DNA of 64,000 bases from Halorubrum trapanicum (GTDB lineage: Archaea > Halobacteriota > Halobacteria > Halobacteriales > Haloferacaceae): assembly GCF_002355655.1 (NCBI RefSeq), contig NZ_AP017569.1, positions 496,001 through 560,000 on the forward strand, read 5' to 3'. Below, one piece after another: positions 1-64,000 of this stretch. The number at the start of each line of letters is the position of its first letter. Within the stretch, counting starts at the first letter, position 1. The translations under genes and the position numbers were made by a program. The notes beneath the pieces were generated by a model, which had not been told where the DNA came from, made no database searches, and saw only the letters and a program-made list of their open reading frames with translations.

Positions 1-466
1 GGTCGAAGTGGTCGCGGTACGCCTCGTCGCTCGCGGCCTGCGAGCGGAGTTCGGTCATCACCGTGACGAACCGCTCGTCGGGCGCGTACGCGTCGTCGAG
101 CGACGCGGGGTCGACGGCGGCCGTGAGGTAGCCGTCGAGCTGCTCCCGCGCAGAGCGCTCGAAGGCCTCCTCGGGGGCCATCTCCGGCGCGTCCTCCTCC
201 GCGGCAGCCGCATCCGCTCCCGACGGGTCCGCGACGGCCCCGTCCGCGACGGACGCCTCGAACTCGTCGAGCAGGAAGCCGAGGAGGTCGATCAGCAGGT
301 CGTCTTTCCCGTCGTAGTGGTGGTAGACGAGCGAGGGGCTCTTGTCGAACTCGTCGCCGATCCGCTGGATCGTGACGTTCGCGTACCCGTGTTCACAGAG
401 CGCGCGGAACGCCGCGCCGAGGATCGCCTGTCGAGTGTCCGACGGCTCCGCGAACGGGTCGTTCAT
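1..466 (-). CDS. TetR/AcrR-family transcriptional regulator (3' end outside window)
   Basis: DNA-binding repressor, cut by the window edge, so only the first 155 residues are visible. Residues 10-60 form a typical TetR helix-turn-helix, with TRQAILGAAFRALCEHGYAN followed by VTIQRIGDEF and SLVYHHYDGKDDLL. A low-complexity Ala/Glu segment comes next, then the start of the ligand-binding half. The ATG at 466 is preferred over the in-frame ATG at 475 because a TATATA box at 487-492 places the transcript start near 466. It is divergent from an exported protein and an RND exporter, and an inverted repeat lies between them. It therefore probably represses the exporter genes and perhaps itself; the ligand is unknown. 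Confidence 0.85.
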   Translation of the reverse strand, partial: MNDPFAEPSDTRQAILGAAFRALCEHGYANVTIQRIGDEFDKSPSLVYHHYDGKDDLLIDLLGFLLDEFEASVADGAVADPSGADAAAAEEDAPEMAPEEAFERSAREQLDGYLTAAVDPASLDDAYAPDERFVTVMTELRSQAASDEAYRDHFD

Positions 467-485
467 ACGACGCATAGAGGGGTCC

Positions 486-519
486 GGTATATATCGGTCC
501 TGATTGAACGTTCATTCAA
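486..519. promoter_or_regulatory. Divergent promoter with TetR-type operator
   Basis: A TATATA core at 487-492 suits the minus-strand regulator. Directly beside it, 504-519 reads TTGAACGTTCATTCAA. This contains the perfect palindrome TGAACGTTCA (505-514) and a wider TTGAA-N6-TTCAA inverted repeat. GCTTATG at 524-530 is a TATA-like box for the plus strand. Binding at the repeat would block both promoters. Operator function is inferred from symmetry and position. Confidence 0.5.
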
Positions 520-552
520 CACGCTTATGCCGCGGGCCCCTGACAGCAACGT

Positions 553-636
553 ATGACTCGACCCGACGCGTCACGGTACGACCGATCGCCGCGCGCGACC
601 AGACCCTCCCACCGGTCCGGCGGAGGGAATCGATGA
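553..636 (+). CDS. Leaderless 27-codon upstream ORF coupled to the exported protein
   Basis: An ATG at 553 sits about 25 nt after a TATA-like GCTTATG, so a leaderless transcript would begin here. The frame encodes 27 basic residues and stops at TGA 634-636, overlapping the ATG of the next gene (633) as ATGA. No homolog is recognised and the peptide (MTRPDASRYDRSP...) has no domain. It could couple translation of the exported protein to transcript-end initiation, or be chance. A good GGAGGG at 622-627 also serves the downstream gene. Confidence 0.35.
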   Translation: MTRPDASRYDRSPRATRPSHRSGGGNR

Positions 637-2342
637 GTCGGTCGACGCGGCTCGCGACCGCCGCGCTCGCCGCCGTCGCGGTGAGCGCGTTACTCGTCGG
701 CGTCTCGCTCGCGGGCGCCGCGGCCCCGAGCGCGGGGACGGCGGGCGGCGGCGACGCCGCGGCGCTCTCCGGGATCGACGGCCCGAACGCGGAGGGCTCC
801 GTCGCGCAGACGAGCGATCCCACTCCCCGACAGGTCCGCGGGTCGCCCGTGTTGGAGCTGTTCCTCTCCCGGGGGTCGGTGCCCAGCGGCGCGGAGTCGA
901 CCGTGACGGTCGACATCGTCAACACCGGCGAGATGGAGATCGGCAACCAGCTCGACTCACGGGTCACGACCGCTCGCGGGCTCACCCTCGAGATCGACGA
1001 CAGTGACGTGCCGATCGACGTCGAGGACGGCGAGATCCCGGTCGGCGACGTTTCGACCGCCGCGAGCCCGGTCCCCGTCGAGCTAGACGTGACCGTGCCC
1101 GACGACGTGCCCGACGGCAGGTACGAGGTGGAGGCGACCGCCCGCTACCGGTACACCTTCGAGATAATCCCCGAGTTCAACGACCACAAGGACCGGCGCG
1201 GCATCGACGACTTCGACCTGACCATCGTGGTCGACGACGGCGCGCGGTTCGCGGTGTTGGAGACCGACACCGACGCGCAGGTCGGCGGGAGCGGCGACGT
1301 GACGGTCACGATGGCGAACGTCGGCGACGAGACCGCGCGCGACGCCGTCGTCTCCGGAACGACGACCAGCCCGGGCGTCCGGCTCGGGGCCGGCGAGGGC
1401 GGCGGCCAGTCCTTCGTCGGCGACTGGGCGCCCGGCGAGAACCGGACGGTGACGTTCGACTCGTCGGTCAGCGAGGCGTTCGGCGGCGGCGCGTACGCGC
1501 TCTCCTCGACCGTCGACTACCGGAATCCGAACGGGATCGACGAGGCCGCGGCGCCCGCGCGCGCCGGCGTCGTCCCGCTCCGCGAGCAGGCGTTCTCGCT
1601 GGACGACGTCTCCGGGACGCTCGAGGTCGGGTACTCGGGGACGGTCTCCGGCACGATCACGAACGAGGGACCGCTCGACGTCGAGAACGCGGTCCTCGTC
1701 GCCGACTCCGGGAGCAACCGCGTGAGCCTCGGCGAGAGCCGGTACGCGCTTCCGACGATCCCGGCCGGCGAGTCTGCGAACTTCACCTTCGACGTCGACG
1801 TGAGCGGGAGCGCCGACCCCGGCCCGCGACAGTTCCGGTTCACGACCGAGTACGAGAGCGGCGACGCGACGCTCGCGGCCGAGGAGACCCGCCGCGTCGA
1901 GGTGGCGCCCCGCCAGCCCGAGTTTGACCTCGCGGTCGACAACGCCACGATTCCGGCCGGCGAGACCCGGCGGATCAACGCCACGATCACGAACCAGCGC
2001 CCGGAGACCCTCTCGTCGATCAACGCCGGCCTCTACGCCGACAGCCCGCTGACGGCGGTCAACGACGAGGCGTTCGTCGACGAGCTCGAACCGGGCGAGT
2101 CCGCGAGGATCTGGTTCGAGGTGTCGGCCGCGGGGAGCGCGAGCGTGGAGGAACACCCGATAGAACTCGACTTCCGGTACGACGACGAACGGGGCAACGA
2201 CCGCATCTCGGACGTCGCGCAGGTCCCGGTCACCGTGACCGCCGCCGCCGACGACGGCGGGACGCCCGCGGGCCTGATCGCCGTCGGCGTCCTCCTCGTC
2301 GTCGCCGCGGTCGGCGGCGCCGTCTGGTACCGACGGCGGTGA
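633..2342 (+). CDS. Exported CARDB/S-layer-type repeat protein anchored by a C-terminal helix
   Basis: Surface protein of 569 residues. Residues 1-33 form a signal peptide (basic start, then an Ala/Val-rich core). Several Ig-like beta repeats of the CARDB/COG1361 style follow; the phrases VTVTMANVGDETA, SGTITNEGPLDVENA and NATITNQRPE mark their starts. A transmembrane helix at about 547-566 ends in YRRR. The ATG at 633 has GGAGGG 5 nt upstream. It lies 60 bp before an RND exporter, and such pairs are common in haloarchaea, so it may be an external partner of the exporter. The substrate is not evident. Confidence 0.75.
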   Translation: MSRSTRLATAALAAVAVSALLVGVSLAGAAAPSAGTAGGGDAAALSGIDGPNAEGSVAQTSDPTPRQVRGSPVLELFLSRGSVPSGAESTVTVDIVNTGEMEIGNQLDSRVTTARGLTLEIDDSDVPIDVEDGEIPVGDVSTAASPVPVELDVTVPDDVPDGRYEVEATARYRYTFEIIPEFNDHKDRRGIDDFDLTIVVDDGARFAVLETDTDAQVGGSGDVTVTMANVGDETARDAVVSGTTTSPGVRLGAGEGGGQSFVGDWAPGENRTVTFDSSVSEAFGGGAYALSSTVDYRNPNGIDEAAAPARAGVVPLREQAFSLDDVSGTLEVGYSGTVSGTITNEGPLDVENAVLVADSGSNRVSLGESRYALPTIPAGESANFTFDVDVSGSADPGPRQFRFTTEYESGDATLAAEETRRVEVAPRQPEFDLAVDNATIPAGETRRINATITNQRPETLSSINAGLYADSPLTAVNDEAFVDELEPGESARIWFEVSAAGSASVEEHPIELDFRYDDERGNDRISDVAQVPVTVTAAADDGGTPAGLIAVGVLLVVAAVGGAVWYRRR

Positions 2343-2402
2343 TCGGATGAGGAGACACGTCACAGGACCCCGAGACAGGACGCGCCGGACAGGGGGGCGC
2401 CG

Positions 2403-4901
2403 GTGACCGCGGCCGACCGGGTGATCGAGCGGATCGACCGCGTCGTCACCGAGCGGCCGCTGGCGGTGATCGCCGTGTTTCTCCTCGTCACGGCCGGCTT
2501 CGCCGGCGGGCTGACCGGCATCGAGACGAGCGCGGGGGCGGACCAGTTCACGCAGGACATCCCCGCTCAGCGGGCGCTCGACGAGATCGACGAGGAGTTC
2601 GAGACGTCCATCGGCGGCTCCGCGACATCGGCGCAGGTGATCGTCTCCGACGACAACGTCCTCTCCCGCGACGCCTTGGTCCGGACCCTGGAGACCCAAC
2701 ACAGGCTGGAGTCGCGGTCGACGCTCCGGGTCGCGTCCACGTCGAGCCACGCGGACGCGATCGCGCGGCAGTTGGAGCCGGACGCGGCGAGCGCGGCCGA
2801 GCGCCGCGACGCGGTGGCCGAGGCGACGCCCGCGGAACTGCGGACCGCGATCGCCGACGCCGACGCGACCGGCGCGATCGCGGCGCAGGTGTCGGTCGAC
2901 TACAACCCCACCGCGCAGGCGGCCGACACCGCGATCGTGGGGATCACCTACGACCTGCCCGAATCGGCGACGACGGCGCGGGTGACCGAGCTTCAGACCC
3001 GAAGCGTCGACGTCGTCGACTCCGTCCCCGGCAACGAGGCCGGCGAGAACGCGATCCTCTTCGGCGACGGCGTCCTCCAGTCGGAGATCACCGCGCTGCT
3101 GACGGACACCGCGATCATCGTGTTCCCGGCGGCGCTAATCCTGATCGTCGGCTTCCTGATCTTCTCGTACCGCGACCCGTTCGACATGGCGATCGGGATC
3201 GCCGCGCTGCTCCTGTCGCTCCTGTGGACCTTCGGCTTCATGGGGTACGCCGGGATTCCGTTCTCCGACTCGCTGGTGACCGTCTTCCCGCTGTTGCTCG
3301 CGGTCGGGATCGACTTCGGGATCCACATCGTCAACCGCTACCGCGAGGAGCGGTCGACCGGGACCGGGATCGAGGCGTCGATGCGGACGACGACGGACCA
3401 GCTGCTTATCGCCTTCCTGCTGGTGACGATCACCACGGTGTTCGGGCTCGTCTCAAACGTCGTGAGCCCGTTCGACCCCAACCGCGACTTCGGGATCGTC
3501 GCGGCCGCCGGGATCACGTTCACGCTGATCATCTTCGGGGTCTTCCTCCCGGCCGCGAAGGTGCTCTCCGACCGGTGGCGCGAGCGGCTCCCGATCCCGA
3601 CGTTCGGCACGAGCGCGCTCGGCGCCGGCGGGTCCCGGCTCGCGCGCGTCCTCCACGTCGGCGTCGACCTCTCGCGGATCGCCCCCGTCGCGGTCGTCGC
3701 CCTCCTCCTCGTCGGCGGGGCGGTCGGCGGCGCCTACGGGACCGGCGTGAACACGGAGTTCTCCGAGGAGGCGTTCTTCCCCGACCAAGAGCGGTTGGAG
3801 ACGTACGCGGACCTCCCGGAGCCGTTCGCGCCGACGGAGTACACGTTCCTCGACGTGTTGACCCTCTTCGAGGAGGAGTTCGAACAGGACTTCGTGGGGT
3901 CGGTGACGCTGTACATCGACCAGTCCGTCAGAGACGACACCTCGCTGGAGCTGATCGACCGGACCACGCGCAACCCCCCCGACACCTTCGCGACGACCGA
4001 CGAGCGGCGCGCGCAGGCGACGAGCGTCGTCACCGTGATCGAGGACCGGGCGGAGCGGGACCCCGAGTTCGCGGCGCTCGTCGAGCGCAACGACCGCCTC
4101 GGCAACGGCGTGCCCGACCGGAACGTCGACGAGGTGTACGACGCGCTCCTCGACTCCTCCGCGGAGGGTCGCGCGCGCGGCTACGTGGCCGCCGACCGCG
4201 GCAGCGCGCGGATCGACTACACGATCCGCCCGGGCGTCGACAACTCCGAGGCGGTCGCGGACGTGCGCGAGCTCGCCGAGCGGACCCCCCTTGAGGCCGT
4301 GCCGACCGGCTCCCTCGTCGTCAACGAGGCGGTGATCGACTTACTGACCGAGTCGGCGATCCGCAGCCTCTTCGCCGCCTTCGGGCTCACGGCGCTGTTC
4401 CTGGCGCTGTCGTACGCGTACCTCGAAGGGAAGGCGGTGTACGGGCTCCTCAACCTCGTCCCCGTCCTCGTCACGGTCGGGCTGCTCGTCGGGTCGATGC
4501 GGCTCTTCGCCATTCCGCTGACGCCGATCAACGCGCCGATCCTCTCCGTTTCGATCGGGCTCGGGGTCGACTACACCGTCCACTTCGTCCACCGGTTCGT
4601 CGACGAGTACAAGCGGGGACTCCCGATCGACGAGGCGCTCGACGTCACCATCGCCGGGACGGGCGGCGCGCTCACCGGCAGCATGCTCACCACGGTCTCC
4701 GGGCTCGGCGTCCTGTGGCTCGCCGTCATTCCCCTGCTCCGCGACTTCGGCGTCCTGCTCGCGCTGGGCGTGTTCTACGCGTACCTCTGTTCGATCCTGC
4801 TCGTCCCGTCGCTCGTCGTCGTGTGGGACCGGTACGGCGGGCTGGTCGGTCTCGGTCTCGACGACGGGCTCCGCGGGTCCGGCGCCGAGCGCGGGCGCTG
4901 A
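2403..4901 (+). CDS. RND superfamily exporter (MmpL/HAE3 type)
   Basis: Polytopic membrane exporter of 832 residues with the internal duplication of RND permeases. Each half has one helix, a large extracytoplasmic loop and a block of five or six helices. Acidic residues inside the membrane blocks occur in VGIDFGIHIVNRYREE (near residue 302) and LGVDYTVHFVHRF (near 722), as expected for proton-coupled MMPL domains. The GTG start at 2403 follows a G-rich stretch; GTG 2421 is an alternative. It is co-directional with the exported beta-repeat protein and probably under the TetR regulator. Likely cargo is lipids, pigments or hydrophobic compounds, but this is a guess. Confidence 0.85.
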   Translation: MTAADRVIERIDRVVTERPLAVIAVFLLVTAGFAGGLTGIETSAGADQFTQDIPAQRALDEIDEEFETSIGGSATSAQVIVSDDNVLSRDALVRTLETQHRLESRSTLRVASTSSHADAIARQLEPDAASAAERRDAVAEATPAELRTAIADADATGAIAAQVSVDYNPTAQAADTAIVGITYDLPESATTARVTELQTRSVDVVDSVPGNEAGENAILFGDGVLQSEITALLTDTAIIVFPAALILIVGFLIFSYRDPFDMAIGIAALLLSLLWTFGFMGYAGIPFSDSLVTVFPLLLAVGIDFGIHIVNRYREERSTGTGIEASMRTTTDQLLIAFLLVTITTVFGLVSNVVSPFDPNRDFGIVAAAGITFTLIIFGVFLPAAKVLSDRWRERLPIPTFGTSALGAGGSRLARVLHVGVDLSRIAPVAVVALLLVGGAVGGAYGTGVNTEFSEEAFFPDQERLETYADLPEPFAPTEYTFLDVLTLFEEEFEQDFVGSVTLYIDQSVRDDTSLELIDRTTRNPPDTFATTDERRAQATSVVTVIEDRAERDPEFAALVERNDRLGNGVPDRNVDEVYDALLDSSAEGRARGYVAADRGSARIDYTIRPGVDNSEAVADVRELAERTPLEAVPTGSLVVNEAVIDLLTESAIRSLFAAFGLTALFLALSYAYLEGKAVYGLLNLVPVLVTVGLLVGSMRLFAIPLTPINAPILSVSIGLGVDYTVHFVHRFVDEYKRGLPIDEALDVTIAGTGGALTGSMLTTVSGLGVLWLAVIPLLRDFGVLLALGVFYAYLCSILLVPSLVVVWDRYGGLVGLGLDDGLRGSGAERGR

Positions 4902-4947
4902 CCGGCGAGCGACATTCGACCGGACGGCAAAGCGGAAACCGAGCGGG

Positions 4948-5403
4948 TCAGCCGACGACGCCGAAGATCAGCTGGACGGTGATGAGGACGAGGCCCGCGG
5001 CGCCGGTCGCGAGGGACCCGGCGGCGACGCCGTGTGCGTTTCCGAGTCCGCGGCTCCGCGTCGCGAAGTAGGCGCCGAGGAAGACGAAGCCGACGAGGAG
5101 CAGTCCGACGGTCAGGTACGCGACGCTCACCAGCGTCCCGGCGAGCCCCTCGGGGATCCCGAAGCTCCCGACGCCGAGGAGGATGCTCCCGCCGACGAGG
5201 ACGGTGATGCCGACGAACGAGACCGCCCACACGACCGGCGTCCGGGCGACGTCGCCGAGCGTCCCGACGATCGCTTCGTAGCGTCCGCCCGCCTCGTCGC
5301 GGCCGGGAGCGACTCGCTTCGCTCCGATTTCGGCGACGGCGACGAACGTGGCGACGACGAGGAGGCCCATCAGCCCCGTACTCAAGAGGGTCAGTGATGT
5401 CAT
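4948..5403 (-). CDS. Small membrane protein next to cytochrome oxidase genes
   Basis: Hypothetical protein of 151 residues with about four hydrophobic helices (near 5-25, 57-80, 90-112 and 125-150) and a short basic loop. No catalytic motif is visible. It is divergent from coxB with 227 bp between. A TATA-like GGGTATTTGT lies about 35-40 nt upstream on the minus strand. An accessory or assembly role for the oxidase is only suggested by location. Confidence 0.6.
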   Translation of the reverse strand: MTSLTLLSTGLMGLLVVATFVAVAEIGAKRVAPGRDEAGGRYEAIVGTLGDVARTPVVWAVSFVGITVLVGGSILLGVGSFGIPEGLAGTLVSVAYLTVGLLLVGFVFLGAYFATRSRGLGNAHGVAAGSLATGAAGLVLITVQLIFGVVG

Positions 5404-5582
5404 GGATGTCCGTTGTTAGGGGCTCCGTTCGCGCGTACAAATACCCTTCGACGCTTCGACGCGCGGGCTTCGCCACGCTCGACGGTCCTGCGCTCGACGC
5501 GTCGATCGACCGGTCGGCGTCGTCGCGTCCGGAGCGGAAGATCCGCGCTTCGGCCCCCCGATCGCCCGCCCCGCTACACAAG

Positions 5583-5613
5583 AGATAAGTGTACCATCGC
5601 TAAGGGTGGTACA
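5583..5613 (+). promoter_or_regulatory. coxB promoter with a perfect 7-bp inverted repeat
   Basis: GATAAGTG at 5583-5590 is the best TATA-like box before coxB. It abuts TGTACCA (5590-5596), ten spacer bases, then TGGTACA (5607-5613), an exact inverted repeat covering the expected transcription start. The coxB ATG is at 5631. The layout fits a repressor or redox-regulator site; the factor is unknown. Confidence 0.45.
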
Positions 5614-5630
5614 AGAGCAGACAGACGAAC

Positions 5631-6422
5631 ATGATAGATCCAGTTATCCTACAACAAGGGGGCGACTGGCGCGCACAGGCGGAGGTCTTCGACGAGATCT
5701 TCTTCGTCTTCCTCGCGCTCGGCACCCTCGTCGGCACCATCGTCGTGTCGTACACGCTGTGGAACGTGTACAAGTACCGCGACGACGGAAACCGATCGGA
5801 CGAGGAGTTCGACGCACCGGTCGTCGGCGAGCTCCCGACGGGACAGGGCGGTCCGAAAGCGAAGAAGCTCTTCCTCTCGTTCGGGTTGAGCGCGATCGTC
5901 GTCATCAGCCTCGTCGTGTACGCGTACGGGCTGCTCCTCTACGTCGAGCAGGGACCGGACACCGGCGACGAGGGAGACATCGAGATCATGGTCGAGGGGT
6001 ACCAGTACGGCTGGGCCTACGAGTACCCGAACGGGCACACCGAACGGGGTGAACTGATCGTGCCGGCCGATCAGCGGATCGACCTCAACATCACGTCGAG
6101 AGACGTCTGGCACAACTTCGGCTCATCGGACTTACGGATAAAGTCCGACGCCATCCCCGGAGACTACAGTCAGGTGTGGTTCGCTGTGAGCTCCGAGGAC
6201 GTCGAGGCACAAGGCGGGGAGGCGACCTACCGCGTCCAGTGCTTCGAGCTGTGCGGTGCGGGTCACTCCGCGATGAAGGGACAGATCACGGTCATCCCGC
6301 AAGACGAGTGGGAAGAGTGGTACGCGGGTACCGGTAACAGCTCCGCGAGCAACGGCACGTCCAGCGCCAGCATCGAGGCGCCGGGAGCCGGGTTCGCCGC
6401 GCCCGGCGGGGTGAGCGCATGA
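5631..6422 (+). CDS. coxB: Cytochrome c oxidase subunit II
   Basis: Subunit II of an aa3-type terminal oxidase, taking electrons from a blue copper protein or cytochrome at the outer membrane face. It has 263 residues, two N-terminal helices (about 22-46 and 82-106) and an exposed cupredoxin domain. CuA ligands are visible: His161 (DVWHNFG) and the cluster CFELCGAGHSAM with Cys204, Glu206, Cys208, His212 and Met215. No cytochrome c domain is fused. The tail is Ser/Gly/Ala-rich. Its stop overlaps the coxA start as ATGA, so the two are translationally coupled. Confidence 0.95.
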   Translation: MIDPVILQQGGDWRAQAEVFDEIFFVFLALGTLVGTIVVSYTLWNVYKYRDDGNRSDEEFDAPVVGELPTGQGGPKAKKLFLSFGLSAIVVISLVVYAYGLLLYVEQGPDTGDEGDIEIMVEGYQYGWAYEYPNGHTERGELIVPADQRIDLNITSRDVWHNFGSSDLRIKSDAIPGDYSQVWFAVSSEDVEAQGGEATYRVQCFELCGAGHSAMKGQITVIPQDEWEEWYAGTGNSSASNGTSSASIEAPGAGFAAPGGVSA

Positions 6423-8917
6423 GCGGACTCCCGCCGACGACCTCCGTCAAGCGCTGGTTCGTGACGACCAACCACAAGGACATCGGAATCCTCTACACGA
6501 TCACCGCGCTGTTCTTCCTGCTGTTCGGCGGCGTGATGGCGCTGCTCATCCGCCTCCAGCTGTGGGACCCGACGAGCCAGATACTCTCCGGGCTGGCGTA
6601 CAACGAGGCTGTCACCGCCCACGGGCTGATAATGGTGTTCTGGTTCCTCTCGCCGTTCGCGTTCGGCTTCGCGAACTACTTCGTGCCGCTTCAGATCGGC
6701 GCGGACGACCTCGCGTTCCCGCGGCTGAACGCCCTGTCGTACTGGCTGTACCTGGGCTCGGGCCTCCTCCTCGCGATCAGCTTCTTCCAGGGCGGCACGC
6801 TGTCGGCGGGGTGGACGATTTACGCCCCGCTCAACGTGCCGATGTACACGCCGAGTATCGGTTCGACCGGCGCGGTGCTCGCGCTCGCGATGTTCGTCAC
6901 CGGGACCACGGCGTCGACGGTGAACTTCCTCACGTCCATCCACCACTCCCGCGCCGAGGGGATGGGGATCATGGACATGCCGATGTTCACCTGGTCGATG
7001 CTCGCGACCGTGTGGATGATGCTGTTCGCGTTCGCCGCGCTGCTCGCGGTCGGGCTCATCCTCGCCGCGGACCGCGTCCTCGGCAGCGTCTACTTCTCGG
7101 CGACCGAAGGCGGCTCCCTCCTGTGGGGCCACCTGTTCTGGTTCTTCGGTCACCCCGAGGTGTACATCGTCTTCTTCCCGGCGCTCGGCGTCATGCTGGA
7201 GCTGTTCCAGACGTTCTCCGGTCGCCGCCTCGTCGGGCGGAAGTGGGTGATCATCTCCATCTGTCTGATCTCCGTCCAGTCGTTCCTCGTGTGGATGCAC
7301 CACATGTTCCTGACGACGATCAACCTGGAGATCAAGACGCTGATGATGGCGACGACCATCGGCATCTCGCTCCCCTTCGACCTGGTCGTCTTCGCGCTGA
7401 TCTACACGCTGATCAAGGGGCGGATACAGTTCACGACCCCGTTCCTGTTCGCGTTCGGCGCCCTGCTGTTGTTCATCCTCGGCGGGATCACAGGCGTCTT
7501 CCTCGGCGCCATCGTGCTCGACTACGAGTTCCGCGGCACCTACTGGGTGGTCGCGCACTTCCACTACGTGATGTTCGGCGGCGCGACGGCGCTGTTCGGC
7601 GGGGCCTACTACTGGTTCCCGAAGATCACGGGGAAGATGTACGACGAGTTCCTCGGGAAGCTCCACTTCGCGATCTTCTTCATCGGCTTCAACGCCGTCT
7701 ACTTCTCGATGTTCCTCGGCTGGGAGACCCCCCGCCGGGTGTTCGAGTACAACCCCGAGTTCCAGATCTACCACCAGTTCGGGACGATCGGCGCCTTCGT
7801 GCTCGGGTTCTCTTTCTTCATCATGTTCTACAACTTCGCGAAGTCCTTCGTCTCCGGCGAGCCCGCCGGCGACAACCCGTGGGACTACTCGCGGACCGCG
7901 GAGTGGGCGGTCTCCTCGCCCCCGCCGCTTGAGAACTGGCCCAACCGACCGTCGTACGCCTCCGGGAAGCTGGAGTTCGTGAAAGACTACGTGCCGGACG
8001 GCGGGCCCGCGATGAAGACGGACGACAACGGCGATGTCGCTACCGACGGCGGCGACAGCCACTCGGCGCACATCTCCGAGTACCCGTACTGGGACAAACA
8101 CCCGAGCCACGCCAGCATCTGGCCGTTCGCGCTCGCCGTGGCGCTCGGCGTCACGCTGTTCGGCTTCTCCGGCTTCGCGGAGGCAGTCACCGTCGAGCTG
8201 GGCGAGACGGCCATGCAGAGCGACGTCGTCATCTCTAACGCCTTGTACCCGACCGCTATCGTGGCCGGCCTCGTCGGGCTCCTCTACACCGGCGTGAAGT
8301 GGGGGCTTGAGGACTTCTACGCGCCGCCCTCGGAGTTCGCCGAGCGCTGGCCGTTCAACGGCGTCGAGAAGGTGAAGCTGGGGATGTGGTTCTTCCTGGC
8401 CTCCGACGTGATCGTCTTCGGCGCGTTCCTCTCGGCGGCCATCTTCGTCCGCTACAACGCGGGCTGGATGACCTGGTCGCCGCTGACGGAGTCGCTGCCG
8501 GGGCTCATCAACACCTTCGTGCTGATCACGTCCTCGTTCACCGTCATCCTCGCGCTGGTCGCGGCTCGCCGCGAGAGCCGGCAGGGGCTCTTGGCGACGC
8601 TCGGTGCGACCATCCTGCTCGGGTTCACGTTCATGGCGATCAAGCTGTGGGAGTGGAACCACGAGATCTTCGACCGGGGCGTGACCATCTCCGCGAACGC
8701 CCACGGTGACCCGATCCAGGCGTCGATCTACTACGTCACGACCGGGCTCCACGGGATCCACGTGCTGCTCGGCTTAGTGATCGCCATCTTCCTGTTCGTC
8801 AGGGCGTACCAGGGGCACTACCTCGACGACGAGCGGCCGATCGAGTACTTCGGCCTCTACTGGCACTTCGTGGACATCGTCTGGGTGTTCATCTTCCCGC
8901 TGTTCTACCTCTTCTGA
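6419..8917 (+). CDS. coxAC: Cytochrome c oxidase subunit I-III fusion
   Basis: Catalytic proton-pumping oxidase. The 832 residues join subunit I (about 1-510) and subunit III (about 560-832) through a hydrophilic Asp/Gly linker. Subunit I keeps the heme a ligand His68 (AHGLIMVFWF), the CuB/Tyr signature GHPEVY with His245, Glu247 and Tyr249, CuB histidines 294-295 (MHHMF), and the heme ligands in HFHYVMFG (His380, His382). Subunit III contributes about seven helices. Such fusions are known in halophilic archaea and some bacteria. It is coupled to coxB by a 4-bp overlap. Subunit IV (17.1 kb) and halocyanin (18.2 kb) lie elsewhere in the window. Confidence 0.95.
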   Translation: MSGLPPTTSVKRWFVTTNHKDIGILYTITALFFLLFGGVMALLIRLQLWDPTSQILSGLAYNEAVTAHGLIMVFWFLSPFAFGFANYFVPLQIGADDLAFPRLNALSYWLYLGSGLLLAISFFQGGTLSAGWTIYAPLNVPMYTPSIGSTGAVLALAMFVTGTTASTVNFLTSIHHSRAEGMGIMDMPMFTWSMLATVWMMLFAFAALLAVGLILAADRVLGSVYFSATEGGSLLWGHLFWFFGHPEVYIVFFPALGVMLELFQTFSGRRLVGRKWVIISICLISVQSFLVWMHHMFLTTINLEIKTLMMATTIGISLPFDLVVFALIYTLIKGRIQFTTPFLFAFGALLLFILGGITGVFLGAIVLDYEFRGTYWVVAHFHYVMFGGATALFGGAYYWFPKITGKMYDEFLGKLHFAIFFIGFNAVYFSMFLGWETPRRVFEYNPEFQIYHQFGTIGAFVLGFSFFIMFYNFAKSFVSGEPAGDNPWDYSRTAEWAVSSPPPLENWPNRPSYASGKLEFVKDYVPDGGPAMKTDDNGDVATDGGDSHSAHISEYPYWDKHPSHASIWPFALAVALGVTLFGFSGFAEAVTVELGETAMQSDVVISNALYPTAIVAGLVGLLYTGVKWGLEDFYAPPSEFAERWPFNGVEKVKLGMWFFLASDVIVFGAFLSAAIFVRYNAGWMTWSPLTESLPGLINTFVLITSSFTVILALVAARRESRQGLLATLGATILLGFTFMAIKLWEWNHEIFDRGVTISANAHGDPIQASIYYVTTGLHGIHVLLGLVIAIFLFVRAYQGHYLDDERPIEYFGLYWHFVDIVWVFIFPLFYLF

Positions 8918-8946
8918 GGCGGTTCGCGGTTCGGTTTTTTGTTCTC

Positions 8947-9456
8947 TTACGCGTCGTCCTCACCCACCGGTTCGGCGCACCACTGACAGAAGTCGAACGT
9001 CGGATCGGTCTCCTTCCCGCACTCCGGACAGCGCACGGTCCCGCCGTCGTCCGTCGTCCTCGTTGAGGGTGCGTTCGGTTCCTCTGCCGTCCCCGCGGAC
9101 GGCGCGTTCGGTTCCTCCGCCGTCCCGTGGTCGGTCGACTCCGTGCGGCCGGTCGCGAGGGCAGCCTCCCGCTCTCGCTCGTACGCCCGGTTGTTCCGGA
9201 GCGCCACGACGTACGCGTCGATAACGCTGGCGCCGACGACCGCTGCGGCGGGGGCGACCTCTCGGACCGTCGGGGGGTCTCCGGCGAACACGCCCGATAT
9301 CGCCGACTCGGGAACGAACACGAACACCGCCGCGGTGACCGCCACGTACCAGCCGAGCGCCCGGGCCCATCGGCGGAGGTAGGCGTGACCGAGTCCGGAG
9401 ACGACGAGCGCGAGCAGGGCGGCGAGCCAGGGCCGCCGGCGAGTGCGTTCTGCCAT
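8947..9456 (-). CDS. Membrane protein with C-terminal zinc ribbon
   Basis: Hypothetical protein of 169 residues. Two or three hydrophobic segments occupy the N-terminal half (LAALLALVVSGLGHAYL and a second pair). An acidic linker follows, then a terminal zinc ribbon CPECG...CQWC. The linker contains a near-exact duplication of GTAEEPNAPS, also visible in the DNA. The ATG at 9456 is chosen because the helix begins just after; an in-frame ATG at 9495 would add 13 residues. It converges on coxAC with a 29-bp gap. Function is unknown. Confidence 0.7.
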   Translation of the reverse strand: MAERTRRRPWLAALLALVVSGLGHAYLRRWARALGWYVAVTAAVFVFVPESAISGVFAGDPPTVREVAPAAAVVGASVIDAYVVALRNNRAYEREREAALATGRTESTDHGTAEEPNAPSAGTAEEPNAPSTRTTDDGGTVRCPECGKETDPTFDFCQWCAEPVGEDDA

Positions 9457-9535
9457 GGACGGCAGTAGGAGTTCCCGCTCCGATAAGCTACCCATCTCTC
9501 GGAGCGTTTATGTGCCGGACGCGCCGAACTCGGGT

Positions 9536-9679
9536 ATGTTCGGCGTTCCGCTCGGTGAGTTCCTCTACGGGGCCGCGTTCGCGGTGTTCGGGGTCGGCAC
9601 TTGGGGCATCGGCCTCGGCATTGCGTACCTCCTGTACCGCCGGTGGCGCGGCGACGGTCCTCGCGGCGACGACGCCTGA
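9536..9679 (+). CDS. Small single-helix membrane protein
   Basis: A 47-residue protein starting MFGVPLGEFLYG, with one long hydrophobic stretch (about residues 8-34) followed by YRRWRG and an acidic tail. The size and the helix-then-arginine layout resemble small membrane proteins common in haloarchaea. It ends 73 bp before the epimerase gene, which has its own TATA-like box, so it is probably transcribed separately. No function can be assigned. Confidence 0.55.
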   Translation: MFGVPLGEFLYGAAFAVFGVGTWGIGLGIAYLLYRRWRGDGPRGDDA

Positions 9680-9752
9680 GCGGCGACGACTGAGCCGGCC
9701 CGTCGCGTTCCGGTTCGGCCACGCTTTTTACCTCGCTCGTCCGATCCCGCGT

Positions 9753-10745
9753 ATGACAGACACGGCGCTCGTCGTCGGCGGCACGCGATTCATCGGCCGC
9801 CACACCGTCGAGGAACTGCTGGCGCACGACTACGAGGTCGCGATATTCAACCGGGGGAACCACGAGAACCCCTTCGCGGACGACGACCGGGTGACCCACG
9901 TCGAGGGCGACCGGAAAGACGAGACCGCGTTACGCGCCGCGAAGCTCTCGGTCGAGCCCGACGTCGTGATCGACTGCGTCGCCTATCACCCAGCAGACGT
10001 GGAGACCGCGACGGAGGTCTTCGCCGACGTCGACGGCTACGTGTACATCTCCTCGGGGTCCAGCTACGCCGCCGAGGATATCCCCAAACGAGAGGGGGAG
10101 ACGCCGCTGGAGCCGTGTACGGACGCGCAGGCGACCGACGACTCGCACGAGACGTACGGCAACCGGAAGGCCGAGGGCGACCGCGCGGTGTTCGCGGCCG
10201 CCGAGGCGGGGGTTTCCGCGATGGCGGTCCGCCCGTGTATCGTCTACGGCCCACACGACTACACGGAGCGGCTCGACTACTGGATCGACCGCGTGCTCAC
10301 CCACGACCGCGTGGTCGTCCCCGGCGACGGGCAGAACCTCTGGCACCGGGCGTACGTCGAGGACGTCGCGAGCGCGCTGCGGATCGTCGCCGAGCGCGGC
10401 GAGCCGGGCGCGGCGTACAACGTCGGCGACCGGCGCGCGCTCACGCTGCGGGAGACGCTGGAGACGATCGCCGACGTCGCGGGCGCCGACTGCGAAGTCG
10501 TCACGGCGAGCGACGACGCGCTGGCGGCCGGCGACCTCGATCCGGAGGATTTCACGCTCTACCGCGAGTACCCCCACCTGCTCGACACCTGCGCGCTCGC
10601 CGACCTCGGCTGGGAGTCGACGCCGGTCGACGAGGCGATGGCGCGGACCGTCGAGGAACACCGCGAGTCGGACCGCGACGGGAGCGAGTGGGATCCCGGC
10701 CGCGAGGCCGAGGAGCGCGTCATCGGCGTGAAGGAGACGCTCTGA
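9753..10745 (+). CDS. NAD-dependent epimerase/dehydratase family protein
   Basis: Extended short-chain dehydrogenase of 330 residues. The Rossmann glycine motif VVGGTRFIGRHTVEELL starts at about residue 6. The catalytic Tyr/Lys region appears as ETYGNRKAEGD, preceded by SSGSSYAAED, and RPCIVYGPHDYTERLDYWID is the usual substrate-loop signature. It resembles archaeal nucleotide-sugar epimerase or reductase-like proteins and the chloroplast RNA-binding group of this family. ATG 9753 has CTTTTTACC 21-29 nt upstream, fitting a leaderless transcript. The exact substrate is unknown. Confidence 0.75.
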   Translation: MTDTALVVGGTRFIGRHTVEELLAHDYEVAIFNRGNHENPFADDDRVTHVEGDRKDETALRAAKLSVEPDVVIDCVAYHPADVETATEVFADVDGYVYISSGSSYAAEDIPKREGETPLEPCTDAQATDDSHETYGNRKAEGDRAVFAAAEAGVSAMAVRPCIVYGPHDYTERLDYWIDRVLTHDRVVVPGDGQNLWHRAYVEDVASALRIVAERGEPGAAYNVGDRRALTLRETLETIADVAGADCEVVTASDDALAAGDLDPEDFTLYREYPHLLDTCALADLGWESTPVDEAMARTVEEHRESDRDGSEWDPGREAEERVIGVKETL

Positions 10746-10796
10746 GGGGCCCGCACCGCTCCGCGGGGCAATTCGCGGTCAGTGGGTAATTCGCGG

Positions 10797-11546
10797 TCAG
10801 TATGCCGCGTCCCAGCGCGCCGGCTTCCGGCGGTTCCCGCAGTCGCGGCACTCCATCCGGTCCATCGTGTCGATCGCGATATCCGTCCCCTCGCAGTTGC
10901 CGCAGAGGTAGCCGTACCGACGCTCGTGGTCCGGGTCGACGTAGGCGACGTAGAACGGGGCCTGCGAGCCGCGGTCGCTCTCGTCGAACGCGACGTGAAC
11001 CGTCCTTCCGTCTTCGGTCTGGTAGGTCGCCTCGGAGATACCCCTGAGCCGGCCGACCTGTTTCCGGAACTCCCGTTCCGTGAACGTCTGGCCGCCGATG
11101 TCGACGTCGCGCTCGCCGGTGAGTTCGTACCCCTCGCGCTCGTAGAACTCCGTGCCCGCCTCGTTGTCGGCGAGCACGCGCGCCTCGATGCGGTCGACGT
11201 CGGCCGAGCGGAGCGCGGACTCGACCCGTTCGAGGAGCGCGGAGCCGATTCCCGACCCCCTGTGGTCCGGATGGACGTGGAGCCAGTCGATCTCGCCGAC
11301 GCGCTCGCGGCGCCCGACGACGTAGCTCTCCGCGAACCCGACGACGACCCCATCCACGACGGCGACCGGGAACACCGCGTCGTCGTCCTCGACGTCGTCG
11401 CCGAGGTCGCCGGCGTCGTACCACTCCTCGACGGCCTCGTCCAACAGCTCCTCGTCGACCGCGTGTCCGTACGACGCCACGAGCGACTCCCGGGCGACCG
11501 ACCGGACCGCGTCGACGTCTTCGGCGGTTGCTTCGCGTAGGTCCAT
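10797..11546 (-). CDS. GNAT N-acetyltransferase with C-terminal zinc ribbon
   Basis: The 249-residue protein opens with a GNAT domain (1-160). The acetyl-CoA binding loop is in LHVHPDHRGSGIGSALLERV and the C-terminal strand reads ARVLADNEAGTEFYEREGYE. An extra C-terminal domain of about 85 residues ends in a zinc ribbon (CGNCEG...CRDCG). The ATG at 11546 lies about 25 nt after TTTTTTGTAG on the minus strand. The acceptor is unknown; the zinc ribbon suggests a protein or nucleic-acid target. Confidence 0.8.
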   Translation of the reverse strand: MDLREATAEDVDAVRSVARESLVASYGHAVDEELLDEAVEEWYDAGDLGDDVEDDDAVFPVAVVDGVVVGFAESYVVGRRERVGEIDWLHVHPDHRGSGIGSALLERVESALRSADVDRIEARVLADNEAGTEFYEREGYELTGERDVDIGGQTFTEREFRKQVGRLRGISEATYQTEDGRTVHVAFDESDRGSQAPFYVAYVDPDHERRYGYLCGNCEGTDIAIDTMDRMECRDCGNRRKPARWDAAY

Positions 11547-11637
11547 GCGGGCAGATACCGCTCCGGCTACAAAAAACTCGGTCGGATCTTCCGTCGCGCG
11601 TGGCCGGCGTCGTCCCCTCGTCGCGGGCCGGCGGCCC

Positions 11638-12405
11638 TCAGAGGACGAACGGGCCCTGCTGGCGGATCGGTTCCCCGTGCGGGCGACCCGAGACCGCAAC
11701 CGCGCGGAGCGACTCGTCGGCGGCGACGTCGACCGCCTCGGCGTCCGTCACCGGGAGGACCTCGCCCTCGGCGATCGCGTCCGCGGAGCCGGCCCCATCG
11801 ACGTTCACCGTCCCCGCGCCGTCGACGACGTAGAGGAAGCCGGCCCACTCGTCCGGGACCTCCCACCGCCACGAGTCGGTGACCTCTGCGTCGAGGTACT
11901 CCAGCGGCGTGTGCGTCGACAGCGGCGACCCGTCGCCGACGACCGCGGTGACCGTCGCGCCGCCGAACTCCTCGGTCGGGAGTTCGTCGACCGCGGCGTC
12001 CGAGTAGTCGGGATCCATCTCTTTGTCCTCGCGAGGCAGGTTCACCCAGAGCTGGAGCCCGTTACAGCCGGCGCCGTCGGCGGGGAACTCCGAGTGCCGG
12101 ATCCCGCCGCCGGTCGTGATGTGCATCGCCTCGTTCTCGCGGGCGGTGTTCGTCACCCCGAGGCTGTCCTCGTGGTCCATGCCGCCCTCGATCATGTAGG
12201 AGACGATCTCGAACCCGCGGTGCGGGTGCATCGGGAACCCCTGGTCCGGCTCGATGTAGAACCGCTCGAAGAGGACGAACGGATCGAGGTGCTGCGGATG
12301 TTCCTCGGTCGGGAAGGCCCGGTTCGAGTTCACCCCGGTGCCGTGGCGGACGATTTGGCCCGACAGGGGCGCCGGTCGGGTCGCGCTCGACTCGTTTTCA
12401 GTCAC
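11638..12405 (-). CDS. Pirin-family cupin protein
   Basis: Bicupin pirin of 255 residues. The N-terminal cupin has the metal-binding phrases FPMHPHRGFEIVSYMIEGG and GGGIRHSEFP, supplying three His and a Glu; the second cupin is at about 150-240. Relatives include iron-binding regulators and quercetinases. I chose GTG 12405 because a TATA-like GCTTATCG at 12429-12436 puts the transcript start there. ATG 12441 and 12438 are in frame but lie upstream of that start. It is divergent from superoxide dismutase, which fits an oxidative-stress theme. Confidence 0.8.
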   Translation of the reverse strand: MTENESSATRPAPLSGQIVRHGTGVNSNRAFPTEEHPQHLDPFVLFERFYIEPDQGFPMHPHRGFEIVSYMIEGGMDHEDSLGVTNTARENEAMHITTGGGIRHSEFPADGAGCNGLQLWVNLPREDKEMDPDYSDAAVDELPTEEFGGATVTAVVGDGSPLSTHTPLEYLDAEVTDSWRWEVPDEWAGFLYVVDGAGTVNVDGAGSADAIAEGEVLPVTDAEAVDVAADESLRAVAVSGRPHGEPIRQQGPFVL

Positions 12406-12607
12406 GTTCGAAGGGTGTCGATTACAGACGATAAGCATCACGATTACGGAACCGAGAAATAGACAGCTCTCTTAGCTAATTTCTCTATATTCGTTTTTGA
12501 AAGGCTTGAAAGCTATATTTAGTGGTGTATAGAACGTACTGATATTTTACTTGAATACGCTACAGAGAAGCTTCTTACCTCTGCCGCGAGTAGGTGGGAA
12601 CGCAACA
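12406..12607. promoter_or_regulatory. AT-rich divergent promoter region between pirin and sod
   Basis: This gap is much richer in A/T than the surroundings. GCTTATCG (12429-12436) serves pirin on the minus strand. For sod, several T-rich boxes (around 12541-12550 and 12570-12577) are possible TATA elements, and AGGTGG at 12592-12597 is a Shine-Dalgarno sequence 10 nt before ATG 12608. Unlike most genes here, sod therefore seems to have a 5' leader. No clear operator was seen. Confidence 0.45.
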
Positions 12608-13207
12608 ATGAGCTACGAACTCGATCCGCTGCCGTACGACTACGACGCGCTTGAGCCGCACATCTCCGAGCAGGTGCTCGAATGGCATCACGACACCCAT
12701 CATCAGGGGTACGTCAACGGCTGGAACGCCGCCGAAGAGACGCTCGAAGAGAACCGCGAGGCGGGCGACTTCTCTTCGTCCGGCGGGGCCATCCGCAACG
12801 TGACCCACAACTCCTCGGGCCACATCCTCCACGACCTGTTCTGGCAGAACATGTCGCCGGCGGGCGGCGACGAGCCCGAGGGTGCGCTGGCCGACCGCAT
12901 CGAGGAGGACTTCGGCTCGTACGAGGCCTGGAAGGGCGAGTTCGAGGCGGCAGCCTCCGCGGCCAGCGGCTGGGCGCTGCTGGTGTACGACACGTTCTCG
13001 AACCAGCTCCGCAACGTCGTGGTCGACAAGCACGACCAGGGCGCGATCTGGGGCGGCCACCCGATCCTCGCGCTGGACGTCTGGGAGCACTCCTACTACC
13101 ACGACTACGGCCCGGCCCGCGGCGAGTTCGTCGACAACTTCTTCGAAGTCGTCGACTGGGACGAGCCGTCCAGCCGTTACGAGCAGGCCGTCGAGCTGTT
13201 CGAGTAA
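12608..13207 (+). CDS. sod: Superoxide dismutase (Fe/Mn type)
   Basis: Converts superoxide to hydrogen peroxide and oxygen in the cytoplasm. The 199-residue length is typical. Ligands appear in the expected places: His27 in EWHHDTHHQGYVNGWN, a second His in HNSSGHILHDLFWQNM, and Asp and His in LALDVWEHSYYHDYGP. Haloarchaeal enzymes of this family use mainly manganese. The start is fixed by the AGGTGG ribosome site. Repeat element A occupies the gap after the stop. Confidence 0.95.
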   Translation: MSYELDPLPYDYDALEPHISEQVLEWHHDTHHQGYVNGWNAAEETLEENREAGDFSSSGGAIRNVTHNSSGHILHDLFWQNMSPAGGDEPEGALADRIEEDFGSYEAWKGEFEAAASAASGWALLVYDTFSNQLRNVVVDKHDQGAIWGGHPILALDVWEHSYYHDYGPARGEFVDNFFEVVDWDEPSSRYEQAVELFE

Positions 13208-13669
13208 TTAGGTAGTCGACCGCGCGATTGGTCTGACGTGACGTTTCCGCGCTCCGTGCGCCCGCCGCCGGTGACGGATCGATACTGTGGGCGGTCTCGG
13301 CGGCGATTTCTCTCCCTTCTCGGCTATGGAACGTCGGGGCTCCGGAGACTCTCCCGTCCGAAACGGTTGTTCGCTTATAAATGATAAACTGGTGACCGGC
13401 GGTGAACGCCTCCAAAGCCCCACCCGCACAGCACCGCGACCGCACCTCACGCCTCCCCAGCCTCGTCGGCCGGTCTCCGTTTCGCTCCGACCGGCCGACT
13501 CCCTCGCGCGGTGCTGTCGCCGGCGCGAAGCGCCGGCTTCCAGAGGGACCTTCGGTCCCTCGCGGCTCGGCCGCGAGGCGGCCTCGCAGGCACGCGCCAC
13601 CGCACCTTCTTTTATAAATGATCGTCGCTACTCGCGTTCGTCGAGCGCTGACCGTCTGTATTCAGGCGG
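13208..13669. other. 462-bp convergent gap holding repeat element A
   Basis: Between the stops of sod and the ArsR-like regulator there is no credible gene. Bases 13208-13374 show nothing recognisable. 13375-13622 is repeat A, and 13623-13669 is short spacer. Open frames here are basic, Arg/Pro/Ser-rich translations of the repeat and are not believed. Confidence 0.7.
13375..13622 (-). repeat. Modular intergenic repeat, copy A (cassette-less)
   Basis: One of three related elements. In reading order of the family (minus strand here) it has TTTATAAA, the conserved end GGCGGTGGCGCGTG, hairpins GCCGGCGC/GCGCCGGC and GAGGGACC/GGTCCCTC with 3-nt loops, the block CGAGGCTGGGGAGG, a block GCGGTGCTGTGCGG, then one GGGGCTTTGG unit and TTATAA. 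Compared with B and C, the long inverted-repeat cassette and the GGGACTCAAAGGGGC motif are missing. The junction is clean, within a CCCC run. It lies between convergent genes. Confidence 0.75.
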
Positions 13670-14632
13670 TTACCGCGCGTCGAGTTCGGGTGCGTCGGTC
13701 TCGACGACCGTTCCGGTCTCGTCGACGCCCACGCGCATCTCGTCGCCCGCGCAGGAGATCGTCAGGCGAACGCGGAGCGGCTCCTCGGAGACGACCGTCG
13801 TCGCGGCGTCGCTCACGCACCAGTCGAACGTCCAGAACGGCGCCGAGCTCGGGTCGACGCCGCGGTCCGCGTGGAATCGGAGCACGTCGGCGTCGTCGAG
13901 CAGCAGGAGACCGACGGTGGATCGGAGGTCGTAGCTACAGCGCCGGCAGGCGTGCTCGACGGCGACTTCCTGACCCTCCTCCTCGGGGGTGCGCACGAGG
14001 TCGGTCTCGACCGTCCCGGTACACTCGGGGCAGACGCCGTCCGCGGCCAGGCAGTAGTGGTGGCGGACGTAGTGGCCGAAGGCGTCCAGCAGGTCGTCGG
14101 TCGAGCGGCCGTCGAGCGCGCCCGCCGGGAACGGGTAGCTCACCTGGATCGCGCCGCAGTCGGCGCAGCCGACGGAGAGCGTGTCGTCGACGTACCAGGC
14201 GTGGAGGTCCCCGCCGCAGGCGTGACACGACCCCTCGGCCGGGAAGAAGCCCAGCTGCGCGCGCTCGGTCAGCGCGCCGGTGAAGATGGCGCTCACGACC
14301 TTCCGTCCGGGCGCGCGGAACTCGTAGCCGTCGTCGCCCCGGCGAATGAAGTGGCCGGTGAGCCGGTCGAGGTGGTAGCTGAAGTTCGCGCTGTCCGTCG
14401 CGTCGACCCGCTCGAACAGGTCGGTGAAGCTCACGGGCGACTCGTCGCCGCCGAGGTCGAGCAGCGCGCGGAGGACCTCGACCCGCGTCTCGTTACCGAG
14501 GACCGAGAACACCTCGGCGGGCGGGACCCGCGATTCGGTCCGCGGGGTCGCTGCCGACGCGTCGGCGCCGTCGATGCGGTCCGTCCGCTCTCCGTCGGCC
14601 GGGACGCCGGCGGACCGGTCGAACTGACTCAT
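13670..14632 (-). CDS. ArsR-like winged-helix regulator with zinc-binding effector domain
   Basis: The 320-residue regulator has a winged-helix domain at about 38-115 (EVFSVLGNETRVEVLRALLDL, then NFSYHLDRLTGHFI). A long haloarchaea-type C-terminal domain carries zinc pairs CHACGG...CADCGA and CPECTG...CRRCSY. It is divergent from an aldehyde dehydrogenase. TTTACC-N4-GGTAAA lies 14-29 nt upstream of its own start and a near copy lies just before the dehydrogenase, so it probably regulates both. The ATG at 14632 is supported by a TATA-like ACTTTACC overlapping the operator. Confidence 0.8.
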   Translation of the reverse strand: MSQFDRSAGVPADGERTDRIDGADASAATPRTESRVPPAEVFSVLGNETRVEVLRALLDLGGDESPVSFTDLFERVDATDSANFSYHLDRLTGHFIRRGDDGYEFRAPGRKVVSAIFTGALTERAQLGFFPAEGSCHACGGDLHAWYVDDTLSVGCADCGAIQVSYPFPAGALDGRSTDDLLDAFGHYVRHHYCLAADGVCPECTGTVETDLVRTPEEEGQEVAVEHACRRCSYDLRSTVGLLLLDDADVLRFHADRGVDPSSAPFWTFDWCVSDAATTVVSEEPLRVRLTISCAGDEMRVGVDETGTVVETDAPELDAR

Positions 14633-14645
14633 ACGTCCCCCGTCG

Positions 14646-14661
14646 TTTACCAAGCGGTAAA
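14646..14661. promoter_or_regulatory. Operator copy 1, TTTACC-N4-GGTAAA
   Basis: TTTACCAAGCGGTAAA is a perfect 6-bp inverted repeat with 4-bp spacer. It overlaps the minus-strand TATA-like CTTTACC and ends 14 nt before the regulator ATG (14632). The match with copy 2 at the other end of the same gap suggests a shared binding site. Confidence 0.6.
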
Positions 14662-14756
14662 GTCTGTTGGAGCGGTCGTCGCGGCGTCGCCTTCCTCGGT
14701 CGCACGTCGCCCGCGATCCGGTCGGCATCACCGCTATCTAACCCCTTTTCCCTTTT

Positions 14757-14772
14757 TCTACCGTTTGGTAAA
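14757..14772. promoter_or_regulatory. Operator copy 2, TCTACC-N4-GGTAAA
   Basis: TCTACCGTTTGGTAAA repeats copy 1 with one mismatch in the left arm and a different spacer. It ends 5 nt before the aldehyde dehydrogenase ATG (14778), where it would cover the transcription start. Confidence 0.6.
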
Positions 14773-14777
14773 ACGCA

Positions 14778-16265
14778 ATGAGTGACCTATCGATCGACGC
14801 GGCGTGGGACGAGCTCTACGTCGACGGCGAGTGGTGCGCGAGCGAGCGCGGCGAGACCATCGCGGTCGAGGACCCCTCGACGCGAGAGACGGTGACCGAG
14901 GTGGCCTCGGGGACCGAGGCCGACGTGGACGCGGCCTACGAGGCAGCGGCCGAGGCGCAGGAGGCGTGGGGCGAGCAGCCGCCCGCCCGGCGGCAGGCGG
15001 TGATCGAGGAGTTCCACGAGGCGCTCGACGCGCACGCCGACGAGATAATCGAGCTGCTGGAGCACGAGGTCGGCGGCTCCGCCATCATGGGCGAGACGTC
15101 GATCCAGATCGCGAGCGACCACGCGAGCGAGGCCGCGACGCTCCCGCGCCGGATGAAGGGCGAACACGCCGCCTCCAACATCCCCGGCAAGGAGAACCAG
15201 CTACGGGTCGGCCCGAAGGGCGTCGTCACGGTGATCTCGCCGTGGAACTTCCCGCTGAACCTCTCGATGCGGGCGGTCGCGCCCGCGATCGCGGCCGGGA
15301 ACTCGGTCGTCCTCAAGCCCTCGACGAACTCCCCGATCACCGGCGGGCTGCTGTTCGCGAAGCTGTTCGAGGAGACCGACCTCCCCGACGGCGTCCTGAA
15401 CGTCGTCACCGGCCGCGGCTCCGAGATCGGCGACCGCGTCGCGAGCCACCCCGAGAGCGACGTCGTCGCCTTCACGGGCTCGACGGAAGTGGGCAAGCAC
15501 GTCGCGGGCCTCGCCGGCGAGAACCTCGCCGTCCCGGCGATGGAGCTGGGCGGCAACAACGCGCACGTCGTCACCGCGGACGCCGACCTCGACCGCGCGC
15601 TCGACGCCGCCGCGTTCGGCTCCTTCGTCCATCAGGGACAGGTGTGTATCTCGATCAACCGACACGTCGTCCACGAGGACATCTACGACGAGTACGTCGC
15701 GGGCCTCGTCGAGCGCGCCGAGTCGCTGCCGACCGGCGGCGTCCACGATCCGGAGACGATCGTCGGCCCGATCATCGACGAGTCGCAGCGCGACGAGATG
15801 CTGGAGTACGTCGACGAGACGGTCGAGGCGGGCGCGACCCTGGAGACGGGGGGCCACACGGTCGACGTCGACGGCGTCGACGACTCCCTCGTCGTCGCGC
15901 CGACCGTCCTGTCGGGCGTGACGAACGACATGCCCGCGGCGGCGAACGAGCACTTCGGCCCGATCGCGCCCGTGATCCCGTTCTCGGACGTCGACGAGGC
16001 GGTCGCGATCGCCAACGACACCGAGTACGGGCTCTCGGGTGCGGTCCACTCCGGCGACCTCGGCACGGCGAAGGAGATCGCCGACCGCATGGAGACGGGC
16101 AACGTCCACATCAACGACCAGCCGATCAACGACGAGGCGCACGTCCCGTTCAGCGGGGTCGGCGCCTCCGGCGTCGGCCACTACAACAGCGACGCGTTCC
16201 TCTCGGAGATCACCGAGACGAAGTGGATCTCGATCCAGCACGAGCCGCGCGAGTACCCGTTCTGA
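14778..16265 (+). CDS. NAD(P)-dependent aldehyde dehydrogenase
   Basis: Oxidises an aldehyde to the acid; 495 residues, normal for the family. Visible are the nucleotide site VISPWNFPLNLS, FTGSTEVGKHV, the general base Glu256 in MELGGNN and the nucleophile Cys290 in GQVCISINRHVV (34 residues apart, as usual), and the EHFGPIAPVIPF motif. The style resembles benzaldehyde/vanillin or broad-range enzymes, but the substrate is not readable. The inverted repeat before the ATG and the divergent ArsR-like regulator suggest aldehyde-responsive control. Confidence 0.85.
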   Translation: MSDLSIDAAWDELYVDGEWCASERGETIAVEDPSTRETVTEVASGTEADVDAAYEAAAEAQEAWGEQPPARRQAVIEEFHEALDAHADEIIELLEHEVGGSAIMGETSIQIASDHASEAATLPRRMKGEHAASNIPGKENQLRVGPKGVVTVISPWNFPLNLSMRAVAPAIAAGNSVVLKPSTNSPITGGLLFAKLFEETDLPDGVLNVVTGRGSEIGDRVASHPESDVVAFTGSTEVGKHVAGLAGENLAVPAMELGGNNAHVVTADADLDRALDAAAFGSFVHQGQVCISINRHVVHEDIYDEYVAGLVERAESLPTGGVHDPETIVGPIIDESQRDEMLEYVDETVEAGATLETGGHTVDVDGVDDSLVVAPTVLSGVTNDMPAAANEHFGPIAPVIPFSDVDEAVAIANDTEYGLSGAVHSGDLGTAKEIADRMETGNVHINDQPINDEAHVPFSGVGASGVGHYNSDAFLSEITETKWISIQHEPREYPF

Positions 16266-16321
16266 GCGGGTCTCACCCGCTGCGCGGCCGCTGACCGAGA
16301 CGCCTCGGTCGGCTCGTCGCC

Positions 16322-16981
16322 TTAGACGCACCACTCCTCCTCGGTGTAACACATCTCCCAGAACGCGTGTTCGAGGCGGGCGCTCCGGAGGAACGCCGCC
16401 CGCATCGCGTCGCGCTCGCCCGGGTACGCCTCGCCGTAGCGGTCGACGAGCTCGCGCATCCATCCGACCGTCTCGCGGAACTCGTCGCTCGTGTACTTCT
16501 CGATGAACGGGGTGTACCGATGTTCCTCGGCCGCGAGCGACGCCATGTGGTCGGCGACGTCGAGGTACCCCTGTCCGCACGGGTAGACCGCGGCCGCGAT
16601 CTCCGCGATCGACCCCTCGTGGGCCGTTCGCACGAGGAAGTCGGTGTAGGCGGCGCAGGTCGGCGCCTTCTCGACGGCCTCTAGGTCAGCGGGCGAGAGC
16701 CCGTAGTCGGCGGCGAACGAGCGGTGAAGGTCCATCTCGTCGTCGAGCGTGGCGTGGGCGGTTCCGGTGAGCCGCCGCGTCGTCGCCTCGTCGTCGGCCT
16801 TCGCCCCGGCAAGCGCGAAGACGCGAGCGTAGTCGAGCAGGTACCGATAGTCCTGTTTCACCCAGTGGCGGAACGCCGCCTCGTCGAGGCTGCCGTCCGC
16901 GAGTTCGACGACGAACGGGTGCTCCTTCTGCGCGTCCCATATCTCCGATCCGGCTTCGAGGAGTCGGTCGCTGAAGCCCAT
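16322..16981 (-). CDS. tenA: TenA family protein (thiaminase II-like)
   Basis: All-helical TenA protein of 219 residues, probably hydrolysing aminopyrimidine breakdown products in thiamine salvage. Cys135 in YPCGQGYLDVA is the likely nucleophile. HWVKQDYRYLLDYARVFAL (about 39-57), EMDLHRSF and the terminal LEHAFWEM are family signatures. TTATATC about 28 nt upstream on the minus strand fits a leaderless start. No TPP riboswitch was seen in the AT-rich stretch before it, and no other thiamine gene is in the window. Confidence 0.85.
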   Translation of the reverse strand: MGFSDRLLEAGSEIWDAQKEHPFVVELADGSLDEAAFRHWVKQDYRYLLDYARVFALAGAKADDEATTRRLTGTAHATLDDEMDLHRSFAADYGLSPADLEAVEKAPTCAAYTDFLVRTAHEGSIAEIAAAVYPCGQGYLDVADHMASLAAEEHRYTPFIEKYTSDEFRETVGWMRELVDRYGEAYPGERDAMRAAFLRSARLEHAFWEMCYTEEEWCV

Positions 16982-17146
16982 CTCGTCGGCCGCTCGTTCC
17001 GCACCCTGATATAACTAATTAATATTACTAAGTGATAAATCGGCAGCGAGCCGGTGATCTCAAGAGTCGAACCTCGAACGGGGCGAAGTGGGGATACCGC
17101 GGAGACGGGGCGACTCGGAAAGAACCGTCCGCAGGAACGAGAGTCG

Positions 17147-17422
17147 TTACGAGATCGAGTACGTCGCGGCCGCCATCAGCAGCATGGTGAGCGCGAGCGC
17201 GAGCCCCATCAGGTAGGTGAGCGAGCGGTTCTCCCAGCGGAGGTGCTGGAAGTACGCGACGATGAGCAGCGTCTTGACCGACGCGATCACCAGCGTCCCG
17301 ACGATAGCCTGTGTGTACGTGAACTCGATGAACGAAGTCTCGAAGAGCGCGAAGTTCAACGTCGCCGCGACGAGGAGGGCGACGTAGATCGCCGAGTACA
17401 GTTTCACGGAGTCGTGCGCCAT
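17147..17422 (-). CDS. Cytochrome c oxidase subunit IV family protein
   Basis: A 91-residue protein with three hydrophobic helices (about 8-28, 38-58 and 68-88) and FQHLRWENRSLTYL between helices two and three, typical of prokaryotic subunit IV of heme-copper oxidases. It would sit in the oxidase complex with the coxB/coxAC products. The ATG at 17422 gives MAHDSVKLYSAIYVALL; an in-frame ATG at 17434 would add four residues. CTTTAAGCG at about 17447-17455 is the TATA-like box. Separation from the cox operon by 8 kb is notable. Confidence 0.8.
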   Translation of the reverse strand: MAHDSVKLYSAIYVALLVAATLNFALFETSFIEFTYTQAIVGTLVIASVKTLLIVAYFQHLRWENRSLTYLMGLALALTMLLMAAATYSIS

Positions 17423-17622
17423 CTTACACTCCACTTCGTCCCTGCGCTTAAAGAATTAACCATCCGGGGTGTACGGTGTCGACGCCGAGCGGGCCGCGCA
17501 CCGGCATCGAGCAGGCCGCGCGCCGGCGTCGAACGGAGCCGCGCCGAGGTTTCGGATCCCGAAACGCATATCCGCGCGACGGCCGGAACTCCGGCCGGTC
17601 GCAGCCCCGACCGATATCCGCC

Positions 17623-18141
17623 GTGACTCCGCTCGAACCGACGGACGACCTGCTCGAATCGCTGTACGTCGTCAACAAGGTCGCGAAGCAGTTCGCCGAC
17701 GAGGCCACCGCGGCCTACGAGCGCGGCGACGTCACCGAGAGCAACGTCCGCTCGGCGCGGAAGGACGCCCTCTACCGGCTCAAGACCGCCGTCCTCTCGC
17801 GGATGGTCGCGTACGACGCCGATCGGGTCACCGGCGAGTACCACGCCATCAACGGCGACGTGTGGCTGTTCCTCACGGTCGGCGACTGGCACTTCCACCA
17901 GCCGCCGCACGCGATCGGCGGCGAGCTCACGGACGCTATCTCGATCGCGAACTCCCGAGCGAACCCGATCGACGCCCCCTACGAGCGCGATTCCGCCGTG
18001 GAGCGCTCGGACCGCACGCTCGAGGACGCGCTGTCCCGGCTCGACGAGGTCGGCGCCAACGCCAACGACCACCTCGCGCGACCGACCGTCACCAGCGAAC
18101 ACGACCGGATCGTCGACGTCCGCTGGTCGTTCCTCTCGTGA
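17623..18141 (+). CDS. Conserved haloarchaeal protein of unknown function
   Basis: I do not recognise this family. With GTG 17623 it has 172 residues: a helical first third (DDLLESLYVVNKVAKQFADE and following), then a Trp/His-rich patch (WLFLTVGDWHFHQPPHAIGG), then a helical acidic region. No transmembrane segment or cysteine pair is visible. The frame extends upstream to an ATG at 17476, but that extension is Arg/Pro-rich and unlike real haloarchaeal protein, so the GTG is preferred. Confidence 0.55.
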   Translation: MTPLEPTDDLLESLYVVNKVAKQFADEATAAYERGDVTESNVRSARKDALYRLKTAVLSRMVAYDADRVTGEYHAINGDVWLFLTVGDWHFHQPPHAIGGELTDAISIANSRANPIDAPYERDSAVERSDRTLEDALSRLDEVGANANDHLARPTVTSEHDRIVDVRWSFLS

Positions 18142-18201
18142 ATTCCGGCACTTCACGGAAAAAGTCGCGTTCGCGTTCCGGACCGAGCAGCGGCCGGCCG
18201 C

Positions 18202-18717
18202 TCAGGCTTCGACGACTTCGATCGCGCCGAGCATCCCGTTCGCCTGGTGGGGCGTACACTGGTACAGCTGGATGCCGGTGTTGTCGAACGACTGCTCGAA
18301 GGTGTGTCCCTCCTCGGAGACGGCGCTCCCGCTGCTGAAGTCCGACTCGGACCCCTCGACCGACTCGACGTTGTGCGCGCCGCCGGTCCCGGTCCACTCC
18401 CAGACGACGGTCGTGCTGGAGTCGATGCGGATCGCCGCCGGCGAGAAGGCGAACCCGACGTCGCCGGCGCCGACCTGAACCGTCACCTCGTCCTGCCCGG
18501 TGAAATCCATGATCGTACCCTCGTACATGCGGGCGTCCGAGAGGTACTCGTCGATCTCGCTGGGCACGTCATCGACGGCGGTCCCGCCGTCGCCGCCGTC
18601 GGAGCCGTCAGACCCGTCGCCGCCGTCGCCGCCGCCGGAACAGCCGGCGAGCGTTCCGATGGTCAGCGCGGCGCCGGTTCCGGCGAGATACCGCCGTCTG
18701 GACAGTTTGTCAGACAT
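18202..18717 (-). CDS. Halocyanin (blue copper lipoprotein)
   Basis: Extracytoplasmic electron carrier of 171 residues, a probable donor to the terminal oxidase. It has a twin-arginine signal (RRRYLAGTG), a lipobox ending LAGC (Cys26), a Gly/Asp/Ser linker, and a cupredoxin domain from about 60. Type-1 copper ligands are visible: His in GGAHNVES, then Cys, His and Met in YQCTPHQANGMLG. TTTGTATG about 25 nt upstream on the minus strand marks the promoter. It converges with the preceding unknown gene. Confidence 0.9.
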   Translation of the reverse strand: MSDKLSRRRYLAGTGAALTIGTLAGCSGGGDGGDGSDGSDGGDGGTAVDDVPSEIDEYLSDARMYEGTIMDFTGQDEVTVQVGAGDVGFAFSPAAIRIDSSTTVVWEWTGTGGAHNVESVEGSESDFSSGSAVSEEGHTFEQSFDNTGIQLYQCTPHQANGMLGAIEVVEA

Positions 18718-18863
18718 CGATTGAGTTAGGGGCTGAAGACATACAAACCCCCGGACGGCTCTCGGCCACCGGGAACGAATCGGACCCCGATCGACCCGCT
18801 CGGAGTCCGGTGCCCGCGCCGTGAGGGGCGGGTTTATCGCGCTCCGGACCCTCCCGGCGACCA

Positions 18864-19454
18864 ATGCGCGAAGACGCGCTGGCGACCCGGCTCGTCGAAC
18901 ACTACGAGGCGACGGTCGACGATCCGACGATCCGGCTCGAAGAGCCGTACGACGCCGACGGGCGAGAGGGGGTCGTCGACCTGGTCGTCCGGACCCGGAC
19001 CCCCGAGCCGGTCGACCGGGTGATCGAGCTCAAGGCCGACGCCGCGGTGCGCCGCGCCACCGGCGCGAACGAGGTCCTCCGGCAGTACCGGCGGATGGAG
19101 CGGTACTTCCACGCCGACGAGCGCCACGCGCTCCGTCCCAAGCTCGGCCGCACCGATCCGGGCGCGCGCTACCTGCTGTGTTTCGCGCCGACGCCGACCT
19201 GCGTCCACCACGTCGCGACGAACCGCACGCTGTACGGCTCCGTCGACCCCGAGGCGCGAGCGGGGGACGTGCCCGCCGTCCGCACCGTCGCGTTCCTGAC
19301 CGGCCTCGACGGCGACCCAGCCGACCTCGGACTGGTCTCGGTCAACGGCGAGATCGAGTTCGGCTCGGAGCCGTTCAAGCGGGCCGTACCGGACGACTCG
19401 CGGCTCGCCGAGAGCCTTCGGGCCGTCGACGACGACCTGATAGCGTTCCCCTGA
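18864..19454 (+). CDS. Unknown protein with PD-(D/E)XK nuclease-like motif
   Basis: A 196-residue haloarchaeal protein. Near residues 34-60 it has GVVDLVVR, about 15 residues, then VIELKAD, the Asp...Glu-X-Lys pattern of the restriction-endonuclease-like fold. A helix with NEVLRQYRRMERYF follows and a strand YLLCFAPTP comes later. This resembles holliday-resolvase/NERD-like nuclease cores, but family membership is an inference. GTTTATCG about 27 nt upstream supports ATG 18864. No mobile or defence gene is adjacent. Confidence 0.6.
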   Translation: MREDALATRLVEHYEATVDDPTIRLEEPYDADGREGVVDLVVRTRTPEPVDRVIELKADAAVRRATGANEVLRQYRRMERYFHADERHALRPKLGRTDPGARYLLCFAPTPTCVHHVATNRTLYGSVDPEARAGDVPAVRTVAFLTGLDGDPADLGLVSVNGEIEFGSEPFKRAVPDDSRLAESLRAVDDDLIAFP

Positions 19455-19493
19455 GGCGCGCCGCGCCGACGGTCCGAGGGGTCCGGTTCCCCG

Positions 19494-20642
19494 CTAGAGG
19501 CCGAGCTCGCGGCCGATGACGACGTGTTGAATCTCGCTGGTCCCCTCGCCGATCTCCATCAGCTTCGCGTCGCGGTAGAAGCGCTGCGGGGCGAAGTCGG
19601 TGGTGTAGCCGTAGCCGCCGAGCGTCTGGACCGCCTCCTCGGCCACCTCGCGGGCCGCCTCGCTGGCGTCGAGCTTGGCGAGCGCGGACTCGCGCGTGAC
19701 CGACTCGCCGGCGTCGTACTTCGACGCGGCGCGGTGGGTCAACAGGCGGGCGCGCTCGATCTGACGGTGCATGTGGACCACCTTGTCGCGGATCGCGTCG
19801 AACTTCGCGATCGGCTTGCCGAACTGCTCGCGCTCGCCCGCGTACTCCTTCGCGGCCTCGTAGGCGCCCTGCGCGAGGCCCACGGAGAGCGCGGCGATGG
19901 AGATCCGTCCGCCGTCGAGCGTTTTCATCGTCTGTGTCCACCCTTCGCCCTCCTCGCCGAGGAGCCGGTCTTCCGGGATCCGGACGTCGTCCAACTGGAT
20001 CTCACAGGTCGGCGAGGAGTTGAGTCCCATCTTGTCCCAGACGGTCGTCACCTCGAAGCCGTCGTCGTTCTCCGGGTCGACGATGAACGTCGAAATGCCG
20101 TCGTAGCCGGCCTCGGGGTCCGTGACGGCCTTCACGAGGATCGAGTTGGCGACGTTCGCGTTCGTGATGAACTGCTTGGTGCCGTTGAGCACGTACTCGC
20201 CCGCGTCGGCGTCGTGCTCGGCGGTCGTGTCCATGTCGGAGGCGTCCGAGCCGCTGCCCGGCTCCGTGAGCGCCCACGCGCCGAGCCTCTCGCCCTCCGC
20301 GAGCGGGCGGAGCCACCGCTCCTTCTGTTCGTCGGTGCCGAACAGCTCGATCGGTTTCGCGCCCAGCGAGGTGTGCGCGGCGTACGAGAGGCCGATCCCG
20401 CCGGAGACGCGCCCGATCTCCTCCGTGACCAGGGCGTACATCAGCTGGTCGCCGCCGAGGCCGCCGTACTCCTCGGAGACTGGGATCCCCATCACGTCGA
20501 GCTCCGCGAGCGAGTCGAACACCTCCTCGGGGAACCGGTGTTCGTCCTCGATTGCCTGCGCGATGGGCGCGATCTCCTCCTCGCAGAACTCCCGGACGGT
20601 GTCGCGTATCATCCGATGTTCGGCGGGTACCTCGAAGTCCAT
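19494..20642 (-). CDS. Acyl-CoA dehydrogenase
   Basis: FAD enzyme introducing a trans-2 double bond into acyl-CoA. It has 382 residues with the normal order: helical N-domain, beta middle domain with the FAD signature YALVTEEIGRVSGGIGLSYA and WALTEPGSGSDASDM, and helical C-domain (FGKPIAKFDAIRDKV, LGGYGYTTDFAPQRFYRDAK, GTSEIQHVVIGRELGL). The start ATG 20642 has TTTATG at 20666-20671. Chain-length specificity is unknown. No other beta-oxidation gene is adjacent. Confidence 0.9.
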   Translation of the reverse strand: MDFEVPAEHRMIRDTVREFCEEEIAPIAQAIEDEHRFPEEVFDSLAELDVMGIPVSEEYGGLGGDQLMYALVTEEIGRVSGGIGLSYAAHTSLGAKPIELFGTDEQKERWLRPLAEGERLGAWALTEPGSGSDASDMDTTAEHDADAGEYVLNGTKQFITNANVANSILVKAVTDPEAGYDGISTFIVDPENDDGFEVTTVWDKMGLNSSPTCEIQLDDVRIPEDRLLGEEGEGWTQTMKTLDGGRISIAALSVGLAQGAYEAAKEYAGEREQFGKPIAKFDAIRDKVVHMHRQIERARLLTHRAASKYDAGESVTRESALAKLDASEAAREVAEEAVQTLGGYGYTTDFAPQRFYRDAKLMEIGEGTSEIQHVVIGRELGL

Positions 20643-20747
20643 GGGCAAGAATTGCGGCCGGCGGGCATAAACGATGCGAACGACCGTGTTAGACCGCACG
20701 CCTCGCCGCTGAAAGAGCTAAGTGCGTCCTCGCCGAGTTCGGTCGAC

Positions 20748-23051
20748 ATGGACCGAGACGGGATCGCGGCCGTCGTGGCGGAGCTGACGCTCGCGGAGAA
20801 GGTGGGCCTCGTTCACGGGGCCGAAGACGTCGAGGGGACGGCGACGGGGTTCGTCCCCGGCGTGGAGCGCGTCGGGATCCCGCCGATCAGGCTGACCGAC
20901 GGCCCGCTCGGCGTCCGGACCGACGAGCCGGCGACCGCCTTCCCGTCGTCGCCGGCGCTCGCGGCGACGTTCGACCCCGACCTCGCCGAGCGCTTCGGGC
21001 GAGCCCTCGGCCGTGAGGCGACCGCGCGCGGGCAGGATGTCCTCCTCGGCCCCGGAACGAACCTGATCCGAGTGCCGCACTGCGGACGCAACTTCGAGTA
21101 CTTCTCCGAGGACCCGGTCCACGCCGGCGCGTTCGCGGCCGCGGTGACCGAGGGGATCCAGTCCGCCGGCGTCGTCGCGACGCCGAAACACTACGTCGCG
21201 AACAGCCAGGAGACCCGCCGCGCCGAGGTCAGCGCCCGGGTGGACGAGTCCGTCCTCCGCGAGCTGTACCTGCCCGCGTTCCGCGACGCCGTCGAGGCCG
21301 GCGCCGGCTCGGTGATGTCGTCGTACAACCGCGTCAACGGGACGTACGCGAGCGAACACGAGAGACTCCTCACCGACGTACTCAAGGGCGAGTGGGGGTT
21401 CGACGGCTACGTCGTCTCCGACTGGTTCGGCACCGAGAGCGTCGTCGACAGCGCGAACGCCGGGCTCGACCTCCAGATGCCCGGTACCTCGGTCGAGGAG
21501 CTGCTCGAATCGATGGGGGTCGCCCCCGACGCCGGCGTCGAACCGACGGACGGCGACGCGGCGGGGGTGGACGGGACAGAGGGAGCAGGCGCCGCGGGGG
21601 AGGAAGCCGCCCCGGAGGGCCTCTTCGACGCGGCCGCGGACTCCCCGTTCGCGGGCGGGATGCCGGACCCGACGAGCGGTGGGCGATACGCGACGGAGCT
21701 CGGTCCCGCGGTCGAGCGCGGCGACGTGCCCGAGTCTCGGCTCGACGACATGGTGACGCGGATCCTCCGGTCGCTCGACGCGGTCGGGCACCTCGACGGC
21801 GAGGCGAGCGGCGACGGCGAGGCGGGCGGTGACGCGACGACGGGCGCGCTCGACACCCCGGAACACCGCGACCTCGCGGCGACGGTCGCGACCCGCGGGA
21901 CCGTCCTGCTGAAAAACGACGGCGTCCTGCCGCTCGCGGACGACGCCGACGTCGCGGTCGTCGGTCCGAACGTCGACGAGGCGCTGCTCGGGGGCGGCGG
22001 CTCCTCCGAGGTGACGCCGTTCGTCCGGACGACCCCCCGCGAGGGGATCGAGGCGCGCGCCGACGGAGCGGTGACCGTCGCCCCCGGGCTGCCCCGCGTC
22101 GAGGGGATCTCGATGTTCGAGGCGATGGACGGCGCGGGCGATCCCGGCGAGGACGAGGTCGCTCCCGAGGGCGGTCCTGACGATCCGGGTGCCGTCGACG
22201 CCGAAGGGGACGACGAGCGATCGGTCGATATCGAGGGGGCCGCGGCGGCGGCCGCCGGCGCGGACGTCGCCGTCGTCTTCGTCCGCGACCGCGCGACCGA
22301 GGCCGCCGACCGCGACTCGCTCCGGCTCCCGGGGCGACAGGACGACCTGATCGCCGCCGTCGCCGACGCCGCCGACAGGACCGTCGTCGTCGCGAACGCG
22401 AGCGGGCCGATCGAGACGCCGTGGCGCGACGACGTCGACGCGGTCCTCGCGGGCTGGTACCCCGGACAGGCGCACGGCGAGGCGGCCGCGGCGGTCCTCT
22501 ACGGCGACGCCGACCCCGGCGGGCGGCTCCCGGTGACGTTCGCCCCCGAAGACGCGTATCCGACGGCCGACGAGCGCCGCTTCCCGGGCGTCGACGGGGA
22601 GGCGGTGTACGACGAGGGGTTGCTCGTCGGCTACCGCCACTTCGACGCGACCGGCGACGGCCCGACCTACCCCTTCGGACACGGTCACAGCTACGCCGAG
22701 TTCCGGTACGAGGGCGTCGAGGCGGTCGGCCCGTCGACGGTCGAGGCGACGCTTTCGAACGTCGCCGCCAGACCCGGTCGGGAGGTCGTGCAGGCGTACG
22801 TCGGCGTCTCCGACACGCCCGCCGCGCCCGCCGCGCCCGACGAGCGCATCCGTCCGCCCCGCGAGCTCGGCGGGTTCGCCGCGGTCGAGCTCGCTCCCGG
22901 CGAGTCGACGACGGTCGAGATCGAGCTCGACGAGCGCGCGTTCGAGCGGTACGACGCCTCCGCGGGGTGGACGGTCGACGCGGGGGAGCACGTCGTCGAG
23001 GTGGGCCGGTCCTCGCGCGACCGACGCGGCTCCGCGACGATCGAGCGGTGA
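20748..23051 (+). CDS. Glycoside hydrolase family 3 beta-glucosidase-like enzyme
   Basis: Hydrolyses beta-linked glycosides; 767 residues. The GH3 N-domain shows RLTDGPLGVR, the KHYVANSQETRR signature and the nucleophile Asp225 in VVSDWFGTES. The (alpha/beta) C-domain has VLLKNDGVLPL and VVVANASGPIETPW, and a fibronectin-III-like end has PFGHGHSYAEF and LGGFAAVELAPGESTTVEI. Two long acidic low-complexity inserts (about 265-310 and 455-490) are extra relative to bacterial enzymes. There is no signal peptide, so it is probably cytoplasmic, acting on imported oligosaccharides. Confidence 0.9.
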   Translation: MDRDGIAAVVAELTLAEKVGLVHGAEDVEGTATGFVPGVERVGIPPIRLTDGPLGVRTDEPATAFPSSPALAATFDPDLAERFGRALGREATARGQDVLLGPGTNLIRVPHCGRNFEYFSEDPVHAGAFAAAVTEGIQSAGVVATPKHYVANSQETRRAEVSARVDESVLRELYLPAFRDAVEAGAGSVMSSYNRVNGTYASEHERLLTDVLKGEWGFDGYVVSDWFGTESVVDSANAGLDLQMPGTSVEELLESMGVAPDAGVEPTDGDAAGVDGTEGAGAAGEEAAPEGLFDAAADSPFAGGMPDPTSGGRYATELGPAVERGDVPESRLDDMVTRILRSLDAVGHLDGEASGDGEAGGDATTGALDTPEHRDLAATVATRGTVLLKNDGVLPLADDADVAVVGPNVDEALLGGGGSSEVTPFVRTTPREGIEARADGAVTVAPGLPRVEGISMFEAMDGAGDPGEDEVAPEGGPDDPGAVDAEGDDERSVDIEGAAAAAAGADVAVVFVRDRATEAADRDSLRLPGRQDDLIAAVADAADRTVVVANASGPIETPWRDDVDAVLAGWYPGQAHGEAAAAVLYGDADPGGRLPVTFAPEDAYPTADERRFPGVDGEAVYDEGLLVGYRHFDATGDGPTYPFGHGHSYAEFRYEGVEAVGPSTVEATLSNVAARPGREVVQAYVGVSDTPAAPAAPDERIRPPRELGGFAAVELAPGESTTVEIELDERAFERYDASAGWTVDAGEHVVEVGRSSRDRRGSATIER

Positions 23052-23098
23052 CGGCGCCCGAGGACGCCTTTTAAGCGTCGTCGCCGCGTTCCACCGGT

Positions 23099-23896
23099 AT
23101 GGAGTTCCGGCAGCTCGTCCGCGGTCGCGTCGACTGGCCCGACATCGAGCGGGTCGCGCGCGAGCTGGCGGACCGGTACGACCGCGACGAGACCCGCGTG
23201 CGGTTCCTCGACGCAGACAACTGGCTGTCGACGCCGATGGTCGTCGACGACGACCTCTTCGTGAAGGTGATCACGCGACAGAACACGCTCGTCCACGCGC
23301 TGTTCACGACGGGGCGGAATCTCGGGGCGTTCTCGGCCGGCACGGAGGGCTTCTTCGAACGCCACGAGACCCCGTACGAGATGGCGCGCCACGAGCTGGA
23401 GGCGACGCGGCGAGTCCGCGAGCTCGGAGTCAACGCGCCCGAGCCGATCGAGGCGTTCGAGGTCGACGGCCTCGGCGTGCTCGTTTTAGAGTACCTCCCC
23501 GAGTTCCGCACCCTCGGCGAGCTCGACGCGGAGACCGTCGCCGGGCTGGCGCCCGACCTCTTCGCCACGCTCCGGACGGTCCACGACGCCGGGCTCGCCC
23601 ACGGCGACCTCCGGGCCGAGAACGTCCTCGTCGCGGACGGCGAGCTCTACGTCATCGACGCGACCCGCGTGAGCGAGGACGGGCGCGAGGCGGCCCGCGC
23701 CTACGACCTCGCGAGCGCGCTCGCGGCGCTGGAGCCGCTGATCGGCGCGGCCGACGCGATCGAGGCCGCGCTGACGAGCTACTCGCCCGACGAGCTCCTC
23801 GCGGCGCGCCGGTTCCTCGACTTCGTCGCGATCCGCCCGGACCACGACTTCGACGCTGCGACGCTGACGGGCGAACTCGAGAAGCGCACGGCGTAG
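23099..23896 (+). CDS. RIO/Bud32-like protein kinase family protein
   Basis: Kinase-fold protein of 265 residues. The catalytic loop is AHGDLRAENVLV (about residue 174) and the metal-binding Asp is in VIDATRVSED, as in lipopolysaccharide/RIO-type kinases. N-terminal strands and a Lys in LFVKVITRQ complete the ATP site. The C-terminal part is helical. CTTTTAAGC at 23068-23076 is the TATA-like box, giving a leaderless ATG. Its substrate is unknown. Confidence 0.7.
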   Translation: MEFRQLVRGRVDWPDIERVARELADRYDRDETRVRFLDADNWLSTPMVVDDDLFVKVITRQNTLVHALFTTGRNLGAFSAGTEGFFERHETPYEMARHELEATRRVRELGVNAPEPIEAFEVDGLGVLVLEYLPEFRTLGELDAETVAGLAPDLFATLRTVHDAGLAHGDLRAENVLVADGELYVIDATRVSEDGREAARAYDLASALAALEPLIGAADAIEAALTSYSPDELLAARRFLDFVAIRPDHDFDAATLTGELEKRTA

Positions 23897-23921
23897 GGGT
23901 TCCTCGCCGCCGATACCCGTC

Positions 23922-24854
23922 TCAGTCCCCGGTCGAGTCCGCCGGTCCGTCGACGGGACCCGCGCGCTCGCGGCTGACGATCCAGATGCCGACGGCCATC
24001 AGCGCGCCGCCGGCGAGGAAGTCCGGGCCGAGCGACTCCCCGAGCAGCGCGGCCCCGAGCGCCGCGCCGACGACGGGCTGTGCGAAGAAGAACGCGGCGA
24101 CCGTCCCGGCGGAGACGTACTCCAGTCCCTTGTACCAGAGGAACCACGCCGCCGCCGTCGACGCGAGTCCGAGGTACGACACGGCGGCCGCCGACTCGAC
24201 GGTGAGCGGGAGTTCGGTCGGCGAGCGGCAGAGATACCACAGCTCGCCGGCCGCGAGGGCTCCGAGCATCGGGACGCTCGCAAGCGAGGAGTACGTCGCC
24301 GCGCGGAGCGCCCCGTGTCGCCTGACCGCGCGGAGCCCCCAGACCGTGTACCCGGCCCACGCCGCGCTCGCGACGAGCAGCAGCGCCACGCCGAGGAGGT
24401 TGCCGGCGGCGATCGACGCGAGCTCGTACCGCCCGGCGAGGACGACCGCCGTGCCGACGCCCGCGAGCGTCATCCCTCCCGCCTTCGCCGGCGTGACGCG
24501 CTCTCCGAGCACGAGCGCCCCCAGCGCGACGGTGAACACCGGGGTGAGGACGGTCAAAAGCGAGCCCTGGCTGGCGTTCGTCAGCTCCGTGCCGACGAAC
24601 TGCGTGGCGACCGTCAGGGTCACCCAGCCGCCGAGCGCCGCGAACGTCGGCCACTCCTCGCGCGACGGCGCGGCGTCGCCGCGGCCGGCGACGACGAGCC
24701 AGAGCGTCCCGGCGCCCAGCGCGACCCGGAGGAACCCGAGCGTCACCGGCGGGATCAGCGCGAACCCCCACTTGCTGACGACGTACATCCCGCCCCACAG
24801 CGCCGCGGCTGCGAGGGGCGCGAGGGCGAACGCGTACCGTCCGAACGTGGGCAT
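23922..24854 (-). CDS. EamA/DMT-family transporter
   Basis: Inner-membrane permease of 310 residues with ten predicted helices in two EamA repeats. Typical phrases are ALWGGMYVVSKWGF at the start, NASQGSLLTVLTPVFTV near the end of repeat one, and AAFFFAQPVVGAALGAALLG in repeat two. Family members export amino acids or metabolites. It directly follows the liv transporter genes on the same strand (34 bp) and may be co-transcribed, which hints at amino-acid traffic only weakly. Confidence 0.85.
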   Translation of the reverse strand: MPTFGRYAFALAPLAAAALWGGMYVVSKWGFALIPPVTLGFLRVALGAGTLWLVVAGRGDAAPSREEWPTFAALGGWVTLTVATQFVGTELTNASQGSLLTVLTPVFTVALGALVLGERVTPAKAGGMTLAGVGTAVVLAGRYELASIAAGNLLGVALLLVASAAWAGYTVWGLRAVRRHGALRAATYSSLASVPMLGALAAGELWYLCRSPTELPLTVESAAAVSYLGLASTAAAWFLWYKGLEYVSAGTVAAFFFAQPVVGAALGAALLGESLGPDFLAGGALMAVGIWIVSRERAGPVDGPADSTGD

Positions 24855-24887
24855 TGAGTGGAATCGGGAGGCGAGCCGGGAGAGGAC

Positions 24888-25652
24888 TCAGCCGCCCAGG
24901 TACAGCTGGGAGACCTCCTCGTCGTTCAGCAGCTCCTCCGGCGTCCCCTCGAACCGGACGGTCCCCTGATCGAGGACGTAGCCGCGGTCGGAGATGCCGA
25001 GCCCCTTCGTCACGTTCTGCTCGACCATGAGGATCGCCGTGTCCATGTCGTTGACCTCCCGGACGTCCTCGAACACGTCGTCGGCCGTGTTGGGGGCGAG
25101 CCCCGCGGAGGGCTCGTCGATGAGCAGCACGTCGGGCTCCATCACCAGGGCGCGGGCGAACGCGAGCACCTGGCGCTGGCCGCCGGAGAGCGTCTTCGCC
25201 TTCGAGCCGCGCTTCTCGTCGATGATCGGGAACCGGTCGTACAGCGTCTCGATCACCTCTTCGAGCCCCCCGTCGCGGGCGACGCCGCCCATCCGGAGGT
25301 TCTCGTCGATCGTCAGCGAGCCGAACACGTTGTCGGTCTGGGGGACGTAGCCGATCCCCTCGCGGACGATCTCCTCGGGCGCCATCCCGCCGATGTCGCG
25401 GCCGTGGTACTCCACGGTCCCCGTCCACGGGGTCAACATCCCGAACGCGGTCTTGAGGACCGTCGACTTGCCGGCGCCGTTCGGGCCGACCAGACAGACG
25501 ATCTCGCCCGGATTGAGCCGGACCGAGCAGTCGTCGAGCACCTGTACCTCGCCGTACCCGCTGTCGACGCCCGACAGCGAGAGCACGGGATCGGTTCCGC
25601 CGTGAGGCCCGTCCGCGGCCCCGGTCGTGTCGTCCGTCATTCCGTCGCTCAT
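24888..25652 (-). CDS. livF: ABC transporter ATPase, branched-chain amino acid type (LivF)
   Basis: ATP-hydrolysing subunit of a high-affinity uptake transporter. The 254 residues contain Walker A GPNGAGKST, signature LSGGQRQVLAFARALV and Walker B DVLLIDEPSAGLAPN, with the LivF-style end VRFEGTPEELLNDEEVSQLYLGG. The start overlaps the livG stop by 4 bp. It is last of the five liv genes. The substrate is not proven; proline or glutamate are alternatives given the nearby proline catabolic genes. Confidence 0.9.
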   Translation of the reverse strand: MSDGMTDDTTGAADGPHGGTDPVLSLSGVDSGYGEVQVLDDCSVRLNPGEIVCLVGPNGAGKSTVLKTAFGMLTPWTGTVEYHGRDIGGMAPEEIVREGIGYVPQTDNVFGSLTIDENLRMGGVARDGGLEEVIETLYDRFPIIDEKRGSKAKTLSGGQRQVLAFARALVMEPDVLLIDEPSAGLAPNTADDVFEDVREVNDMDTAILMVEQNVTKGLGISDRGYVLDQGTVRFEGTPEELLNDEEVSQLYLGG

Positions 25653-26431
25653 GCGCCGCCTCCGAGGTACGCGTCGATGACGCGCTGGTCGTTGCGGACC
25701 GAGTGCGGCGGCCCCTCGGTGAGGACGTGTCCCTGATCTAAGACGACGATCGGGTCCGCCAAGTCCATCACGAACTCCATGTCGTGTTCGATGAGCAGGA
25801 ACGTCGTCCCCTGCTCGTTGAGCCGCCGGATCTGTTCTTTGAGCTTCTTCGCCAGCGTCGGGTTCACCCCCGCCACGGGCTCGTCGAGCAGCAGCACCTC
25901 CGGCTCGGCGAGCATCGCCCGCGCGAGCTCGACGAGCTTCATCTGCCCGCCGGAGATGTCGGTGGCGGGCTGGGTCGCGAGGTGGTCGATCTCGAACTCC
26001 TCCAAGATCCGCTCCGCCTCGGCGAGGTTGGCCGACTCGCTCTCGGCGACCGTGCCGGGCGAGGTGAACAGCGTGAGGAACGACTCGCCGGGCTGCTTCC
26101 GCGGCCCGACCAGCATCGCCTCGCGCACCGTCATCCCCTCCAGCTTCCGGGGCGTCTGGAACGTCCTGACGAGGCCGCGCTCGGCGACCTCGTACGGCTC
26201 CATGCCGGTCACGTCCGTCCCGTTCACCTCGACCGTCCCCCCGTCCGGCTCGTAGAACCCGGAGATGAGGTTGAAGATGGTCGACTTGCCGGCCCCGTTC
26301 GGACCGATGAGGCCAGTGATCGTCCCGCGCTCGACGTCGAAGGTGGCGTGGTCGGTCGCCGCGAGCCCGCCGAACGACTTCTGGAGGTCGTCGACGCGGA
26401 GGACGACGTTCTCGGTGTCGGCGTCACTCAT
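25649..26431 (-). CDS. livG: ABC transporter ATPase, branched-chain amino acid type (LivG)
   Basis: Second ATPase subunit; 260 residues from ATG 26431 (ATG 26440 also in frame). Walker A is GPNGAGKST, the signature is ISGGQMKLVELARAM and Walker B is EVLLLDEPVAGVNPT. The LivG-type insertion with RTFQTPRKLEGMTVREAML follows Walker A. It overlaps the livM stop by 8 bp and the livF start by 4 bp, so the operon is tightly coupled. Confidence 0.9.
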   Translation of the reverse strand: MSDADTENVVLRVDDLQKSFGGLAATDHATFDVERGTITGLIGPNGAGKSTIFNLISGFYEPDGGTVEVNGTDVTGMEPYEVAERGLVRTFQTPRKLEGMTVREAMLVGPRKQPGESFLTLFTSPGTVAESESANLAEAERILEEFEIDHLATQPATDISGGQMKLVELARAMLAEPEVLLLDEPVAGVNPTLAKKLKEQIRRLNEQGTTFLLIEHDMEFVMDLADPIVVLDQGHVLTEGPPHSVRNDQRVIDAYLGGGA

Positions 26432-27605
26432 CGCCGCCACCTCCCTTGCGCTCGCGGACGCCGCTGTCCGGCGTCTCGGGCGTTCCGCCCCCGTCGACGG
26501 CGCTCGGCCAGATCAGCTCCCGCTGCGGCGGAAGGACCCCCTGAGGCCGGTAGCGCATGACGGCGACGATGACGACGCCGATCAACAGCAGCCGTAGCGG
26601 CGCGGGGTCTATCGGGAGCGCCACGTCGTTCAGGAAGCGCGTCCCCTCGCGGATCGTGACGATGACGACACCGCCGAACAGCGCCCCGCGGTTGGAGCCG
26701 CTGCCGCCGAGGATTACCGCGACCCACGCGTAGAACGTCGTGATCGGGTCCAGGTCGCCCGGCCCGACGTAGAGATTCAGATGCGCGTAGAACACGCCGG
26801 CCAGCGCCATGATCAGGCTGCCGAGGACGAACGACTGCATCTTGAACGAGTAGGTGTTCTTGCCCAGCGCCCGCGCGAGGTCCTCGTCGGAGCGGATCGT
26901 GCGCAGCACGCGCCCCCACGGCGACCGGTGCGCACGCCTGAGTACGAGGTACGCGCCCCCCGCGAACGCCACCACCAACAGGCCGTTCAGCGACGCCTGC
27001 CAGAACGGCGTTTCGAGGAACACCGGCGACCCGGGTACTACCTCCAACCGGAGTCCCGGCATCGCTTCGGGGAACGTCGAGAGCACCGGCCACCCGACGA
27101 AGAATCCGGGGATACCGCGAAGGCCCGCGCTGCCGTTCGTCAGCCACCGCTCGTTGAGTACGATCAGCCGCACGACCTCCGCGAGTCCGAGCGACGCGAT
27201 GGCGAGGTAGTCGGCCCGGAGCCGGAGCGTCGGGATACCGATCAGCAGCGCCAGCACGAACGCGACGACGAGCGCGACGGCGAGCCCGACGAGGGGGTTG
27301 AACCCCCCCGCTATCGGCGAGCCGCTCGCGGTCATCAGCGCAGTGCCGTACGCTCCGATGCCGAAGAACGCGGCGACGCTGAAGTTGATCAGGCCCGTGA
27401 ACCCCCACTGGGCGTTCAGGCCGAAGGACAACAGCGCGTACATCCCCGCCAGTCCGACGAGGAACAGGAAGTACGTCGGGCTGAGCCCGCCGGTGAGCAT
27501 CGCGACGAAGAGGAACAGCAGGAACGCGACGCTGACGCCGAGCACCCACCACTCCGGGCGGGTCAGGTCGGCGAACGCCGCTTTCGGGTCGTCGAGGAGA
27601 CTCAT
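26424..27605 (-). CDS. livM: Branched-chain amino acid ABC transporter permease (LivM)
   Basis: Membrane subunit of 393 residues with about ten helices. The family core is GLNAQWGFTGLINFSVAAFFGIGAY (written here as two adjoining motifs, GLNAQWGFTG and LINFSVAAFFGIGAY), and the ATPase-contacting EAA-like loop reads RSPWGRVLRTIRSDEDLARA. VILGGSGSNRGALFGGV near the end is also typical. A Gly/Glu-rich tail ends the protein. It is 4-bp coupled to livH. Confidence 0.9.
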   Translation of the reverse strand: MSLLDDPKAAFADLTRPEWWVLGVSVAFLLFLFVAMLTGGLSPTYFLFLVGLAGMYALLSFGLNAQWGFTGLINFSVAAFFGIGAYGTALMTASGSPIAGGFNPLVGLAVALVVAFVLALLIGIPTLRLRADYLAIASLGLAEVVRLIVLNERWLTNGSAGLRGIPGFFVGWPVLSTFPEAMPGLRLEVVPGSPVFLETPFWQASLNGLLVVAFAGGAYLVLRRAHRSPWGRVLRTIRSDEDLARALGKNTYSFKMQSFVLGSLIMALAGVFYAHLNLYVGPGDLDPITTFYAWVAVILGGSGSNRGALFGGVVIVTIREGTRFLNDVALPIDPAPLRLLLIGVVIVAVMRYRPQGVLPPQRELIWPSAVDGGGTPETPDSGVRERKGGGGDE

Positions 27606-28561
27606 GTCGCACCCTCCCCGGCGATCCCGTTGGGGCGGACCAACAGCACGACGACCATGATCACGAACGCGATCGCGTTCGCGTACTCGATGGTGACCAG
27701 GTTCTCGATCAGTGTCGCGAGCCAGTTCGGACGGATCGGTAGCGCCTCGACCACGTTGGAGAAGAACGGCGTTAGCTGATTTATCATGCCGATGAGGAAC
27801 CCGCCCGCCATCGCGCCGTAGACGGAGCCTATCCCGCCGAGGATCACCGCTGCGAATATCACCAGCAGCAGGTTAAAGCCCATCCGGGGCGCGAGCTGGT
27901 TGAAGAGCCCGAGGAACACGCCGCCCGCGCCGGCGAGCCCGGCGCCGATGACCCACGTCCAGAGCTTGACCCGCTTCGTCCGGATACCGCTGACCCGCGC
28001 GAGGTCGGGGTTGTCCGCCATCGCGCGCATCTTCCGACCGAGGTCGGTGTACTGGAGCAGGACGTGGAGCCCGACGACGAGCGCCACCGCCGATCCGAAT
28101 ATCGCGACGTCGTGGAGCGTTATCCGGACGCCGTACGGTACCAGGGCCTCGATCGGCCGCAGCGGCCGGACGTCGAACCGAGTGAAGTCGGAGCCGAACC
28201 GGATCTGGATCACCGCGCGGTAGATGAACGCGATCCCGATCGACGTGATCAGCAGGCCGATCGAGCCGACGTCGAGCGGTTCGTAGATGAGCTTCTCGGT
28301 GGCGACCGCCACGACCGCGGCCACGGCGATCCCGACGACCAAGGCCAGGAAGAAGCCGTACGGGAGCCCCAACACCGCGCCGCCGAGCCCGCCGACGGCG
28401 CCGAAGGTCACGAGCGCCGAGTACGCGCCGATCGTCATCGTGTCGCCGTGCGCGAAGTTCGCGAAGTCCGCGATGCTGTACACCAGCGACAGCCCGATGC
28501 TGCCGAGGACGATGATGCTGCTGAACACCAACCCGTTGGCCAGGTATCCGAGGACGGTCAT
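27602..28561 (-). CDS. livH: Branched-chain amino acid ABC transporter permease (LivH)
   Basis: Membrane subunit of 319 residues with eight or nine helices. Motifs are GSIGLSLVYSIADFANFAHG at the start, DLGRKMRAMADNPDLARVSG for the ATPase-coupling loop, and VILGGIGSVYGAMAGGFLIG. The start follows the solute-binding gene with a 9-bp gap. Confidence 0.9.
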   Translation of the reverse strand: MTVLGYLANGLVFSSIIVLGSIGLSLVYSIADFANFAHGDTMTIGAYSALVTFGAVGGLGGAVLGLPYGFFLALVVGIAVAAVVAVATEKLIYEPLDVGSIGLLITSIGIAFIYRAVIQIRFGSDFTRFDVRPLRPIEALVPYGVRITLHDVAIFGSAVALVVGLHVLLQYTDLGRKMRAMADNPDLARVSGIRTKRVKLWTWVIGAGLAGAGGVFLGLFNQLAPRMGFNLLLVIFAAVILGGIGSVYGAMAGGFLIGMINQLTPFFSNVVEALPIRPNWLATLIENLVTIEYANAIAFVIMVVVLLVRPNGIAGEGAT

Positions 28562-28570
28562 CGGTCGGAA

Positions 28571-29878
28571 TTAGCCTTCGATGAAGTCGATGCCTTCGTA
28601 CGCGTGGTCCTGGACCTCTAGGACCTGAAGGAAGCCGACCGGGTCCCCGTTCTCGTCGAAGTTGATGGGGCCGCTGACCCCCTGGTAGTCGACGTCGTCC
28701 GGGCCGCCGCCGTCCGCGAGGATCTGGCTGGCGGCCTCGAACGAGGTCACTTCCTCGCCCTCCGGACCGGAGACGCGCCGGACGGTGTCCTGAAGCGCCG
28801 CGCCGGAGAACTCGTCGGCGGCCTGAATCGCGAGCGCGGCGTTGATCACGCAGTCGTACGCGTACGCCGCCCACGAGGTCGGCTGCCGGCCGTACTCGGA
28901 CTCGAAGGCGTCCGCGAACGACTGGTAGTTCTCCTCCTCGACGGGCGCGGACGGAACGACGATCTTCATCCCCTCGATGCTCCCATCGGGGGTGTTCTCT
29001 AAGACGTTGTCGCCGGAGACGGAGTCGGCGCCGTAGAACTGCGCCTCGTACCCCGAGGAGTACACCTCGTTGACCATCGTCGCGAATTCGGCCTGGTAGG
29101 TGATGAACAGCCACGCGTCGGCGCCGGAGCTGTTCATCTCCGAGATGACGCTGGAGTACGACTGCTGGTCCTGGTCGTGGGGCGTGTTGTAGACGACCTC
29201 GCCGTCGTACGCGTCGACGAACGCGTCCGTGAGGCTCTGGCCGTAGTCGTTGTTGACGTAGGTGATCGCCACCTCGTCGTAGCCGTCGTCGGTGATGAGG
29301 TTCGAGAGCGCGAGCGACTGGCTCCGTCCCGACGGCGACATCCGGAGCAGTCCCGGGAATTCTGTGAGGTTGAGTCCGGTGGAGTTCTGACTCAGCTGAA
29401 CGATGTCGGTCCCCTCGATGACGCTCTCGTAGATGGCCAGCGAGACGCCGGAGCCGACCGCGCCGATCAGGAACGGCACGCCGTCCTGATTGACGAGCTT
29501 CTGGGCGGCCGCGATCCCGCCCTGGTTCTCGCTCTCGGAGTCCTCGACGACGATGTCGAGGTCTCGCCCGTTGATGCCGATCTCGTTGACGCGCGAGAGG
29601 GCGAGGTTGACGCCGCGCTGGTTCCGCTCGCCGAACGCCGACAGCGACCCGGTCTGGGAGTCGACCATCCCGATCTCGTAGGCCTCGGTCGAGTCTCCCC
29701 CGTCGTCGCCCTCGCCGCCGTCGTCGCCCTCGCCGCCCTCGCCGCCGTCGCCGCCGTCGCTGCCCTCGCCCCCGTCGTCGGTCGTACTGAGACAGCCCGA
29801 CAGTCCGACGAGCCCCGCACCGCCGGTCAGCTTCAGCAGCGTTCGCCGGTCCGTCGTGTCCGTGGTATCTCGTGACAT
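28571..29878 (-). CDS. livK: Solute-binding lipoprotein of the liv transporter (LivK)
   Basis: Periplasmic-binding-type receptor of 435 residues. It begins with a twin-arginine signal (DRRTLLKLTGG) and a lipobox with Cys29 (LSGC), then a 30-residue Gly/Glu/Asp linker that would hold it off the membrane. The type I binding fold starts at YEIGMVDSQTGSLSAFGERN. GVNLALSRVNEIGINGR and ASQILADGGGPD are typical of the leucine-binding family. It heads the liv operon, divergent from proline dehydrogenase; the ligand may be a branched-chain or other amino acid. Confidence 0.9.
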   Translation of the reverse strand: MSRDTTDTTDRRTLLKLTGGAGLVGLSGCLSTTDDGGEGSDGGDGGEGGEGDDGGEGDDGGDSTEAYEIGMVDSQTGSLSAFGERNQRGVNLALSRVNEIGINGRDLDIVVEDSESENQGGIAAAQKLVNQDGVPFLIGAVGSGVSLAIYESVIEGTDIVQLSQNSTGLNLTEFPGLLRMSPSGRSQSLALSNLITDDGYDEVAITYVNNDYGQSLTDAFVDAYDGEVVYNTPHDQDQQSYSSVISEMNSSGADAWLFITYQAEFATMVNEVYSSGYEAQFYGADSVSGDNVLENTPDGSIEGMKIVVPSAPVEEENYQSFADAFESEYGRQPTSWAAYAYDCVINAALAIQAADEFSGAALQDTVRRVSGPEGEEVTSFEAASQILADGGGPDDVDYQGVSGPINFDENGDPVGFLQVLEVQDHAYEGIDFIEG

Positions 29879-30059
29879 ATGTTTCCGATAGTCCCGAGCA
29901 CATTCGGCTACCTTAACCCCGGCCCGTCCATGGTCGGGACGAGCGGGACAGATCGGTGAATCAGCAGGTAGTGGCAGTGAATACATTTTATACAGAAATT
30001 TATTTTCGGAACAATTGGTCGGGTACCAATATATACCGCTTCGGATCCGCGGTGATCGT
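29879..30059. promoter_or_regulatory. Divergent promoter region between livK and proline dehydrogenase
   Basis: For the plus strand, ATATATA at 30029-30035 lies 25-31 nt before ATG 30060, a leaderless arrangement. It is framed by GGTA/TACC (30022-30037), a possible operator. For the minus strand, TATAAAATG near 29985 and a T/A-rich stretch suggest a livK promoter with a leader of about 80 nt; GGGTTAAGG nearer the gene is an alternative. Confidence 0.5.
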
Positions 30060-30926
30060 ATGATACCGCCCATCGCGAGCAACTTTGTCGCCGGCGAGAC
30101 GCCGGAGGCGGCGCTCGCTCACGTCGAGGGGCTTAACGACCGCGGCGTGGCCGGCATCCTGAACCTGCTCGGCGAACACTACGAGGAACGGCCCCCCGCC
30201 GACGCCGACGCCGACGCGTACGTCGACCTCGTCGAGGCGATCGCGGAGCGCGGCGTCGACGCCTGCGTCTCCGTCAAATCGAGCCAGATCGGCCTCGACG
30301 TCGGCGACGACGTCTTCGAAGAGAACCTCGCGCGCATCGTCGAGGCGGCCAACGCCCCGGCGGCGACCGGGTCCGACGGGACGGGCACGTTCGTCTGGAT
30401 CGACATGGAGGACCACGAGACCACCGACGTGACGCTCGACGCGTTCGAACGGCACGCGGTCGAGACGGACGGCAACGTCGGCGTCTGCGTGCAGGCGAAC
30501 CTGAAGCGGACCCGCGAGGATCTCGAACGGCTCGCCGACCTCCCGGGGAAGGTCCGACTCGTCAAGGGCGCGTACGACGAGCCGGCCGAGATCTCTTATA
30601 AAAAGAAGGCGCGAGTCGACGAGTCGTACCGCGACTGCCTCGCCTACATGTTCGAGGCGTTCGACGACGGCGTCGCCGTCGGGAGCCACGACCCCGCGAT
30701 GATAGAGTACGCGACGGAGCTGTACGCCGAACACGGGACCTCCTACGAAGTACAGATGCTGACCGGCGTCCGGGAGTCGGCGCAGTTCGAACTCGCCGCC
30801 GAAGACGACGTGAAAGTCTACCAGTACATCCCGTACGGCTCCAAGTGGTTCTCCTACTTCTACCGGCGGATCCGGGAGCGCAAGTCGAACGCGCTGTTCG
30901 CGCTGCGCGCGGTCGTCGGGAGCTGA
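30060..30926 (+). CDS. Proline dehydrogenase
   Basis: FAD enzyme oxidising proline to pyrroline-5-carboxylate, the first step of proline catabolism. The 288 residues cover the monofunctional PRODH barrel. VRLVKGAYDEPAEIS supplies active-site Lys and Asp, SHDPAMIEYA is a central strand, and DVKVYQYIPYGSKWF with FYRRIRERKSN is the substrate-binding helix. The second step may be done by the dehydrogenase at 32397. Between them lie repeat B and a Bat-type regulator. The start is supported by the TATA box 25-31 nt upstream. Confidence 0.9.
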   Translation: MIPPIASNFVAGETPEAALAHVEGLNDRGVAGILNLLGEHYEERPPADADADAYVDLVEAIAERGVDACVSVKSSQIGLDVGDDVFEENLARIVEAANAPAATGSDGTGTFVWIDMEDHETTDVTLDAFERHAVETDGNVGVCVQANLKRTREDLERLADLPGKVRLVKGAYDEPAEISYKKKARVDESYRDCLAYMFEAFDDGVAVGSHDPAMIEYATELYAEHGTSYEVQMLTGVRESAQFELAAEDDVKVYQYIPYGSKWFSYFYRRIRERKSNALFALRAVVGS

Positions 30927-30997
30927 ACGAACTGGGTCAGAGACCGGCGATCGGGCGTTACGATTTATCAATCAGAGCGTGGTGTTGCGGTCAACTG

Positions 30998-31483
30998 TTT
31001 ATAAGTGATTGATGGATCGACAACGGACACCGCCAAAGCCCCAGCCGCTCGCATATAAATAACTGACAGTAGATCGACGGAGAGTACCTCCAAAGCCTCA
31101 ACGGCTTATTTATAAATAGCTACCAGCAGATCGGTGGCGAGTACCTCCAAAGCCCCAGCCGCGAGGCGGGCGCAGGCGACGCAAGCACCGCAGGGAGGGA
31201 GCGGTAGCGACCGAGTGAGGAGCGTGGTTCGAGAGAGCAAAGCTCTCTCGTCATCACGAGACGCCCTCGGCGTCTCGAACGACAGCGAGCGTGCGCCCGC
31301 CTCGCGGCTGCCCCTTTGAGTCCCACCCGACCGCACAGCACCGCAGCCTCATCCCTCCCCAACCTCGTCGGGCGCGTCCTTCGGGCTCCCTCCGGTCGCC
31401 CTCGTCGCGCCCGACTCCCTCGCGCGTGCGGTTCGCGCCGCGGTGCGGCGCTCACCGGCACGTGCCACCGCCTTCATTTATAA
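30998..31483 (-). repeat. Modular intergenic repeat, copy B (cassette orientation 1)
   Basis: On the plus strand: three units each ending CCAAAGCCyC with TATAA at 31000, 31054 and 31111 (54 and 57 bp apart), then the cassette (31156-31310), then GCCCCTTTGAGTCCCACC, GCACAGCACCGC, CCTCCCCAACCTCGTCGG, two GC-rich hairpins, CACGTGCCACCGC and a final TTTATAA at 31477-31483. The same order, reversed, is seen in C. The element fills most of a convergent gap. Confidence 0.8.
31156..31310. repeat. Inverted-repeat cassette inside element B
   Basis: Arms CAGCCGCGAGGCGGGCGC (31156-31173) and its exact reverse complement (31293-31310) enclose 119 bp. The interior starts GGCGACGCAAGCACCG and contains two strong hairpins, GAGAGAGC/GCTCTCTC and CGAGACGCC/GGCGTCTCG with 3-nt loops, and ends AGCGAGCGT. 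Relative to the outer modules the interior is inverted compared with copy C. Confidence 0.75.
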
Positions 31484-31569
31484 GCACTCGTCGCCGCCAC
31501 TTGCGGGTATTTAAATATCGTATCGCAACTGACGCTCCGTAACACTCGCTCCGCTGTCGACACCGCCGA

Positions 31570-32307
31570 TTAGGGGTCCAGCAGCTTCGACTCCGCCTTC
31601 CGAAGGTGTTCGAGCAGCGTCGTCTTCGAGACGTTCAGGTCGTCGGCGAGCTCGCGCGTCGACGCCTCTCGGGGCCACTCGTAGTAGCCCGCATCGCGGG
31701 CGTGTTCGTACACCTTCCGCTGGGTCGTGGTCAGCGTGTCGAGCCGCTGCTCGCGGGGGGTCCGCCCCGCGTGCCCCGACGACGACATCGACTCCACCGT
31801 CACCTCCGCGCCGGCCGCCTCCTGAACCGCGTCGAGGGACTCCCGGATCTCCGTGCGCTCCCCGACGAAACACACCTGCCACTCCTCTCGTCCCTCTTCG
31901 ATCCGGACCGGCGCGCTGTGGACGAAGCCGTACTCCAGCAGCGTCGGGCACACCATGTCCGCCGGGTCGTACTCCAAGAAGAACTCGCGAACGACGTTTC
32001 CCGGGGCGTCCCGAGCGCGCCCGAACCGCTCCTGTAGTTCGAGCAGGTTCCCCGCGCGGTCGGACTCGCGGATCGCGTCGAGCAGCGCTTCGACCTCCTC
32101 GTTCGTGTCTCCGAACGCCGTGAACAGGCCGTTCACCGTGTTCGGCGCGTCGCTCTCGGCCCTCGGTGAGTTGTATATCGCGTGTGCGAGGACGCCACCG
32201 CCGGTCTTTTTCGTCGCCTCGATCGCCCAGCAGTTCGGATGCCACAGGTCCAGCGTGAGCCTGGTTCCGGCCCACTCTCCCGCCCCGTCCGCGTCGGTTG
32301 TCGCCAT
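31570..32307 (-). CDS. Bat-type transcriptional regulator with HTH_10 domain
   Basis: A 245-residue regulator. The C-terminal HTH (about 185-243) has LTTTQRKVYEHARDAGYYEW, then STRELADDLNVSKTTLLEHL, the bacterio-opsin-activator type. The N-terminal 180 residues form an effector-like domain without recognised cofactor motif. It is divergent from the P5C-dehydrogenase-like gene with an 89-bp gap and probably controls it, perhaps also proline dehydrogenase. Target sites are not established. Confidence 0.85.
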   Translation of the reverse strand: MATTDADGAGEWAGTRLTLDLWHPNCWAIEATKKTGGGVLAHAIYNSPRAESDAPNTVNGLFTAFGDTNEEVEALLDAIRESDRAGNLLELQERFGRARDAPGNVVREFFLEYDPADMVCPTLLEYGFVHSAPVRIEEGREEWQVCFVGERTEIRESLDAVQEAAGAEVTVESMSSSGHAGRTPREQRLDTLTTTQRKVYEHARDAGYYEWPREASTRELADDLNVSKTTLLEHLRKAESKLLDP

Positions 32308-32364
32308 TGTTCACCTTTCCTTGGCACCACATGACAAAGACCCTGCCGACCATGGTAGGGTGGG

Positions 32365-32370
32365 TTATTT
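32365..32370 (+). promoter_or_regulatory. TATA-like box for the P5C-dehydrogenase-like gene
   Basis: TTATTT in the context GGGTTATTTGG lies 27-32 nt before ATG 32397, indicating a leaderless transcript. The palindrome ACCATGGT (32350-32357) just upstream is in the position of a BRE or activator site. Confidence 0.45.
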
Positions 32371-32396
32371 GGACGTGCCGACGGGATGTGCCGAAC

Positions 32397-33917
32397 ATGG
32401 CGCAGCCCTACCAGCACTACATCGACGGCGAATGGGTCGACGGCGACGGGTCCGAGACCTTCGAGAGCGAGAACCCCGCGACCGGAGAGACGCTCGGGGA
32501 GTTTCGTCAGGGAACCCCCGAAGACATCGACCGCGCGGTCGACGCCGCGGACGCGGCGTTCGAGGAGTGGCGCGAGCTCTCGCGGATCCAGCGCGCGGAG
32601 TACCTCTGGGACGTGTACCACGAGCTCCGCGACCGCACGGACGAGCTCGGAGAGATCGTCACCAAGGAGTGCGGCAAGGAGATAAGCGAGGGGAGAGCGG
32701 ACGTGGTCGAGGCCGCGCACATGGTCGAGTGGGCCGCGGGCGACGCCCGCCACCCGAAGGGCGACATCGTCCCCTCGGAGATCCCCTCGAAGGACGCGTA
32801 CATGCGTCGGAAGCCGCGCGGCGTCACCGGCTGCATCACGCCGTGGAACTTCCCGGTCGCGATCCCCTACTGGCACATGGCCATCGCGCTGGTCGAGGGG
32901 AACCCCGTCGTGTTCAAGCCGGCCGAGCAGACGCCGTGGTGCGCGCAGATCATCGCGGAGATGTTCGACGACGCCGGGATCCCCGACGGCGTCTTCAACA
33001 TGGTACAGGGGTTCGGTGACGCGGGCAACGCGATCGTCGAGCACGACGACGTCTCGACGGTGCTTTTCACCGGCTCGGCGGAGGTCGGCCACCACATCCA
33101 GGAGAAGCTCGGCGGCGTCGCCGGCAAGCGCGCGGCCTGCGAGATGGGCGGCAAGAACGCCGTCGTGGTCACCGAGGAGGCGGACCTCGACGTCGCGGTC
33201 CACTCCGCGGTGATGTCCTCCTTCAAGACCACCGGCCAGCGCTGCGTCTCCTCCGAGCGCCTGATCGTCCACACGGACGTGTACGACGAGTTCAAAGCGC
33301 GGTTCGTCGAGGTCGCGGAGTCGGTCGCGGTCGGCGACCCCCTCGACGAGGACACCTTCATGGGGCCGCTCATCGAGGCGGAACACCGCGAGAAGGTCAC
33401 CCGGAACAACGAGGCGGCCCGCGAGGAGGGCGTGAACGTACTCGTCGACCGGACCGAGCTCGACGACGAAGAGATCCCGGACGGCCACGAGGACGGCTAC
33501 TGGGTCGGTCCGTTCGTCTACGAGGCCGACGCCCACGCCGACCTGACGTGTACTCGGGAGGAGGTGTTCGGGCCTCACGTCGCGCTCATGGAGTACGACG
33601 GCGACATCGAGGAGGCCGTGGAGATCCAGAACGACACCGACTACGGGCTGGCGGGCGCGATCATCTCCGAGGATTACCGGCAGATAAACTACTACCGCGA
33701 CCACGCCGAGCTGGGGCTGGCGTACGGGAACCTCCCGTGCATCGGCGCCGAGGTCCAGCTCCCCTTCGGCGGCGTGAAGAAGTCCGGCAACGGCTACCCC
33801 TCCGCCCGGGAGGCGATCGAGGCCGTCACCGACCGCACCGCGTGGACCCTGAACAACTCGAAGGAGATCGAGATGGCCCAGGGGCTCTCCGCGGACATCA
33901 AGACGAAAGACGACTAA
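32397..33917 (+). CDS. Aldehyde dehydrogenase, probable 1-pyrroline-5-carboxylate dehydrogenase
   Basis: NAD(P)-dependent enzyme of 506 residues. The nucleotide motif CITPWNFPVAIP, FTGSAEVGHHIQ, general base Glu249 (CEMGGKNAVVV) and nucleophile Cys283 (TGQRCVSSERLIV) are intact. TREEVFGPHVALMEY is the late family motif. A nearby proline dehydrogenase and a shared regulator suggest oxidation of glutamate semialdehyde to glutamate. Sequence alone does not exclude another semialdehyde, such as aminoadipate or succinate semialdehyde. Confidence 0.8.
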   Translation: MAQPYQHYIDGEWVDGDGSETFESENPATGETLGEFRQGTPEDIDRAVDAADAAFEEWRELSRIQRAEYLWDVYHELRDRTDELGEIVTKECGKEISEGRADVVEAAHMVEWAAGDARHPKGDIVPSEIPSKDAYMRRKPRGVTGCITPWNFPVAIPYWHMAIALVEGNPVVFKPAEQTPWCAQIIAEMFDDAGIPDGVFNMVQGFGDAGNAIVEHDDVSTVLFTGSAEVGHHIQEKLGGVAGKRAACEMGGKNAVVVTEEADLDVAVHSAVMSSFKTTGQRCVSSERLIVHTDVYDEFKARFVEVAESVAVGDPLDEDTFMGPLIEAEHREKVTRNNEAAREEGVNVLVDRTELDDEEIPDGHEDGYWVGPFVYEADAHADLTCTREEVFGPHVALMEYDGDIEEAVEIQNDTDYGLAGAIISEDYRQINYYRDHAELGLAYGNLPCIGAEVQLPFGGVKKSGNGYPSAREAIEAVTDRTAWTLNNSKEIEMAQGLSADIKTKDD

Positions 33918-33959
33918 CCTTTCCGGGATGACGCCCGGAGATGGGCGTTAGAACGCTTC

Positions 33960-34877
33960 TCACTCCGCCACGCCGCGAACCGCCGCGACCGTCTCTTCGG
34001 GGGTCTCGGCCCCCGCGAGCGCGCCGCGAGCCGCGAGCCGCTCTCGCGGCCGCCCGACCGGCTGCGGCTCGGACGCGGTCTCGATCAGGTCGGCCTCGCG
34101 AAGGAGCCGCTTTATCCGCGTGAACGTCGAGGGGCTCCCGAGCCCCGCCTCCTCGCAGGCCCGCCGGAGGGTGCGGTCGAGGAGACCTTCGCGGGCGCCG
34201 ACCGCGTAGGCGCGGACGCGGGTCTCCTCGGAGTCGGGCCCGTCGGTCCCCGCGGCGTCCGGATTCGCCGCCACGTCGAGCGCGCGGAGCACCGCGGCCG
34301 CGACAGACTCGTCGCACCGCCCCGCGAACCCCTCGAACACGCGTCGCCGGCTCGGCGTCCGGAGCCCGTACGGCTCGGCCGCCGCGAACGCCGAGGCGTA
34401 CCGCTCGCGGAGCGAGGCGTCGTCGCCGACACGGTGCCACCGACTCGCCTCTCCGGCCGCTTCACGGTCCTCCGATTCCACCAGCGCGAACCCCGTCTCC
34501 TCGCCAGCGAGCACCGGGTTCGGCTGCGGCGCGTCGATGACGCGGAGGTCGATTACGTCGGCGTCGAGGAGCGCCGCGAGTCGGCTCGCCGGCCGGAATC
34601 CGGCCGTCGCGACGTCGACAGCGGCCTCGCCCGCGAACACGTTCAGCGTCGGGATCTCGGACGGTCCGTGGTCGCCGGCCCCGTCGGTCCCGTCTGCCCC
34701 GTCGGCCTCGCTCGCCAGATCCGCGACGCTCGGCTCGACGAGCGCCGGGGCGGCCTCGCCGTACGCCTCGACGACCGCGCGGAGCAGCCGCGGTCCGGGG
34801 TCCACGAGGATCGGGTCCGAGAGCGCGCCCAGCGGGAGCGGCTCCGGGGTCGAGGGGAGCGCGGGACCGGTCGCCAT
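33960..34877 (-). CDS. DUF5821/TbsP-like transcriptional regulator
   Basis: A 305-residue haloarchaeal protein. The N-terminal part resembles the TrmB-like sugar-sensing partner TbsP in layout (DPILVDPGPRLLRAVVEAYG, then FALVESEDREAAGEASRWHR). A C-terminal winged-helix region has DRTLRRACEEAGLGSPSTF and RIKRLLREADLIET. TbsP of Haloferax controls gluconeogenic genes; a similar job here is inferred. An Asp/Gly-rich insert sits near residue 58. CTTAATCC about 28 nt upstream gives a leaderless start. Confidence 0.65.
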   Translation of the reverse strand: MATGPALPSTPEPLPLGALSDPILVDPGPRLLRAVVEAYGEAAPALVEPSVADLASEADGADGTDGAGDHGPSEIPTLNVFAGEAAVDVATAGFRPASRLAALLDADVIDLRVIDAPQPNPVLAGEETGFALVESEDREAAGEASRWHRVGDDASLRERYASAFAAAEPYGLRTPSRRRVFEGFAGRCDESVAAAVLRALDVAANPDAAGTDGPDSEETRVRAYAVGAREGLLDRTLRRACEEAGLGSPSTFTRIKRLLREADLIETASEPQPVGRPRERLAARGALAGAETPEETVAAVRGVAE

Positions 34878-35007
34878 CGACCGAACCTACGGGCGCGACG
34901 GATTAAGGATGCGGGACGTTGCGGCGACGCGAGACGCACACGAGGCCGCGGGATCGCGGCGTGCCGGCTCGCGCGCCTTTTTGGCCCCGCGCTCGAAAGC
35001 GGAACGC

Positions 35008-35805
35008 GTGCCACCGCTGGACCTGTCGATCGGGCTCGGAACGTCCGGGCTCGACGACCCCGAGACCTGTACCGACACCGTCGCCGCGGCGCTGGACGCG
35101 GGCTACCGCCACGTCGACACCGCGCAGATGTACGACAACGAGGCCGCGGTCGGCGAGGGGATCGCCGCGAGCGACGTCGACCGCGACGACGTGGTCGTCG
35201 CCACGAAGGTCCACCCGGAGAACCTCGCCCCCGAGGACGTGCGCGAGACGGCGCGGGCGAGCCTCGACCGGCTCGGCCTCGACCGCGTCGACCTCCTGTA
35301 CGTCCACTGGCCGATCCGTGCGTACGACGCGGCGGCGACGTTGCCGGCGTTCGACGACCTCCGCGACGCGGGCGTGACGGACCACGTCGGCGTCTCGAAC
35401 TTCACTCCCGACCTGCTTCGCGAGGCCCGGGAGATCCTCGACGCGCCGATCGCGGCCCACCAGGTCGAGTGTCACCCCCGGTTCCGGCAGCCGGAGCTGC
35501 GCGCCCTCGCCGACGAGTTCGACCACCGGCTCGTCGGCTACTCGCCGCTCGGCAGGGGAGAGATACTCGACGACCCGGCGATCGCGGAGATCGCCAACCG
35601 GAACGGCCTCTCGCCGGCGGTCGTCGCGCTCGCGTGGGCGCTCGACCGCGGGATCGTGCCGATCCCGAAGGCGCGCGGCGACCACGTCCGGGAGAACCTT
35701 CGCGCGGTCGACGTCGACCTGCCGGACGACGACCTCGCAGAGATCGACGCGCTCGACCCCGGTGAGCGGCAGATCGACCCGGACGACGCCGCGTGGAACC
35801 GGTAG
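35008..35805 (+). CDS. Aldo/keto reductase
   Basis: NADPH-dependent carbonyl reductase of 265 residues with the TIM-barrel AKR tetrad: Asp and Tyr in DTAQMYDNEAAVG, Lys in VVATKVHPEN, His in YVHWPIRAYD. GVSNFTPDLL, QVECHPRF and the C-terminal coenzyme motif VPIPKARGDHVRENL are present. The GTG start at 35008 follows CTTTTTGG (34977-34984) at leaderless spacing. It resembles 2,5-diketo-gluconate or xylose-type reductases; the substrate is unknown. Confidence 0.9.
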   Translation: MPPLDLSIGLGTSGLDDPETCTDTVAAALDAGYRHVDTAQMYDNEAAVGEGIAASDVDRDDVVVATKVHPENLAPEDVRETARASLDRLGLDRVDLLYVHWPIRAYDAAATLPAFDDLRDAGVTDHVGVSNFTPDLLREAREILDAPIAAHQVECHPRFRQPELRALADEFDHRLVGYSPLGRGEILDDPAIAEIANRNGLSPAVVALAWALDRGIVPIPKARGDHVRENLRAVDVDLPDDDLAEIDALDPGERQIDPDDAAWNR

Positions 35806-35845
35806 CGGCGGCAGCGCCGCCGTTTCCGCTGGGGCGGTCCGCCGG

Positions 35846-36913
35846 TCAGACCGCGTCGAGCCGGGCCCGGAGCGCCGCGTCCGCGCGTTCGACGAGGTCG
35901 TCGAGCGGCTCGTCGAGGTACGTCGCCCACTGGTCGACGAAGCCCGAGCGACCGAGCATCCGAACGGCCTCGTAGACCGGCCGCCGTCGGTCGAACCCCC
36001 TCGGGAGCCCGCCGGCGCGCTCGCGGTACCCCTCGCGGAGCGCGGCGGCGAACCGATCCGGACCGGTCGAGTCGAACCCGTTGAGCAGCTGGTCCTCCGC
36101 GCGAACGAGGTCGCGCGCGGGGTCGCCGACGTGCGACAGCTCCCAGTCGATCATCGCGATTCCCGCGCCATCGGCGACGGTCGCGGACGCCTCCTCACCC
36201 TCGGTCGTCACGAAGAGGTTCGGCTTCGTGACGTCGCCGTGGACCAGCGCCGCGGGCGCACCGTCGAGCAGATCCCGGTTCGCGCGGACGCAGTCGATCA
36301 CGGCGTCGTAGTGGTCCGCGAGCCGCTCCGAGGTGCCGATCTCGCGCGTCCGCTCGATCGTCGCGAGCAGCACGTCCGTCCACGACGCGAACTCGATCGC
36401 GAGTCCGGCGGACCCGACCGAGGCGGTCGGTCCGCCGTCCGCCGTCGTCCCCTCCGCGGCGCTCCCCCGCTCCGTGCCCGCGCCGACGATCTCCCCGTGG
36501 CTCGCGAACCGGTCGGCGTGGAGTGCGGCGAGCGCGCGCCCGACGCGGCGGAGCAGCTGCTCGCGCTCGTCTTCGCTCGCGGCATCGCAGACCTCCAGCA
36601 GCCCGCGGCCGGGGGCCGGCGCCGTCGCGAGGTACGCCGGATCGCCGTCGGGGTCGGCCACCACCACCTCGGGGACCGGGAGCGGGCCGTGTTCCCCCAC
36701 GTACCCGAGGACAGCGCGCTCGCGGGCGAGCCGGCGGCTCTCGTCGGCGAGGGCGACCTTGAGGAACGCTCGCCCCCCGTCGGCGAAGACGACGCCGACC
36801 GTCTCGTTGGCGCCGTTCCACGAGGGGCCGACGCCGGTCAGCCGGTCGACCTCGTAGTCCGGAAACGCCGCGGCGAGTGCGCGGGCGATCGGTTCCGGTC
36901 CGGGCCCGTCCAT
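35846..36913 (-). CDS. Phosphotransferase/kinase family protein (APH fold)
   Basis: Aminoglycoside-phosphotransferase-fold protein of 355 residues. The catalytic loop LVHGDVTKPNLFV and metal site MIDWELSHVGDPARDLV are clear, and the ATP Lys is in RAFLKVALADE. A non-conserved Gly/Ser/Thr segment lies at about residues 150-170. Such haloarchaeal proteins are often annotated as antibiotic or choline kinases but the natural substrate is unknown. CTTAACACC about 26 nt upstream is the promoter box. Confidence 0.8.
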   Translation of the reverse strand: MDGPGPEPIARALAAAFPDYEVDRLTGVGPSWNGANETVGVVFADGGRAFLKVALADESRRLARERAVLGYVGEHGPLPVPEVVVADPDGDPAYLATAPAPGRGLLEVCDAASEDEREQLLRRVGRALAALHADRFASHGEIVGAGTERGSAAEGTTADGGPTASVGSAGLAIEFASWTDVLLATIERTREIGTSERLADHYDAVIDCVRANRDLLDGAPAALVHGDVTKPNLFVTTEGEEASATVADGAGIAMIDWELSHVGDPARDLVRAEDQLLNGFDSTGPDRFAAALREGYRERAGGLPRGFDRRRPVYEAVRMLGRSGFVDQWATYLDEPLDDLVERADAALRARLDAV

Positions 36914-37032
36914 GCGTGGCCGTCCGCCTCGGCCGGTGTTAAGATTGTTGTCAGGGTTAGCCTAAAGTGAGCAAGAACCACGGTAGCACGCTTCAGAACT
37001 CCGAAACGAGATAATTACCAACAACCTCATAC

Positions 37033-39204
37033 GTGTTGGCGAATCAGACTAATCCAGTGAACGACGGGTCATCCGAGGGGCGTATCGCGTTCGAGGTCGA
37101 CGGGACGGCGCTCACCGCCCGGGACGTGATCGAGGGCGAGGAGATGCGGCTTCGGGCGGACCGCGAGCCGGATCTCTGTCCGGCGCTTCCCGAACTGTTT
37201 CCGTCCCCGGTCGACGAGGGGGTCAGCTTCGAGGCGGAGTCGCTTGTGATTCCCGAGTACGCGTCGATCGTCTTCCGAGACGTCGACGGTGACCACGTCG
37301 CCAGGCACAACGATTCGATAGAGCTCGAACGCGGCTCGTACTGTATCGAAGTGAACGGGGTGACGAAGGTACTCATCCGCGTGACGGACGTCGAGATATC
37401 GGCGACCAGCGGCGGAGGTCCCGACCCGGTCACTATCTCGTTCGACCGCCCCCGGACCGTCTCGGTCGGTGCGCGCTCGTTCCACACGCGCCCCGAGGCG
37501 ACGATCACCGTCCCCGACGACCCGGCAGCGCTGATCGAGGCCGTGTCGCTGCTCGGGTCGTCGATCAAGGAGTTCTCCCCGGAGCGGTCGTGGCCCACGC
37601 TGCGCGGCTATCCCCCCCGGATCGAGCACGGCGACTCCCTCGACGTCCCGAGCCCGCTTTCGGTACCCGACACGGGCGTCGAGGTCGTCGTCCGACCGAC
37701 GTACGCCGACGTGTACCGGCTCTCGACGCTGTCGTACTACCTCGGGGCTCGAATTGTGACGGGCGACGCCCCTGCGATCCGACTGGATACGGGGTACGAG
37801 GAACGGCTCCCGACGGAGGGGGAAGCCCTCGAGGAACGGGTTACGGAACTGTTCCGAACGTGGTTCTTCCTCGACACGCTCGCGCGGACGGAGGGATACG
37901 TCCCGTCGGACCGGTACGAGTACGACGCGGTCGGTCCCGATCTCCCCTTCTATCCGCCGAATCTCGCCGACCGATCCATGAGCGAGCGGCTGATGGAGTA
38001 CCTAGAGGTCGATGCCGAGACGGTCGCACCCCACCTGCCGGCGTGGCCGACCGAGGCCGTCCTCCGGCCGGTTCCCGCGTCCGCGGAACTGCTGCCGCAC
38101 CTCGCTCACGTCCTCGCACCGATCCGCGTTCGAGGCGACGCCGGTTCCTCCACGTCGGACGCGCCGGTCGGAATCGCGACATCGCCCCAGGCGTGGGCGG
38201 ATGCGTCCGCCTTCGACCCTTCGAACACCTCGTCCGGGCCGGAAAAGGGAGCCCGCTCTCGTTCGGATCGGGTCCCGTCCCCGGACGCAGATCCGATACC
38301 TGCGGATACGTCCGTGATATCCGCCGACGCGCACGAGAACCGACTTCAGAGACGGGTCCCAGAGCGTGGCACCCTCTCGGTGGCGTTCCTCTTCGAAGAC
38401 GAGGAACGGGCTCGTTCAGTTCGGGAGTCGATGGTCGAACCCGCGGAACTCGACGGTATCGGATCGCTGGACGTGACCGTGTCACCGTCTCCCGACGCGG
38501 TCGCCGAGACGCTCTCCGACCCCGCGCTCGACGTCGTCTTCTGCGGGGATTCGGTGACCGCCGGCATCACTGAGGCTGACGGTTCGCTCCGTCTCGACGG
38601 ACGGGACGAGGCACCGAACTTGTCCGTGTTCGAGGGAACGAGAAGCACCGCCGCCGGCGTCGATGCTGTCGAGCGCGGCGGGGCGGGCGCGATTCACCTC
38701 AGCGACAGCGTGTCCCCGGAGCGACTCCGGACCATGATCGGGCTCCTCACCGCGGGCACCCCGATCGGAGTTGCGACTCGACTGAGCCTCCGAGACCGAC
38801 CTGTGACTGCCCGCTACGTCGGCGACCCGGGGACCGCGGTCGCCGTCGACCGCGGACTTCCGACCCAGCTGTATTCCTGCCGGTCACAGGCGAATGACAC
38901 CTACCGCGTGGGCTGTTGGTCGTTCCTCTCGACCGAGGTGTTGATCGGGAGCGAGTACCGATTTACCGGGGTTTTCAGCGACCGGAAATCGATCCTGAAC
39001 GGAACGGGCGTGAAGGCCGGGATCACAGACGCTTCGGGGATTCTCGATATCCACAGCGACAAGTCACCCGTCTTGGAGTTCCCGGAAGAACTCGTCCTCT
39101 GGAGCGACGACCTCTCCGCGGATGAGATCGCAGCGATGGCCCGAATCCGACAGTCGGACCTCAGCCCAACCGAGGCCGCGTGCGAAACGGGTCGAGAGGA
39201 GTGA
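37033..39204 (+). CDS. Large unknown protein with a degenerate CHAT-like region
   Basis: A 723-residue soluble protein without close recognisable family. Residues 1-150 look beta-rich (FEVDGTALTARDVIEGEEM, IELERGSYCIEVNG). Around 455-600 the order of elements resembles a CHAT caspase-like protease: strand plus LDVVFCGDSVTAG where a His is expected, DGSLRL, then GVDAVERGGAGAIHLSD and GTPIGVATRLS. Both catalytic residues seem replaced, so it would be a non-proteolytic relative. Third-position G/C is lower than in neighbours, suggesting acquisition. GTG 37033 follows ATAATTA at about 37010. The CHAT relation is my inference. Confidence 0.55.
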   Translation: MLANQTNPVNDGSSEGRIAFEVDGTALTARDVIEGEEMRLRADREPDLCPALPELFPSPVDEGVSFEAESLVIPEYASIVFRDVDGDHVARHNDSIELERGSYCIEVNGVTKVLIRVTDVEISATSGGGPDPVTISFDRPRTVSVGARSFHTRPEATITVPDDPAALIEAVSLLGSSIKEFSPERSWPTLRGYPPRIEHGDSLDVPSPLSVPDTGVEVVVRPTYADVYRLSTLSYYLGARIVTGDAPAIRLDTGYEERLPTEGEALEERVTELFRTWFFLDTLARTEGYVPSDRYEYDAVGPDLPFYPPNLADRSMSERLMEYLEVDAETVAPHLPAWPTEAVLRPVPASAELLPHLAHVLAPIRVRGDAGSSTSDAPVGIATSPQAWADASAFDPSNTSSGPEKGARSRSDRVPSPDADPIPADTSVISADAHENRLQRRVPERGTLSVAFLFEDEERARSVRESMVEPAELDGIGSLDVTVSPSPDAVAETLSDPALDVVFCGDSVTAGITEADGSLRLDGRDEAPNLSVFEGTRSTAAGVDAVERGGAGAIHLSDSVSPERLRTMIGLLTAGTPIGVATRLSLRDRPVTARYVGDPGTAVAVDRGLPTQLYSCRSQANDTYRVGCWSFLSTEVLIGSEYRFTGVFSDRKSILNGTGVKAGITDASGILDIHSDKSPVLEFPEELVLWSDDLSADEIAAMARIRQSDLSPTEAACETGREE

Positions 39205-39271
39205 ACGCCCGCGCTCCCGGGGCCTCGTTTCCGCCGACATTTTTTATTCCTCGGACGACGAACCGCCGCGC

Positions 39272-39421
39272 ATGCCCCAAGTACACCTCGACGAGGAGAC
39301 GGTCGAACGGCTCGACGCGCTCCGGGTCGACGACGAGGAGTACGACGAGATCGTGAGCGAGCTCATCAGCATCTACGAGGCGGAGGAGCTCACGCTGTTC
39401 CGCGGCAGCGACGTGGAGTAA
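39272..39421 (+). CDS. Small ribbon-helix-helix/antitoxin-like protein
   Basis: A 49-residue acidic protein: strand PQVHLDEETVERLDAL, then EEYDEIVSELISIYEAEEL. This beta-alpha-alpha pattern is typical of short haloarchaeal VapB-like or RHH proteins. No partner toxin is adjacent; a stop at 39421 is followed by a convergent gene. TTTTTTATTCC at 39240-39250 is the promoter box, so it is transcribed separately from the large protein before it. Confidence 0.6.
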   Translation: MPQVHLDEETVERLDALRVDDEEYDEIVSELISIYEAEELTLFRGSDVE

Positions 39422-39467
39422 CGAGCCGGGGCGAGCGGCCGGAGGGCGGCCGAGCGTCGGCCGCCGG

Positions 39468-39932
39468 CTACTCCTGATACGCGACGCGGACCTGTTCCCA
39501 CTTGCCGACTTCTTCGAGGTGCGCCTGTAGCTCGTCGGCGTACTCCTGAACGAGGCGCTCGGCGGCCTCCAGCTCCTCGTCCGAGGGGCCGTCCGATCCG
39601 CCGCCGAGCCCGAGCGCGCCCTTGATCGAGTCGACGACGCCGCCGCCGCCCGACCCGCCGGAGTCGCCGGCCCCGTCGCCGCCGGGAGCGCCGCCCATCC
39701 CGGACATCTGCGACCGGAGGTTCTCCAGTTCGGGCATGATCGCGGGGAGGCTCGACGTGTCCGCGACGACCCGAGCGGCCTCGGGGTCGTCGGCGTTCTC
39801 GATCTCCAGCTCGGTCGCCGTCATGATCAGTCCCCACTCCTGGCTGGAGAAGCGCGACGCCGCGACGCGCTCGTTGAACTGGTTGTCGACCGTCATCCGC
39901 TCGCCGACGATGGCGTCGGTCCACTCGCTCAT
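39468..39932 (-). CDS. DUF5799 family protein
   Basis: A 154-residue haloarchaeal protein of unknown function. The N-terminal MSEWTDAIVGERMTVDNQFN and RFSSQEWGLIMTATELEIEN match my memory of DUF5799. The middle is a Gly-rich linker with a short KGALGLGGG, and the end is a helix (LVQEYADELQAHLEEVGKWE). CTTTTCACC about 25 nt upstream marks a leaderless start. Confidence 0.7.
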   Translation of the reverse strand: MSEWTDAIVGERMTVDNQFNERVAASRFSSQEWGLIMTATELEIENADDPEAARVVADTSSLPAIMPELENLRSQMSGMGGAPGGDGAGDSGGSGGGGVVDSIKGALGLGGGSDGPSDEELEAAERLVQEYADELQAHLEEVGKWEQVRVAYQE

Positions 39933-40033
39933 ACGCCCCCGTTCGCCGGTCGCGGTGAAAAGTCCGTCCCCCCGCGGCGAGCCGGGTCCGCTGTCCTCCG
40001 GGCTGCGCCCGACCCGCGCTCGACCCCCGCCCG

Positions 40034-41173
40034 CTACCACCGCAGCAGGTCGTCGAACCCGTCGCCCGCGAGGCCCGGCCCGGCCGGGACCGCGATCCGC
40101 CCGTCCGCGATCGGACACGGGTCCGGCGCTAGGTCCTCGTCGAGCAGCGACCCGGTCGCGAGCCCGCACGGAGACACGTCGGGGATCGCGGCCGCGACGT
40201 GGACGGCGGCCGTCCGCGCGACGACCGCGTCGATCGTGGTGGTGACGACGGGGTCGACGCCGGCCGACCGCGCCCGCAGCGCGGCCGCGAGCGCGCGGTC
40301 CGGCCCGCCGAGCGCCATCGGCTTGAGGACGACCGCGTCGGCGGCGCCAGCGTCCAGCACCGCGTCGATCCCGCGTGCGGCGACCGACTCGTCGGCCGCG
40401 ATCGGGACGCCGTCGCCCGCGGCGTCGGCCGGGTCGCGCTCACGGAGCGCCGCCAGCCCGTCGAGGTCGGTCGCGGGGAGCGGCTGCTCGACGTAGGCGA
40501 GGTCGAAGCCGGCCAAGACGTCGAGCGCGCGGCGCGCCGTCTCGCGGTCCCACGCCCCGTTCGCGTCGGCGCGCAGCGAGACCGCGTCACCGACCGCCTC
40601 GCGGACCGCGCGGACGCGCTCGACGTCGGCGTCGACGTCTCGGGCGCCGACCTTCAGCTTGAGGCAGTCGAACCCCGCCTCGACCGCCCGCCTCGCCTCG
40701 GCGGCGGTCTCGGGCGGGGAGCCGTCTCCGACGGTCGCGTTGACCGGGACGGCGTCCGCGGGCGTCGGGTCGACGCCGGCCTCGACCGCGAGCCGGTCCG
40801 CGAGTCGCGCTCCCGCGTCGCGGGCCGCGGCGTCGGCGAGCGCGAGGGAGACGCCGTGTCGCGCCGCCGGCGTCGACGCCGCGTCGAGCGCCTCCAGCAC
40901 GGGTTCGGATTCAGCCCGGGCGTCGAGACCGTCGAGCGCCGCCGCGCACGCCTCGCGCGACTCCGTCCACCCCGGAAGCGGGGTCGCCTCGCCGAGGCCG
41001 ACCGCGCCGCCCCTGCCGTTCCCGCCGTCCCCGCGCTCGACCGCGACCAGGAACCCCTCTCGGCGACGGATCTCCCCGCGGGCGGTGCCGAGCGGGCGGG
41101 CCAGGCCGAGCGCGAACGGCCGGTGTCGCATCGCGCGAATCCGGTCCTCGCCGCCGGGGGCGTCGGCGGTCAC
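40034..41173 (-). CDS. menC: o-Succinylbenzoate synthase
   Basis: Enolase-superfamily enzyme of menaquinone synthesis, dehydrating SHCHC to o-succinylbenzoate. Catalytic Lys pair is in FDCLKLKVGARD; metal ligands are in RADANGAWD, YVEQPLPATD and IAADESVAARG; a second catalytic Lys is in AVVLKPMALGG. GTG 41173 overlaps the menA stop (GTGA) and gives 379 residues; ATG 41131 gives 365 and matches the usual N-terminus better. Haloarchaea use menaquinone as respiratory quinone, so it serves the same electron chain as the oxidase. Confidence 0.85.
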   Translation of the reverse strand: MTADAPGGEDRIRAMRHRPFALGLARPLGTARGEIRRREGFLVAVERGDGGNGRGGAVGLGEATPLPGWTESREACAAALDGLDARAESEPVLEALDAASTPAARHGVSLALADAAARDAGARLADRLAVEAGVDPTPADAVPVNATVGDGSPPETAAEARRAVEAGFDCLKLKVGARDVDADVERVRAVREAVGDAVSLRADANGAWDRETARRALDVLAGFDLAYVEQPLPATDLDGLAALRERDPADAAGDGVPIAADESVAARGIDAVLDAGAADAVVLKPMALGGPDRALAAALRARSAGVDPVVTTTIDAVVARTAAVHVAAAIPDVSPCGLATGSLLDEDLAPDPCPIADGRIAVPAGPGLAGDGFDDLLRW

Positions 41174-42099
41174 AGCGCCAGTCCGACCGCGAACGCGACG
41201 GCGTACGCCGCGAGCAGCTTGCCGGTCGATTCGAGCGCGGGGTTGAGCGCCTCGCCCGAGGTCTCGGTCAGCACAGTCCGCGCGACGGCCGCCGCCAGCG
41301 GGAGGGTGACGAGCGGGAGCAGCGTCGCGGGGCCGTCGCCGCGCGCGACGAACCACAGCGGGACGAGGTACGCGAGGGCGAGCATCGCGAGGTACTCGGC
41401 GCGGGCGAAGCGGTACCCGAACCGGACGGCGAGCGTGCGCTTGCCCGTCGAGGCGTCCTCCTCTCGGTCGCGGAGGTTGTTGACGACGAGGATGTTCGTC
41501 GACAGCGCGGCGATCGGGAGGCCCGCGACGAGCGCCGCGAGCGTGACGGTCCCCCCCGGAACTCCGACCGGGAACCAGCCGGAGAGGAGCGCGGCGGCCT
41601 GGACGTAGTAGGTCCCGGTCACCGCGATCACGCCGAAGAAGACGAACACGAAGAGGTCGCCGAGCCCGTGGTAGCCGAGCGGGTACGGGCCGCCGGTGTA
41701 GGCGATCCCGGCCGCGACGGAGGCGAGCCCGATCACGAGGATCGGGACGCCGCCGACGGCGACGAGGTAGGTCCCCACGAGGATCGCGGCCGCGAAGGTG
41801 AGCCACATCGCCCGCTTCACCTCGTTCGGCTCGATGAGGCCGCTGGCGACGACGCGGGTGAACCCCTCGCGGTCGTCGGTGTCGGCGCCTTGGATCGCGT
41901 CGTAGTAGTCGTTCGCGAAGTTCGTGCCGACCTGGATCAGCGCCGCGCCGACGAGCGCCGCCAGCGCGGGCAGCGGGGCGAACACGCCGTCGCCGAGCGC
42001 CAGTCCGACGCCGACGATCACCGGCGCGGCCGCGGCCGGGAGCGTCTGGGGGCGGGCGGCCATCACCCACGCCCGCCGGCGGGTCACCTCGGTACTCAT
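41170..42099 (-). CDS. menA: 1,4-Dihydroxy-2-naphthoate polyprenyltransferase
   Basis: Membrane prenyltransferase attaching the isoprenoid tail in menaquinone synthesis. It has 309 residues and eight or nine helices. The two Asp-rich UbiA motifs are TNFANDYYDAIQGADTDDRE and VVNNLRDREEDASTGKRTL. ATG 42099 is chosen because the first helix follows at once (RAWVMAARPQTLPAAAAPV) and GCTTAAGGG at 42125-42132 is a TATA-like box. menC follows with a 4-bp overlap. Confidence 0.9.
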   Translation of the reverse strand: MSTEVTRRRAWVMAARPQTLPAAAAPVIVGVGLALGDGVFAPLPALAALVGAALIQVGTNFANDYYDAIQGADTDDREGFTRVVASGLIEPNEVKRAMWLTFAAAILVGTYLVAVGGVPILVIGLASVAAGIAYTGGPYPLGYHGLGDLFVFVFFGVIAVTGTYYVQAAALLSGWFPVGVPGGTVTLAALVAGLPIAALSTNILVVNNLRDREEDASTGKRTLAVRFGYRFARAEYLAMLALAYLVPLWFVARGDGPATLLPLVTLPLAAAVARTVLTETSGEALNPALESTGKLLAAYAVAFAVGLAL

Positions 42100-42263
42100 T
42101 GTCGCAGGTTGGTGCGTGGCGTCCCTTAAGCTTGCCATCGCGGAGCGTCGCGTCACCGCACCGACGGCTCCCCGACCCCCGTTCGACCGAACGGTCCGAT
42201 ACCGTTCGCGGCGAACGATACCGAGTCGCGTACACCTATGCCCCGGGGACGAGACCGTTCGCC

Positions 42264-42806
42264 ATGGCCCGCGTTCCCTACGCCGAGGCGTCGGACGTGC
42301 CGGACGAGTACGAGGACCTCTTGGAGTCGTCGCTTCAGGGCAAACCGCTCCACGTGTACCAGTCGGTCGGCAACAACCCGGAGGTGTTGGCGGGGATCCG
42401 GTCGTTCCTCGGGTCGCTGTGGACCGACAGCGGCCTCACCGACCGGGAGCGCGAACTCGTCATCTTGGCGGTCACGAGCGAGATCGAGAACCGCTACGAG
42501 TGGCACCAGCACGTCAACATCGCCCGCGGCGTCGGGATCGACGACGACGAGATCGCGGCGCTCGGGCGCGGTGACTTCGCGCCCTTCGGCGACGGAGAGA
42601 CGGCGCTGGTCGAGTACGCGCTCGCGGTCGTCCGCGGCGAGGTCGACGCGGTCGCCCACGACGGGATCGCGGCGCTGTACGACGACGAGACTATCGTCGG
42701 CATCGCCGCGGCGGCCGAGGGGTACGACGCGCTCGGCGGGATGATCGACGCGTTCGACCTCGAACTGGAGCCGGGGACGGAGTTCCACGGCTGGGACCCG
42801 CGATAG
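42264..42806 (+). CDS. Carboxymuconolactone decarboxylase-family (AhpD-like) protein
   Basis: All-helical protein of 180 residues. LTDRERELVILAVTSEIENRYEWHQHVNIARGVG (split here as LTDRERELVILAVTS and NRYEWHQHVNIARG) matches the CMD/AhpD core. The usual CxxC is absent: NRYEWHQH stands in its place, so no thiol peroxidase-partner chemistry is expected. It may act as a decarboxylase-like or binding protein. ATG 42264 starts MARVPYAEASDVPDEYEDLL. Confidence 0.8.
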   Translation: MARVPYAEASDVPDEYEDLLESSLQGKPLHVYQSVGNNPEVLAGIRSFLGSLWTDSGLTDRERELVILAVTSEIENRYEWHQHVNIARGVGIDDDEIAALGRGDFAPFGDGETALVEYALAVVRGEVDAVAHDGIAALYDDETIVGIAAAAEGYDALGGMIDAFDLELEPGTEFHGWDPR

Positions 42807-42882
42807 CGGGGCGCCGACCGCGGTCCGATTTCGTTCGCTCGGCGACCGACAGGTTCGACAGGGACCGGCCCCTATCACGGGT

Positions 42883-43161
42883 ATGACCGACACGGAGACC
42901 GCGACGGCGAACGGCGTCGCGGCCCGCTACGAGGAGACGGACGGCGAGCGCCTGCTCACCTTCTCGCGGGACGGCCGCGAGGCGACCGTCGCGCAGAACG
43001 CCGAGGGGTACGCGATGCTGAAGGTCCGGAACGGTCCGGACGGCGACGAGTTGGAGCGGTACTACGGGTTCGACATGGCGCTCGACCACGCCGCGGAGCT
43101 GCTCGGCGTCGACGTCCCCGATCTCCCGGTGCCGGACGCCGCGGCCGACATGGGGATGTAG
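42883..43161 (+). CDS. Conserved small haloarchaeal protein
   Basis: A 92-residue acidic protein with a beta-rich start (GVAARYEETDGERLLTFSRD, EATVAQNAEGYAMLKV) and a helical end (YGFDMALDHAAELLGVDV). I do not recognise a named family with certainty. It follows the AhpD-like gene by 76 bp. The tail DAAADMGM is typical low-complexity. No function is assigned. Confidence 0.6.
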   Translation: MTDTETATANGVAARYEETDGERLLTFSRDGREATVAQNAEGYAMLKVRNGPDGDELERYYGFDMALDHAAELLGVDVPDLPVPDAAADMGM

Positions 43162-43461
43162 CCGTGGCGGCGGCGGACCGCCCGGCCGGCGCAGTCGGTG
43201 CTTTCTCGCGGTTGATGTCGCCGACGGCGCCGAAACCAGCAACATAATCCGGCACCCGGAACGCGAGCCGAACGGCTTCGTGGGTGCGTGAGGTCGGATC
43301 GGAAACGCGCGGCGAGCCGTCAGACGTCGTGAGGCGACGATCGACGCCCGTGTGAACGGCACTCATTGACGAAATTAAATAACCACTATACATCATAGCC
43401 GGAGTTGAATATTCTCTATAGCCATATCTCCTTATGAGTGGCACCGTTACGAGGAGTCACG
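43162..43461. promoter_or_regulatory. 300-bp gap with the promoter of the ABC operon
   Basis: The first 200 bp are GC-rich without recognised feature. From about 43372 the sequence turns AT-rich (GAAATTAAATAACC, CTATACATCATAG, CTCTATAGCC). CTATAG near 43413-43418 is the likely TATA box, and GAGGAG at 43451-43456 a Shine-Dalgarno site before ATG 43462, so this operon has a short leader. Confidence 0.4.
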
Positions 43462-44439
43462 ATGGAACGAAGACAATTCCTGCGCGGTACCGGCGCGGCG
43501 ATCGGCGGCTCGCTCGTCGCCGGCTGCGTCGGGGGCGGGAGCGAATCGGGGACGGTGACGGTCGACTACGCGTACTACAACCCGGTCAGTCTCGTGTTGC
43601 GCGAGAAGGGCTGGCTCGAGGAGGCGTTCGCGGACACCGGCACCGACGTCGAGTGGGTGTTGAGCCTCGGGAGCAACCAGGCGAACGAGTACGCCCAGAG
43701 CGGCGAGGCGGACGTCTCCTCGACCGCCGGCATCGCGGCGCTGATGGCCCGCACGAACGGCGTGCCGATCACGACGCCGTACATCTACTCGGACCCCGAG
43801 TGGACCGCGCTCGTCACCTTCCAGGAGACCGGCATCGAATCGGTGGCGGACTTGGAGGGGAAGCGGGTCGCCGCCACGCGCGGCACCGACCCGTACTTCT
43901 TCCTGCTTCAGGCGCTCGAAGACGCGGGGCTGAGCTCGGACGACGTCGAAATCGTCAACCTCCAGCACCCGGAGGGGCAGTCCGCGCTCGTTCGGGGCGA
44001 CGTGGACGCGTGGGCCGGGCTCGACCCCCACATGGCGGAGCTCGAGCTCGAACACGACGGCACGGAGCTGTTCTTCCGCGAGCCCCGGTACAACACCTAC
44101 GGCTTCCTGAACTTCCTCGACGGGTTCCTCGCGGACCGCACCGAGGACGCGACGCGCGTCCTCGAGGCGTACGAGCGGGGCCGCGAGTGGGCGATAGAAA
44201 ATCCCCAGGCGACCGCGGGGATCCTCGCGGACGCCTCCGAGATGTCCGAGCCGGTCGCGGAACGCGTTTTCACCAAGCGGAACGACCTCTCCGAGCCGAT
44301 TCCGGGCGAACCGCACCGCGAGCTCCTCTCTAACCTCTCGCCGATCCTCGAACGCGAGGACCTCGTGACCGACGACGCGAACCCCGCCGGCAACGTCGAC
44401 GAGCTGATCGACTCCGAGTTCGCGAGCGAGGTCGTCTGA
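43462..44439 (+). CDS. ABC transporter substrate-binding lipoprotein (sulfonate/nitrate/taurine type)
   Basis: Receptor of 325 residues with twin-arginine signal (ERRQFLRGTG), lipobox VAGC (Cys22), and SsuA/NMT1-like fold: TVDYAYYNPVSLVLREKGWL, GSNQANEYAQSGEADVSSTA, GIESVADLEGKRVAATRGTD. Likely ligands are alkanesulfonates, taurine, nitrate or pyrimidine precursors; sequence alone cannot decide. The next two genes supply permease and ATPase. A nitrite/sulfite reductase gene occurs 13 kb away, which would fit sulfonate or nitrate use. Confidence 0.85.
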   Translation: MERRQFLRGTGAAIGGSLVAGCVGGGSESGTVTVDYAYYNPVSLVLREKGWLEEAFADTGTDVEWVLSLGSNQANEYAQSGEADVSSTAGIAALMARTNGVPITTPYIYSDPEWTALVTFQETGIESVADLEGKRVAATRGTDPYFFLLQALEDAGLSSDDVEIVNLQHPEGQSALVRGDVDAWAGLDPHMAELELEHDGTELFFREPRYNTYGFLNFLDGFLADRTEDATRVLEAYERGREWAIENPQATAGILADASEMSEPVAERVFTKRNDLSEPIPGEPHRELLSNLSPILEREDLVTDDANPAGNVDELIDSEFASEVV

Positions 44440-44440
44440 G

Positions 44441-45310
44441 ATGGCCGCCGACACTCGCCGGGAGTCGGACGTCTCCCGCGAGTCCGACTCCGGCCGCGGG
44501 TCGACGGCGAGCGGGTCGGCTCACGGCTCCGAGCCCCACAGCTTCGGTCCGGTTCCCCTCCCCGCCGCGAGCCGGTTCCGCCCCCTGCTCGGACTGTTCG
44601 TCCCCCTCGCTCTCGTCGTCGTCTGGCACGCACTCGTCACGACCGGCGTCTTCGCCGCCTACCAGTTGCCGCCGCCGCTTCGGGTGGCGAAGACCCTCTA
44701 CGGGATGGCGGCGTCCGGAGAGCTGTGGGGCCACGTCGCCATCACGCTCCAGCGCGTGGCGCTCGGCGCGGGCCTCGGAATCGTCGTCGGCACCGTCTTC
44801 GGGACTCTCACCGGCCTTTCGCGGACGGCGAGCGACCTGCTGGACCCCCTGCTCCAGAGCCTGAAGAACATCCCGTCGCTGGCGTGGGTGCCGCTGTTCC
44901 TCCTCTGGTTCGGCATCGGCGAGACCGCGAAGGTGCTGCTCATCGCCGTCGGCGCGTTCTTCCCGGTGTACCTCAACCTCTCGACGGGCATCGCGGCGGT
45001 CGACGAGGAGCTGTTGGAGGTCGCCGAGGTGTACGACCTCGGGCGCGTCGAGTCGCTGCGGCGGGTCGTGTTCCCGGCCGCGCTCCCGGACCTGCTCGTC
45101 GGGATCCGCGGCGGCGTCGGGCTGGCGTGGATGTTCGTCGTCGCCGCCGAGCTGATCGCGGCGAGCCAGGGGATCGGGTTCCTGCTGAGCGACGGGCGGG
45201 CCCTCGCGCGGCCCGACATCATCGTGGGCTCGATCCTGCTTTTCGCCTTCCTCGGTAACTGCTCGGACGTCGCGGTGAAGGAGGTGAGGGACCGTGTCGT
45301 CGGACGCTGA
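44441..45310 (+). CDS. ABC transporter permease (SsuC/TauC type)
   Basis: Membrane subunit of 289 residues. After a hydrophilic Ser/Arg-rich N-terminus of about 45 residues there are six helices. The coupling loop reads VAEVYDLGRVESLRRVVFPA, and the preceding LKNIPSLAWVPLFLLWFGIG is the family signature. It starts one base after the receptor gene stop and overlaps the ATPase gene by 17 bp. Confidence 0.9.
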   Translation: MAADTRRESDVSRESDSGRGSTASGSAHGSEPHSFGPVPLPAASRFRPLLGLFVPLALVVVWHALVTTGVFAAYQLPPPLRVAKTLYGMAASGELWGHVAITLQRVALGAGLGIVVGTVFGTLTGLSRTASDLLDPLLQSLKNIPSLAWVPLFLLWFGIGETAKVLLIAVGAFFPVYLNLSTGIAAVDEELLEVAEVYDLGRVESLRRVVFPAALPDLLVGIRGGVGLAWMFVVAAELIAASQGIGFLLSDGRALARPDIIVGSILLFAFLGNCSDVAVKEVRDRVVGR

Positions 45311-46130
45311 CGCGGACGTCACCCCGTCGTCGGCCGACGAGGTCAATGCGGCGACGCCGACCGGCGAGGCCGATCCCGACTCGTCGACCGCGGACCCGGT
45401 CCTCGCGGTCGACGACCTCCGGAAGCGGTACGACGATACCGTCGCGCTCGACGGCGTCGACCTCGCGGTCGCGGACGGGGAGTTCGTCGCCGTCGTCGGC
45501 CCCTCGGGCTGCGGGAAGTCGACGCTGCTCCGCGTGCTCTCGGGGCTCGAAGCCGAGTTCGGCGGGCGCGTCGCGGTCGACGGGACGGACGTGCGCGACG
45601 GCGGCAGCGACGCCGTCGGGATGGTGTTCCAGGAGCCGCGGCTGCTCGACTGGGCGGACGTGCGCGAGAACGTCGCGGTCGGGCTCCCGGCCGACGTCGA
45701 CCCGGACGCTCCGGCGGCCCGCGAGCGCGTCGACGACCTGATCGAGACGGTCGGCCTCGACGGGTTCGCCGGGAGCCGGCCGGACGAGCTCTCCGGCGGG
45801 ATGGCCCAGCGCGTCGCGCTCGCGCGCGGGCTGGCCTACGACCCCTCGGTGCTGCTGCTCGACGAGCCGTTCTCGGCGCTCGACCGGCTGACGAAGGCGG
45901 ACCAGCAGGACCACCTGCTCGACGTGTGGGAGGAACGCGGGACGACCGTGGTCCTCGTCACCCACGACGTCGAGGAGGCCGTCTACCTGGCGGACCGCGT
46001 CGTCGTCCTCGGCGGCCAGCCGGGCACGGTCGAGTCCGTCGTCGACGTCGACATCGACCGCCCCCGCGACCGGGCGGACGCCGAACTTGTCGCGCTCCGC
46101 CGCGAGGTGACCGAGGCGCTCGGCCGGTAG
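45294..46130 (+). CDS. ABC transporter ATPase (SsuB/TauB type)
   Basis: ATPase of 278 residues with an acidic extension of about 35 residues. Walker A is VVGPSGCGKSTLLRVLSGLE, the signature LSGGMAQRVALARGLAY, Walker B VLLLDEPFSALDRLT and the switch His is in VVLVTHDVEEAVYL. The GTG start lies inside the permease gene end. It completes a three-gene importer. Confidence 0.9.
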   Translation: MSSDADADVTPSSADEVNAATPTGEADPDSSTADPVLAVDDLRKRYDDTVALDGVDLAVADGEFVAVVGPSGCGKSTLLRVLSGLEAEFGGRVAVDGTDVRDGGSDAVGMVFQEPRLLDWADVRENVAVGLPADVDPDAPAARERVDDLIETVGLDGFAGSRPDELSGGMAQRVALARGLAYDPSVLLLDEPFSALDRLTKADQQDHLLDVWEERGTTVVLVTHDVEEAVYLADRVVVLGGQPGTVESVVDVDIDRPRDRADAELVALRREVTEALGR

Positions 46131-46425
46131 CGACGTCCGCGATCCGGCGGTCGTGACGACCGGGCTCGGTCAGTGCGGATGGCTGGCACGCACCGCGCGC
46201 CGGCCGCCGTCCGAACGAAACGAACGTCGACCGGTGTTATTAATCGAGTTCCGGATCGGAATACGGGGTCGACCCTCGGTGTGTGTATTACCTCATTAAG
46301 GTGTATAGACATCAACGCAGTCCTGCGGTTTCCTCCGAACCTACCGCGTCGCCCCGAACTGCCGGTCCGCTCCGATTTTGCGATCGTCCAAACCGTTAAG
46401 TACCCGACCGTCTTGTCGTGAACCG
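46131..46425. promoter_or_regulatory. 295-bp region: possible terminator and leuA promoter
   Basis: CGGTCG-TGA-CGACCG at 46148-46162, 17 bp after the ATPase stop, is a short hairpin that could end the ABC transcript, although no T-run follows. TTAAGTA near 46396 lies 25-30 nt before ATG 46426, fitting a leaderless leuA mRNA. TTATTAATCG and CTCATTAAGGTGTATAG further upstream are AT-rich but unassigned. Confidence 0.4.
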
Positions 46426-47647
46426 ATGACAGACATCACGGAGGCTTCGTCGGACACCCCGGCGGATCGAGTTCTTCCAGGGCACGATAGCTTCTAACGT
46501 CGATATCGGTCCTGTCAGGATCTTCGACACGACCCTGCGAGACGGAGAACAGTCACCACGTACTTCGTTCAGCTACGACGAGAAACGCCGCATAGCGGCG
46601 ACGCTGGACGACATGAACACCCACGTCATCGAGGCGGGGTTCCCGGTCAACTCGGACGCGGAGTTCGAGGCCGTCAGCGACATCGCCGCCGCGACGGACA
46701 CCACCGTCTGCGGGCTGGCGCGGGTCGTCGAGGGCGACATCGACGCCGCCATCGACTCCGGCGTCGAGATGGTCCACGTGTTCGTCTCCACCAGCGACGT
46801 CCAGCTGGAGGACTCGATGCACGTGACCCGCGAGGAGGCGAAGCAGCGCGCGGTCGACGCCGTCGAGCAGGTGAAAGACGCCGGCGTCGAGTGCATGTTC
46901 TCGCCGATGGACGCCACCCGGACGGACCCGGACTACCTGATCGACATCGTCGAGGCCGTCTCCGACGCCGGAACCGACTGGATCAACATCCCCGACACCT
47001 GCGGCGTCGGGATGCCGACCAGCTTCGGCGAGACGGTGAACGCGGTCGTCGAGGCGACCGACGCCCGCGTCGACGTCCACACCCACGACGACTTCGGCAT
47101 GGCCGCCGCGAACGCGGTCATGGGCTTCGAGAACGGCGCGGAGCAGGCGCAGGTGTCGGTCAACGGGATCGGCGAGCGCGCCGGCAACGCCGCCTACGAG
47201 GAGGTCGTGATGGCCGTCGAGTCGGTGTACGGCGTCGACACCGGCATCGACACGACCCAGATCACCAAGCTGGCCCGGATCGTCGAGGAGGCCTCGGACA
47301 TCCCGGTACCCGCGAACAAGCCCGTCACCGGGCGGAACGCGTTCGCCCACGAGTCGGGCATCCACGCCGCCGGCGTCATCGAGAACAGCGACACGTTCGA
47401 GACCGGCGTGATGACCCCGGAGATGGTGGGCGCCGAGCGCGAGTTCGTGCTGGGCAAACACACCGGCACGCACAGCGTGCGCAAGCACCTGGTGGAGGCC
47501 GGCTTCGACCCGACGGACAGCGAGGTCCGGAAGATAACCAAGCGGGTCAAGGAGTACGGCGCCGGCAAGCGGCAGGTGACCGCCGGCGACGTCGAGCGGT
47601 TCGCCGAGGAGGCGGACGTCACGCGCGAGGAGGAGGTCAGGGTCTGA
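46426..47647 (+). pseudogene. leuA: 2-Isopropylmalate (or citramalate) synthase with N-terminal frameshift
   Basis: Acetyl-CoA-dependent first enzyme of leucine synthesis. The ATG at 46426 is leaderless (TTAAGTA 25-30 nt upstream) and reads MTDITEASSDTPADRV before stopping at 46495. Conserved sequence FFQGTIAS, then VRIFDTTLRDGEQS with catalytic Asp, continues in the +1 frame from about 46472 and runs to 47647. No ATG, GTG or TTG precedes FFQG in that frame, and starting at ATG 46613 would delete the catalytic motif. One net base shift at 46465-46475 explains this: mutation, assembly error or recoding. The intact product would have 406 residues and lack the LeuA allosteric domain. Confidence 0.75.
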
Positions 47648-47806
47648 TGACCCTTTCCCCGACCGGATCGCCCCCCGAGCGACCGCGTTCGCGGTCGCGG
47701 GAGAACGCTGACCGGGGCCAGCGTCGACCCCGCGGCGCCCGTCGCCGTGCCGCGCGCCGCGTCGCCCGACAGGAATTTATACCCCGGCCGCGTTGCTCCG
47801 GGCGAG

Positions 47807-47881
47807 ATGCGACGGCACACCGCGGCCGCGGAGCGCGCGAGCGTCCCGGGAGCCGTCGCGCCGATTATTGTAGGGGTATAA
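47807..47881 (+). CDS. Candidate leader peptide of the ilvB operon
   Basis: ATG 47807 lies 25-33 nt after the TATA-like AATTTATACC, so it would be the 5' end of a leaderless mRNA. The 24-residue product ends APIIVGV. These last codons are ATT ATT GTA GGG GTA TAA, whereas neighbouring genes use almost only ATC, GTC and GTG. The final GTA GGG GTA TAA forms the left side and loop of a hairpin. A run of regulatory amino acids at a hairpin is the hallmark of bacterial ilv attenuation; archaeal use is my inference. Confidence 0.5.
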   Translation: MRRHTAAAERASVPGAVAPIIVGV

Positions 47882-47889
47882 CCCCCTAC
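47870..47889 (+). promoter_or_regulatory. Hairpin at the end of the leader ORF
   Basis: GTAGGGG (47870-47876), loop TATAAC, CCCCTAC (47883-47889) gives a perfect 7-bp stem whose loop carries the leader stop codon TAA. A ribosome on the Ile/Val codons would cover the left arm. The TATAA in the loop could instead be a second promoter box with a palindromic operator. Confidence 0.5.
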
Positions 47890-48035
47890 ACTACCCCTTC
47901 CTCACCGACGCGACGCACCGCCGAACGCCGGCGGCCGGGCCGTTTCCCGCGCGTGGAGCGTTCGCCCGTTCGTCCCGCGTTCGCAGCGACCGACACGACA
48001 ACCCGCCAGATGCCACACCGCACACCACTACGACA

Positions 48036-49847
48036 ATGAGCGACACAGCAGCACAGCCGCGATCCGACGGCGACGAGGCCGACGACTCGTCGGCCGAGAC
48101 CGCGACCGAGGAGCCGACCGAACCGGACGACGAAGGGGCCGCAGGCCCCGTCTCGACCGGCGCCGAGTCGGTCGTCGCCGCCCTCGAGGCCGCGGGCGCG
48201 AAGACCGCCTTCGGCGTTCAGGGCGGCGCGATCATGCCCGTCTACGACGCGTTGTACGACTCCTCGATCCGGCACGTGACGATGGCCCACGAGCAGGGCG
48301 CCGCCCACGCCGCGGACGCGTACAGCGTCGTCGCCGGCGAGCCGGGGCTCTGTATGGCCACGTCCGGGCCGGGCGCGACGAACCTCGTCACCGGCATCGC
48401 CGACGCGGACATGGACTCGGACGCGATGCTGGCGCTGACCGGTCAGGTCCCGACCGAGTTCGTCGGCAACGACGCGTTCCAGGAGACGGACACGGTCGGC
48501 GTCACGCGCCCCATCACGAAGCACAACTACTTCGCGGGCGGCGCGGACACCGTCGGCGACACGGTCGGCGAGGCGTTCGAGCTGTCGCGGGCGGGGCGTC
48601 CCGGCCCGACGCTGGTCGACCTCCCGAAGGACGTCACGCAGGACGACACCGACCGGACGCCCGGTCCGGCGACGGCCCCCGCGGGGACCGACCCCGACCC
48701 GAACGCGGACCAAGAGGCGGTCGAGGAGGCCGCTCGCGCCATCGAGTCGGCGGAACGGCCCGTCTGCCTGTTCGGCGGCGGCGTGATCAAGGCCGACGCG
48801 AGCGACGAGGCGCGGACGTTCGCCCGGAGCTACGGGATCCCGGTGACGACGACGATGCCGGGGATCGGCTCGTTCCCCGAGGACGACGACCTCTGCCTCT
48901 CGTGGGCGGGGATGCACGGCACCGGTTACGCCAACCTCGCGATCACTCACACCGACTGCCTGATCGCGGTCGGCACGCGGTTCGACGACCGGCTCACCGG
49001 CGGGATCGATACGTTCGCGCCCGAGGCCGAGGTGATCCACGTCGACATCGACCCCGCGGAGATATCGAAGAACGTCCACGCCGACTACCCGCTGATCGGC
49101 GACGCGGGCCGCGTGTTGGACCAGCTGACGGCGGCGGTCCGCGAGGCGCCCGACGCCGAGGCGTGGCGCGACCGGTGCGAGGAGTGGAAGGAGACGTACC
49201 CGCTCACGTACGCGACGCCCGACGACGAGCCGCTGAAGCCGCAGTTCGTCGTCGAGGCGTTCGACGAGGCGACCGACGACGACACGATCGTCACCACCGG
49301 CGTCGGCCAACACCAGATGTGGGCCTCGCAGTTCTGGACGTACTCGGAGCCCCGGACGTGGGTCTCCTCGCACGGGCTCGGCACGATGGGGTACGGCGTG
49401 CCCGCCGCGGTCGGCGCGCGCGTCGCGGCCGACACGATGGGCGAGGCGGACCGCGACGTGGTGTGCTTCGACGGCGACGGCTCCTTCCTGATGACGATGC
49501 AGGAGCTGTCGGTGGCGGTCCGCGAGGAGCTGGACATCACGATCGCGGTGCTGAACAACGAGTACATCGGGATGGTGCGCCAGTGGCAGGACGCCTTCTA
49601 CGAGGGCCGCCACATGGCCTCCGACTACACGTGGATGCCCGAGTTCGACAAGCTCGCGGAGGCGTTCGGCGCCTTAGGCCTCCGCGTCGACGACTACGAC
49701 GAGGTCGCGCCCGCGGTCGAGGAGGCGCTCGACTACGAGGGACCGGCCGTGGTCGACTTCCACGTCGACCCCGAGGAGAACGTCCTGCCGATGGTGCCGA
49801 GCGGCGGCGCGAACGGGAAGTTCGCGGCCGCGGAGGACCAGCTATGA
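48036..49847 (+). CDS. ilvB: Acetolactate synthase large subunit
   Basis: Thiamine-diphosphate enzyme making acetolactate or acetohydroxybutyrate, the common step of valine, leucine and isoleucine synthesis. It has 603 residues. After an acidic extension of about 40 residues come the TPP-N domain (GVQGGAIMPVYDALYDSSIR, HEQGAAHAADAYS), the middle FAD-binding domain, and TPP-C with GDGSFLMTMQELSVAV and NNEYIGMVRQWQDAFYEGRH. It overlaps ilvN by 4 bp (ATGA). Confidence 0.95.
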   Translation: MSDTAAQPRSDGDEADDSSAETATEEPTEPDDEGAAGPVSTGAESVVAALEAAGAKTAFGVQGGAIMPVYDALYDSSIRHVTMAHEQGAAHAADAYSVVAGEPGLCMATSGPGATNLVTGIADADMDSDAMLALTGQVPTEFVGNDAFQETDTVGVTRPITKHNYFAGGADTVGDTVGEAFELSRAGRPGPTLVDLPKDVTQDDTDRTPGPATAPAGTDPDPNADQEAVEEAARAIESAERPVCLFGGGVIKADASDEARTFARSYGIPVTTTMPGIGSFPEDDDLCLSWAGMHGTGYANLAITHTDCLIAVGTRFDDRLTGGIDTFAPEAEVIHVDIDPAEISKNVHADYPLIGDAGRVLDQLTAAVREAPDAEAWRDRCEEWKETYPLTYATPDDEPLKPQFVVEAFDEATDDDTIVTTGVGQHQMWASQFWTYSEPRTWVSSHGLGTMGYGVPAAVGARVAADTMGEADRDVVCFDGDGSFLMTMQELSVAVREELDITIAVLNNEYIGMVRQWQDAFYEGRHMASDYTWMPEFDKLAEAFGALGLRVDDYDEVAPAVEEALDYEGPAVVDFHVDPEENVLPMVPSGGANGKFAAAEDQL

Positions 49848-50551
49848 GCGGCGACGCCTCGGACGACGCGGCCGTCGCGGACGGCTCGCGCACGACTCCC
49901 GACGCCGACTCCCGACCGCTCCCGGACGAACAGCCCGGGCCGGACGACCGCGACCATCCCGAGGGGCGCCGGAACCTCGAAGGGATCCGGATCGACCCCG
50001 TGGTCGAGGCCGAACACGAGTCGCGGCGCGCGGTTATCTCCGCGCTCGTCGAGGACGAGCCCGGCGTGCTCGCGCGCGTCTCCGGGCTCGTCTCTCGCCG
50101 GCAGTTCAACATCGAGAGCCTGACGGTCGGGCCGACCACCGTCGACGGCCACTCGCGTATCACGATGGTCGTCGAGGAGACGGACCCCGGCATCGACCAG
50201 ATAGAAAAGCAGATGGCGAAGCTGAAGCCGGTCATCTCGGTCGGCGAGGTCGCCGGCGACGCGGTCACCTCCGAGCTCGTCTTACTGAAGGTCGAGGCCG
50301 ACGACCCGGCCGCGGTCCACGCCGTCTCCGAGATGTACGACGGCCGGACGGTCGACGCCGGCCCGGAGACGATCACCGTCGAGCTCACCGGCGACAAGGC
50401 GAGCATCGACAACGCGATCGGCGCCTTCGACCGGTTCGGCATCGTCGAGATCGCGCGGACCGGGCCGACCGCGCTCGCGCGCGGAGACACCCCGACGGCC
50501 CCAGGAGAGAAACCCGGAACGGCCGGCGAACCGACCACCCACGACGACTGA
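49844..50551 (+). CDS. ilvN: Acetolactate synthase small (regulatory) subunit
   Basis: Regulatory partner that confers valine feedback control and full activity. The 235 residues contain an acidic N-terminal extension of about 55, an ACT domain (AVISALVEDEPGVLARVSGL, RRQFNIESLTVGPT) and the C-terminal ALS_ss domain ending FDRFGIVEIARTGPTALARG. It is coupled to ilvB by a 4-bp overlap and followed by ilvC after 12 bp. Confidence 0.95.
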   Translation: MSGDASDDAAVADGSRTTPDADSRPLPDEQPGPDDRDHPEGRRNLEGIRIDPVVEAEHESRRAVISALVEDEPGVLARVSGLVSRRQFNIESLTVGPTTVDGHSRITMVVEETDPGIDQIEKQMAKLKPVISVGEVAGDAVTSELVLLKVEADDPAAVHAVSEMYDGRTVDAGPETITVELTGDKASIDNAIGAFDRFGIVEIARTGPTALARGDTPTAPGEKPGTAGEPTTHDD

Positions 50552-50563
50552 CACACGATACAC

Positions 50564-51622
50564 ATGACCGAAGACGACACGCAGACGTTCGACTCGACAG
50601 TATACTACGACGACGACGCCGACGAGGAGGCCATCGCCCACAAGACGGTGGCCGTCCTCGGCTACGGCTCGCAGGGCCACGCCCACGCGCAGAACCTCTC
50701 CGAGAGCGGGGTCGACGTGATCGTCGGCCTCCGCGAGGACAGTTCCTCCCGGAGCGCCGCCGAGAGCGACGGGCTCCGCGTGGAGACCCCCGCGGACGCG
50801 GCCGCCGAGGCCGACGTGGTGAGCGTCCTCGTCCCCGACACGGTCCAGCCGGACGTGTACGAGGCGGCGATCGAGCCGAACCTCGACGCGGGCGACACGC
50901 TCCAGTTCGCGCACGGGTTCAACATCCACTACAACCAGATCCAGCCGCCGGAGGACGTCGACGTGACGATGGTCGCGCCGAAGTCGCCGGGCCACCTCGT
51001 CCGCCGCAACTACGAGAACGACCAGGGGACGCCCGGGCTGCTCGCGGTGTACCAGGACGCGACCGGCGACGCCCACGACGAGGGGCTCGCGTACGCGGCC
51101 GCGATCGGCTGCACCCGCGCCGGCGTCGTCGAGACGTCGTTCCGCGAGGAGACGGAGACCGACCTGTTCGGCGAGCAGGCCGTCCTCTGCGGCGGCGTCA
51201 CCTCCCTCGTCAAGCAGGGGTACGAGACGCTGGTCGACGCCGGCTACTCCCCGGAGATGGCGTACTTCGAGTGTCTCAACGAGCTGAAGCTCATCGTCGA
51301 CCTGATGTACGAGGGCGGGCTCGGCGAGATGTGGGACTCCGTCTCGGACACCGCCGAGTACGGCGGGCTCACGCAGGGCGACGTCGTCGTCGACGAGCAC
51401 GCCCGCGAGAACATGGAGGAAGTCCTCGAGAAGGTCCAGAACGGCCAGTTCGCCCGAGAGTGGATCGCGGAGAACCAGGCGGGTCGACCCTCCTACACGC
51501 AGCTCCGGAACGCGGAGAAGAACCACGAGATCGAGGCCGTCGGCGACGAGCTGCGCGGGCTGTTCGCGTGGGAGGAGTCCGCCGAAGACGACGAGGAGGA
51601 GAGCGCCGAGGTGACCGCCTGA
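50564..51622 (+). CDS. ilvC: Ketol-acid reductoisomerase
   Basis: NAD(P)H and Mg-dependent isomerisation and reduction of acetolactate. The 352 residues are the short class I form. [16 protein letters not shown] binds the cofactor, [14 protein letters not shown] and [11 protein letters not shown] are active-site loops, and the C-terminal knotted domain has [19 protein letters not shown] with the metal-binding Glu. An acidic tail is typical of halophiles. Confidence 0.95.
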
Positions 51623-51714
51623 TGGGCGTCGGCGGCGACGCGAACCGGACCGACGAGGCCACGCAATCCGCGCGGGCCACGCGACCCACGCGCCACGCGG
51701 GTGAGTCCCGATGA
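51622..51714 (+). CDS. Possible 30-residue ORF coupling ilvC to leuC
   Basis: The ATG overlaps the ilvC stop (TGATG) and its TGA overlaps the leuC ATG (ATGA), so the frame fits exactly between the two genes. The product [20 protein letters not shown]... is low-complexity without domain. It may only carry ribosomes from ilvC to leuC. Its reality is uncertain. Confidence 0.35.
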
Positions 51715-53132
51715 GCGAGGGGACGCTGTACGACAAGGTGTGGGACCGCCACAAGGTGACTCGGTTACCGACCGGACAGGACCAGCTGTTCGTCGGGCTC
51801 CACCTCGTCCACGAGGTCACCAGCCCGCAGGCGTTCGGCATGCTGAAGGAGCGCGATCAGGAGGTCGCGTTCCCGGAACGCACCCACGCCACGGTCGACC
51901 ACATCGTGCCCACGGGCAACCGCGACCGGCCCTACCGCGACGAGGCCGCAGAGAGCATGATGGCGGAGTTAGAGGAGAACGTCCGCGGCTCGGGGATTGA
52001 CTTCTCCGACCCGGACTCCGGCGATCAGGGGATCGTCCACGTCATCGGCCCGGAGCAGGGGCTCACCCAGCCGGGGATGACGATTGTCTGCGGCGACTCG
52101 CACACGTCGACGCACGGCGCGTTCGGCGCGCTGGCGTTCGGCATCGGCACCTCGCAGATCCGCGACGTGCTGGCGACGGGCTGCGTCGCCATGGAGAAAC
52201 AGAAGGTACGCAGGATCGAGGTCACCGGCGAGCTCGGCGAGGGCGTCACCGCGAAGGACGTCATCCTCACGATCATCGGGAAGCTCGGGACCGACGGCGG
52301 CGTCGGCTACGTGTACGAGTACGCCGGCGAGGCCATCGAGGACCTCGGGATGGAGGGACGGATGTCCATCTGTAACATGTCGATCGAGGGCGGCGCCCGC
52401 GCGGGGTACGTCAACCCCGACGAGACCACCTACGAGTGGCTGAAGGAGACGGACGCCTTCGAAGATGACCCCGAGGAGTTCGAGCGACTGAAACCCTACT
52501 GGGAGTCGATCCGGACCGACGACGACGCGGAGTACGACGACGTGGTCACCATCGACGGCTCGGCGATCGAGCCGACCGTGACGTGGGGGACCACGCCCGG
52601 ACAGACCGCGGGCATCACCGAGCCGATCCCGGACCCCGACGACCTGCCCGAGGAGGACCGCGACACGGCGCGGCGCGCGCAGAAGCACATGCGCGTCGAG
52701 CCCGGCGACACGATGGAGGGGTACGACATCGACGTGGCGTTCCTCGGCTCGTGTACCAACGCGCGCCTGAAGGACCTCCGCGAGGCCGCGGCGTTCGTCG
52801 AGGGCCGCGAGGTCGACGACGATGTGCGCGCGATGGTCGTCCCCGGCAGCCAGCGCGTCCGCGACGCCGCCGAGGCCGAGGGGCTCGACGAGATCTTCAA
52901 GCGGGCCGGCTTCGACTGGCGCGAGCCCGGCTGTTCGATGTGTCTCGGCATGAACGACGACCAGCTGGAGGGCGACGAGGCGAGCGCCTCCTCCTCGAAC
53001 CGGAACTTCGTCGGCCGGCAGGGCTCGAAGGACGGGCGCACCGTGCTGATGAGTCCGATCATGGTCGCGGCCGCGGCGGTGACCGGCGAGGTCACCGACG
53101 TCCGCGAGATGGAGGAGGTGGCGACCGTATGA
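51711..53132 (+). CDS. leuC: 3-Isopropylmalate dehydratase large subunit
   Basis: Aconitase-family [4Fe-4S] subunit isomerising isopropylmalate in leucine synthesis; 473 residues. Signatures are [32 protein letters not shown] with the first cluster Cys, and [14 protein letters not shown] with the other two. It acts with LeuD, whose gene overlaps by 4 bp. DKVWDRHKV at the start is the classical LeuC N-terminus. Confidence 0.95.
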
Positions 53133-53797
53133 GCTCGCCCGAGTTCAGCGACGGCGAGGCGCCGGCGGAGAAGGTCACCGAGGTCTCCGGCACCGGGATC
53201 CCGGTCCGGGGCAACGACATCGACACCGACCAGATCATCCCGGCGCGGTTCATGAAGGTCGTCACCTTCGACGGGCTGGGCCAGTTCTCCTTCTTCGACC
53301 AGCGGTTCGACGACGAGGACAACGAGAAGGACCACCCGTTCAACGAGGAGAAGTACAGGGGCGCGAACGTCCTGGTCGTCAACGCCAACTTCGGCTGCGG
53401 CTCCTCGCGCGAGCACGCCCCGCAGGCGCTGATGCGCTGGGGGATCGACGCCGTCGTCGGCGAGTCGTTCGCGGAGATCTTCGCGGGCAACTGCCTCGCG
53501 CTCGGGGTTCCGACGGTCACGGCCGACCAGGAGGACATCGAGGCGCTCCAAGACTACGTCGAGGCCAACCCCGACGCCGAAGTCGACATCGACGTGGCCG
53601 AGGAGACGGTTACCTACGGCGACACCGTGATCGACGCGGAGGTCCACGACGCGCAGCGGAAGGCGCTCGTCGAGGGCGTCTGGGACACCACGGCGCTGAT
53701 GGGCGCGAACGCCGGCGCGGTCCGCGAGACCGCCCGGTCGCTGCCGTACGTGCCGGACGAACACGTGTCCGAGCCCGCCGCGGGGGACGGCGCGTGA
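53129..53797 (+). CDS. leuD: 3-Isopropylmalate dehydratase small subunit
   Basis: Swivelling-domain subunit of LeuCD; 222 residues. [20 protein letters not shown] and [20 protein letters not shown] are family signatures. The first 25 residues are an acidic extension. It overlaps leuC and leuB by 4 bp each. Confidence 0.95.
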
Positions 53798-54792
53798 GCC
53801 ACGAGGTCGTCGTCATCGAGGGCGACGGGATCGGCCGCGAGGTCGTCCCCGCCGCCGTCGAGGTGCTGGAGGCGCTTCCGGTCGACTTCGAGTTCGTCGA
53901 GGCGGACGCGGGCGACGCGACGAAGGAGGCGACCGGCGAGGCGCTCCCGGCGGAGACGTACGATCTCGCCGCCGACGCGGACGCGACGCTGTTCGGCGCG
54001 GCCGGCGAGACGGCCGCCGACGTCATCCTCCCGCTCCGGGACGCCGTGGACTCGTTCGTCAACGTCCGGCCCGCCAAGGCGTACCCGGGCGTCGACGCGC
54101 TCCGCCCGGAGACCGACGTGGTGTTCCTCCGCGAGAACACCGAGGGCGTCTACTCCGGCCACGAGGACCGCCTGTCGGACGACCTCTCGACGCTGACGCG
54201 CGTCGTCACCTCGTCGGCCTCGCGCGAGCTGGCCGAGTACGCCTGCGAGTTCGTCGAGGACGGCCGCGGCCCCGCGGGCGACCCCGACGAGGGGTTCACC
54301 GTCGCGCACAAGGCGAACGTGATGCGCGAGACGGACGGTCGGTTCCGCGAGGAGGTCATGACGGTCGCCGCGGAGCGCGGCGTCGACGCCGACGAGGAGC
54401 TGATGGACGCGTTCGCGACGAAGCTCCCGCTCGACCCGACGCAGTACGGCGTGGTCGTCTGCCCGAACCTCGCGGGCGACGTGCTCTCCGACCTGGCCGC
54501 CGGGCTCGTCGGCGGGCTCGGCCTGCTGCCGTCGGCGAACGTCGGCCACGATAACGCGCTGTTCGAGCCGGTTCACGGCACGGCGCCTGACATCGCGGGC
54601 GAGGGGATCGCCAATCCGACCGCGGCGATCCTCTCGGCCGCCATGCTGTTAGAGTACCTCGGGCACGTCGAGGCTGGCCAGCGGGTGCGCGACGCCGTGG
54701 AGGGCGTCCTCTCCGACGGGCCGCGCACCGGCGACCTCGGCGGTGCGGCGACGACCGACGAGGTCACCGCGGCGATCGTCGATCGGTTGTAA
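53794..54792 (+). CDS. leuB: 3-Isopropylmalate dehydrogenase
   Basis: NAD-dependent decarboxylating dehydrogenase; 332 residues. [64 protein letters not shown] and [20 protein letters not shown] are all present. GTG 53794 overlaps the leuD stop (GTGA). Last gene of the branched-chain operon. Homoisocitrate or isocitrate dehydrogenase is less likely given the setting. Confidence 0.95.
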
Positions 54793-54887
54793 GGCGTGTC
54801 TCACGGCCGGATCGAAGGGGCCGGCGGCCCGTCGGCGACCGCGGGCGAACCACAAGACAGGAAACCCTGCGGCCCCTCCGCCCGGAT

Positions 54888-55262
54888 ATGAGCAACTACG
54901 AAGTCGCGATGGAAGCCGCCTGGTTGGTCCGTGACGTCGAGGAGACCGACGACGCAATCGGCGTCGCGGTCAGCGAAGCCGGCAAGCGACTCAACGAGAC
55001 GGACAAGCAGTACGTCGAGGTCGAGCCCGGCGTCACCGGCTGTCCGGCCTGCGGCGAGCCGTTCGACGCCGCGTTCCTCGCGGCGAACACGGCCCTGGTC
55101 GGACTCCTCTTGGAGATCGATATCTTCAACGCCGACAGCGAGGAGCACGCCGAGCGGATCGCGAAAAGCGAGGTCGGCGGCGCGCTCCGCGACGTTCCCC
55201 TCGAAGTCATCGACGTCTACGAGACCGAGGGCGACGAGGACGAGGAGACGGCCGAGCGATAG
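54888..55262 (+). CDS. DUF555/UPF0212 family protein
   Basis: A 124-residue archaeal protein of unknown role. NYEVAMEAAWLVRDVEETDD, AVSEAGKRLN and GCPACGEPFDAAFLAANTAL, with one CxxC pair, match UPF0212. It is broadly conserved in Euryarchaea, so a basic function is likely. It begins 95 bp after leuB and may be a separate unit. Confidence 0.8.
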   Translation: MSNYEVAMEAAWLVRDVEETDDAIGVAVSEAGKRLNETDKQYVEVEPGVTGCPACGEPFDAAFLAANTALVGLLLEIDIFNADSEEHAERIAKSEVGGALRDVPLEVIDVYETEGDEDEETAER

Positions 55263-55331
55263 GCGCGACGCCCCGGCGCGAGTTCGGTCGGTGCCGAAAG
55301 CTTTTCTAATAACCATAAGTAATTAGTCGGC

Positions 55332-55871
55332 ATGGAACTGCCGACGCCACAGGACCTCCGCGAGCGCCGGACCGCGCTCGATCTGACCCAGAGCGAGCTC
55401 GCCGACGCCGCGGACGTCTCCCAGCCCCTCATCGCGCGGATCGAGGGCGGCGACGTCGACCCGCGGCTCTCGACGCTCCGCCGCATCGTCAACGCCCTCC
55501 AAGAGGCCGAAGGCGAGGTCGTGCGCGCGGCCGACCTGATGAACGAGACCGTCATTAGCGTCGCGCCGGACGACGCCGTGAGCGCGGCCGTCGAGCTGAT
55601 GGAGGCGGAGGCGTACTCGCAGCTCCCGGTCCTCCAGAACGGCGTGCCGGTCGGCTCGATCAGCCAGGGCGACGTGGTCCACGCCGGCGAGAACGTCGGC
55701 GACCACCCCGTCAGCGAGGTGATGAGCGAGTCGTTCCCGACGGTCGCCCCCTCGGCGACCGTCGACGAGGTCCGGAACCTGCTGGACCACTACAAGGCCG
55801 TGATGGTCACCGACGGCGGCGAGACCGTCGGGATCATCACGGAGGCCGACATCGCGGCGCAGCTGTCGTAA
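55332..55871 (+). CDS. XRE-family HTH regulator with two CBS domains
   Basis: A 179-residue regulator. HTH at about 9-63 (RTALDLTQSELADAADVSQP, LIARIEGGDVDPRLSTLRRI). CBS repeats at about 66-120 and 124-178 (NETVISVAPDDAVSAAVELM; VSEVMSESFPTVAPSATVDE) probably sense an adenosine nucleotide. TTTTCTAA at 55302-55309 gives a leaderless start. Archaeal homologs are common; targets are unknown. Confidence 0.9.
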   Translation: MELPTPQDLRERRTALDLTQSELADAADVSQPLIARIEGGDVDPRLSTLRRIVNALQEAEGEVVRAADLMNETVISVAPDDAVSAAVELMEAEAYSQLPVLQNGVPVGSISQGDVVHAGENVGDHPVSEVMSESFPTVAPSATVDEVRNLLDHYKAVMVTDGGETVGIITEADIAAQLS

Positions 55872-55904
55872 CGCTCCGCGGGGCCGACCGCGCCGGACCG
55901 CGCC

Positions 55905-56087
55905 CTACTCCTCCCGTCGCTCGGAGAGCCGCTCCCAGATCTCCGTACAGCCCGCGCCGTCCTCCACGTCGTCGAGGTGGTCCGCACCGCCGTCGGGTCC
56001 GGCGTCCGTCTCTTCGTCCGTGTTCGCCTCGCTTTCGACGTCTCTTCGGTCGTCGTCGGTCGCTCGGGAACCGCCTCGCTCGGTCAT
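55905..56087 (-). CDS. Small acidic haloarchaeal protein ending EIWERLSERREE
   Basis: A 60-residue, strongly acidic, probably unstructured protein with a short C-terminal helix containing one Cys (GAGCTEIWERLSERREE). Its ATG overlaps the stop of the ORF upstream as ATGA. Similar tails occur in short haloarchaeal proteins of unknown role. It converges with the XRE-CBS gene (33 bp). Confidence 0.55.
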   Translation of the reverse strand: MTERGGSRATDDDRRDVESEANTDEETDAGPDGGADHLDDVEDGAGCTEIWERLSERREE

Positions 56088-56209
56088 CGTCGCTCCGAGA
56101 CGTCGTCGAAGAGTTCGGGCGCCACGTCCGCGGACGCGTGCTGTCGGTGCTCGTCGTCGGTCGAGCCGTCGGGTCGATCGTCGGCGGGGCCGGGAACTGA
56201 GTCCGTCAT
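56084..56209 (-). CDS. 41-residue acidic ORF coupled to the next small gene
   Basis: Starts at ATG 56209, about 25-30 nt after CTTATGG on the minus strand (56234-56240), fitting a leaderless mRNA. It ends with ASADVAPELFDDVSERR, and the stop lies in the 4-bp overlap with the 60-residue gene. Both proteins end in a (L/V)SERR-like helix, so they may be related or paired. Function unknown. Confidence 0.5.
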   Translation of the reverse strand: MTDSVPGPADDRPDGSTDDEHRQHASADVAPELFDDVSERR

Positions 56210-56269
56210 TACACCGTCGTAACCGGGCGCGAGCCATAAGTGTCGGTACGCGTGTAAATCGAACCACTA

Positions 56270-56356
56270 CTCTCGGATACCGGATTTCATGTCCGGTAAT
56301 CCGGAGAGTAATTTCACCCTGTATGGCGGTGTAGTCTACCGGTTTCTCGATACCGG
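56270..56356. promoter_or_regulatory. TACCGG-repeat region with long hairpin
   Basis: 56270-56308 can fold as CTCTCGGATACCGGA, loop TTTCATG, TCCGGTAATCCGGAGAG, paired throughout except two single-base bulges. TACCGG recurs at 56278, 56337 and 56351, with the reverse complement at 56293. The region lies between the small acidic genes (minus) and a zinc-binding protein gene (plus), so it may be an operator array or an RNA structure. Confidence 0.45.
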
Positions 56357-56425
56357 ACCGTCATCGAAACCCTCGCCGGTTGCGAGCACCGTCACTCATT
56401 GGGTCGCCGCGCCCGAACCTCGGGC

Positions 56426-56731
56426 GTGACCACTCGATTGCGCGTCCTCGACGACGGTGCGTGGATCTCCGTCAACGACAGTCGGGAAGTGCGCGTCAGC
56501 GAACTGTGGCGGCTCGACGCGCCGGACCTGTGCGAGTGCGCGCTCGCGGATCTGGTCGTCGAGAACTTCCAGTCGGTGGGCGTCGACGCCTCCACCGTGG
56601 AGGCGAAGGTGTACGGCCAGTGTATCGCGTGTGGGGCGACGGGGACGACCGGCTGGGTCCCGCTCGGGCGGGTACGTAGGGGCGAGTTCGCCGAATTCGA
56701 CCGCGCCGCCGTCCGGCGGGTGCGGCGCTGA
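56426..56731 (+). CDS. Small cysteine-containing haloarchaeal protein
   Basis: A 101-residue protein with a beta-rich start (TTRLRVLDDGAWISVND), then LCECALADLVV and a CIACG pair that could bind a metal with the preceding CxC. I do not recognise the family. GTG 56426 is preferred; an in-frame TTG at 56399 would add nine basic residues. It precedes the nitrite/sulfite reductase by 92 bp. Confidence 0.5.
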   Translation: MTTRLRVLDDGAWISVNDSREVRVSELWRLDAPDLCECALADLVVENFQSVGVDASTVEAKVYGQCIACGATGTTGWVPLGRVRRGEFAEFDRAAVRRVRR

Positions 56732-56823
56732 GGGTAGCGGCAACACGTGCCACGTCGGCGGGGCACCGGGGAAGGTTGACGCCACGCCGTCAGCTATGTG
56801 GGTGTCGGCTGTAGGCCGGGGCG

Positions 56824-58614
56824 ATGCCAACGGACGTCGAGAACTGGAAATCGGAGGTGTACGGCAACGAGATCCGCGACCGCCTGTTCGAGTTCGCCGA
56901 GGAGGGGTTCGACTCCATCCCGGACGACGAGCGGGACGCGTGGTTCGAGCGGTTCAAGTGGTGGGGCCTGTACCACCAGCGGAACGGCCAGGAGGGGTAC
57001 TTCATGATGCGGATCGGGATGCCGAACGGCGTGCTCGAACCGGGACAGCTCCGCGTCGTCGGCGAGATCGCCGATGAGTACGCCCGCGGCCCCGGGACGA
57101 ACCCGGTGTTCGGCGACGCGTACGCCGACTTCACCACTCGACAGTCGATCCAGCTCCACTGGATCGAGCTGTCGGACGTCCCGGCGATCTTCGAGAAGCT
57201 GGAGGCGAACGGCCTCTCGACCCAGCAGGCCTGCGGAGACTCGTGGCGGAACATCGTCGGGAACCCCGTCGCGGGCAAGGACGGACAGGAGGTGATCGAC
57301 GCGTGGCCGGTGATACGGGACCTCAACGAGACGTTCAAGGGGAACGACGACCACGCGAACCTCCCGCGGAAGTGGAAGGTGTCCGTGACCGGCTCGGCCG
57401 ACGGCTCCGGACAGGGCGACATCAACGACCTCGCGTTCGAGCCCGCGTACAAGGCGGTAAGCGGAGACGTCGGCGAAGGTGAGGGCGAGGCCGACGGCGG
57501 CGAGAGCGAGGACGCGGTCGGCTTCAACGTCAGGGTCGGCGGCGGACTCGCGCGCAACGAGCCGCGGCTCGCCCGCGACATCGACGTCTGGGTGCCGCCG
57601 GAGCGGGTGTCGGACGTGGCCGGCGGGCTCTCCGCGCTGTTCCGCGACTACGGCGACCGCGAGGACCGGTACAACGCGCGGGTGAAGTTCCTCGTCGACG
57701 AGTGGGGCGCGGAGGAGGTCCGCGAGACGCTCCAAGAGGAGTACGTCGACTTCGAGCTGGAGACCGCCGGCCGCGACGTCCGCGAGGAGTACACGTACAA
57801 CGCGGGCGAGGGCAAGCGCAACGACCTGATCGGCGTCCACGACCAGAAGGACGGGTCGAACTTCGTCGGGCTGAACGTGCTCGTCGGGCGGATGGGCGCG
57901 GCCGACGTGCTCGAACTGGCCGACCTCGCCGAGGCGTACGGCTCCGGCGAGGTCAGGCTCTCGCAGCGGCAGAACGTCATCGTCACCGACGTGCCGGACG
58001 ACGCGCTCGACGAGTTCCTCGACGAACCGCTGCTCGAACACTACTCGCCGGACCCCTCGCCGTTCATGCGCGGCTCGGTCGCGTGTACCGGCACGGAGTT
58101 CTGCTCGCTGTCGATCGTCGAGACGAAGAACCGGCAGGTCCGGTTCGCGCGCTGGCTGAAAGAAAACGTCGACCTCCCCGACGGCGTCGACGAGTTCCAC
58201 ATCCACCTCTCCGGGTGTACGGCCTCGTGCGCGCAGCCGCAGATCGCCGACGTGAGCCTGCGCGGGATGAAGACCCGCAAGGACGGCGACCCGGTCGAGG
58301 CGCTCGACGTCGGCCTCGGCGGCGGGCTCGGTGAGGACCCCGGGTTCGCTCGGTGGGTCACCCAGCGCGTGCCCGCCGACGAGGTGCCGGGCGCGATCGC
58401 GAACCTGATCGAGTCGTTCACCGCCGAGCGCGACGGGGACGAGTCGTTCCGGGCGTTCGTCGCCCGCCACGACGACGAGGAACTCGACGCCCTCGTGGAG
58501 CCGGAGGAGACCGACTACGAGGACCCGATGTTGCACAACACGAAGCGCACGTGGTACCCGTACGCCGAGGACGACGCGATGGAGGACGCGCCGCCGACGC
58601 CGGCGGACGACTGA
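56824..58614 (+). CDS. Ferredoxin-dependent nitrite/sulfite reductase
   Basis: Siroheme-[4Fe-4S] enzyme doing a six-electron reduction of nitrite or sulfite; 596 residues. Two ferrodoxin-like repeats (YFMMRIGMPNGVLEPGQLRV; NFVGLNVLVGRMGAADVLEL), DFTTRQSIQLHWIEL, and cluster cysteines 421 and 427 (ACTGTEFCSLS) and 465 and 469 (SGCTASCAQP). An acidic insert at about 215-235 is extra. No nitrate reductase or transporter is adjacent; the 43-46 kb importer may supply nitrate or sulfonate. Which substrate is used is undecided. Confidence 0.85.
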   Translation: MPTDVENWKSEVYGNEIRDRLFEFAEEGFDSIPDDERDAWFERFKWWGLYHQRNGQEGYFMMRIGMPNGVLEPGQLRVVGEIADEYARGPGTNPVFGDAYADFTTRQSIQLHWIELSDVPAIFEKLEANGLSTQQACGDSWRNIVGNPVAGKDGQEVIDAWPVIRDLNETFKGNDDHANLPRKWKVSVTGSADGSGQGDINDLAFEPAYKAVSGDVGEGEGEADGGESEDAVGFNVRVGGGLARNEPRLARDIDVWVPPERVSDVAGGLSALFRDYGDREDRYNARVKFLVDEWGAEEVRETLQEEYVDFELETAGRDVREEYTYNAGEGKRNDLIGVHDQKDGSNFVGLNVLVGRMGAADVLELADLAEAYGSGEVRLSQRQNVIVTDVPDDALDEFLDEPLLEHYSPDPSPFMRGSVACTGTEFCSLSIVETKNRQVRFARWLKENVDLPDGVDEFHIHLSGCTASCAQPQIADVSLRGMKTRKDGDPVEALDVGLGGGLGEDPGFARWVTQRVPADEVPGAIANLIESFTAERDGDESFRAFVARHDDEELDALVEPEETDYEDPMLHNTKRTWYPYAEDDAMEDAPPTPADD

Positions 58615-58616
58615 CG

Positions 58617-58916
58617 ATGCCGGATCGCCTCATCCGCGTGAACGCCTACACGACGCTGGACCTCGTCGACGGGCGCACCCGCGGCCACGAGTTCGAGGCC
58701 GACGCCCCCGGCGTCGTGAACGTCACCGCGCCCCGCGAGGACCCCGAGCACGTCACGCTGGCGGTCGAACTCGACAACACGGCGATCGACGACCTCGCCG
58801 CCCACGCGGACGAGATCGACCTCTCGCCCGCGCAGGCGAGAACGCTCGCCGAGGCGCTGGAGTCGACGGCGGACCGCGTCGAAGCCGCGCGAAGCGGCGA
58901 CGACGGGGATTTATAA
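58617..58916 (+). CDS. DUF6360-like small protein following the reductase
   Basis: A 99-residue protein beginning MPDRLIRVNAYTTLDLVDG, with EHVTLAVELDNTAIDDL and a helical end (SPAQARTLAEALESTADRVE). It fits my memory of DUF6360. It starts 2 bp after the reductase stop and is likely co-translated. Its stop TAA is part of TTATAA, the first base block of repeat C, so the C-terminus may have been set by the element. Confidence 0.65.
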   Translation: MPDRLIRVNAYTTLDLVDGRTRGHEFEADAPGVVNVTAPREDPEHVTLAVELDNTAIDDLAAHADEIDLSPAQARTLAEALESTADRVEAARSGDDGDL

Positions 58917-59065
58917 ACGAACTGGGCGGTGGCGCGTGCCGACGAGCGGCCGCAGGCCGCGAGTCGCGCGCGCGAGGGACGCGGTGAGCGCTCGAAGAGC
59001 GCGAACCGCGAGGCTGGGGAGGTGTGAGGTGCGGTGCGGTCGCGGTCGGGTGGGACTCAAAGGGG

Positions 59066-59161
59066 CAGTCGCGAGCAAGCCGTAGGCGATGCAAGCACCG
59101 GAAGGAGCGAGCAGCGCGAGCGACCGAGGAGCGCAGCGAGCGTACGGCTTGCTCGCGACTG
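59066..59161. repeat. Inverted-repeat cassette inside element C
   Basis: Arms CAGTCGCGAGCAAGCCGTA (59066-59084) and its exact reverse complement (59143-59161) enclose 58 bp beginning GGCGATGCAAGCACCG and ending CAGCGAGCG. The arms differ from those of copy B at many bases, always with matching changes on the other side. Confidence 0.75.
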
Positions 59162-59321
59162 GGGCTTTGGCGGTGTTCGCCGTCGATCCGTGGTCCGCTA
59201 TTTATAAAAGAACGACTGGGGCTTTGGCGGTGTTTGCCGTTGATCCGTGATCCGCTATTTATAAACGAACGGCTGGGGCTTTGGCGGTGTTCACCGCAGA
59301 TCCAGAGTCAACGATTTATAA
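59162..59321 (+). repeat. Three 57-bp tandem units with TTTATAA
   Basis: Each unit reads GGGGCTTTGGCGGTGTT, a short hairpin (for example GCGGTG-TT-CACCGC), GATCC, then TTTATAA and about 10 bp. The period is 57 bp (19 codons), so one frame stays open and repeats GLWRC-P-I----FI. The differences between units occur mostly in the hairpin loop side and spacer. Confidence 0.7.
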
Positions 59322-59456
59322 GCGATCAGCTGAGGATCGGAAGCGGTCCGCCGCGCGAGTACCGGCTTCTCAGCGACCGCGTAGAAACCCGCGAGAAATG
59401 ACCCTCACGCCACCGTCCATTTATAAACGATCGAGAGCGGATTCCACAGCAACCAC

Positions 59457-60509
59457 TTATAAATTCAATCCGCGGATCGCGACGCTCCCCTCGTCGCCCT
59501 CGCTTTCCTCCACGCGCCCGATCACGCGACCATCGGTCTCGTCAGCCAGTGACTCGGCCGCGTCGGGGTCGAGCGCCGCGACGAAGCCGGTCCCCATGTT
59601 GAACGTGCGGTGCATCTCCTCGTCGGAGACGCTCCCCTCGGACTGTACGAACTCGAACACCGGCTGGGGGGCGAACGCGTCGTCGATCACGTAGCGGTGG
59701 CCGCCGAGGCGTTCGAGGTTCGTCCAGCCGCCGCCCGTCACGTGGGCCGCGCCGCGGACGCCGTGGGCGCGCATCGGGTCGAGCAGGTCGGCGTAGATCC
59801 GCGTCGGTTCGAGCAGCGCCTCGCCGACCGTCTCGTACCCCTCGAACGGGCACGGATCGGTGTACGCGTGGTCGCGCGTGACGGCCTCCCGCGCCAGCGT
59901 GAGTCCGTTCGAGTGGATCCCCGACGAGCGCCAGCCGACCAGGGCGTCGCCCGGTTCCGCCCGGCCGTCGAACACGCCGTCCTTCGCGGCGAGGCCGGCG
60001 CACGTGCCGGCGAGGTCGAGCCCGCGGACCACCTCGGGCATCACCGCCGTCTCGCCGCCGACGAGCTCCATGCCCGCCAGTTCGGCGCCGCGGGCGAGCC
60101 CCTCGCCGACCTGCTCGGCGAACCGCTCGTCCGGCTCGTCGACCGCGAGGTAGTCGACGAACGCGACGGGACGGACGCCGGCCGCGACGAGATCGTTGAC
60201 GTTCATCGCGATACAGTCGATTCCGACCGTGGAGTAGTCGCCGAGCGCCTCCGCGACGAGCAGCTTCGTCCCGACGCCGTCGGTCGCGAGCGCGAGGTAG
60301 CGGTCGCCGATGTCGAGCAGGCCGGCGTACTCGCTCCCCGAGCCCTCCGCCTCGGTGTCCGCCCCGACCGCGCCGATAAGCGCCGCGGTCGCGGCCTCGC
60401 TCGCGTCGATGTCGACGCCCGCGTCCGCGTAAGTGAGTTCGTCGCCGTCGCCCTGTCCCCCGTCGTCGCCCGCCGATCCGCCGTCGCCGCCGCCGTTGCC
60501 CTCGGTCAT
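59457..60509 (-). CDS. purM: Phosphoribosylformylglycinamidine cyclo-ligase (AIR synthetase)
   Basis: ATP-dependent ring closure to AIR in purine synthesis; 350 residues. LALATDGVGTKLLVAEAL, DCIAMNVNDLVAAGVRPVAF, LVGGETAVMPEVV, SSGIHSNGLTLAREA and GAAHVTGGGWTNLERL are PurM signatures. A Gly/Asp-rich extension of about 22 residues precedes the core. GCTTTTGC about 25-30 nt upstream supports ATG 60509. The stop codon lies in the terminal TTATAA of repeat C. Confidence 0.95.
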   Translation of the reverse strand: MTEGNGGGDGGSAGDDGGQGDGDELTYADAGVDIDASEAATAALIGAVGADTEAEGSGSEYAGLLDIGDRYLALATDGVGTKLLVAEALGDYSTVGIDCIAMNVNDLVAAGVRPVAFVDYLAVDEPDERFAEQVGEGLARGAELAGMELVGGETAVMPEVVRGLDLAGTCAGLAAKDGVFDGRAEPGDALVGWRSSGIHSNGLTLAREAVTRDHAYTDPCPFEGYETVGEALLEPTRIYADLLDPMRAHGVRGAAHVTGGGWTNLERLGGHRYVIDDAFAPQPVFEFVQSEGSVSDEEMHRTFNMGTGFVAALDPDAAESLADETDGRVIGRVEESEGDEGSVAIRGLNL

Positions 60510-60607
60510 GTGTGAGGGGGCACGCCCGCGGAGCAAAAGCGCACCGTTCCGGCGGGCGGGGAGCGGTCGCGGAACCAGACGGGGCGGCGATCGTGACGGG
60601 CCGGCGA

Positions 60608-61282
60608 TCAGAACGGCCCGCCGAACCCGAGCCCGACGACGAAGACGAGCCCGAAGGCGAGCAGCACGGACGGGACGAAGACGGCCGCCCAGACCGGTTT
60701 GCTCCACCCCATCACCGTCTTCCCGTCGAGCGGGCCGTACGGGACGAGGTTGAACGCGGCGAGGAACGCGTTGATCGCGATGCCGCGCGCGCCGAGGATG
60801 ATGACGATCTCGCTGCCGACGATTCCGCCGAGCGCGTACAGCGGGAAGAAGGCGACCATCAGCCCGAGGTTCACGGCGGGGCCGGCGAGCGCGATGTGGC
60901 CGTGTTCGCGGGGCGTCAGCCGCCCGCGATGGTGGACGGCGCCCGGCGCCGCGAAGATGAACCCGAGGAGGGAGCTCATCACGGCGAGGAACAGCATGCT
61001 GTTGTCCGCGCGGAACTCCGCGACCTGGTCGTAGTGGACCGCGACCACCTTGTGCGCGACCTCGTGGAGGAGGAAGGCGACCCCGGCGGTCGCGAGCGCG
61101 ACGAACAGCGGCGGGACCACGCCCGCCGCGAGTATCCGTCCGATCCCGCCCGAGCCGCCGACGAAGAACAGCATGAACGCCACGCCGAGCGCGAGCCACG
61201 CGACGAGCAGGTCGCGGATCTCCTGTCCGCTGAAGTAGAGCCCCGCGATCCGCCGCCCGGAGACCGCGCTGTCGCCGCTCAT
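60608..61282 (-). CDS. Site-2-protease-like M50 zinc metalloprotease
   Basis: Intramembrane protease of 224 residues with about six helices. The zinc motif is LHEVAHK (HExxH) in the second core helix, and the third ligand lies in AFNLVPYGPLDGKTVMGW. EHGHIALAGPAVNLGLMVAF is a further family signature. It overlaps the TraB gene by 4 bp (ATGA), so the two are co-translated. The substrate is unknown; a membrane-bound regulator such as the next gene over is a tempting candidate. Confidence 0.9.
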   Translation of the reverse strand: MSGDSAVSGRRIAGLYFSGQEIRDLLVAWLALGVAFMLFFVGGSGGIGRILAAGVVPPLFVALATAGVAFLLHEVAHKVVAVHYDQVAEFRADNSMLFLAVMSSLLGFIFAAPGAVHHRGRLTPREHGHIALAGPAVNLGLMVAFFPLYALGGIVGSEIVIILGARGIAINAFLAAFNLVPYGPLDGKTVMGWSKPVWAAVFVPSVLLAFGLVFVVGLGFGGPF

Positions 61283-63054
61283 GCGATCCCCCCCACGGCG
61301 CCGCGGACGAGGTCGGCGCCGTTGATCGCGCCCTCGACGAGCAGTCGCCCGACGTCCTCGACGCCGCCGACCTCGGCGCCGAACATCGCCGGGATGACGT
61401 ACGCCGCGAAGAGGAAGCTGGCGACGATGCTCCCGACGTTCGTCATCGCGACGACGACGATGAGCCGGAACAGCGGCACGTCGAGCATCGCGGAGACCAG
61501 CTCCGCCGCGGAGCGCGTCTCGTCGGCGAGCAGGTCGTTCAAGGCGCCGATGTCGGCGACGTTGACGGTCAGGCTACGGAGCTCGACGTAGCCGGTGAAC
61601 CAGCCGGGCGCGAGCAGCGGGTTGATCGAGGTCAGCCACGCGACGGCGCCCCCGACGGCGGCCGAGAGCCAGCGCGCGCCGGCGACCTTCGCGAACGCGA
61701 ACGCGAAGATCCCGTTGATCAGGAACCACGCGCCGAATAAGCGGAGCAGGAACGCGTTGCCGGCCCCACCGAGCGCGAGCAGGAGGAAGAAGCCGACGAA
61801 GCCGACGGTGATCGCGTAGCCGACCGCCTTCTTCCACGGGAGCCCGCGTCCGGTCTCCTGCCCGACCAAGTCCTCCATCGGCGGGAGCGTCGAGGGACTC
61901 CTGAGGTACCCCTCGATCCCCGCCCGGTGGCCGGCGCCGACGACGGCGACCACGTCGTGCCCGGCCTCGCGGAGCGCGACGAGCCGGTGGGCGATGAACG
62001 CGTCGCGCTCGTCGATGAGCGCCTCCGCACCGCCCGGGGAGAACTGCCGGAACTCCTCCATCATCATCGTCACCACGTCGGTGTCGGTGAGGTCGGCCTC
62101 GTCGAGCTCCTCGATCCCGCCGGCCTCGGCGTCGACCTCGCCGCCGGCGAACGCCCCGACCGCGACCGCGAGGACGGCGCCGAAGACCAGGCCGAGGCCG
62201 ATGCCGATCCCGAAGCCGCCGATCGCCGTCACGGGGAAGCCGCCGAGGTACGTCGAGACGACGCCGTTCGCGACGCCCGTGACCCCGGCGGCGACGCCGG
62301 CGGCCAGTCCGGTGCCCACAGCGGCGTAGAGCCGCTGGTCCGGCGAGAGCGCGAGCGTGCCCACTTGGTCGACGACGACGCCCACGGCGAGCGCGACGAG
62401 GACGCCCGCTGCGACGCTCGTCAGGATCGCCGTCGTGATCCCCACCGCGCCGCCGAAGAGGCCGATCGCCGGCCCCGCGAGGATCCCGACGAAGAGCCCG
62501 CCGATCACGCCGGCGACGCGCGGGTCGCTGACGCCGAACGCCAGTCCGCCGACGAGCCTGAGCTTCTCCGTGACCGTCATCCGCGCCCAGAAGCGCTGGA
62601 TCGTCGTCTGGATGTCGCGGTCGACGAGGGCCACGTCGATGCCGAGCGACTCCGCGAGGTCGACGGCGGCCTTCATGTCCGCCCCCGGCTCGATGTCGAA
62701 CCGCTCGCCCAGTTGGGTCTGGACGTACGAGAGCATCCAGTACGCGAGGAACTGGAACACGGTGTTCCCCTTGAGCAGGTCGCCGGCGTCGAGGTCGTCG
62801 GGAGTCTCGCCGTTGAGCTGGCGGTAGCGCCCCTCGTCGAGCTCGACGGCGACGACGTCGGGTCGTTCCCGCTCTATCGCCTCCTCAACCTCGTCGACGG
62901 ACTGCTCCGACACGTGCGCGGTCCCGACGACCGTGACCCTCCCCTCGCCGGCCGCGTCGCCGCGCGGCGCGCTGTCAAGGTCGCCGCCGTCGGCCCGCGG
63001 GGATCGGTCGGTCGACGGGGGCGCCTCCTCGCTCCCCCGTGACGGCTCTGTCAT
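61279..63054 (-). CDS. TraB/PrgY family membrane protein
   Basis: A 591-residue protein. The soluble TraB domain starts at about 40 with VTVVGTAHVSEQSVDEVEEA and VVAVELDEGRYRQL, and closes with VVAVVGAGHRAGIEGYL. Two glycine-rich membrane insertions (about 175-300) and a C-terminal block of about five helices follow. PrgY homologs limit pheromone activity in Enterococcus, and TraB folds resemble metal-dependent peptidases. ACCCTAAACG about 25-30 nt upstream supports ATG 63054. It heads the operon with the M50 protease. Confidence 0.85.
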   Translation of the reverse strand: MTEPSRGSEEAPPSTDRSPRADGGDLDSAPRGDAAGEGRVTVVGTAHVSEQSVDEVEEAIERERPDVVAVELDEGRYRQLNGETPDDLDAGDLLKGNTVFQFLAYWMLSYVQTQLGERFDIEPGADMKAAVDLAESLGIDVALVDRDIQTTIQRFWARMTVTEKLRLVGGLAFGVSDPRVAGVIGGLFVGILAGPAIGLFGGAVGITTAILTSVAAGVLVALAVGVVVDQVGTLALSPDQRLYAAVGTGLAAGVAAGVTGVANGVVSTYLGGFPVTAIGGFGIGIGLGLVFGAVLAVAVGAFAGGEVDAEAGGIEELDEADLTDTDVVTMMMEEFRQFSPGGAEALIDERDAFIAHRLVALREAGHDVVAVVGAGHRAGIEGYLRSPSTLPPMEDLVGQETGRGLPWKKAVGYAITVGFVGFFLLLALGGAGNAFLLRLFGAWFLINGIFAFAFAKVAGARWLSAAVGGAVAWLTSINPLLAPGWFTGYVELRSLTVNVADIGALNDLLADETRSAAELVSAMLDVPLFRLIVVVAMTNVGSIVASFLFAAYVIPAMFGAEVGGVEDVGRLLVEGAINGADLVRGAVGGIA

Positions 63055-63182
63055 CACCCCTCGTACTCGGTCGCCGCGTTTAGGGTTTGTGAGTCGGTCG
63101 CTGGCTCCGGGCCGCACCCCGACCGTCCGCGCGTTCCCGCCGATCCAACAAATTTGTATTCTCACGCGTCTCACGTGTTCGT

Positions 63183-63905
63183 ATGTCCCGGCTGTTGCCC
63201 TCCCTGCCGGACGCGACCCCCGAGGAGCGCGAGCCCCGGGTCGTCGGCGTCGACGACGACGAGGCCGACGACCTCATCGCCGCCCTCGGCTCCGAGACGG
63301 CGCGGGCCATCCTCTCGACGCTCCACGACCGCCCGGCGACGAAGTCCGAGCTCGCCGACGAGGTCGACACCTCGCTCCAGAACGTCCAGTACCACCTCTC
63401 GCGGCTCGACGAGGCCGACCTCGTCGACGTCGTCGACACCGCCTACTCCGAGAAGGGCCGGGAGATGGACGTGTACGCCGCCGCGGACGAACCGCTCGTG
63501 CTGTTCTCGGGCGGCTCCGAGGAGTCGACCGGGATCAAGACCGCGCTCATGCGGCTGCTCGGCGGGTACGGGATCATCGGCCTCGCGGCGGTCGCGGTCC
63601 AGCGCCTGCTCGCGGTCGGGTCGCTCGGCGGCTCGCGGTTCACCGTGCGCTCCGGCGGCGACGCGGGGACGGCCACCACGGCTGGCGGCGACGGGGGCGC
63701 GACGGACGGCGCCGACGGCCCCACGATAGAGAGCGTGCCGGACCAGAACACCGCCGCCGAGAGCGCGGACGGCGCGATCGAGCTCGTCGGCGACCCGCTC
63801 GCGGAGTACGCCGTCTCGCTCGTCGAGCCCGGCGTCGTCTTCTTCGTCGGCGCCGCGGTCGTGTTCACGCTCGCGTGGGCGTACTGGTACCGCGCGTCGA
63901 ACTGA
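63183..63905 (+). CDS. Winged-helix regulator with two membrane segments
   Basis: A 240-residue protein. Residues 28-90 form an ArsR-type winged helix (ALGSETARAILSTLHDRPAT, SLQNVQYHLSRLDEADLV). Then come a hydrophobic segment (about 122-142), a Gly/Asp-rich linker and a terminal transmembrane helix (VVFFVGAAVVFTLAWAYWY). It is divergent from traB-M50 and could be a membrane-tethered regulator released by that protease. AATTTGTATTC about 25-30 nt upstream marks the promoter. Confidence 0.8.
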   Translation: MSRLLPSLPDATPEEREPRVVGVDDDEADDLIAALGSETARAILSTLHDRPATKSELADEVDTSLQNVQYHLSRLDEADLVDVVDTAYSEKGREMDVYAAADEPLVLFSGGSEESTGIKTALMRLLGGYGIIGLAAVAVQRLLAVGSLGGSRFTVRSGGDAGTATTAGGDGGATDGADGPTIESVPDQNTAAESADGAIELVGDPLAEYAVSLVEPGVVFFVGAAVVFTLAWAYWYRASN

Positions 63906-63932
63906 GGGACACCGCGCGTCGAACTGAGGGAC
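63890..63932 (+). repeat. 22-bp tandem duplication across a stop codon
   Basis: CCGCGCGTCGAACTGAGGGAC occurs at 63890-63910 and again at 63912-63932. The unit contains the end of the winged-helix gene and its TGA, so the copy lies in the 3' flank. It looks like a recent slippage duplication. Confidence 0.6.
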
Positions 63933-64000
63933 GCGTGTTCGGACCGGACGCGAGCGAGCGGGCCGCGCGTGGGACAGCTATTCAAGCCGCCGCCACCACG

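Follow-up and report, generated by a model that had tools for sequence, protein, structure and literature searches.

Introduction

Leader-peptide attenuation is a textbook bacterial mechanism that needs ribosomes travelling close behind RNA polymerase. In the Rho-dependent attenuation of the E. coli tna operon a halted ribosome controls access to C-rich, G-poor RNA after the leader stop codon, as it might in the haloarchaeal ilvB leader described here; unlike in that leader, however, stalling on tnaC requires tryptophan and an arrest peptide. Archaea are not known to have Rho; aCPSF1/FttA is the candidate analogue. Attenuators are also found at ilv genes, in enterobacteria and at ilvBNC of Corynebacterium (PMC11857589), and ilvB leaders with terminators have been predicted in actinobacteria (PMC1262725).

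Here, we analyse the sequence upstream of ilvB in the haloarchaeon Halorubrum trapanicum. Like the bacterial ilv leaders, it presents a short ORF after the promoter, branched-chain control codons and an adjacent RNA hairpin, and its target is the same enzyme. Unlike them, it has an archaeal promoter, a probably leaderless start, a stop codon inside a single hairpin and no evident antiterminator, and a G-poor C/U tract replaces the U run; we claim no sequence homology. We propose, with a probability of roughly 0.8, that this leader is a ribosome-mediated attenuator sensing charged Ile-tRNA and Val-tRNA.

Several properties of haloarchaea bear on this proposal. The transcription and translation machineries interact in H. 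volcanii (PMC8576121), and aCPSF1/FttA binds nascent RNA, from which a coupled ribosome has been proposed to exclude it (PMC8116511). According to Babski et al. 2016 (PMC4983044), 72% of the protein-coding transcripts of H. volcanii are leaderless, and transcribed 5'-UTRs contain uORFs, including those of pheS and of a tryptophan-tRNA ligase (Table 2 of that paper). These are likewise short ORFs in the 5'-UTRs of haloarchaeal amino-acid-related genes; in the section concerned, ilvB is unlisted, attenuation is unmentioned and there is no analysis of codons or hairpins. The open literature that we searched, a scope outside which subscription papers and preprints fall, held nothing relevant on archaeal leader-peptide attenuation, which does not prove priority, and neither attenuation nor leader peptides come up in a 2025 review of H. 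volcanii.

The ilvB Leader of Halorubrum trapanicum

The window, i.e., the whole stretch of 64,000 nucleotides that was analysed, contains an ilvB-ilvN-ilvC-leuC-leuD-leuB operon (Table 1). Directly 5' of ilvB, whose product is up to 96% identical to proteins of named Halorubrum species and so places the window in or next to this genus, lie 388 nt without a long gene. The genes from ilvN to leuB-like share the strand of ilvB and overlap or are closely spaced, and they are the probable remainder of its operon.

Table 1. Features of the ilvB leader and operon, in positions of the window.
Feature	Position	Strand	Basis or remark
Core promoter: conserved CGACAGG (BRE-like) and TATA box TTTATA (47776-47781)	47767-47781	+	Read directly
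uORF1, 24 codons, leader peptide MRRHTAAAERASVPGAVAPIIVGV followed by stop	47807-47881	+	Kept in 108/110 haloarchaeal ilvB loci
Control codons ATT ATT GTA (Ile Ile Val)	47864-47872	+	
Putative attenuator hairpin GTAGGGG-TATAAC-CCCCTAC, uORF1 stop codon in loop	47870-47889	+	Predicted folding and conservation
G-poor stretch and pyrimidine tract (CCCCTTCCTC), candidate pause/termination signal	47887-47903	+	Directly 3' of hairpin
uORF2, MPHRTPLRQ followed by stop; TGA overlaps ilvB ATG (ATGA)	48010-48039	+	
ilvB, acetolactate synthase large subunit	48036-49847	+	NCBIfam TIGR00118, above cut-off
ilvN	49844-50551	+	NCBIfam
ilvC	50564-51622	+	NCBIfam
leuC	51711-53132	+	NCBIfam
leuD	53129-53797	+	NCBIfam
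leuB-like	53794-54792	+	NCBIfam
Probable remainder of ilvB operon (ilvN to leuB-like)	49844-54792	+	Shared strand, overlaps or close spacing

A sequence-only reading of this DNA had proposed an attenuation-type leader peptide, with a TATA box before ATG 47807, a 24-codon ORF ending Ile-Ile-Val-Gly-Val in codons rare in this DNA, and a perfect 7-bp hairpin formed by the last codons. All of these elements were recovered, and the proposal itself is supported by conservation at ilvB and by the codon contrast with valS (see below). The TATA box lies 31 nt upstream of the ATG, which is the spacing expected for a leaderless haloarchaeal mRNA, and uORF1 is probably leaderless. Its 3' end reads ATT ATT GTA GGG GTA TAA. 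In eight ORFs of the window, ATT accounts for 2 of 100 Ile codons and GTA for 4 of 306 Val codons; in all fetched ilvB genes, these codons represent 6.4% of Ile codons and 0.4% of Val codons, respectively. The arms of the hairpin occupy positions 47870-47876 and 47883-47889, with the TAA in the loop.

A second stem is formed inside uORF1 by GCGACGGC (47809-47816) and GCCGTCGC (47852-47859), joining the start of uORF1 to the codons that precede the Ile codons. This perfect 8-base stem is clear and kept in Halorubrum. We left it out of our model because only 11 of 45 loci had a comparable stem at P<=0.05; beyond Halorubrum, such stems are confined to some lineages.

Distribution of the Leader

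We compared 80 named ilvB loci (one of which, L022, is without upstream DNA), 30 loci from further haloarchaeal families and the window, giving 110 usable loci. The presence of a short ORF ending in Ile/Val, which the sequence-only reading had singled out for comparison among haloarchaeal ilvB leaders, proved strongly conserved: the leader device is present in 108 of the 110 loci. The two loci without it (L110 and L111) are deep-branching, with 57-59% identity, and their lack of the device counts against the attenuator model proposed below. The common layout consists of a TATA-like hexamer, an ATG, an unconserved body, an I-V-G-A/V end before the stop, a GGGG/CCCC hairpin and a G-poor pyrimidine tract. 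The hexamer begins 30-36 nt upstream of the uORF1 ATG in all 108 loci, and uORF1 has 16-55 codons, commonly 24-33. At the end of the leader, GTA is found in 108/108 loci, GGG in 107/108 and an Ile codon preceding GTA in 105/108 (ATT in 73 and ATC in 32), and the stop codon is TAG in 64 loci, TAA in 28 and TGA in 16.

To guard against circularity, the ATG was chosen by TATA score alone and in any frame. The chosen ATG shared the frame of the Ile-Val codons in 106 of the 108 loci, and the remaining 2 gave ties. Of the five codons preceding the motif, 14.6% are Ile, vs 0.9% earlier in the peptide. Among 32 Halorubrum-type uORF1 of 24 codons, variation in the first half is spread about evenly over the codon positions, and that in the second half falls mostly on the third.

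A covariance model of the element (R1) was built from 37 loci. Of 194 haloarchaeal genomes, 188 have a match, and these represent 63 of 65 genera; most of the matching genomes had no part in building the model. Over 295 genomes of the phylum, matches were confined to the order of the window, with the exception of one weak match (E 0.046); it is the only one among approximately 240 non-haloarchaeal genomes of the phylum and we take it as chance. Within the H. trapanicum genome itself, the ilvB site is the only significant one, the next two matches (E 3.8 and 5.5) being without the leader layout, and plasmid records yielded no match. We also scanned de novo 2.4 Mb (79%) of the genome of another haloarchaeon, G032, for a TATA box, a short ORF, a stop codon in a hairpin loop and a G-poor tail. 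The ilvB leader was the only clear case; the valS gene of G032 falls outside the scanned part. A scan for codon runs gave too much noise to be informative. Related genomes are non-independent observations and relatedness inflates some of these counts; the contrast between ilvB and valS inside the same genomes is the comparison least affected.

Structure at and Downstream of the Control Codons

The hairpin has a median predicted energy of -11 kcal/mol across 61 loci, and its pair probability is near 1 whether the leader is folded as nascent or as full RNA. In 98.9% of cells the stem GGGG(C/U)/(G/A)CCCC is paired, and two positions show compensatory changes; no shuffle reached the observed values of pairing or covariation, and pairing drops to 40-78% when the partner is shifted. 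Pairing is kept by changes such as GGGCC/GGCCC and T:A vs C:G, and the nearly invariant arms leave room for only a modest number of covarying changes. In 103 of 108 loci the uORF1 stop codon falls at or inside the loop, and loop length and arm spacing vary between genomes. GTA is invariant even in the many loci that lack the GTA:TAC extension of the stem. The 5' arm begins at this Val codon, a geometry that would allow a ribosome on the control codons to mask the hairpin.

Downstream of the hairpin, G is mostly at 0-3% and at most at 10% at offsets 2-17 after the CCCC arm, and T peaks at offsets 11-16, reaching 64% at offset 13 (61 loci). With this spacing, the hairpin would lie just outside a polymerase positioned on the tract. 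The tract has few U in GC-rich genomes. Some loci present U-richer tracts, namely L045 (Haloquadratum), L093 and L105 (ATTTTTC, TTATTTC and ATTTTC), as expected of a U-tract termination signal.

The sequence-only reading had also pointed to a second GC-rich hairpin at 47918-47934. This hairpin is kept in close relatives and broken in other Halorubrum (e.g., L012 and L016), and we rejected it as a general terminator since it is unconserved beyond the close relatives. No conserved competing antiterminator helix was evident in 61 loci, where the main hairpin dominates nearly every predicted fold. The ilvB leader therefore appears to work like an attenuator but not like one of the classical three-helix (trp/his) type. 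A search of Rfam 15 with the window leader and six representative loci returned no credible match.

A Model of Attenuation

In the model that we favour, the transcript would start at or just upstream of ATG 47807 and ribosomes would load on uORF1 at once. With ample Ile and Val, the ribosome would read ATT ATT GTA GGG GTA fast and leave at the stop codon. After its release, GTAGGGG/CCCCTAC would fold just behind an RNA polymerase sitting on the pyrimidine tract, and the folded hairpin would promote polymerase pausing and release, possibly with help from aCPSF1/FttA, which would lower expression of the operon. Under a shortage of Ile or Val, the ribosome would halt on the Ile/Val codons and cover the 5' arm; the hairpin would stay open and transcription would proceed into ilvBNC-leuCDB, with uORF2 handing ribosomes to ilvB by termination-reinitiation at ATGA. 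A ribosome with Ile/Val in its A site would cover the GTA GGG G arm, which is why a starved ribosome would keep the hairpin open. A difficulty for the model is that release at the stop codon must be fast, since a ribosome parked there would keep the hairpin from forming. Our evidence, all of it comparative, shows the anatomy of the leader, its conservation, its codon specificity and the contrast with valS; transcription from 47807, translation, stalling, masking and the direction of control are what we infer from this arrangement.

Premature transcription termination is the output that we favour and hold to be fairly likely, and it is the least certain step of the model. It is favoured because the hairpin and the pyrimidine tract are fixed, because ilvB lies at a variable distance from them, and because a masked hairpin has no consistent opening effect on the ilvB start. 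Against it stand the low U content of the tract in GC-rich genomes and the description of intrinsic termination in archaea as hairpin-independent, no need for hairpins being known there (PMC7289017). Given this property of archaeal termination, the unconserved second hairpin and the lack of an evident antiterminator, the bacterial mechanism cannot be transferred unchanged.

Alternatively, stalling on uORF1 might alter the access of ribosomes to uORF2 and then to ilvB, without any premature termination. We consider such translational control rather unlikely. In most loci uORF2 ends on the ilvB start, and few ATGs between uORF1 and ilvB are placed so as to draw ribosomes elsewhere. In a reduced set of 60 loci, this gap contains 67 ATGs, of which 55 share the uORF2 frame (P 3e-16, without correction for relatedness), and in 14 loci it contains none. 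For 60/60 loci we took the ilvB start to be ATGA or GTGA, a form given preference where several starts were possible. In H. volcanii, genes that overlap at ATGA have been shown to be coupled in translation through termination-reinitiation (Huber et al. 2019, PMC6728339). The overlap tested there is also that of uORF2 and ilvB, and uORF2 probably couples translation to ilvB, but the upstream partner is here, unlike in those pairs, a tiny ORF within a regulatory leader. Against translational control as the output, the hairpin lies 76-333 nt upstream of ilvB, and masking it changed the accessibility of the ilvB start by +0.03 on average, with a rise >0.1 in 13 of 61 loci and a fall in 2. Such control would also give the conserved G-poor pyrimidine tract no role. 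Sequestration of the ilvB start site, as in translational attenuators of the erm/cat type, was rejected because masking the hairpin had no consistent effect on accessibility.

Leaders of valS and the Identity of the Control Codons

In several families, a second R1 match was found upstream of valS, whose product was confirmed as a valyl-tRNA synthetase by NCBIfam TIGR00422. The valS leaders examined belong to families f3, f4 and f7 (L155-L159, L161-L168, L188-L197 and L212-L218) and end in sequences such as VFVGAP, VRVGAS and PVVGAV; no valS leader was found in the Halorubrum, Haloferax-type and f2 genomes checked. In 25 valS leaders, the four codons preceding GTA comprise 29 Val and 0 Ile in 100 positions, vs 177 Ile in 432 positions at ilvB, and Ile directly precedes GTA in 0/25. 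The R1 search was biased against Ile-less leaders because the model itself contains an Ile codon. In these leaders, codon identity follows the amino acid concerned. A swap from Ile to Val with the downstream gene fits a sensor of charged tRNA, and it would not be expected of a binding site or of a chance ORF.

The conserved C-terminal sequence adjoining the stop codon could instead indicate a sequence-specific arrest of the nascent peptide by the I-V-G-A end, similar to TnaC or SecM, rather than a shortage of charged tRNA. This appears very unlikely: valS leaders read V-F-V-G-A, V-R-V-G-A or P-V-V-G-A at this position and one ilvB leader reads L-V-L-V-G-A, such that amino-acid identity tracks the pathway and not an arrest motif, and Gly-Ala is explicable by the GGGGC stem. 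Still less probable is that a repressor (e.g., of the Lrp type) uses the palindrome as its DNA operator and that the short ORF is incidental. GTAGGGG...CCCCTAC is indeed a near-perfect palindrome downstream of the promoter in the window, but its variable arm spacing fits an RNA hairpin and not a DNA operator; the motif is locked to the frame of the TATA-positioned ATG, the stop codon nearly always falls at or inside the loop, and which of the Ile/Val codons are present depends on the downstream gene. We rejected the operator on the grounds of spacing, frame locking and codon identity. Finally, small proteins are common in haloarchaea (PMC4983044), but that uORF1 encodes one with its own function, its position upstream of ilvB being secondary, is the least credible reading of all, as its body is unconserved and of variable length, its first half lacks a third-position bias, and conservation is limited to the last codons and the RNA hairpin.

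Some individual leaders deserve mention. Those of valS in f4 share a further conserved sequence, CCGTTTCGACGGATGTATTG, just downstream. A second ilvB paralogue (L169, G068:C1:2346877-2346927) has its own leader of the valS-like type, ending SPVFVGAA before the stop. At L160 (G122:C2:397902-397952, minus strand), the leader MRQLDTDSHTAPASGGAVGARLIVGV, with stop codon, and its hairpin have no recognisable long gene behind them, and this locus is possibly a decayed ilvB copy.

Leaders of Other Amino-Acid Genes

It is slightly more probable than an even chance that haloarchaea use ribosome-mediated attenuation generally (Ile/Val at ilvB, Val at valS and Phe at pheS), with hairpin-assisted and possibly aCPSF1/FttA-dependent termination. 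A conserved haloarchaeal device with gene-matched codons would extend attenuation to a second domain. If true, it would imply a hairpin-assisted termination step unlike described archaeal terminators, and would provide functional evidence for tight coupling of transcription and translation in archaea, which would become testable in vivo. It would also run counter to the views that RNA hairpins play no part in archaeal termination and that haloarchaea do not typically have structured leaders, and would offer an Ile/Val-responsive control element for a genetically tractable group.

Outside the branched-chain pathway, Babski et al. 2016 (PMC4983044) report a uORF of 23 aa located 5' of the tryptophan-tRNA ligase HVO_A0127 in H. 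volcanii. We found no Trp leader at trpS on the G032 chromosome. A short ORF ending in a run of Phe (...GFGFFFA before the stop) precedes 11 of 15 haloarchaeal pheS genes (L341, L342, L343, L344, L346, L347, L348, L350, L351, L352 and L353). These pheS leaders suggest independent support for leader peptides at haloarchaeal amino-acid genes and for a general strategy. The ORF lies approximately 660-770 nt upstream of the pheS match (for example MASEPHAGRTGHKRVAAPGFGFFFA, with stop codon). It is followed by a different covarying RNA structure with a conserved internal loop (CGGYGGA ... GACGAAACCG), which has no match in Rfam, and the pheS leader looks like a separate, Phe-responsive device.
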